A stretch of DNA of 23,249 nucleotides. Source: a virus. Below, piece after piece: positions 1 through 23,249 of the stretch. The DNA is taken from IMG/VR virus record IMGVR_UViG_3300006919_000473, positions 1 through 23,249 of that record; one strand, written 5' to 3'. Position 1 is the stretch's first letter. The number at the start of each line of letters is the position of its first letter. The notes beneath the pieces are model-generated. The model did not search any database. It saw nothing but the letters and a program-made list of their open reading frames with translations, and was not told the DNA's origin. The translations under genes and the position numbers were made by a program.

Positions 1-159
1 CACGTTAACAGTTATACTACTGATGACAGCTGGCCAGATTACAAAGTTCAGACTACATACTGGGATGCAGAGGATAATGACATGGTTACAGAAGACACGG
101 ACAAAATGTTTTATGAAATGGAAGAAAAAGTAAACGCAGAAGATAAAAGTTACGAATAA
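1..159 (+). CDS. C-terminal end of an unknown protein (partial)
   Basis: The frame is open from the first base to a TAA at 157-159, giving 52 residues of a C-terminus. The piece is acidic and aromatic (WPDYKVQTTYWD, then many D and E), with no cysteines and no hydrophobic segment. The stop overlaps the ATG of the next small gene (TAATG), which is the coupling style used throughout the window and supports this being a real reading frame. I do not recognise the family; the start lies outside the window. Confidence 0.6.
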   Translation, partial: HVNSYTTDDSWPDYKVQTTYWDAEDNDMVTEDTDKMFYEMEEKVNAEDKSYE

Positions 160-245
160 TGGATAGATTTATATATAATTTTTTTGGTGCACTAGACAAA
201 GCAGCAGGATGGATTCATAATATATTTAGGAAGAAAAAAAAATAA
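159..245 (+). CDS. 28-residue amphipathic small protein
   Basis: This 28-residue frame begins MDRFIYNFFGALDKAAGW and ends in IFRKKKK. It is too short for most gene callers. Its ATG overlaps the upstream stop (TAATG), and its stop at 243-245 lies inside the AAGGA ribosome-binding sequence of the next gene, which fits tight operon packing. The aromatic/hydrophobic body and polylysine tail suggest a peripheral membrane or membrane-inserting peptide. Very small proteins of this kind are common ahead of lysis genes in marine phages, but that is recall, not proof. Function unknown. Confidence 0.5.
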   Translation: MDRFIYNFFGALDKAAGWIHNIFRKKKK

Positions 246-254
246 GGATGCTTA

Positions 255-590
255 ATGAATTTAATAGATCTTTTAAAAAAAAACGTAGTAATGGTGCCGG
301 TTGTTGCATCAGTTTTAGTTGGAACATTTACAGGCGTTAAATATATTGTAAGTCTAACAGAGACTATTAACAAAAATAAAGCAGAGATAACTATTATAAA
401 CGATAAACATTTAAAAAATCAAATTGGATACATAGCTAGAATACAAGAAAATCAAAGCCATTTATTATTAAAATTAGAAACAAATAATGGCAATACTATT
501 GTTACCAACGATAAAATTAAACAACTAGAACAAAAGATAAAAAAGTTAGAAACTGATTTTATGACTTTATTAATAAAAAGAAGTGAATAA
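255..590 (+). CDS. Single-span membrane protein with C-terminal coiled coil (lysis-region candidate)
   Basis: A protein of 111 residues. AAGGA at 244-248 sits six bases before the ATG, a good ribosome-binding site that fixes the start. Residues about 10-32 (NVVMVPVVASVLVGTFTGVK) form one hydrophobic span after a short KK-containing N-terminus. The rest is Lys/Asn/Glu-rich, and residues about 85-105 (KIKQLEQKIKKLETDF) have a heptad-like coiled-coil pattern. One N-terminal anchor plus a helical soluble domain resembles Rz-type spanins or class III-like holins, but there is no diagnostic motif. Lysis-associated is an inference from its position among small membrane proteins ahead of a cell-wall peptidase. 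Confidence 0.65.
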   Translation: MNLIDLLKKNVVMVPVVASVLVGTFTGVKYIVSLTETINKNKAEITIINDKHLKNQIGYIARIQENQSHLLLKLETNNGNTIVTNDKIKQLEQKIKKLETDFMTLLIKRSE

Positions 591-606
591 TATGGAGTGT
601 ACTAAT

Positions 607-678
607 ATGAACTATTATTTTACAGGTGCATTAGTCATAGCTTTTATTATATTAACAATTTTAATAGCACCCTTATGA
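607..678 (+). CDS. 23-residue single transmembrane peptide
   Basis: The product is almost entirely one membrane span: MNYYFTGALVIAFIILTILI and then APL. GGAG at 594-597 sits nine bases before the ATG at 607. An in-frame ATG at 592 would add five residues but has a poorer ribosome-binding site, so I prefer 607. Its TGA overlaps the ATG of the next gene (ATGA at 675-678). A tiny hydrophobic peptide in a lysis cluster could be a holin, a pinholin-like peptide or a holin regulator. Size, composition and coupling support it being real; function is inferred from context. Confidence 0.5.
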   Translation: MNYYFTGALVIAFIILTILIAPL

Positions 679-1040
679 AAATATCTGAAAACACATCAGT
701 AAGTATGCCAATGAAAAACATGATCGGTATTATAGTTGCTGTAGCCATGGGTGTCTTTGCATATACAGAAGTGACTAGTAGACTAACAAGCCTTGAGACA
801 TCAAGAGAACTATTTCAAGCGGACTTACTTAAGAAAAGTGAACAATTACCCACGGACCAGGAACAGTACATGTTGATAGAAGACTTATACAAGACAACAG
901 AGAAGTTAGAGATAACTCAAGAACAAAACATGACGAACAAGGTTAATATAGAATTTTTAAAAGCTCAACTAGAAAAAGCATTAAACGATGTTGAAGAACT
1001 AAAAGATAAGGTAAGACAAAATGGAAACGGTCATCAGTAG
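675..1040 (+). CDS. Membrane-anchored coiled-coil protein (spanin/holin-like candidate)
   Basis: A protein of 121 residues. A short polar N-terminus is followed by a hydrophobic span at about residues 16-33 (MIGIIVAVAMGVFAYTEV). The remainder is a long charged helix with coiled-coil character, best seen at about 90-115 (LKAQLEKALNDVEELKDKV). It starts by ATGA coupling to the preceding 23-residue peptide, and its last 20 bases overlap the next gene. The topology (N-in, one span, periplasmic coiled coil) is what Rz-type inner-membrane spanin subunits look like, but that is analogy rather than family recognition. An alternative is an unrelated conserved small membrane protein of marine phages. 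Confidence 0.65.
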   Translation: MKISENTSVSMPMKNMIGIIVAVAMGVFAYTEVTSRLTSLETSRELFQADLLKKSEQLPTDQEQYMLIEDLYKTTEKLEITQEQNMTNKVNIEFLKAQLEKALNDVEELKDKVRQNGNGHQ

Positions 1041-1239
1041 CGTAGTAGCTCTTTGTATGTTTATAGGAGGTGTTCTTACAGAACATAGAATACAGCCCGC
1101 AATGTCAGATTGTTTAAAAGGAAAACGTGTTGCAGAACGTTCAGCAAATGATAATATTGAATATAAATGTGGAAAAGTAAAAGTAGAGTTAGAAGAAAAC
1201 ATAGACGGATCTAAAGCAATTAAAAAAATTATAGAATGA
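1021..1239 (+). CDS. Small membrane-anchored protein with a conserved cysteine pair
   Basis: A protein of 72 residues. It has a hydrophobic segment at about residues 4-20 (VISSVVALCMFIGGVLT), then a soluble part with C31 and C50 in the patterns DCLKGKRVAER and YKCGK, and an ending around ENIDGSKAIKKIIE. I recall close relatives of this C-terminal pattern (CLKGKR...C...DGSK) as a frequent small protein of marine phages, with no assigned function. The C31/C50 pair could form a disulfide if the domain is periplasmic. The gene overlaps the upstream frame by 20 bases and couples to the next by ATGA (1236-1239). It could be the partner of the preceding coiled-coil protein in lysis, though it lacks a clear lipobox. 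Confidence 0.65.
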   Translation: METVISSVVALCMFIGGVLTEHRIQPAMSDCLKGKRVAERSANDNIEYKCGKVKVELEENIDGSKAIKKIIE

Positions 1240-1811
1240 ATTTAATAAATCTTTTTCCTGTTACTATAGGCGATGTAGAATTTAAAGACAATTTTCAAAT
1301 AGATAAATCTTTAACTGAGCATTGTTTAAATATGAAAAATCAATTAAAAAAAGGTGGTTCTGATTGGGAATCAAATGTTTTTAATACTTGCGGTACTCAT
1401 TCTATTCTAGAAGATTCAAATTTTAAGTTGCTTAATGACTGGGTTTTAGAAAATATATTAAATTACTCAAAAAACATTGGTTACACTGAGGCAATTCAAA
1501 GCAAAGAAGGTTGGTTAAATATTTATGATGAACACGATTATCAGGAAATACATGATCATTTAGGTTACGATGTTTCAGCAATTTATTATTTAAAAGTTCC
1601 AAAAAATTCAGGTAAAACTTTTTTTGTTTCTCATGAAGCTAAAGGACCTAAAGAAGTTTTTATAGAAAAAAATCCCCACACTTGGAAAAAATTTTATATA
1701 ACGCCAAATCCAGGACGCTTGTTAATTTTCAAATCTAACTTACTTCATGGTGTAACTCAAAGTAAATCTAAGGATTACAAGATATCCTTAGCTTATAATT
1801 TTAAATTTTAA
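1236..1811 (+). CDS. Putative 2OG-Fe(II) oxygenase (HxH type)
   Basis: A protein of 191 residues with the plan of the short 2OG-Fe(II) oxygenase family found in cyanophages and pelagiphages (TIGR02466/PF13759-like). The central motif is WLNIYDEHDYQEIHDHLGYD at residues 93-112, with H106 and H108 as probable iron ligands in an HxH (rather than HxD) arrangement; the distal ligand is H171 in LLHGV. The terminal ISLAYNF strand matches the last strand of the double-stranded beta helix. Family members are expected to couple oxidation of a target to 2-oxoglutarate decarboxylation; the substrate is unknown. It couples to the upstream gene by ATGA and lies five bases before the endolysin gene, so it is expressed late. 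Other members of the same broad fold occur at 10704, 11270 and 15118. Confidence 0.8.
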   Translation: MNLINLFPVTIGDVEFKDNFQIDKSLTEHCLNMKNQLKKGGSDWESNVFNTCGTHSILEDSNFKLLNDWVLENILNYSKNIGYTEAIQSKEGWLNIYDEHDYQEIHDHLGYDVSAIYYLKVPKNSGKTFFVSHEAKGPKEVFIEKNPHTWKKFYITPNPGRLLIFKSNLLHGVTQSKSKDYKISLAYNFKF

Positions 1812-1816
1812 CGAAA

Positions 1817-2293
1817 ATGAACTTATCTCGTAATTTTACTCTTCAAGAACTTATCAAATCAGATACAGCAATACGTAAGGGTATTGATAATAATCCAAAT
1901 GCAGACCAAATAGAAAAATTAAAATTACTTTGTGAAAAAATTTTACAGCCTGTACGTGACCATTTTGGTAGAGTAAAAGTAACATCAGGATTTCGTTCAC
2001 CTCAACTTTGCACTGCTATTGGCAGCTCGATTAACAGCCAGCACTCGCGCGCGGAGGCTGCAGATTTTGAATGTGTTGGTACTGACAACAGAGAATTAGC
2101 AGATTGGATACGTAGAGAACTTGAATGGGATCAATTAATCGTTGAGTATTTTGTTTCAGGGGAACCCAATTCCGGGTGGATACATTGTAGTATTACAGAA
2201 GGCACTCCAAGAAAACAGTTCTTGCATGCCTATAGAAGTGAGGGTAAAACTAAATACAAACCAATACTGGGTAACGCAAAGGATATATTATAA
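1817..2293 (+). CDS. M15-family zinc peptidase, probable endolysin
   Basis: A protein of 158 residues with the peptidase M15 (PF08291-like) layout. An N-terminal helical part (NFTLQELIKSDTA) is followed by KVTSGFRSP, then H76-S-R-A-E-A-A-D83 and GWIHCS with H123. H76, D83 and H123 are the expected zinc ligands and E110 is a candidate catalytic acid. M15 enzymes of phages cut peptide cross-links in peptidoglycan (DD-carboxypeptidase or L-Ala-D-Glu endopeptidase activity), so this is the likely endolysin. There is no signal peptide, so release would depend on holin-like membrane proteins, and small membrane proteins do lie just upstream. Bases 2021-2060, encoding the metal-binding motif, are far more GC-rich than the rest of the gene. 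Confidence 0.85.
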   Translation: MNLSRNFTLQELIKSDTAIRKGIDNNPNADQIEKLKLLCEKILQPVRDHFGRVKVTSGFRSPQLCTAIGSSINSQHSRAEAADFECVGTDNRELADWIRRELEWDQLIVEYFVSGEPNSGWIHCSITEGTPRKQFLHAYRSEGKTKYKPILGNAKDIL

Positions 2294-2424
2294 TGGCAAT
2301 AGGAAGAGGGCAAATATCAAAACAAATTGAAGGGAAGTTGAGAGGTGCACGAGATGAGAAAAAGAAAAAACAGCGTGTCATCGCGAAATTACGAAGCAAA
2401 AAGTCTAAGGTCTTCAAAGTTTAG
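2293..2424 (+). CDS. 43-residue lysine/arginine-rich protein
   Basis: The start overlaps the endolysin stop as TAATG, and the frame runs 43 residues to a TAG at 2422-2424. It begins MAIGRGQISKQIEGKLRG and is then very basic (DEKKKKQRVIAKLRSKKSK). The N-terminal GRGQ...Q pattern is one I recall as a recurrent tiny protein at this position in marine podovirus-like genomes, between lysis and head genes. Its charge suggests nucleic-acid binding or a minor head component, but no function is established. Confidence 0.6.
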   Translation: MAIGRGQISKQIEGKLRGARDEKKKKQRVIAKLRSKKSKVFKV

Positions 2425-2441
2425 TCAAAAAGTGATACAAT
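2413..2441 (+). promoter_or_regulatory. Possible sigma70-type promoter before the structural genes
   Basis: TTCAAA (2413-2418), a 17-base spacer and TACAAT (2436-2441) sit upstream of the structural run that starts at 2475; transcription would start near 2448 and leave a short leader with an AAGGA ribosome-binding site at 2465-2469. The -10 candidate is also the left arm of a 6-bp inverted repeat (TACAAT, 7-base loop, ATTGTA at 2449-2454) that could act as a weak operator or hairpin. In such AT-rich DNA a match of this quality can arise by chance. Confidence 0.3.
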
Positions 2442-2474
2442 CTAAGAAATTGTACAACCGTAAAAAGGACTTAA

Positions 2475-3167
2475 ATGGCGACTTCAGGGACAACTAGTTT
2501 TAACCTAAATATTGATGAAGTAATTGACGAGGGTTACGAAAGATGTGGTTTATCCACAAATTCAGGTTATGATCTTAGGTCAGCAAGAAGAAGTTTAGAT
2601 TTACTTTTTGCAGAATGGGGTAACAGAGGTATACATCTTTGGAAGGTAGCTCTTCATGAAGCCTCTCTAGTTAGTGGTCAAGCAGAATATTCTGTTGCAG
2701 CTGATGTTAATGATGTCTTAGAAGCTTTTGTATCCTCGACTGCAGCAGGCGCGAATACTATTAACACTCAAGATGTATCTTTAACTAAAATAGATAGATC
2801 AGCTTATGCAGCTTTACCAAATAAATTAGCTCTTGGACAACCTTCACAATATTATGTTGAGAGATTAACAACACCTAAAATTTACTTATACCAAGCACCT
2901 GATTTAAACACTTACACAACATTAAAATATTACGTTATAAAAAGAATTGAAGATGCTGGTGCTTATACAAATGATGCTGATGTTGCTTATAGATTTTTGC
3001 CGTGCATGTGTGCGGGCTTAGCATATTATCTATCTATGAAAAAAGCACCACAATTATTACAACAAAATAAATTAGTTTATGAGGATGAATTGAAAAGAGC
3101 GTTAGATGAAGATGGTCAAAGAACATCTACATACATCACTCCACAATCTTTTTATCCAGGAGTTTAA
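2475..3167 (+). CDS. P22 gp4-like tail accessory / head-tail connector protein
   Basis: A protein of 230 residues. The N-terminal pattern (FNLNIDEVIDEGYERCG, then GYDLRSARRSLDLLFAEW at about 32-49, then NRGIHLW) is characteristic of the P22 gp4-like tail accessory factor family in podoviruses; it is followed by a beta-rich middle and a helical end that includes AYRFLPCMCAGLAYYLSM. P22 gp4 extends the portal and closes the DNA channel. The presence of a gp10-like protein at 12099 is consistent with a P22-type connector. It has a good ribosome-binding site (AAGGA five bases before the ATG). I assign it by pattern recall; a profile search would settle it. Confidence 0.7.
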   Translation: MATSGTTSFNLNIDEVIDEGYERCGLSTNSGYDLRSARRSLDLLFAEWGNRGIHLWKVALHEASLVSGQAEYSVAADVNDVLEAFVSSTAAGANTINTQDVSLTKIDRSAYAALPNKLALGQPSQYYVERLTTPKIYLYQAPDLNTYTTLKYYVIKRIEDAGAYTNDADVAYRFLPCMCAGLAYYLSMKKAPQLLQQNKLVYEDELKRALDEDGQRTSTYITPQSFYPGV

Positions 3168-3169
3168 TT

Positions 3170-3610
3170 ATGGCAAAGTGGGCTACAGGAAAAAAATCAC
3201 AATCAATATCGGACAGGTCAGGAATGGCTTTTCCATATACTGAAATGGTGAAGGAATGGAATGGTTCTTTAGTTCATTATTCTGAATTTGAACCAAAACA
3301 TCCTCAAATTAGAAGAAAATATAATGTGGCTGATGCTATAGCTTTACAAAATTCAAGAAATATGAAGTTTCAACAACCAACTCAAGAATTTACAAATGAC
3401 CAAACAATTTCTGATTCTGGTGGAACGATGGTTGGAATTGCTAATTTAACTCTACCAGGTGATTTTGCTTTTAAAACACAAGATTTTACAATAATTAGAA
3501 ATGGTGTAAGTTCTATTTTACATAGTATGATACCTGAGAATCCTTCAGAACAAAACAGAAGAAGACAATTAGATGCATTAGCTGGTCAAGTGGAGGTTAA
3601 TATTACATAA
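3170..3610 (+). CDS. Conserved marine-phage protein, probable virion component
   Basis: A protein of 146 residues, starting two bases after the upstream stop. The central segment MAFPYTEMVKEWNGSLVHYS (19-38), followed by EFEPKHPQIRRK, is one I recognise as highly conserved in marine phages, always in the connector/tail region and without an assigned function. After it comes a Gln/Asn-rich, less ordered stretch and a short beta segment (GTMVGIANLTLPGDFAFKT). It ends in TAATG coupling with the adaptor gene. Its fixed place between the gp4-like and adaptor genes suggests a neck or tail component. There is no catalytic motif. Confidence 0.65.
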   Translation: MAKWATGKKSQSISDRSGMAFPYTEMVKEWNGSLVHYSEFEPKHPQIRRKYNVADAIALQNSRNMKFQQPTQEFTNDQTISDSGGTMVGIANLTLPGDFAFKTQDFTIIRNGVSSILHSMIPENPSEQNRRRQLDALAGQVEVNIT

Positions 3611-4272
3611 TGGCTGTTACACACGCAAATTTTTTAACACAAGTAAGAAATTATACTGAAGTAGATAGCAATGTTTTAACTGATGCTATTATTCAGGATT
3701 TTATAAGATCAGTTGAGTTAGATATTGCAGGTAAAGTTGATTATGATGATTTAAGAAAATACGCTACCTCTAACTTTACAGCTAGTAACAGATACGTATC
3801 TATACCATCAGATTCTTTAATATTAAGATCAGTTCAAGTTATTGATGGCTCTGGTAATAGAACTTTTTTAGAAAAAAGAGAAACAAGTTTTATATCAGAA
3901 TTCAATGGGACAGGAGCAACAGGTACTCCAAAATTTTATGCAAACTGGGATGATTTCAATATATTAGTTGCCCCAATTCCTGCTTCAGCTTTGCAAGTAC
4001 AAATAAATTACATAAAAGATCCACCAAATTTTACTTCTACTAATGAAACTTTTATAGCTAAATATCAAGAGTCTATGTTATTGCATGGTGTACTAACAGA
4101 AGCTTTTAGATTTTTAAAAGGTCCCTTGGATATGTACAACCTGTATGAAAAGAAGTATAATGAAGAAGTACAGAATTTTGCTCTTCAACAAATGGGGAGA
4201 AGAAGACGTGCGGAGTATGATGATGGAGTACCTAGAGTACAAATTCCCTCACCTCCTCCAAACACAAATTAA
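3610..4272 (+). CDS. Putative head-tail adaptor protein
   Basis: A protein of 220 residues. It begins with a helical bundle containing VRNYTEVDSNVLTDAIIQDF, then a beta domain (RYVSIPSDSLILRSVQVI, YANWDDFNILVAPIP, VQINYIKDPPNF), and returns to helices (YQESMLLHGVLTEAFRFLKG, LYEKKYNEEVQNFALQQMGR). It has the order and motifs of the phage adaptor family (SU10 adaptor-like) that joins portal to tail. The C-terminus is a basic then proline-rich tail (GRRRRAEYDDG, PSPPPNTN). It is coupled to the previous gene by TAATG. The family is recalled from pattern, and a gp6/gp15-type adaptor is an equivalent description. Confidence 0.65.
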   Translation: MAVTHANFLTQVRNYTEVDSNVLTDAIIQDFIRSVELDIAGKVDYDDLRKYATSNFTASNRYVSIPSDSLILRSVQVIDGSGNRTFLEKRETSFISEFNGTGATGTPKFYANWDDFNILVAPIPASALQVQINYIKDPPNFTSTNETFIAKYQESMLLHGVLTEAFRFLKGPLDMYNLYEKKYNEEVQNFALQQMGRRRRAEYDDGVPRVQIPSPPPNTN

Positions 4273-4286
4273 TAAGGAGAATAATT

Positions 4287-4748
4287 ATGGCAATAACAAC
4301 AAACGCAATCTGTGATTCTTTTAAAAAAGAATTACTACAAGGAAGTCACGATTTTGATGCATCAACAGATACATATAAATTAGCGATGTACACAAGTTCA
4401 GCGACTTTAGGAAAATCAACAACGAACTATTCAACAAACCCAGGTGGTGGATCTAATACTGAAGTTACTTCATCTAACTATACTGCCGGTGGCTCAGCAC
4501 TTGTTAACCAAGGTGTTAAAGTTTCATCAAGTATAGCTATCACTGATTTTGCTGATCTTAGTTTTCAAAATGTAACTCTTACTGCTAGAGGTGCTTTGAT
4601 TTACAATACAACTACAAATGGTGGTTCAAACACTACTGATGCAGTATGTGTATTAGATTTTGGTGGAGACAAGACTGCAACATCTGGAACATTTACAATT
4701 CAGTTCCCTGCATTCACTACTTCTGCTGCGATTTTAAGAATAGCTTAA
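4287..4748 (+). CDS. Small beta-rich virion structural protein
   Basis: A protein of 153 residues with AAGGAG just before its ATG. It opens with a short helix (CDSFKKELLQGSHDF), then YKLAMYTSSATLGKSTTNYS, a Gly/Ser/Thr-rich middle, DLSFQNVTLTARGALIYNTT, and ends VLDFGGDKTATSGTFTIQFP and AAILRIA. I recall this pattern (LALYTSSATL..., TARGALIYN..., FGGDKT...F.IQFP) as a common small structural protein of marine and soil phages, usually near tail-fibre genes. The sequence suggests an immunoglobulin-like or jelly-roll beta fold and no enzyme. Decoration protein or fibre-base component are both possible. Confidence 0.65.
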   Translation: MAITTNAICDSFKKELLQGSHDFDASTDTYKLAMYTSSATLGKSTTNYSTNPGGGSNTEVTSSNYTAGGSALVNQGVKVSSSIAITDFADLSFQNVTLTARGALIYNTTTNGGSNTTDAVCVLDFGGDKTATSGTFTIQFPAFTTSAAILRIA

Positions 4749-4763
4749 TAAATAGGAGTTAAA

Positions 4764-6944
4764 ATGGCTTTGGTAGTAAACGATAGAGTTAAGGAAACAA
4801 CAACTACAACTGGTACAGGAACCGTAAATCTTGCGGGAGCGGTATCTGGTTTTGAATCGTTCGTTGCTGGTATTGGTAATTCTAATACAACATATTATGC
4901 TATCGTTAACAGTAATGGTGAGTTCGAAGTTGGTCTAGGAACTGTAACAGATGCAAGTCCAGATACACTTGCTAGAACTACAATTATATCATCATCTAAT
5001 AGTGATTCTGCAGTAAACTTTAGTGCAGGGACAAAAAATGTTTTCTGTACTTTACCTGCTTCCAAAGCCGTTATAAAAGATGCTAACTCTGCAGTAACCA
5101 TCGGTGACATGACATTATCTGGAAGCACAATAAGCGATGCTGCTGATTTTACAATTGATGTTGCTGGAGATATTAATTTAGATGCTGGTGGTGCTGATAT
5201 TAATTTTATAGATGATGGTACAAAATTTGGTCATTTAAAACAAGCTTCTAATAACATGGAGTTTAAATCTGAAATATCAGACGCAGATATTAAATTTAAA
5301 GGTAATGATGGTGGAGCAACTATTACAGCTTTGAGTTTGGATATGTCAGATGCTGGTACAGCTACATTTAATCATGACATCATAATAGCAGATGCGGGTA
5401 AAATTGGTTCTGCTTCAGATACAGATGCAATAGCTATAGCATCAAATGGAGTTTTAACTATTAATGGTGCATACACTCTTCCAAATGCTGATGGATCAGC
5501 AAACCAAGTTTTAACAACTGACGGATCAGGTGCCGTTACTTTTGCAACTCCTACAGTTGGAGATATAACTTCCGTTGTAGCAGGTACAAATTTAACAGGC
5601 GGTGGAACATCAGGAGATGTTACTATCAATTTAGCTGACGCTTCTACGTCTGCTAAAGGTGCTGCTTCATTTAGCTCAGACAACTTTGCAGCTAGTTCTG
5701 GCGCAATAACAATCAAAGATTCAGGAGTAGCCACAGCAGAAATTCAAGACGATGCAGTGACTCAAGCTAAGATAGCAGATGATGCAGTAGGCGCAGATCA
5801 GCTTGCAGCAAATGCTGTAGTAACTGCTTCTATTGTAGATGCAAATGTTACGACAGCTAAAATAGCTGATTCTAATGTGACGCTTGCCAAAATGGCAGCG
5901 AACAGTGTCGACAGCAATCAATACGTTGACGGTTCAATAGACACAGCTCACATTGCAAATGATCAAATTACGAACGCTTTGATGGCGGACAATGCCATAG
6001 ACACAGCCCAGATCGCGGACAATGCTGTCTCTTTAGCCAAAATGGCATCAGGTACAGATGGTAATATTATTTCATTCGATGCTTCAGGTAATCCTGTAGC
6101 AGTTGCTACTGGAAGTTCTGGACAAGTTTTAACTTCAGCGGGAGCTGGAGCAGTACCATCTTTTCAAACACCTACAGTTGGAGATATAACTTCTGTTGTA
6201 GCAGGAACTGGTTTGACTGGTGGTGGAACATCAGGTGATGTAACTTTAAACGTTGCAGCAGGAAATTTAATTGACGTTCAAGCAGATCAAATTGATGTAG
6301 ATTTATCAGAATTGACAACATCAACATCAAATGGAGATGGAGATTTTTTTGTTGTAGTTGATTCTTCTAATGCTCAAAAAAAATTAACTAAAGGAAATAT
6401 TAATAACTCAGGTTTTAATAATGACGCTGGATATACTACAAACACTGGTGATATTACTTCTGTTGTAGCAGGATCAGGTTTAACTGGAGGAGCAACTAGT
6501 GGAGCTGCTACTTTAAATATTGGTGCAGGAACAGGTATTGATGTTGCAGCAGATGCAATCTCAGTTGATGTATCAGACTTCATGGCCAATGGTTCTAATA
6601 ATAGAATTATAACTGCGACTGGTACAGACGCACAAAACGCAGAAGCTAATTTAACTTTTGATGGTTCTACTTTGACCGTTTCTGGAGCCATAACTACTAC
6701 GGGTAACATCACTACAGACCACGTTTTACCTACAGCAAATGATACTTTTGATTTAGGTGCTGACGGCAATGTTTGGAGAAACGTTTACACTGGTGACTTA
6801 CATTTAACTAATGAAGCTAAAAGTGAAGGTAACTCAGTTGATGGCACGAAAGGTAATTGGACTATCCAAGAGGGTGAAGAACATTTATTTATCCTTAACA
6901 ATAAATCCGGTAAAAAATACAAGTTTAAACTAGAGGAAATTTAA
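4764..6944 (+). CDS. Long repeat-containing tail fibre protein
   Basis: A protein of 726 residues with several visible parts. Residues 1-105 form an attachment-like domain (MALVVNDRVKETTTTTGTGT, GEFEVGLGTVTDASPDTLAR, VFCTLPASKAV). A Thr/Asp-rich beta section follows. Residues 265-294, 472 onward and 561 onward each carry a copy of a module starting (V/T)GDITSVVAG.(N/G)LTGG.TSG. Residues 319-428 are eleven tandem 10-residue repeats of the form D(D/N)AV..AKIA. Residues 658-726 are a C-terminal cap (ANDTFDLGADGNVWRNVYTG, VDGTKG.WTIQEG, NNKSGKKYKF) shared with the gene at 8081. It is low in cysteine and aromatics, as expected of a trimeric fibre. It probably forms a side or tail fibre for host contact. 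AGGAG at 4753-4757 fixes the start. Confidence 0.85.
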   Translation: MALVVNDRVKETTTTTGTGTVNLAGAVSGFESFVAGIGNSNTTYYAIVNSNGEFEVGLGTVTDASPDTLARTTIISSSNSDSAVNFSAGTKNVFCTLPASKAVIKDANSAVTIGDMTLSGSTISDAADFTIDVAGDINLDAGGADINFIDDGTKFGHLKQASNNMEFKSEISDADIKFKGNDGGATITALSLDMSDAGTATFNHDIIIADAGKIGSASDTDAIAIASNGVLTINGAYTLPNADGSANQVLTTDGSGAVTFATPTVGDITSVVAGTNLTGGGTSGDVTINLADASTSAKGAASFSSDNFAASSGAITIKDSGVATAEIQDDAVTQAKIADDAVGADQLAANAVVTASIVDANVTTAKIADSNVTLAKMAANSVDSNQYVDGSIDTAHIANDQITNALMADNAIDTAQIADNAVSLAKMASGTDGNIISFDASGNPVAVATGSSGQVLTSAGAGAVPSFQTPTVGDITSVVAGTGLTGGGTSGDVTLNVAAGNLIDVQADQIDVDLSELTTSTSNGDGDFFVVVDSSNAQKKLTKGNINNSGFNNDAGYTTNTGDITSVVAGSGLTGGATSGAATLNIGAGTGIDVAADAISVDVSDFMANGSNNRIITATGTDAQNAEANLTFDGSTLTVSGAITTTGNITTDHVLPTANDTFDLGADGNVWRNVYTGDLHLTNEAKSEGNSVDGTKGNWTIQEGEEHLFILNNKSGKKYKFKLEEI
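5551..6232 (+). repeat. Direct repeat pair inside fibre gene, 621 bp apart
   Basis: About 34 bases beginning CTACAGTTGGAGATATAACT are nearly identical at 5551 and 6172, with weaker similarity continuing through the GGTGGAACATCAGG stretch. The spacing of 621 bp is a multiple of three, so recombination between the copies would remove or add 207 residues in frame. A third, more diverged copy of the module lies near 6444-6520. Confidence 0.75.
5718..6047 (+). repeat. Eleven in-frame 30-bp (10-residue) tandem repeats in fibre gene
   Basis: The encoded units run without a gap from DSGVATAEIQ through DDAVTQAKIA, DDAVGADQLA, ANAVVTASIV, DANVTTAKIA, DSNVTLAKMA, ANSVDSNQYV, DGSIDTAHIA, NDQITNALMA and DNAIDTAQIA to DNAVSLAKMA. 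The period is strictly 30 bases. The DNA copies are divergent, so the repeat is conserved mainly at protein level. Four related units occur at 8801-8920. Base composition rises towards the 3' end: I count 41 G or C in the 80 bases 5971-6050. Confidence 0.85.
6735..6944 (+). repeat. Fibre C-terminal cap module, copy 1
   Basis: This encodes residues 658-726 of the long fibre and is homologous to 8528-8737 at the end of the short fibre (47 of 69 residues identical by hand alignment, no gaps). The two copies differ widely at synonymous sites, so the duplication is old or the copies were acquired separately. Confidence 0.85.
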
Positions 6945-6949
6945 ACGCC

Positions 6950-8062
6950 ATGGCTTTTGGGGTAACCGCCTATTCTGGAGCGGCCTTTTCAGCAGAAGAT
7001 AACAACACCATTGCTTATCCTCAAGGTATTGTCCTTACGGGATCAATAGGCGAAGAATCAAATACTGCTTCTGCTAATGTTACTGTTACAGGTATTCAAG
7101 CAACTTTTAGTGCTGGTCAAGTTGTTGCAGGTACCTCTGCATTAATCAGTTTAACTGGTTCTCAATTAACATCATCTATAGGAGAAGAAACTATAAATGT
7201 AGGTGTTCCTATTACAGGACAAGAATTATCTATAAGCAATAAAGAGTTCACTCAAGACACATTAACTAGTTTTGGTCAGGCACCTTTCGGAACTTTAAGT
7301 CCAAGCACTATTGAAGTACCAATTGTAGATATTGCTACAACAACAGGTGCGGGAACTCTTCCAAGTTTCTTATTACAAACTGCTGCGGGAAATTCATCTA
7401 TATCTACAGATGTTCAAGTAAGTGCTACAGGATCTCAGTTAACACTTTCTACTAATGATGTATCTTTTGAGATAACTGGTAATGTAGGTGTTACAGGATC
7501 TCAAGCAAATATCTCACTAGGAACATACTCTGTTGCTGCTGATGGTAATGTAAGTGTTGTAGTTACTGAACATGATATTACTTCATCAATTGGTTCAGTT
7601 ACCACATTTATAGATGTTGGTGTGGCAGTTACAGGGCAACAATTGTCAGCTACTGTTGACACAGTTGCAACTACAGGTACTGCTAATGTAGGTATAACAG
7701 GACAGCAATTATCTTTAACTTTAGGAAATGAATCTGCCTTTACGGATTTTACTGCTGAGGTTACTGGCTCACAATTAACGATGTCTATGGGGGACGAAAC
7801 TTCTACAGGAAACGCTAATGTTTCATTAACAGGTATTCAACTAACAAATTCAATTGGAACAGTAGATGCAGTAAGTGTAGCTGAAGTAACAGGTATTCAA
7901 ATGGCTACATCTATAGGAACAATAACGACATCGGCTAATGCTGATGTAGATGTTACTGGAATACAAGCACAATCCAATGTAGGACAAGTAAATGTAACGG
8001 CTTGGGCTGAAATAGATCCTGGGGTGTCTAATGTTTGGACTACGGTTGATCTAGCAGCTTAG
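6950..8062 (+). CDS. Protein of 22-residue beta repeats, probable fibre/appendage
   Basis: A protein of 370 residues. From residue 47 it is built of units of 20-24 residues, most exactly 22, each starting TG(S/I/Q)Q(L/A) and continuing T.SIG..., then ending A.V.V before the next TG. Clear units include TGSQLTMSMGDETSTGNANV and TGIQMATSIGTITTSANADV. A non-repeat insert occupies about residues 93-140 (FGQAPFGTLSPSTIEVPI). The C-terminus is distinct (VTAWAEIDPGVSNVWTTVDL). The alternating pattern implies a beta-solenoid or stacked beta-sandwich rod. It starts five bases after the long fibre gene and precedes another fibre, so it is most likely an adhesin or fibre segment. No enzyme motif is visible. 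Confidence 0.75.
   Translation: MAFGVTAYSGAAFSAEDNNTIAYPQGIVLTGSIGEESNTASANVTVTGIQATFSAGQVVAGTSALISLTGSQLTSSIGEETINVGVPITGQELSISNKEFTQDTLTSFGQAPFGTLSPSTIEVPIVDIATTTGAGTLPSFLLQTAAGNSSISTDVQVSATGSQLTLSTNDVSFEITGNVGVTGSQANISLGTYSVAADGNVSVVVTEHDITSSIGSVTTFIDVGVAVTGQQLSATVDTVATTGTANVGITGQQLSLTLGNESAFTDFTAEVTGSQLTMSMGDETSTGNANVSLTGIQLTNSIGTVDAVSVAEVTGIQMATSIGTITTSANADVDVTGIQAQSNVGQVNVTAWAEIDPGVSNVWTTVDLAA
7088..7990 (+). repeat. Array of 22-residue protein repeats (about eleven units)
   Basis: Units begin at each TG(S/I/Q)Q motif. By hand count the unit lengths are 22 and 20 residues, then a non-repeat insert, then 22, 24, 22, 22, 22, 22, 20 and 22. One unit has lost the TG.Q signature (TEHDITSSIG). 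The conserved positions are TG.QL..S.G near the start and A.V.V at the end; the middle varies freely, as expected of surface loops. Confidence 0.75.
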
Positions 8063-8080
8063 AGAGGATATAATAACAAC

Positions 8081-8737
8081 ATGTCATCAACATATACTGA
8101 TCTTGGAATAGAACTAATGGTTACAGGTGCCAACGATGGTACTTGGGGAACTAAAACAAATACAAATTTAGAAATTATTAACCAAATGCAAGGTTATGTA
8201 AATAAATCTATTGCAGGTGGTGCTCAAACAACTGCTTTATTAGTAGCGGATGGTTCCACATCATCTTCAGATGCAAGAAATTTAATTATAGAATTATCTG
8301 GAACAATCACAGGAAATCAAATTGTAACAGTGCCTAACAGTATTGAAAAATCTTATATTGTTTTTAACAATACTTCAGGAGCTCACACCGTTCAATTTAA
8401 AACAGCTAGTGGAAGTGGTCCTACATTTGCAACAACAGATAAAGGTAACAAAATTCTTTACAGTAATGGAACTAACATAATTGATGTAAACGCCAATCTC
8501 AGTTTTGCAGGCAATATTGTACCAGGAGCAAATGACACTTATGATTTAGGAGCTTCGGGAAATGTTTGGAGAAACGTATATACAGGAGATTTACATCTTA
8601 ATAATGAACATAAAACAGCGGGTAATATAGTTGACGGAACTAAAGGTAGCTGGACTTTACAGGAAGGTTCTGACGATATATACTTAATCAACAACAAATC
8701 TAATGAAAAATTTAGATTAAAGTTAGAAAAAATTTAA
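8081..8737 (+). CDS. Short tail fibre protein sharing the C-terminal cap of the long fibre
   Basis: A protein of 218 residues. The N-terminus (TYTDLGIELMVTGANDGTWG, then TKTNTNLEIINQ) is the short lead domain seen in many cyanophage and marine-phage fibre proteins. The middle (residues 60-145) is beta-rich (LIIELSGTITGNQIVTVPNS, YIVFNNTSGAHTVQF). The C-terminal 69 residues (150-218) align without gaps to residues 658-726 of the 4764 product; I count 47 identities. The cap includes GNVWRNVYTGDLHL, VDGTKG.W and QEG. This is probably an independent fibre or a partner of the long fibre using the same trimerisation tip. GAGAGGA at 8062-8068 is the ribosome-binding site, twelve bases from the ATG. 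Confidence 0.75.
   Translation: MSSTYTDLGIELMVTGANDGTWGTKTNTNLEIINQMQGYVNKSIAGGAQTTALLVADGSTSSSDARNLIIELSGTITGNQIVTVPNSIEKSYIVFNNTSGAHTVQFKTASGSGPTFATTDKGNKILYSNGTNIIDVNANLSFAGNIVPGANDTYDLGASGNVWRNVYTGDLHLNNEHKTAGNIVDGTKGSWTLQEGSDDIYLINNKSNEKFRLKLEKI
8528..8737 (+). repeat. Fibre C-terminal cap module, copy 2
   Basis: This encodes residues 150-218 of the short fibre, the counterpart of 6735-6944. The longest shared peptide is GNVWRNVYTGDLHL, and the shared VDGTKG and QEG motifs match a cap I recall from other marine-phage fibres. Confidence 0.85.
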
Positions 8738-8746
8738 GGAGAAACT

Positions 8747-9511
8747 ATGGGTATTATTTCAAATGGAAATACAGTAATTGATAATGGTGCTATTGAATCG
8801 AATGAAGTCGATACTACACAGATTGCAGCAAGCGCAGTTGAAACAGCAAAAATAAATAATGACGCAGTAACGGCAGATAAATTAGCTAACACTGCAGTGA
8901 CTGCAGGATCTTACACAACTGCAAATATTACAGTAGATGCTCAGGGAAGACTTACAGCTGCCGCAAGTGGAGCAGGTGGAGATGGAAGTTATTTTCCTAG
9001 ACTCCTAGCAATTGGACCAAGTTCTGGAAACGTTGCAACACCGGCTAATGCAGGAAAATTTTATGCTTACGTACAATCAGGCGGAGGCGGAGGTGGTGGA
9101 GGAACTACTATTCAAGGCCCTGGAGGACAAGGAGGCTCGGGTGGTTTTGCTCTTTACTCTGGAAACTGTGCAGCAAGCACAACCTATGCTTATGCAGTAG
9201 GCGCTATAGGAAATGGTGGCGGTGCTTCTGGTGGACCTGGAGCAGGTGGCAATTCAGGAGGTGACACAAACATAACAAATTTATTTACAGTTGGCGGAGG
9301 CGCTGGAGGAGGAGGAAGTCCAAGAAGTAATAACCAACCTGGATCACCAGGAGCAACTGGTGCAACTCCAGGATCAACTTCAGCCTTACCAACTTTTGCT
9401 TATCTAGCAGGTGGAAATACTGCAGCTCCAGGAGCTGGAGGAAACCCAAATCAACCGGGCTCATCTGGTGGAGTTGGTCATTTAGCTTTTTTTGATGATG
9501 GAGGACAGTAA
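8747..9511 (+). CDS. Glycine-rich adhesin / fibre tip protein
   Basis: A protein of 254 residues. Residues 19-58 carry four of the 10-residue AV..AKI-type repeats also present in the long fibre; a linker (ITVDAQGRLTAAASGAGGDG) follows, with a beta strand at about 84-110 (PRLLAIG, KFYAYVQ). From 111 to 244 it is extremely Gly-rich: eight consecutive glycines at 112-119, then GPGGQGGSGG, GGPGAGGNSGG, GGGAGGGG, and a collagen-like PGSPGATGATPGS (198-210). Glycine-rich segments of this sort form polyglycine-II bundles in phage adhesins such as the S16/T4-type gp38 tips, and similar tails end many marine-phage fibres. A receptor-binding tip is therefore likely. AAGGAG overlapping the previous stop is its ribosome-binding site. 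Confidence 0.75.
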   Translation: MGIISNGNTVIDNGAIESNEVDTTQIAASAVETAKINNDAVTADKLANTAVTAGSYTTANITVDAQGRLTAAASGAGGDGSYFPRLLAIGPSSGNVATPANAGKFYAYVQSGGGGGGGGTTIQGPGGQGGSGGFALYSGNCAASTTYAYAVGAIGNGGGASGGPGAGGNSGGDTNITNLFTVGGGAGGGGSPRSNNQPGSPGATGATPGSTSALPTFAYLAGGNTAAPGAGGNPNQPGSSGGVGHLAFFDDGGQ

Positions 9512-9513
9512 TC

Positions 9514-9948
9514 ATGGCATATTTAATAGTTAATTCACAAAATCAATTATATAAAATTGCAAGTAACGACACTGAAAAAAATAATCAAAATTGTACAATA
9601 CCACCTTACTCAACAATAGAAATATCTGATGCTGATTTTTTAAAAATTAAACAAAATTTAGTTAACATTAATATTTCTGGCGAAACTGCATCATTTACTG
9701 ATATTGATTTTACTGATTTTAGTTTTAGTGAAACTCACCTTACGGAATATCATAAAGATGTAATACAATCTTTAACATCTTTTATGGATGTTAACAAAGA
9801 TCACTCATTTTGGAATGAAGCAAACGATTACCGTGGCTTTTTACAATCTTTTGATTATGCTTCTTTAAGCCTCCCACTATCAATTACATGGGAAAAATAT
9901 TGTCAGGATAATTCTATAAGTTATATTCATCCTTTACAGATTCCATAA
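9514..9948 (+). CDS. Unknown protein following the adhesin; possible fibre-assembly partner
   Basis: A protein of 144 residues with GGAGG at 9500-9504 before the ATG. The N-terminal part is beta-like (MAYLIVNSQNQLYKIASND, then IPPYSTIEISDADFLKIK). The C-terminal half is more helical and aromatic (DHSFWNEANDYRGFLQSFDY, LPLSITWEKYCQDN, YIHPLQIP). I recall similar short proteins directly after glycine-rich fibre genes in marine phages, but no proven role. Its place straight after the adhesin makes a dedicated chaperone or assembly protein, like those that follow tail fibres in T4- and lambda-type phages, a reasonable guess. There is no catalytic motif. Confidence 0.6.
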   Translation: MAYLIVNSQNQLYKIASNDTEKNNQNCTIPPYSTIEISDADFLKIKQNLVNINISGETASFTDIDFTDFSFSETHLTEYHKDVIQSLTSFMDVNKDHSFWNEANDYRGFLQSFDYASLSLPLSITWEKYCQDNSISYIHPLQIP

Positions 9949-9966
9949 AATTGTTTACAAAAAGGC

Positions 9967-10713
9967 GTGTTTGAGAATATTATTAAATTTAAGGCTAATC
10001 CAAAATATATTGATACACATCAAAAATATTTACCAACACCAGCTAAATTAAACATTCCAGAATGGTTTAAAAAATTAAATCATGGCGTAGACATGAAAAC
10101 TGTAAAAGGTTGTGTTCCTTTTCTAGACTCTCTTACTTCTGGGTATATTTTGAAAATGCCAATTGATTATTTTATAGAACATAATACTTTAGTGGAAGGT
10201 GAAAGACAAACTAAAATGGTAGCTGGAAATGAAATATATAGATATTCCAACCTCCCTAATGAAGTAAATTTAAATTATGGACAACCTGAGTTTCACCCTA
10301 CTCTACAGTTAAAAGGATGCCCTCTTGTAGAAAAAAATAAAAAACTTTCTTTTCACAAAATTTTAAACCCTTGGATTATTGAAACTCCACCAGGATATTC
10401 AACATTGTTTTTACCACCTTTAAACAATACTGACGATAGATTTTCTATTATACCTGGAATAGTTGACACAGATACATTTAAAGATGAAGTAAATTTTCCA
10501 ATTGTAGTGAATGGCGATAAATACCATACTTTAGAAACAACAATAGAGATAGGTACACCTTATGTACAAGTAATTCCTTTCAAAAGAGAACCTTGGAAAA
10601 TGAAAATAGAAAAAATAAGTGCAAAAGAAAGACAAGATAGTAGGGCTTTTTCTTTTCAACATTTAATTGGTAATTACAAAAAAAAATACTGGCATAAAAA
10701 AATATGGAAATAA
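9967..10713 (+). CDS. Conserved protein of unknown function (DUF6065-like layout), GTG start
   Basis: A protein of 248 residues. An in-frame stop at 9946-9948 and no earlier ATG make GTG at 9967 the first usable start; AAAGG is only one base before it, so the site is unusual. Recognisable blocks are LNIPEWFKKL, VKGCVPFLDSLTSGYILKMP, HKILNPWIIETPPGYSTLF, FSIIPGIVDTDTF and IEIGTPYVQVIPFKREPW. This order (P..D, NPW.I.TPPGYS, G.VDTD, G.P..Q..P..R) resembles the DUF6065-type family that sits beside oxygenase and glycosylation genes in other genomes, although the match is from memory. The fold looks beta-rich and perhaps cupin-like, but I see no HxD iron motif. It overlaps the next gene by 10 bases. 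Confidence 0.65.
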   Translation: MFENIIKFKANPKYIDTHQKYLPTPAKLNIPEWFKKLNHGVDMKTVKGCVPFLDSLTSGYILKMPIDYFIEHNTLVEGERQTKMVAGNEIYRYSNLPNEVNLNYGQPEFHPTLQLKGCPLVEKNKKLSFHKILNPWIIETPPGYSTLFLPPLNNTDDRFSIIPGIVDTDTFKDEVNFPIVVNGDKYHTLETTIEIGTPYVQVIPFKREPWKMKIEKISAKERQDSRAFSFQHLIGNYKKKYWHKKIWK

Positions 10714-11282
10714 ATTCTAATTTAGATAATTATATAAAAGTTTTTGATGATGTAATGCCTTTAACGGCTTTAGAAAATTTAATAAGAATTTGTAAGGAAA
10801 GAAAAGAATTTGACCCCGCTAAAGTAGGTGGAAGAAATCAAGTATTAGACACTGAAATGAGAAAAACTTTTGCGTGGACTATGGAAAATTTAAAAGAATC
10901 AAGTATGACAACAATTCATTGGACTAATTATTTATATTTTTTGTTTGAATCAGCAATAAAAGAATATCAAAAAAATTTTGATATATCATACAGATGTATA
11001 ATACAGGATATTCAAATTTTAAAATATTTTGTTGGAGGTTTTTATAAATTTCACGTAGATCATGCAGGTACCTCACCTCGAACTATAAGCTGTATTTATT
11101 TTTTAAATGATGATTTTGAAGGTGGTGATTTACTTTTTAAATTTCCAAAAGTAAATTCAGAGTATAAAATAAAACATAAAAAAAATAGAATGATCGTGTG
11201 GCCAAGTAATTTTTTATTTCCACATTGTGTGACTCCTGTCACAAAAGGAGAAAGGTATTCAGTAGTAACATGGGCGTTATAG
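10704..11282 (+). CDS. Prolyl-4-hydroxylase-like 2OG-Fe(II) oxygenase
   Basis: A protein of 192 residues matching the P4H-type 2OG-Fe(II) oxygenase fold. LKYFVGGFYKFHVDHAG (107-122) carries H117-V-D119, the HxD iron pair. TISCIYFLNDDFEGGDLLF (128-146) carries the usual FEGGDL strand. IVWPSNFLFPHCVTPVTKGE (164-183) carries the distal H174, and R184 in GERYSVVTW should bind the 2-oxoglutarate carboxylate. All catalytic positions are intact, so an active enzyme is likely. Relatives hydroxylate proline or other residues in proteins. The substrate is unknown; the Gly/Pro-rich adhesin three genes upstream is a candidate. The ATG overlaps the previous frame by 10 bases with no clear ribosome-binding site, implying translational coupling. 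Confidence 0.8.
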   Translation: MEINSNLDNYIKVFDDVMPLTALENLIRICKERKEFDPAKVGGRNQVLDTEMRKTFAWTMENLKESSMTTIHWTNYLYFLFESAIKEYQKNFDISYRCIIQDIQILKYFVGGFYKFHVDHAGTSPRTISCIYFLNDDFEGGDLLFKFPKVNSEYKIKHKKNRMIVWPSNFLFPHCVTPVTKGERYSVVTWAL

Positions 11283-11830
11283 GAAAAGATTTTGATTATA
11301 AAAAAGTAGAAAATTTTTTAACAAAAGATGAAATAAATTTATTAGCTATTTATTGTGAATTAAAACATAAAATTAATATCACTCAATTTGACAATACAAA
11401 TAACAACAACATGGATACTAGGTTTTATGGAGACGCTATTATGGATTCTTTGTTATTAAGCAAACAACCTTTTATGGAAAAAATTACTGGTAAAAAATTA
11501 CTAGCAACATATTCTTTTTGGAGATGTTATACAAAATATTCTAATCTTTTAAAGCATAAAGATAGACCCCCTTGTGAAATCAGTGTTACCGTTAAAATAA
11601 GTGGAGATAAAGAATGGCCAATTTATATGAATGATACACCAGTAGATTTAGAAAATGGTGATGCTGTTATATATCTTGGAAATAAATTAACCCATCATAG
11701 AGAAGAGTTTACAGGAGATTATCAGTTTCAAACATTTTTACATTATGTTGATGCAGATGGTGAATTTACTGATCACTTTATGGATGGAAGACAATACTGG
11801 GGAATTACTTGGAAAAAAAATGAAATTTGA
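11270..11830 (+). CDS. 2OG-oxygenase-fold protein with HKD...HHR motif
   Basis: A protein of 186 residues when started at the ATG at 11270. An earlier in-frame ATG at 11225 would put 15 residues inside the previous catalytic region and is less likely; AGGAG and AAAGG lie at 11246-11255. Key blocks are LLKHKDRPPCEISVTVKISG (93-112) with H96-K-D98, EWPIYMNDTPVDLENGDAVI (115-134), and the LTHHREEF motif (140-147) with H142 as probable distal ligand, then QTFLHYVDADGEF. This is a marine-phage type of double-stranded-beta-helix protein in which H.D and H.R positions match 2OG oxygenases. It overlaps both neighbours (13 bases upstream, 11 downstream), so these three genes are likely made together. 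Confidence 0.7.
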   Translation: MGVIGKDFDYKKVENFLTKDEINLLAIYCELKHKINITQFDNTNNNNMDTRFYGDAIMDSLLLSKQPFMEKITGKKLLATYSFWRCYTKYSNLLKHKDRPPCEISVTVKISGDKEWPIYMNDTPVDLENGDAVIYLGNKLTHHREEFTGDYQFQTFLHYVDADGEFTDHFMDGRQYWGITWKKNEI

Positions 11831-12056
11831 TCAAAAAAAAGACGGTTCGTGTGAGATAATTTTTTCTGATGATGAAATAAATGTTATTAATAAGTATAAA
11901 AAGCTTCATCTGACTCAAGAGTTTCTAAGACATTTTTCAAACAAACTAGTAAATATTTGTATTGAATTTAATAAAAATTTTGATGAAGAAACGAAAAAAA
12001 AAATTACTTTTGAAGACTCTAAGATAATAGCTACAAAACCAAAACAAGAGGGTTGA
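11820..12056 (+). CDS. 78-residue protein of unknown function
   Basis: I start this gene at the ATG at 11820, which overlaps the end of the previous gene by 11 bases; an in-frame ATG at 11745 lies deep inside the oxygenase frame and is less plausible. The product is mixed-charge and helical (IIFSDDEINVINKYKKLHLT, FLRHFSNKLVNICIEFNKNF) with a Lys-rich tail. It has no membrane segment and no recognised motif. Its coupling to the oxygenase gene suggests a partner or small regulator of that module, but this rests on position alone. It is followed by a 42-base gap. Confidence 0.55.
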   Translation: MKFDQKKDGSCEIIFSDDEINVINKYKKLHLTQEFLRHFSNKLVNICIEFNKNFDEETKKKITFEDSKIIATKPKQEG

Positions 12057-12098
12057 TACCAGACTTTAATGGTGGCTTATAATATTGTATAATACCAT
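12053..12098 (+). promoter_or_regulatory. AT-rich intergenic region, possible promoter and near-leaderless start
   Basis: TTGATA (12053-12058), 19 bases, then TATAAT (12078-12083) give a promoter-like pair, with a second TATAAT at 12088-12093. TTATA (12077-12081) and TATAA (12088-12092) can pair around a 6-base loop. No Shine-Dalgarno sequence precedes the ATG at 12099. If the first -10 is used, the leader would be about nine bases. TAATATTG at 12080-12087 recurs in the gap before 17874. In DNA this AT-rich the match could be chance. Confidence 0.3.
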
Positions 12099-14009
12099 AT
12101 GCCTTTAACAAACATACAAATAGCACCAGGATTCAATAAACAAGTCACTGAGACAGGAGCTGAAGGTCAATGGACTGATGGAGATTTTGTAAGATTTAGG
12201 TATGGATCTCCTGAAAAAATTGGTGGTTGGGAACAAATTACAGCAAAAACATTTATTGGTGCTGCAAGAGAACAATTAGTTTGGGCTGATTTAGATGGTA
12301 GAAAATATGCGGCAATAGGAACAAACAAAGCTTTAATTATATATTATGAAGGTGCTTTCTATGACATAACACCTTTACATACAGCTGTTACTGGATGTAC
12401 ATTTACTACTACAAATACTTCAGCGACTGTAACGGTAAATAAATCAGGGCACGGATTAGAAGTTTCAGACTTATTTACTTTTACTTCAGTAACACCTCCT
12501 ACAGGTGCGGGATACGTTGCATCTGATTTTGAAACAAATACATTTGAAGTAATTACTTCTTCTGTAAACAGTTTTACAATTACTATGGCATCTGCTGCAT
12601 CAGGGGCTACAACGGGCACCGGATCAGCGACCGTAAATCCTTATGTAAAGCCAGGGCCATTAAATGCAACAGCAGGGTATGGATGGGGAACTGGAACTTG
12701 GGGTAGAGGAAAATGGGGTTCTGCTTCAACAACTAGTAATGTTATTATAGATCCTGCTTCGTGGTCATTAGATAACTTTGGTCAAGTTCTAATTTCAACA
12801 ATAAAAAATGGAAAAACTTTTTCTTGGAATCCTATAAATGCAAATGCAAATGCATTAACAACAAGAGCAACAGTCGTAAGTGGAGCACCAACAAGGTCTG
12901 TTATGTCTATTGTGTCAGATAGAGATAGACATTTAATAGTTCTTGGGACTGAAACAACAATTGGCAGTGATACTACACAAGACAAAATGTTTATTAGATT
13001 TTCTAATCAAGAATCACTTACTGAATATACGCCTACTTCAACCAATACCGCAGGAACGTTTAGATTAGACTCTGGTGTAAGAATTGTTGGAGCGGCCAAA
13101 GGTAAAGATTACATTTTAATTTTAACGGACACTTCTGCGTATGTAATGCAATTTGTTGGACCGCCATTTACTTTTTCAATTAGACAAGTAGGTAGTAATT
13201 GTGGATTGATTGGTCAACATGCTATTCATTATGTTAATGGTAGAGTGTGGTGGATGGGACAAGCAGGAGGCTTTTTTGTTTATGATGGTACGGTTAAATC
13301 TGTTCCTTGTTTAGTTGAAGACTTTGTATTCACTAAAACTGGAAGTAATTTAGGAATTAATTACAGTGCGGGCGAACAAGTGTATGCTGGTTTAAATCAT
13401 CTTTATGAAGAAATTAATTGGTTTTATCCAAAAAATGGTTCTGAATTAGTGGACAGAGTTGTAACTTATAATTACACCGAAAATACTTGGACTACAGGAT
13501 CTTTAGCAAGAACTACATTTCATGATTCAACATTATTTGATAACCCATATGCAACAGAATATAATAACACAGGAACACCTTCATTTCCCGTTATTCAAGG
13601 AGTAACAAACAAAAATGGTGCTTCTACTTATTATGCGCATGAGGTTGGAGTAAACGAAGTAGATAGTGTAGGTAATAAAACTGCAATACCTGCATTTATA
13701 CAGTCTGGAGATTTTGACTTGTCTGTAGGAGGCGATGGAGAATTTTTTATGAGTTTAAGAAGATTTATACCTGATTTTAAAAGACTTGTTGGAAACGCAC
13801 AAATTACTATTAATTTAAGAAATTATCCTACAAGCACAGCATCAAGCTCACCTTTAGGGCCATTTACAATATCGAGCTCTACTGATAAAGTAGATACACG
13901 TGCAAGATCAAGATTTGCAAGTGTAAAAGTTGCTAATCTTTCGACAGATCAAAGTTGGAGATACGGTACTTTTAGAGCTGATGTACAACCAGATGGAATG
14001 AGGGGCTAA
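12099..14009 (+). CDS. P22 gp10-like tail hub / packaged-DNA stabilisation protein
   Basis: A protein of 636 residues. The N-terminus (MPLTNIQIAPGFNKQVTETG, GQWTDGDFVRFRYGSPEKIG, GW) is the standard opening of P22 gp10-like proteins, which sit below the connector and keep DNA in the head. Residues about 98-185 look like an inserted Ig-like beta domain (TFTTTNTSATVTVNKSGHGL, ITSSVNSFTIT). A propeller-like repetitive part follows: WGTGTWGRGKWG, GAAKGKDYILILTDTSAYVM, INGRVWWMGQAGGFFVYDG-type strands (here VNGRVWWMGQ), and RVVTYNYTENTW. P22 gp10 is shorter, about 470 residues, and the insert accounts for part of the difference. No ribosome-binding site precedes the ATG. It is coupled downstream by TAATG. 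Confidence 0.7.
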   Translation: MPLTNIQIAPGFNKQVTETGAEGQWTDGDFVRFRYGSPEKIGGWEQITAKTFIGAAREQLVWADLDGRKYAAIGTNKALIIYYEGAFYDITPLHTAVTGCTFTTTNTSATVTVNKSGHGLEVSDLFTFTSVTPPTGAGYVASDFETNTFEVITSSVNSFTITMASAASGATTGTGSATVNPYVKPGPLNATAGYGWGTGTWGRGKWGSASTTSNVIIDPASWSLDNFGQVLISTIKNGKTFSWNPINANANALTTRATVVSGAPTRSVMSIVSDRDRHLIVLGTETTIGSDTTQDKMFIRFSNQESLTEYTPTSTNTAGTFRLDSGVRIVGAAKGKDYILILTDTSAYVMQFVGPPFTFSIRQVGSNCGLIGQHAIHYVNGRVWWMGQAGGFFVYDGTVKSVPCLVEDFVFTKTGSNLGINYSAGEQVYAGLNHLYEEINWFYPKNGSELVDRVVTYNYTENTWTTGSLARTTFHDSTLFDNPYATEYNNTGTPSFPVIQGVTNKNGASTYYAHEVGVNEVDSVGNKTAIPAFIQSGDFDLSVGGDGEFFMSLRRFIPDFKRLVGNAQITINLRNYPTSTASSSPLGPFTISSSTDKVDTRARSRFASVKVANLSTDQSWRYGTFRADVQPDGMRG

Positions 14010-14611
14010 TGGATCCTATAACACAAAGAATTTTAGATCAACAAAGAGCAATAACGGATAATCCAAATTTTAGTGGATATACACCATCAAATCAAAGTGG
14101 TATTGCAACTATAAATGCTTCACCCCTAAACGAAGATCTTTCATTTGAAAATACATTTTTACCTCAAGAAACCCCACCTATAGATGTTAAGCAATTAGCA
14201 ACCAATGTTGGTAAAAAAATGGTGACAGATTTTGCTGTAAAAAAATTAGGCATAGATGGATTAAAAGGTAATGTATTGAAATCAGTTATAGGAGGTAATA
14301 CTCTTATGGGTTTAAGTAATCCTCTTACAGCAGCTTTTACAGTAGGCTCATTATTACCAGATTCAGTAAAAGGAATTGCAGGTATACTAAGAAACAATAG
14401 AGCACAGAAAGCTATTCAAAGAGATATAATTAAAGACATGCAAGGACAAATAACTACAACTAATCCTAAAATTACAAACATGCAGCCTACAGCAAGAGAT
14501 AAAGCTATGGGTGGAGGAAATAATTATACAGCTCCGGCTTCCTCTTCAAAATCATCCCCTAGATCTGAAAGACATAGTGGTGGAGCAGGCGGACTACATT
14601 CAGGTTACTAA
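14009..14611 (+). CDS. Unknown virion-associated protein with Gly/Ser-rich tail
   Basis: A protein of 200 residues whose ATG overlaps the gp10-like stop. Residues 1-60 are polar and probably extended. Residues about 62-130 form helices with two hydrophobic stretches (VLKSVIGGNTLMGLSNPLTA, AFTVGSLLPDSVKGIAGIL). The C-terminus is low-complexity (AMGGGNNYTAPASSSKSSPR, then GGAGGLHSGY). The hydrophobic middle is not long enough for a confident membrane span. Placement between the gp10-like gene and small structural genes suggests a minor virion protein. I do not recognise the family. Confidence 0.6.
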   Translation: MDPITQRILDQQRAITDNPNFSGYTPSNQSGIATINASPLNEDLSFENTFLPQETPPIDVKQLATNVGKKMVTDFAVKKLGIDGLKGNVLKSVIGGNTLMGLSNPLTAAFTVGSLLPDSVKGIAGILRNNRAQKAIQRDIIKDMQGQITTTNPKITNMQPTARDKAMGGGNNYTAPASSSKSSPRSERHSGGAGGLHSGY

Positions 14612-14613
14612 TA

Positions 14614-14778
14614 ATGGCTAGAGTAGATATAGTAATTCCAGAACCCACTCCTGTTTATGAAGAAGAAAATCAAAGACAAGTAACTCAGTCTTTACGAACC
14701 ATGCAAGATAAGTTAAATACATCTTATCAACAAGAACTTAGAAATGAACAAAATGCTTTTAATTATTTTTTATCATGA
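14614..14778 (+). CDS. 54-residue helical protein
   Basis: The frame begins MARVDIVIPEPTPVYEEENQ, continues as a charged helix (TQSLRTMQDKLNTSYQQELR), and ends NAFNYFLS. It starts two bases after the upstream stop and its TGA overlaps the next ATG (ATGA at 14775-14778). I recall the pattern IPEPTPVY...NQRQ...Q...YQQ.L.NEQ..FNYFLS as a widespread tiny protein in marine phages, always beside the following small beta protein. Function is unknown; a short helical virion or neck peptide is possible. Confidence 0.65.
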   Translation: MARVDIVIPEPTPVYEEENQRQVTQSLRTMQDKLNTSYQQELRNEQNAFNYFLS

Positions 14779-15125
14779 CCATACAATATAAAAATCAAGG
14801 ATTTAAACAAGCAAGCACAGGTAAGACTACTGCACTTACATGCCCAAGTGATGCAACAATAATTGTAAAAAGCGTATACTGTGCAAACAATGATGCTTCA
14901 TCTGCTATTATAGTAAACATGAATTTAGTAGATTCTTCTGATTCAAGCACAGAGTATGAGTTTTTTAGAGATGATCTAGCTGCTAAATCACAAGTTAATG
15001 CTACACCTGAAGGTCTAAATTTAGAAGCAGGTGATGCCATAACAGTTACAGCGGCTACAGGTAGTAATAAAATACAAGGTGCTATAAGTTATGCATTGAT
15101 AGACAGATCTCAAGAAAATGGTTAG
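14775..15125 (+). CDS. Small beta-sandwich structural protein
   Basis: A protein of 116 residues with strands TIQYKNQGFKQASTGKTTAL, ATIIVKSVYCANNDASSAII, VNMNLVDSSDSSTEYEFF, and an ending EGLNLEAGDAITVTAATGSN and IQGAISYALIDRS. The alternation and the LEAGDAI turn imply a compact beta-sandwich of the kind used in phage decoration or tail-knob proteins, and similar proteins are frequent in marine phages. No ribosome-binding site is visible, so translation is probably coupled through ATGA. It overlaps the next gene by eight bases. The exact role is unknown. Confidence 0.65.
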   Translation: MTIQYKNQGFKQASTGKTTALTCPSDATIIVKSVYCANNDASSAIIVNMNLVDSSDSSTEYEFFRDDLAAKSQVNATPEGLNLEAGDAITVTAATGSNKIQGAISYALIDRSQENG

Positions 15126-15678
15126 ACATACAATTTTTACAAACTCTATTGTTGCTGATACTTACCCAAACGAAAAATTAAAAAATCTTATTTTGCACGA
15201 TTTAGAGCTGCACAAAAAAATCGGTGGGAGAGATATATCTAATCATGGTGGTTTCCAAACTCAAGATCTTACAAACGAAAATATTTTAGGAGAAATTCAT
15301 AAAAAATCAGAACAATTAATATTAGCAAATTACAAATTATTTGCTAAAAAAATTAAAATATTAAATGTTTGGATTAATGTTAATAAAAAAAGAGATTTTA
15401 ATAAAATTCATTTACATCCTGGTAGTCATTTTTCTGGAATTTATTATTTAAATGGCTCTAAAAAAGGTGGAGAGTTAGAAATTTTAAGAGATGATGCTAC
15501 CTTATTTTCTGATCAAAGTCAGTTTTTACCTGATGATACAGATTTTATTACAACTTTTAAAATACAACCTAAAGATAATTTATTTATATTATTTCCTTCT
15601 CAGTTAAAACATATGGTCTTGCCGCATTATGATGAAGGAGAAAGAATTTCAGTATCATTTAACATAGGATTTTTTTAA
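15118..15678 (+). CDS. Putative 2OG-Fe(II) oxygenase (HxH type, TIGR02466-like)
   Basis: A protein of 186 residues. NVWINVNKKRDFNKIHLHPG (83-102) contains H98-L-H100, and SHFSGIYYLNG (103-113) gives the next strand. The distal histidine is H165 in FPSQLKHMV, and R176 in EGERISVSFNI is the likely 2-oxoglutarate-binding arginine. The motifs W.N.N..(R/G)....HLHPGS..SGIYYL and F.....H.V.P....R.S.SFN are diagnostic of the small 2OG oxygenases carried by marine phages (PF13759). Substrates of phage members are not established. It lies between a small virion protein and a basic 44-residue protein, overlapping both, and shares the HxH arrangement with the gene at 1236 but little else. Confidence 0.85.
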   Translation: MVRHTIFTNSIVADTYPNEKLKNLILHDLELHKKIGGRDISNHGGFQTQDLTNENILGEIHKKSEQLILANYKLFAKKIKILNVWINVNKKRDFNKIHLHPGSHFSGIYYLNGSKKGGELEILRDDATLFSDQSQFLPDDTDFITTFKIQPKDNLFILFPSQLKHMVLPHYDEGERISVSFNIGFF

Positions 15679-15812
15679 TGGCACGTCAAAAGTTTACTCA
15701 CTTTATACCAAGAGCAAAACCAAAAAAACGTCCGAGAAGGCATAAAAAAAGGCTTAACAAAAATGAAAAAAGAGATTATAAACAATACAATAAACAAGGA
15801 AGAAAACAATGA
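15678..15812 (+). CDS. 44-residue highly basic protein conserved in marine phages
   Basis: The frame begins MARQKFTHFIPRAKPKKRPR and continues RHKKRLNKNEKRDYKQYNKQ before the end GRKQ. By my count nearly half of the residues are Lys, Arg or His. It starts by TAATG overlap with the oxygenase stop and ends by ATGA overlap with the next gene. I recall the motif KKRPRRHKK.LNK.EKR..K.YN.QG as strongly conserved in marine phages, also beside structural genes. The charge suggests DNA or RNA binding, or a packaged protein; the function is unestablished. It is short enough that many annotations would miss it. Confidence 0.65.
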   Translation: MARQKFTHFIPRAKPKKRPRRHKKRLNKNEKRDYKQYNKQGRKQ

Positions 15813-16006
15813 GCGATGTAATAAAAATACCTGCGGAAGCAAAAGAAATTATTAAACACAAAAAAACAGGACAGGTCTATGCTACCAAAGCTGATTTTGA
15901 TGCTGATGTTGCTGATCCCAATACTGATACTACTGTGGATGATTTTCGACAAGACCTTGAAATAAAGGTGACAAAAGTTTCTATGGGTGCTAAAACCAAG
16001 GAATAA
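15809..16006 (+). CDS. 65-residue conserved phage protein
   Basis: A small acidic protein beginning MSDVIKIPAEAKEIIKHKKT and continuing GQVYATKADFDADVADPNTD, TTVDDFRQDLEIKVTKVSMG. AAGGAAG upstream gives a good ribosome-binding site, and it is joined by ATGA upstream and TAATG downstream. The segment KTG.VY.....FDADVADP..DT is one I recall from other marine phages next to the basic small protein, with no known function. No cysteines or membrane span are present. Confidence 0.65.
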   Translation: MSDVIKIPAEAKEIIKHKKTGQVYATKADFDADVADPNTDTTVDDFRQDLEIKVTKVSMGAKTKE

Positions 16007-16935
16007 TGGAACCCAGAGGAGCCACTGAGCTACAGTTTGAATTACTGGAAAAGCACGTGCCAAAAGAATTACTTGATCAAGTACAAATATGTACTTCTAT
16101 TCCAGGCAAGGTTCCTATTGATCCAAACAAATTAAATATTCTTTGGCAGAAAAATTCTTGGGATCAAAACAATCTTCAACCTTTTTTTAGAGATAAGACA
16201 AGGCATAATGAATATGATTGGTATGTATTCAATAGTCATTGGAACTACGAAAAGTTTAGATACTTTTTTAATATACCCACTGAAAAATGTGTAGTCATCA
16301 AAAACGGTATTAATAATTTTCCAAAAAGAAAAGTTTACAAGAAGGGTGATCCAATAAAAATATTACACCACAATACTCCCTGGAGAGGATTGAATGTGTT
16401 ATTGGCTGCTATGCAATTAGTTAAAAACCCCAACATCACTTTAGATGTCTACAGTTCTTCTCAAGTATATGGAGATGCTTTCTCTAGTAGAAATGAAAAA
16501 GATTTTGAACCATTATATGACCAAGCAAAACAAATGCCAAATGTAAATTATATTGGATATAAACCTAATGAATATATTTTAGAACACATTACAGATTATG
16601 ATTTATATGTTTACCCTAGTAATTTTGAAGAAACATTTTGTGCTTCCGCGTTAGAAGCGTTAGCTGCAGGTGTTCATGTGATAACTAATAATTTTGGTGC
16701 ATTATATGAGACTTGTGCTGAGTGGCCTGTATACGTTAATTATGATTCAGACAATGAAAGAATGGCAAATGATACAGCTGCTGCTATTAATGTTGCTGCA
16801 TTATATTTACATGAACCATATATACAAGAGCATCTTGAGGAACAGCAAAAATTTTATAAACGATTTTATAATTGGACAAAAAAAGGATTAGAATGGGAAA
16901 GCTTTTTACGTGGAGCTTTAAGTGGAAGAAAATAA
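16006..16935 (+). CDS. GT-B glycosyltransferase (group 1, GT4-like)
   Basis: A protein of 309 residues. The N-terminal half is shorter than in bacterial GT4 enzymes and opens MEPRGATELQFELLEKHVPK; it includes a Rossmann-like YDWYVFNSHWNYEKF and VVIKNGIN (96-103). The C-terminal half has the donor-site pattern: ILHHNTPWRGLNVLLAAMQL (119-138), PNVNYIGYKPNEYI, and then YVYPSNFEETFCASALEALA (201-220), where E209 and E217 form the EX7E motif that binds the nucleotide sugar. It should transfer a sugar from an NDP-sugar; the acceptor is not evident. It lies inside a virion operon, coupled to its neighbours, so virion proteins or host surface polysaccharide are both plausible targets. Confidence 0.85.
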   Translation: MEPRGATELQFELLEKHVPKELLDQVQICTSIPGKVPIDPNKLNILWQKNSWDQNNLQPFFRDKTRHNEYDWYVFNSHWNYEKFRYFFNIPTEKCVVIKNGINNFPKRKVYKKGDPIKILHHNTPWRGLNVLLAAMQLVKNPNITLDVYSSSQVYGDAFSSRNEKDFEPLYDQAKQMPNVNYIGYKPNEYILEHITDYDLYVYPSNFEETFCASALEALAAGVHVITNNFGALYETCAEWPVYVNYDSDNERMANDTAAAINVAALYLHEPYIQEHLEEQQKFYKRFYNWTKKGLEWESFLRGALSGRK

Positions 16936-17824
16936 AACATATATTAACGAAGACACTTATCAAACTTTAAAAGATGTTAAAGTGGCACCATCAAATCAAA
17001 AAGAAACTGAACTAACAGAATACGAAAAACGTATTAAACCAATATGGATAAACAACACCGGACAACGGAAAAGTAAAATATCTTTATTTGTTGCTACACC
17101 TGTCCACAGTGATTGTTCTATACATTACACACAAGGATTATTAAAATTACAAAAAATATGCATGGAGAAAAAAATTGATATTCAATTTCAATTACTTAAA
17201 TCATCTCTAGTTACACAAGGAAGAAATTTGTGTGTATCAGGCTTTATAGAATCTGGAATGACTCACATGTTATTTGTTGATTCAGATATATTAATGAATG
17301 CAGAATCTATTTTTAAAATGATAGACAGAGACAAAGACATTATTTCAATTCCATACCCAATTAAAACATTTAATTGGGATAAAGCTTTTGATGCAATAAA
17401 AAAAGGTGAGGTAAAGAAACCTTCTGATATTCATAAATTTACCAATAGTTATCCAATGAGAGTAGAAGATACTAATGATATTGTTGTAAATAGAGGTGTT
17501 ATAGAAGTAACTCATAGCCCAACAGGGTGCATGCTTATTAAAAGAAAAGTGTTTGATAAAATGATTAAACATTATCCAGATAAAGAGATAGTTCAAAAAA
17601 CAATTATAAACGGTGAGTATGTAAACAGACCCCATATGTGGAACTTTTTTGATTGCATTCACGACCCTGAAACAAAGACATATTTAGGCGAAGATTTTAG
17701 TTTTTGTAAACTATGGAAAGACATAGGGGGTAAGTGCTATGCCTTTATTGATGATCCAATTATGCATATTGGGGAGCATCAGTATAAAGGATGTTTTGCC
17801 GATGAGTTGATAATACCTAAGTAA
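16922..17824 (+). CDS. GT-A-like glycosyltransferase with DxD motif, GTG start
   Basis: A protein of 300 residues starting at GTG 16922, with GGAG six bases upstream and a 14-base overlap with the GT-B gene; no better start is present. Residues 1-50 are a polar extension. The GT-A core runs ISLFVATPVHSD (53-64), LVTQGRNLCVSGFIESGMTH (96-115), LFVDSDI (117-123) with the D120-S-D122 metal motif, then YPIKTF. Later TYLGEDFSFCKLWKDIGGK (253-271) is the acid-containing acceptor/catalytic block, and HIGEH (282-286) can supply the third metal ligand. This matches GT2-like/Anp1-like phage enzymes. Pairing with a GT-B enzyme suggests a two-sugar glycan, an inference. Confidence 0.75.
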   Translation: MEENKTYINEDTYQTLKDVKVAPSNQKETELTEYEKRIKPIWINNTGQRKSKISLFVATPVHSDCSIHYTQGLLKLQKICMEKKIDIQFQLLKSSLVTQGRNLCVSGFIESGMTHMLFVDSDILMNAESIFKMIDRDKDIISIPYPIKTFNWDKAFDAIKKGEVKKPSDIHKFTNSYPMRVEDTNDIVVNRGVIEVTHSPTGCMLIKRKVFDKMIKHYPDKEIVQKTIINGEYVNRPHMWNFFDCIHDPETKTYLGEDFSFCKLWKDIGGKCYAFIDDPIMHIGEHQYKGCFADELIIPK

Positions 17825-17873
17825 AATGGTAATATTGAAAACTTAAAGTCTTAAATAGGAGAATTTATAATAT
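17825..17873 (+). promoter_or_regulatory. AT-rich gap before the ejection-protein block
   Basis: This 49-base gap is the second longest in the window. It holds TTGAAA (17835-17840), AGGAG (17857-17861, the ribosome-binding site, twelve bases from the ATG) and TATAAT (17866-17871). The hexamers are 25 bases apart, too far for a standard promoter. TAATATTG at 17830-17837, preceded by AATGGT, recurs in the gap before 12099. No terminator-like hairpin is visible. Confidence 0.25.
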
Positions 17874-18872
17874 ATGAATCCACTAGCATTAATACCGTAC
17901 GCATTAGCAGCATATGGAGGAGTTCAAGGATACCGAGGAGCAAGAGAACAAGGAATAAGTGGTCTTGGTTCTTTAATTCACGGTGGTATTGGAGCATATG
18001 GTGGATACAATTTAGGACAAATGGGTGGTTTTGCGAAAGGTGCTGGATTTGGTACGACTGTTCCAACCTTTGGGCAATCATCTTTTGGTCAATCTTTAAG
18101 TGGAATGATCCCAGGAATGTCACCAACAAAAACTTCGATTCCAGGTATGAACGCAACCGGTGAAGCAACTTTTGCTTCCGATGCAATTAGAAATTTTCCA
18201 AATAAAGTTGATCCAGCTAAAGGCGGTAGCTTATTAGATTTAATAAGAAAAGAACCTGGTGGAGCTTATGATCCAATGAAAGTTGCATTAGCTGCAGGAG
18301 GGATACCTTATCTATTAGGTGGATTCGATTCAGCACCTACGGATGTTTATGTTCCTGGCTATAATAAAAATTATCTAACAACAAGAGAGAATAGAAGTTT
18401 CTCCTACATAGATCCTACAACAGGAGAAGAAAAAGAATATAAAAAAGTTTATGTGCCAGAACAAAACCCAAATGATCCAGGAATGTCGATGAACAAAGTA
18501 AGATTAAAAACTGGTGGCTTAGCACAAATTAAAAAATTTAATGAGGGTGGTATAAATTATTTACCATCTAAAACAACTCACGATGAAAAAGATTCTAACA
18601 ATTATGTTAGAGCATTAGGATATGTTGAGGACGGAGCAGGAGTTGGTGATAAAGACGAAGACACGATGTTAGCTCAATTAGCAGATGGAGAGTTTGTAAC
18701 GAGAGCAGATGGTGTGTTAGGCGCAGGAATCATTGCAGGTGCTAATCCAAATAGCATGAAAGACATGAGACAGAAAGGTGCTGCCTACTTTTATGAACAA
18801 CAAAAAAGATATAAAAGAGTATTTGATTTATTGAAGGAGGCAAATGGCAACAGCAAGCAAAAAACGAATTAA
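17874..18872 (+). CDS. Internal virion protein with LADGEFV motif
   Basis: A protein of 332 residues. Residues 1-90 are Gly/Ala/Ser-rich and hydrophobic (MNPLALIPYALAAYGGVQGY, LIHGGIGAYGGYNLGQMGGF), suited to membrane insertion. A central part includes PMKVALAAGGIPYLLGGF and a Tyr-rich segment (YIDPTTGEEKEYKKVY). A C-terminal domain at about 250-320 carries EDTMLAQLADGEFVTRADGV, LGAGIIAGANPN and KGAAYFYEQQKRYKRVFDL. The LADGEFV..ADAV..AG..NP..GA...Y pattern is common in phage internal or tail-tip proteins made next to ejection proteins. It heads the last gene block, so an ejection-complex component is likely. It overlaps the next gene by 29 bases. Confidence 0.65.
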   Translation: MNPLALIPYALAAYGGVQGYRGAREQGISGLGSLIHGGIGAYGGYNLGQMGGFAKGAGFGTTVPTFGQSSFGQSLSGMIPGMSPTKTSIPGMNATGEATFASDAIRNFPNKVDPAKGGSLLDLIRKEPGGAYDPMKVALAAGGIPYLLGGFDSAPTDVYVPGYNKNYLTTRENRSFSYIDPTTGEEKEYKKVYVPEQNPNDPGMSMNKVRLKTGGLAQIKKFNEGGINYLPSKTTHDEKDSNNYVRALGYVEDGAGVGDKDEDTMLAQLADGEFVTRADGVLGAGIIAGANPNSMKDMRQKGAAYFYEQQKRYKRVFDLLKEANGNSKQKTN

Positions 18873-19305
18873 ACCACTTGTAAGTGTATTACCAATAGAG
18901 CCAAAAGATATTGAAAAATTTTGGCCTTTAGCAGAATTTATGGTAGCTGAAGCTTTAGCTTTTTCAGGAAAGTGGGCTGACTCTTCTTACTTTTATGATG
19001 AATTGAAAGCAAGCACAATGCAACTTTGGGTAATGTTTGGTTCTGATGAATTAGAAGAAAATAAAGTTTTTGGTATTTGTATTGGACAAATTCAAGAGCA
19101 CCCTAATTATAAACAATATGAAATACTAATTTGCACAGGAAAAAGAAGAGAATTATGGGAAGATAATATTGTTAATGAAATTACAAACTTTGCAAAATTA
19201 AATGATTGCAAAAAATTAAATATTATGGCCAGACCTGGTTGGGAAAAAGTTTCCAAAAAATGGGGCTGGAAAAAGAAACACGTTCAACTAGAGAAATGGA
19301 TATAG
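18844..19305 (+). CDS. GNAT-like protein (T7 gp13-type internal virion protein candidate)
   Basis: A protein of 153 residues. Residues 15-105 follow a GNAT-like course: LPIEPKDIEKFWPLAEFMVA, LWVMFGSDELEENKVFGICI, and EILICTGKRRELWEDNIVNE, then ITNFAKLNDCKKLNI. The end, MARPGWEKVSKKWGWKKKHV (127-146) and QLEKWI, matches a conserved RPGWEK...WG.KK.HV.LEK pattern of podovirus proteins at the position of T7 gp13. The acetyl-CoA binding Q/R-x-x-G-x-A signature is not clear, so catalysis is doubtful. AGGAGG at 18835-18840, inside the previous gene, is a strong ribosome-binding site three bases from the ATG. Chaperone or assembly factor for internal proteins is the most likely role. Confidence 0.65.
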   Translation: MATASKKRIKPLVSVLPIEPKDIEKFWPLAEFMVAEALAFSGKWADSSYFYDELKASTMQLWVMFGSDELEENKVFGICIGQIQEHPNYKQYEILICTGKRRELWEDNIVNEITNFAKLNDCKKLNIMARPGWEKVSKKWGWKKKHVQLEKWI

Positions 19306-19309
19306 CACT

Positions 19310-20155
19310 ATGGGATTCATGAGGCCTAAATCAACTCCTACACCAACTTCACAAACTTATTTTCAAAGAGAAGCACCTGGTATAGAGGAAAGAAAACTGG
19401 AGTTAATGGATATCGCTCGAAATATTGCAAATAAGCCAATAAATTTACCTGATATTAAAGTTCAACAATTAGATACGTTAGAAAAACAAGGAATCAAATC
19501 GGCTGGAACAACAGGTGTTGGAGCTGGAACAGTTGGTGCAGGTATTGGACAAATTATAGGTGCAGCAGCTCCTATTGGACAACAACAAATAAATCAATAC
19601 TTAAATCCTTATCAACAATATGTAACGGATGAGATTGCAAGACAAGGACAGATGATGCAAAATAAATTAAGTTCTACAGCTATTGGAGCAGGTGCCTTTG
19701 GTGGTGGTAGAGAAGGTGTTCAACAAGCTGAGCTTCAAGGAAGAACATTATCAAACATTGGTCAATCGTTATCTACCGGATTTCAAACTGCGTTAGGCGC
19801 AGCTCAAAGACAACAACAAGTTGGTTTGGCTGCAGGACAACAATTAGGATCATTAGGTGGACAACAACAAAATATGGCACAAGCAGACATAAATCAGTTG
19901 ATGGCTGCTGGAGGGTTACAAAGACAATTAGCTCAAACCACTTTAGATGCACAAAGACAATCAACATTACAACAACAATATGAACCATACCAAAGAGCTG
20001 AGTTCTTAGCTAACTTGTATGCAGCAGGACCTAAAACACAATCAGGTGTAACTATGGGAACGGGACCAAGCACTAGTCCTTTTGCACAAGCTGTTGGTAC
20101 TGGTATAGGAGCGTTTTCAGCATTCTCACCTAACAAACAACAAACAGGGGTTTAA
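19310..20155 (+). CDS. Gln/Ala-rich internal virion (ejection) protein
   Basis: A protein of 281 residues, rich in Gln, Ala and Gly and free of cysteine. Segments include VGAGTVGAGIGQIIGAAAPI (70-89), QQINQYLNPYQQYVTDEIAR, TAIGAGAFGGGREGVQQAEL and QQQYEPYQRAEFLANLYAAG. The motif YLNPYQ.YV...IA..Q and the AFGGGREGV block are ones I recall in internal virion proteins of marine and T7-like podoviruses. The helical, Gln-rich middle probably forms coiled assemblies that extend the tail channel during DNA ejection. Its stop overlaps the next ATG (TAATG). ATG 19310 has a weak ribosome-binding site; ATG 19319 is an alternative start. Confidence 0.65.
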   Translation: MGFMRPKSTPTPTSQTYFQREAPGIEERKLELMDIARNIANKPINLPDIKVQQLDTLEKQGIKSAGTTGVGAGTVGAGIGQIIGAAAPIGQQQINQYLNPYQQYVTDEIARQGQMMQNKLSSTAIGAGAFGGGREGVQQAELQGRTLSNIGQSLSTGFQTALGAAQRQQQVGLAAGQQLGSLGGQQQNMAQADINQLMAAGGLQRQLAQTTLDAQRQSTLQQQYEPYQRAEFLANLYAAGPKTQSGVTMGTGPSTSPFAQAVGTGIGAFSAFSPNKQQTGV

Positions 20156-22629
20156 TGTCTTTAAACAAAGTTTTAAACAGACCTATGTTTAGAAGGGAAG
20201 CACTTCGTAAAGGTGTTCTTAAACCTATTAGAGCAAGGATTGGAATCTTTCAAGGTCCTGGACAAATACAAGGACCCGAGTTTTTATCACAATCACAGTA
20301 TTCTAAATTCCCACTTCAATTTCAAGGACCTAAAGGTAAATCATTCGCTTACGATAAAACATCTGGTTCATACATTACAGGTTATGGAAAAGGTAAAATT
20401 AAAGCAGGTACTGCAAAGTTTGCAAAAGGTTTGACTGGTTTAACTGCACTATATGCAGGCGCAGAAATGGCTGGAATACCAGATCCAATTTTAAAAACAG
20501 CTGCTGCTGGTGAGTTAGCTTCAATACCTCTAGCATTAGGTAAAGGTAAAACTTCTCAAACACTTGCAAGAATGTTAGGGAGTGGTATGAGATTAGGTAC
20601 TTCTAATCCAATTGGAGCTATTGGGATTGGTGGAGCGTTAGCTGCAACAGGTGGTGCTAAAGCATATATTGATGAATCTAAATTAGTCAAAGATTACGCA
20701 AGAGCAAATAATATTTCTGAAAAAAAAGCTATGGACATATTTAATAGAGATCTTTCCTTCGGGGGAGGAAGACCAATGGTATCCAGTGATGTTGGAAAAA
20801 TGGTTATTGGTGCAGGCTCAGCAAGAAGTCTTGTTGCAGGTGGTTTAGATAAAACCCCAGAAGGTCCTCCGGGTTCTAAATCTTATGAACAAAGAGTTGC
20901 TGCAGAGATGAGAGGCTATATAGACAATTCAAAAGAGTACGGAAGATACTTTCAAGATGTAGATGAATTAGTTAAAAAAGTAAAAAATAAAGATAAACAA
21001 ATAGAGATGAATCAAGCTACTGCTGACATGAGTCCAGATGATTCAATGCAGTACGAATCAACTGCTAGAAATGATTTATTTGAAAGAGCTAAAGCAATTG
21101 AGGAATTAAGAAATGCTTTAATGGTTCAAAAAAATATGGGAGATATCAATAAGGCAACAAATCTAGCAATAGCTATTACTGATGGTGAAATAGAAGCTAA
21201 TGACGTAGATGCAATTATTAAAAATGACGAACTTTATGCACAAGTTCCAAACAAAGCAAATGATGCAAATCATCCTAAATTTGTTAAAGAAGAAAAAACA
21301 GTAGAAACAATAAATAAAAACAATAAACCAATTGTAAAGAAAGAGGGTATTTCAGAAGAATTTGCTAGTGGAGATGGCACACAATTAGATCCTAATAATA
21401 TTGAGGATCCAGAAATTAGGGAAGCAAAAAAAGCAGCAAGTACAATTGATATGACACAATTTTTAAGAGCAGATCCTAGAAACACTCAAATGGATCCACA
21501 AAGAATTTTCTTAATGAAATTAGCTGCTGGATTATTATCAGGTAAAACTATGCAAGGTGGTTTTGCTGGAGTGGCTGAAGTATTTGGTAATGCTTTAGGC
21601 CCTGCAATTGATGCTAAAGTATTAGTCAAAATGAAAAATGATGAAGCCTACAGAGACTGGGCTTCAACTGTTTTAAGTTATAATTCAGATATAATTGAAG
21701 CGAGAAATGATATGCTAAAAGAGGCTATGGATGCAGGAGGTAAAATAAAAAGACAAAGAGGTTCAATTTCTATGAATGGTCAATATTATGAAGCCTTCCA
21801 AAATAAAGATACTGCACAAATTTTTATTTTTGATCCAAAAACTGGTGCTGAGAAAGAAGTAAGCACTGTAGATGCAACTTTCTTCCCTGAACAAGATTCT
21901 TCAGCTTATGTAGATAACTTAAGACTTGTTGCTGATGGTGCAATGGCTGCTAAAACTCTTAAAGAACAAATATCTTTGATGAAAACACCTGAAGGTAAAA
22001 CTGCAATTGGTGCATCTGGAATAATTTTAAAATTTGCAGAAACAATTGGAAACATACCATCTGAGATTGCTGAAGGATTTAAAGGATCTGTAGGAAATAC
22101 TTTTACTCAATCAGGTATTGGAGAAAATGAAAAATACAAAAATGCTAAAGGTCTTTTTTCAAAAGAAACTTTTGACGAAAGTACAACAAGAATTTTAGAT
22201 GATTTTACAAAAGCTACAGAAAGCTTCATGGCTAAAAATCCAGACGCTTTAATAAATACTGCTGATGGTCCTAAGAGCGCGTCAGAAGTTTTAGGTCAAT
22301 TACAGGTTAATGCTAGAATGTTAACGTATACATTGGCTAATGCTTTGAAAGACAAAGACAGATTGACAAATAGAGACTTACAATTAATTGAAGAATTAAC
22401 TGGTACTTTATCGGGAGAGCCAGATGAAAAAATTATACAAAAATACGAACAGTTATTAAAAAAAGTAGAAGAGAAAAATGCTGCTAGATTATCTAGGTTC
22501 TATCAAATGGGTAATACTCCTAATGATGTAGCAAGATTAATAGCTCCTATTGATGAAGCTTTAGGACAAGCACAAAGATCTGCGCCAACGACAGACGCTG
22601 AGTTATTTAACCTTTTTGGAGTTAACTAA
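20155..22629 (+). CDS. Large internal virion / ejection protein
   Basis: A protein of 824 residues. The N-terminus is basic (LNRPMFRREALRKGVLKPIR) with Gln/Gly/Pro segments (FQGPGQIQGPEF). Hydrophobic segments suggest membrane insertion at about 90-128 (FAKGLTGLTALYAGAEMAGI, AAAGELASIPLALG) and 150-170 (NPIGAIGIGGALAATGGAKA). A charged helical middle follows, then a second hydrophobic region (QRIFLMKLAAGLLSGKTMQG, GFAGVAEVFGNALGPAID) and a helical C-terminus (LNALKDKDRLTNRDLQLIEE-like, here ANALKDKDRLTNRDL). This order suits T7 gp15/gp16-type ejection proteins that form the trans-envelope channel. I see no lysozyme or transglycosylase motif. It is coupled on both sides by TAATG. Confidence 0.65.
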   Translation: MSLNKVLNRPMFRREALRKGVLKPIRARIGIFQGPGQIQGPEFLSQSQYSKFPLQFQGPKGKSFAYDKTSGSYITGYGKGKIKAGTAKFAKGLTGLTALYAGAEMAGIPDPILKTAAAGELASIPLALGKGKTSQTLARMLGSGMRLGTSNPIGAIGIGGALAATGGAKAYIDESKLVKDYARANNISEKKAMDIFNRDLSFGGGRPMVSSDVGKMVIGAGSARSLVAGGLDKTPEGPPGSKSYEQRVAAEMRGYIDNSKEYGRYFQDVDELVKKVKNKDKQIEMNQATADMSPDDSMQYESTARNDLFERAKAIEELRNALMVQKNMGDINKATNLAIAITDGEIEANDVDAIIKNDELYAQVPNKANDANHPKFVKEEKTVETINKNNKPIVKKEGISEEFASGDGTQLDPNNIEDPEIREAKKAASTIDMTQFLRADPRNTQMDPQRIFLMKLAAGLLSGKTMQGGFAGVAEVFGNALGPAIDAKVLVKMKNDEAYRDWASTVLSYNSDIIEARNDMLKEAMDAGGKIKRQRGSISMNGQYYEAFQNKDTAQIFIFDPKTGAEKEVSTVDATFFPEQDSSAYVDNLRLVADGAMAAKTLKEQISLMKTPEGKTAIGASGIILKFAETIGNIPSEIAEGFKGSVGNTFTQSGIGENEKYKNAKGLFSKETFDESTTRILDDFTKATESFMAKNPDALINTADGPKSASEVLGQLQVNARMLTYTLANALKDKDRLTNRDLQLIEELTGTLSGEPDEKIIQKYEQLLKKVEEKNAARLSRFYQMGNTPNDVARLIAPIDEALGQAQRSAPTTDAELFNLFGVN

Positions 22630-23249
22630 TGGCAGAAAAACTTTCACCAGAGAGACAAGAATTTATAAATAAAGTTCAAAAAACTATTGATGATAACACC
22701 TTTGCTCCTGAAACATTAAACCCACTTCAACTAAGAGCGGTAGATCAATTTTTTAAAAAAGGTTATTTAAAAGGTGATTTAAGAAAAATTGCTATTAAAA
22801 GAGATAAAGCTAGACAAGATCTAGCTAAACAAGAAACAGTAGCCAAAGATCCTTTAGCTGCAGCACTTGGTTTGGATGAATCCTCAATACCAGGAGGAGA
22901 TTTTATCTTATCTGGAAGAAGTAGTGCTGTTTTAGCGGGAGATGTATCAACTTCTTTTATGGCAGCAAACTACATGAAAGATAAAATTGCTGATGCTTAT
23001 AAACAAACTGGAATGACAGGAATGAAACTTACACAAGGTAAGAAATTCTTTTTTGAAAAAATGGCAGACAAACTTCCTGGTCGATATAGATTTTTAAAAG
23101 GTGCTGCACAACTTGCAGGAAAAACATTAGACTTAGGTGAAAGAGCATTTAGAAGTCCTCTAGGTAGAGGCGAACTTGCAGTTGCGACAGCTGGAACAGC
23201 AGGAGCTGGTGCGGGTTCTGTTGCTTATGATTTAATGAATAAATCTGTA
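22629..23249 (+). CDS. Ejection-type protein, C-terminus beyond the window (partial)
   Basis: The frame opens with the TAATG overlap at 22629 and is open to the last base, giving 207 visible residues. It begins MAEKLSPERQEFINKVQKTI, is Lys-rich and helical to about 90, and then has small-residue hydrophobic stretches (SAVLAGDVSTSFMAANYM, and AVATAGTAGAGAGSVAYDLM near the break). The alternation of basic helices and Ala/Gly segments resembles the preceding large protein and suggests another internal virion protein, probably the largest of the set. A peptidoglycan-cutting domain could lie in the missing part; none is visible here. Confidence 0.65.
   Translation, partial: MAEKLSPERQEFINKVQKTIDDNTFAPETLNPLQLRAVDQFFKKGYLKGDLRKIAIKRDKARQDLAKQETVAKDPLAAALGLDESSIPGGDFILSGRSSAVLAGDVSTSFMAANYMKDKIADAYKQTGMTGMKLTQGKKFFFEKMADKLPGRYRFLKGAAQLAGKTLDLGERAFRSPLGRGELAVATAGTAGAGAGSVAYDLMNKSV

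Follow-up and report, generated by a model that had tools for sequence, protein, structure and literature searches.

The window analysed here, a 23,249-nucleotide stretch of viral DNA (IMG/VR record IMGVR_UViG_3300006919_000473), has structural genes and a virion gene order in common with the pelagiphages HTVC023P and HTVC027P, which places it in the HTVC023P-type group. The protein encoded at 12099 is 61% identical to that of HTVC023P and 58% identical to that of HTVC027P, while comparison of the DNA from 9967 to 11830 with phage records returned a single 65-base match and nothing more. The genes that a first-pass annotation had described between 8747 and 17824 are real, with open reading frames where it had placed them. 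The features considered below are as follows.

1236–1811, plus strand: further PF13759 2OG-type oxygenase (E 1.4e-16), adjoining the endolysin gene
8081–8737, plus strand: fibC, fibre protein (phrog_31104 and tail-fibre PHROGs)
8747–9511, plus strand: glycine-rich adhesin with a variable C-terminal part (composition shuffles, alignment, structure model)
9514–9948, plus strand: adhesin-partner ORF of 144 aa (gene maps)
9967–10713, plus strand: conserved adhesin-type companion (profile match to phrog_7084) with a dUTPase-like beta fold predicted by modelling
10704–11282, plus strand: P4H-like, prolyl-hydroxylase-type 2OG/Fe(II) oxygenase (PF13640, E 1.2e-18)
11270–11830, plus strand: O2, second oxygenase-like protein with the database name 'ferrochelatase' (phrog_2954, invariant motif)
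11820–12056, plus strand: small conserved ORF closing this type of island (gene maps)
12099–14009, plus strand: virion structural (stabilization-type) protein (phrog_3287, E 5.6e-87)
15118–15678, plus strand: PF13759 2OG-type oxygenase outside the island (E 2e-21; H98, H100 and H165 conserved)
16006–16935, plus strand: GT-B glycosyltransferase (PF00534, E 1.3e-13)
16922–17824, plus strand: GT-A-like protein (phrog_1574, E 2.2e-36; weak PF03452 Anp1), paired with the GT-B gene

The stretch that starts with the adhesin, here called the island, is bounded downstream by the 12099 gene, which also served as the anchor gene of our survey. Its small closing ORF is listed from 11745, and the internal ATG at 11820 is the likely start. 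Directly upstream of the adhesin, the N-terminal domain of fibC forms the anchor, and in the alignment many relatives have it and the adhesin joined in one fusion protein. The partner ORF (9514–9948) is always found directly behind adhesins of the window's own type among the several adhesin types, where it replaces the y147 or y126 of the others.

The 8747 product had been described as a Gly/Pro-rich adhesin with collagen-like triplets; the glycine-rich adhesin stands, whereas its collagen-like character does not. The segment concerned, PGSPGATGATPGS, contains three Gly-X-Y triplets with one proline at the Y position, and shuffled versions of the glycine-rich part reach three triplets 38% of the time (P=0.38). 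The same holds for 99 glycine-rich adhesins from relatives, in which the longest Gly-X-Y run averages 2.78 triplets compared with 2.63 after shuffling. The structure model, with pLDDT >85 across most of residues 81–210, best matches the fibre of cyanophage Pam3 (7ypx; Z 15.3, 163 residues, rmsd 2.7), followed by the Bxb1 tail tip (Z 14.7) and the glycine-rich domains of LTK/ALK (Z 8–9). A Pfam search gave no match for the 8747 product itself; the adhesins of relatives match PF21722. The protein is thus predicted to be a glycine-rich, PGII-type phage adhesin with the fold of solved glycine-rich fibre tips. With Gly-X-Y runs no longer than chance gives and a predicted fold of the glycine-rich phage-fibre kind, we rejected a collagen-like identity, and hydroxylation of collagen-type prolines is not supported. 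The polyglycine-II gp38 adhesins of T2, S16 and PP01 (PMC12892980) and the Pam3 fibre likewise have a glycine-rich tip core with variable loops, but the portions of those sources that we consulted describe no neighbouring modification enzymes, unlike the locus reported here.

The earlier description of the 10704 product as a P4H-like 2OG oxygenase with all catalytic residues was borne out. H117, D119, H174 and R184, which correspond to the HxD...H iron site and the distal basic 2OG residue, are invariant in 37 relatives, and the best relative in the PDB is EGLN1/PHD2 (E 3.5e-9), with prolyl 3- and 4-hydroxylases lower. On its sequence, this is a complete prolyl-hydroxylase-type 2OG oxygenase. 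For O2, the start was moved from TTG 11225 to ATG 11270, following the starts in relatives; H96, D98 and H142 (H-x-D plus distal H) are invariant in 30 relatives. No Pfam family, ferrochelatase included, matched O2 at E values up to 1, the PDB search gave no match, and profile comparison revealed no link to the P4H family. The name 'ferrochelatase' is only a label carried by phrog_2954, and we rejected that identity, as no ferrochelatase model matches whereas the HxD...H oxygenase motif is present. O2 is most likely another oxygenase, assigned by motif only, because profile links to P4H and PDB matches are lacking. Thus, of the proposed second and third 2OG-fold proteins, the 15118 product, whose gene follows a small ORF at 14775–15125, matches PF13759, and the ORF listed from 11225 carries the invariant motif with no Pfam match. 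The PF13759 gene at 1236–1811 had been overlooked in the first-pass annotation.

Our survey covered the loci of 89 relatives among HTVC023P-type pelagiphages, in each case the stretch between the adhesin and the 12099 gene. Tailoring families account for 321 of the 391 non-adhesin ORFs (>=90 aa) inside the 89 islands (82%) compared with 15 of 451 outside, a count that favours the island in that the tailoring-family HMMs were seeded from island genes. The oxygenases are largely confined to the adhesin slot. Besides 2OG oxygenases, some relatives carry there carbamoyltransferases of the NodU type, flavin halogenases, methyltransferases, JmjC/cupin proteins, and sulfotransferases accompanied by APS-kinase-like genes; Pfam matches in these islands include carbamoyltransferase, halogenase and sulfotransferase. 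In HTVC023P, HTVC027P and 023Pt_psg01, all annotated 2OG oxygenase and ferrochelatase genes are flanked by the fibre genes on one side and the 12099 homologue on the other. The window itself has four oxygenase-type genes, two of them outside the island. The narrower claim that the oxygenases are tied to Gly/Pro-rich fibres was refuted, as 34 of the 89 loci combine the same enzymes with collar-domain adhesins that are not glycine-rich. Conversely, three loci (L035, L038 and L064) have a glycine-rich adhesin and no tailoring gene; GLY3-type loci lacking oxygenases were too few and form no part of the evidence. Adhesin composition showed no clear dependence on whether a locus carries a halogenase or carbamoyltransferase, tryptophan and tyrosine content hardly differing with the halogenase. 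When viral contigs were scanned for halogenase relatives, the only hit was the contig that encodes the query itself. The halogenases of the relatives' islands match PF04820 and VirX1; unlike the known VirX1 and PrnA-type phage flavin halogenases, those of HTVC023P-type phages adjoin adhesins, and the window itself has none.

The variable gene content of the islands, with genes on either strand, and the presence of similar enzymes elsewhere in cyanophage genomes would suit a tolerant insertion hot spot that has collected unrelated morons acting on small molecules. We consider this distinctly unlikely: mixed functions would be expected of such a site, yet among the other ORFs 82% encode tailoring enzymes, P4H and O2 retain their order and orientation within each adhesin type, and the combination recurs in Kyanoviridae.

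P4H and O2 are inherited jointly with the adhesin type. When one set of 82 loci was used for all three trees, that of P4H required 3 changes of adhesin type, compared with 11 for the adjacent upstream fibre domain and 15 for the 12099 protein, from which it follows that oxygenase and adhesin travel together; shuffled adhesin labels give about 38 changes. In a separate tree test, O2 required 2 changes. One relative (L007) illustrates the exchange, being 88% identical to the window in the 12099 protein and 90% in the fibC domain, yet carrying a collar adhesin and a P4H only 23% identical. Neighbouring genes can be swapped as a unit through plain linkage, and the upstream fibre gene serves as a control against this rather than as proof. 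Since the oxygenases form part of the adhesin locus and follow the adhesin type in inheritance, the most plausible candidate for their substrate is the phage's own adhesin or the partner of that protein. In this changed form the proposal that the phage modifies its own fibre survives, separated from collagen-type prolines and from the glycosyltransferase pair.

Chemistry that combines 2OG oxygenases, carbamoyltransferases and glycosyltransferases exists for phage DNA (5-methylcytosine-type), and in a hypermodification pathway of this kind an oxygenase would hydroxylate a base that a carbamoyl- or glycosyltransferase then caps. The 9967 protein could belong to such a pathway, its model (pLDDT 79) being predicted to resemble Plasmodium dUTPase (Z 10.9, 119 residues). 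This is nevertheless very unlikely to account for the island, since the P4H-like enzyme has its best PDB matches among prolyl hydroxylases that act on proteins, halogenases and sulfotransferases do not fit, and the genes swap with the adhesin and not with replication genes. In the Pfam search, models of Tet/JBP DNA base oxygenases gave no match, the only oxygenase models matched being PF13640, PF13759 and PF03171.

The two downstream genes had been annotated as GT-B and GT-A glycosyltransferases; the GT-B assignment was confirmed, while for the 16922–17824 product the resemblance to GT-A is weak (PF03452 Anp1, E 0.001, under the curated cut-off). The pair occupies a fixed position away from the island and does not follow adhesin type, which changes 10 times on the GT-B tree and 9 times on the GT-A tree compared with 3 and 4 times for P4H on the same loci. 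Because the GT genes lie at another fixed place, do not track the adhesin and are absent from 023Pt_psg01, in which the oxygenases are present, hydroxylation followed by glycosylation with this pair is unsupported, as is fibre glycosylation in the tree test. The original model, in which P4H hydroxylates collagen-type prolines of the 8747 fibre for the GT pair to glycosylate, has in its favour that one window holds all the enzyme types; with Gly-X-Y at chance and the pair not inherited with the adhesin, we regard it as very improbable. With its collagen lysyl hydroxylase/glucosyltransferase, mimivirus is a case of a virus that first hydroxylates a surface protein of its own and then decorates it; that system acts on true collagen repeats, whereas the present adhesin lacks them and is not linked to the GT pair.

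The stretch from 8747 to 12099 is, on this comparative evidence, probably an exchangeable adhesin-tailoring island whose enzymes act on the adhesin or its partner, a reading we hold with moderate confidence. The data show the enzyme classes and their linkage to the adhesin, from which the substrate, the residues concerned and the benefit are inferences. The components would be a receptor-binding tip of the glycine-rich PGII type, a partner protein and two or more Fe(II)/2OG oxygenases, whose most likely activity is to hydroxylate residues in the adhesin or partner ORF during virion assembly in the cell; among solved structures, those closest to the P4H-like enzyme are protein hydroxylases. The carbamoyltransferases, halogenases, sulfotransferases, methyltransferases and JmjC/cupin proteins of relatives could act on the resulting hydroxyls or on aromatic residues. 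As a result, the receptor-binding tip would gain a wider range of surface chemistry, with possible effects on which receptor is bound or on how well the tip withstands host proteases.

Sugars are frequent substrates of carbamoyl- and sulfotransferases, and this counts for the alternative that the enzymes are directed at the host, whether at outer-membrane or surface glycans (for instance against superinfection) or at 2OG/nitrogen status or iron metabolism. Earlier proposals point the same way, invoking 2OG drawdown with nitrogen stress and DNA repair (PMC3037559) or a ferrochelatase in the host iron response (PMC9599517). We nonetheless judge a host-directed role unlikely, because co-inheritance with adhesin type is not expected of it and the 'ferrochelatase' bears an oxygenase motif. 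In HTVC023P-type pelagiphages, 2OG-Fe(II) oxygenase 'auxiliary metabolic genes' co-located with 'ferrochelatases' have been read as host-metabolism genes (Wittmers et al., 2022; PMC9599517); both the genes and the phage group are those treated here, but in our analysis an oxygenase motif is present in the 'ferrochelatase' and the cluster follows adhesin type. The terms adhesin, halogenase and carbamoyltransferase were searched for in that paper and not found, and the literature that we searched contained no report of hydroxylation of phage adhesins or fibres. Mycobacteriophage glycosyltransferases have been proposed to modify the phages' own virion proteins (e.g. PMC11256854); the chemistry suggested here differs in being mainly hydroxylation, with carbamoylation, halogenation and sulfation in relatives, and in residing in an exchangeable adhesin module.

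2OG oxygenases, which occur in 76 of 153 cyanophage genomes (PMC10452541), rank with the most frequent marine-phage genes that lack an explanation, and have been read for more than 10 years as DNA-repair, nitrogen-stress or iron-metabolism genes. Chemical modification of the host-touching part of the virion is suggested as an explanation for some of the commonest unexplained ocean-virus genes. If so, a sizeable group of so-called 'auxiliary metabolic genes' would in fact serve to tailor the virion, the host range of a phage would rest on chemistry invisible from sequence alone, and roles for phage halogenases and carbamoyltransferases would become concretely testable in phages already cultured. 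More tentatively, and with slightly less than even confidence, at least two marine phage families may share an exchangeable module of an adhesin with matched natural-product-like tailoring enzymes (hydroxylases, carbamoyltransferases, halogenases, sulfotransferases), such that host recognition would evolve through side-chain chemistry as well as sequence. The oxygenase, halogenase and carbamoyltransferase families have other settings too, since such oxygenases also adjoin replication genes in the cyanomyophage P-SSM2 and S-RIM44 carries halogenase or carbamoyltransferase genes away from fibres. Independent repeats of the arrangement are found in the myophage HTVC008M, with a glycine-rich adhesin, y147 and five reversed oxygenase-type genes; in the cyanomyophages S-CAM8 and S-MS29, with a glycine-rich adhesin, carbamoyltransferase, 2OG, O2, y147 and more 2OG genes; and in S-MbCM7, in which 2OG genes flank the tail assembly chaperone behind the short tail fibres.

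The product of 12099-14009, a virion structural protein, shares 61% identity with its relative in Pelagibacter phage HTVC023P and 58% with that of HTVC027P, both cultured SAR11 podoviruses, and the virion gene order is common to the window and these phages. By these identities and this order, the window, a 23,249-base virus contig from IMG/VR, is a HTVC023P-type pelagiphage. All ORFs named in the first-pass annotation are present, and Pfam analysis gave the following assignments:

10704-11282, prolyl-hydroxylase-type 2OG/Fe(II) oxygenase (hereafter P4H), PF13640, as annotated
15118-15678, 2OG-type oxygenase, PF13759, as annotated
1236-1811, 2OG-type oxygenase, PF13759, overlooked previously
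16006-16935, GT-B glycosyltransferase, as annotated
16922-17824, annotated as GT-A, weak GT-A-like signal only

In the two PF13759 proteins, H-x-H...H (98-100%) takes the place of the H-x-D...H typical of 2OG oxygenases, and their metal site may depart from the canonical form.

The ORF at 11225, also read previously as a 2OG-fold protein, was reassigned to the better start at ATG 11270, since its relatives align from this codon. The H-x-D motif and distal H are invariant across 30 relatives, in keeping with that reading, but no match was found in Pfam, and neither profile comparison with the P4H family nor a PDB search gave a link. Its PHROGs family is labelled 'ferrochelatase'; we call the product, O2, an oxygenase by its motif alone.

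For a survey of this region in relatives, the 12099 protein served as a neutral anchor: we collected its homologues with 10 kb flanks, together with relatives of P4H and of an island carbamoyltransferase. On the gene maps the adhesins fall into three main types, and the partner ORF differs with the type:

Type A (the window's): Gly-rich adhesin, 9514, often 9967, P4H and O2
Type B: Gly_rich_2 adhesin and y147, with oxygenases next
Type C: one to three collar proteins and y126, most of the oxygenases lying on the other strand

The interval from the adhesin to the 12099 gene encodes as many as a dozen enzymes. Pfam matches among island representatives include carbamoyltransferase (PF02543), tryptophan halogenase (PF04820, E 7e-94), sulfotransferases (PF00685, PF13469), APS-kinase-like, cytidylyltransferase-like, methyltransferase and DXD glycosyltransferase families, additional 2OG proteins, DUF6445 and JmjC/cupin; several other island families have a fully conserved HxD...H. 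Carbamoyltransferase genes occur in 19 of 116 thinned loci and halogenase in five; the window has neither. Sulfotransferase genes adjoin APS-kinase-like genes in the islands of L042, L085, L118 and L189, three of which also have cytidylyltransferase/ATP-sulfurylase-like genes there, as if sulfate activation arrived together with the sulfotransferase. In L271, L272, L276, L281 and L282, neighbouring ORFs, two or three per locus, carry carbamoyltransferase matches, which may reflect gene splitting, separate domains or sequencing errors. The island ORF L131:5996-6670 weakly matches a QueC-like ATP-pyrophosphatase (E 0.004). The 9967-10713 product (phrog_7084), conserved in type A islands, has relatives in haloarchaeal tailed viruses and is predicted to adopt a dUTPase-like beta fold (Z 10.9 over 119 residues).

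P4H and O2 are inherited with the adhesin type. For 116 loci, the 12099-protein tree requires 22 changes of adhesin type and the nearest-P4H tree four. For the 82 loci that also have a fibre domain immediately before the adhesin, the counts are 15 for the 12099 protein, 11 for this fibre domain and three for P4H; shuffling the labels gives about 38. P4H lies farther from the adhesin than this fibre domain does, so proximity by itself does not account for the tracking. Pooling all P4H paralogues gives eight changes among 146 sequences (68 when shuffled), and the O2 tree two. L007 illustrates this clearly: it resembles the window in its 12099 protein (88% identity) and fibre domain (90%), yet has a collar adhesin and a P4H at 23% identity.

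The glycosyltransferase pair behaves differently from P4H, with ten adhesin-type changes for GT-B where P4H has three, and nine for GT-A where P4H has four; neither tree tracks adhesin type better than the 12099 protein. The pair occupies a fixed site between the 14775 and 17874 homologues, and is absent from 023Pt_psg01, where the oxygenases are present. It therefore lies outside the adhesin module, leaving unsupported the earlier proposal that it glycosylates a hydroxylated fibre; its substrate may be another virion or host component.

Across 89 loci, tailoring families account for 321 of 391 non-adhesin ORFs of at least 90 aa in islands and for 15 of 451 outside them, a contrast inflated by seeding the families from island genes. 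Complete-genome annotation, which is free of this bias, places every 2OG/'ferrochelatase' gene of HTVC023P, HTVC027P and 023Pt_psg01 between the fibre genes and the anchor gene. Against exclusiveness, neither of the window's two PF13759 genes lies within the island, and tailoring genes are missing from three loci with a Gly-rich adhesin.

The 8747 product had been proposed as a collagen-like fibre but is not collagen-like: GSPGATGAT is its sole strict Gly-X-Y run, at least three triplets arise in 38% of shuffles of its Gly-rich part, and in 99 Gly-rich adhesins from relatives such runs are about as long as after shuffling. A structure model built on 30 relatives is confident across most of residues 81-210. 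Its best match is the cyanophage Pam3 fibre (Z 15.3, rmsd 2.7 over 163 residues); the Bxb1 tail tip also matches (Z 14.7), ahead of the glycine-rich domains of LTK and ALK. The model identifies the adhesin as a predicted glycine-rich type of phage tip, the type to which gp38 of S16 and PP01 also belongs; variable receptor loops borne on a PGII sandwich are a feature of gp38, as described in PMC12892980. In Pfam, related adhesins from this phage group hit either Gly_rich_2 or the tail collar domain. The adhesin's N-terminal repeat (8747-8960) shares 56-66% identity with parts of proteins from cyanophage podoviruses (S-RIP1, S-RIP2, P-GSP1), a likeness indicating that phages with different hosts exchange fibre parts.

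In a PDB search, the solved structures closest to the P4H-like enzyme were those of protein hydroxylases, led by PHD2/EGLN1 (E 3.5e-9), with prolyl 3- and 4-hydroxylases and then PKHD-type PiuC ranking below. This kinship and the joint inheritance point to the cognate adhesin, or to the partner ORF lying between it and the enzyme gene, as the likeliest substrate. In relatives, carbamoylation or sulfation following hydroxylation is plausible because other island enzymes act on hydroxyls or aromatic rings; here we infer the step, residues and benefit. The same genes in the same phages have been read as co-located metabolic genes with ferrochelatase partners in an iron response (Wittmers et al., PMC9599517); nitrogen-stress signalling was suggested and DNA repair cited by Sullivan et al. 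(PMC3037559), and antibiotic protection was guessed for phage halogenases (PMC2984593). Our limited literature search found no paper tying these enzyme genes to adhesins.

Similar arrangements occur in other phages. Pelagibacter myophage HTVC008M encodes a Gly-rich protein and a y147 homologue along with a row of five reversed oxygenase-type genes, and in Synechococcus myophages S-CAM8 and S-MS29 a 30-32% glycine protein precedes carbamoyltransferase, 2OG, 'ferrochelatase', a y147 homologue and more 2OG genes. In S-MbCM7, a tail assembly chaperone behind short tail fibres is flanked on both sides by 2OG genes. As counter-cases, P-SSM2 and S-RIM44 hold similar enzymes beside replication or other genes. 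Even in phages without the enzymes, y147 homologues mostly still adjoin fibre or large tail genes, which fits a role for y147 as an adhesin partner.
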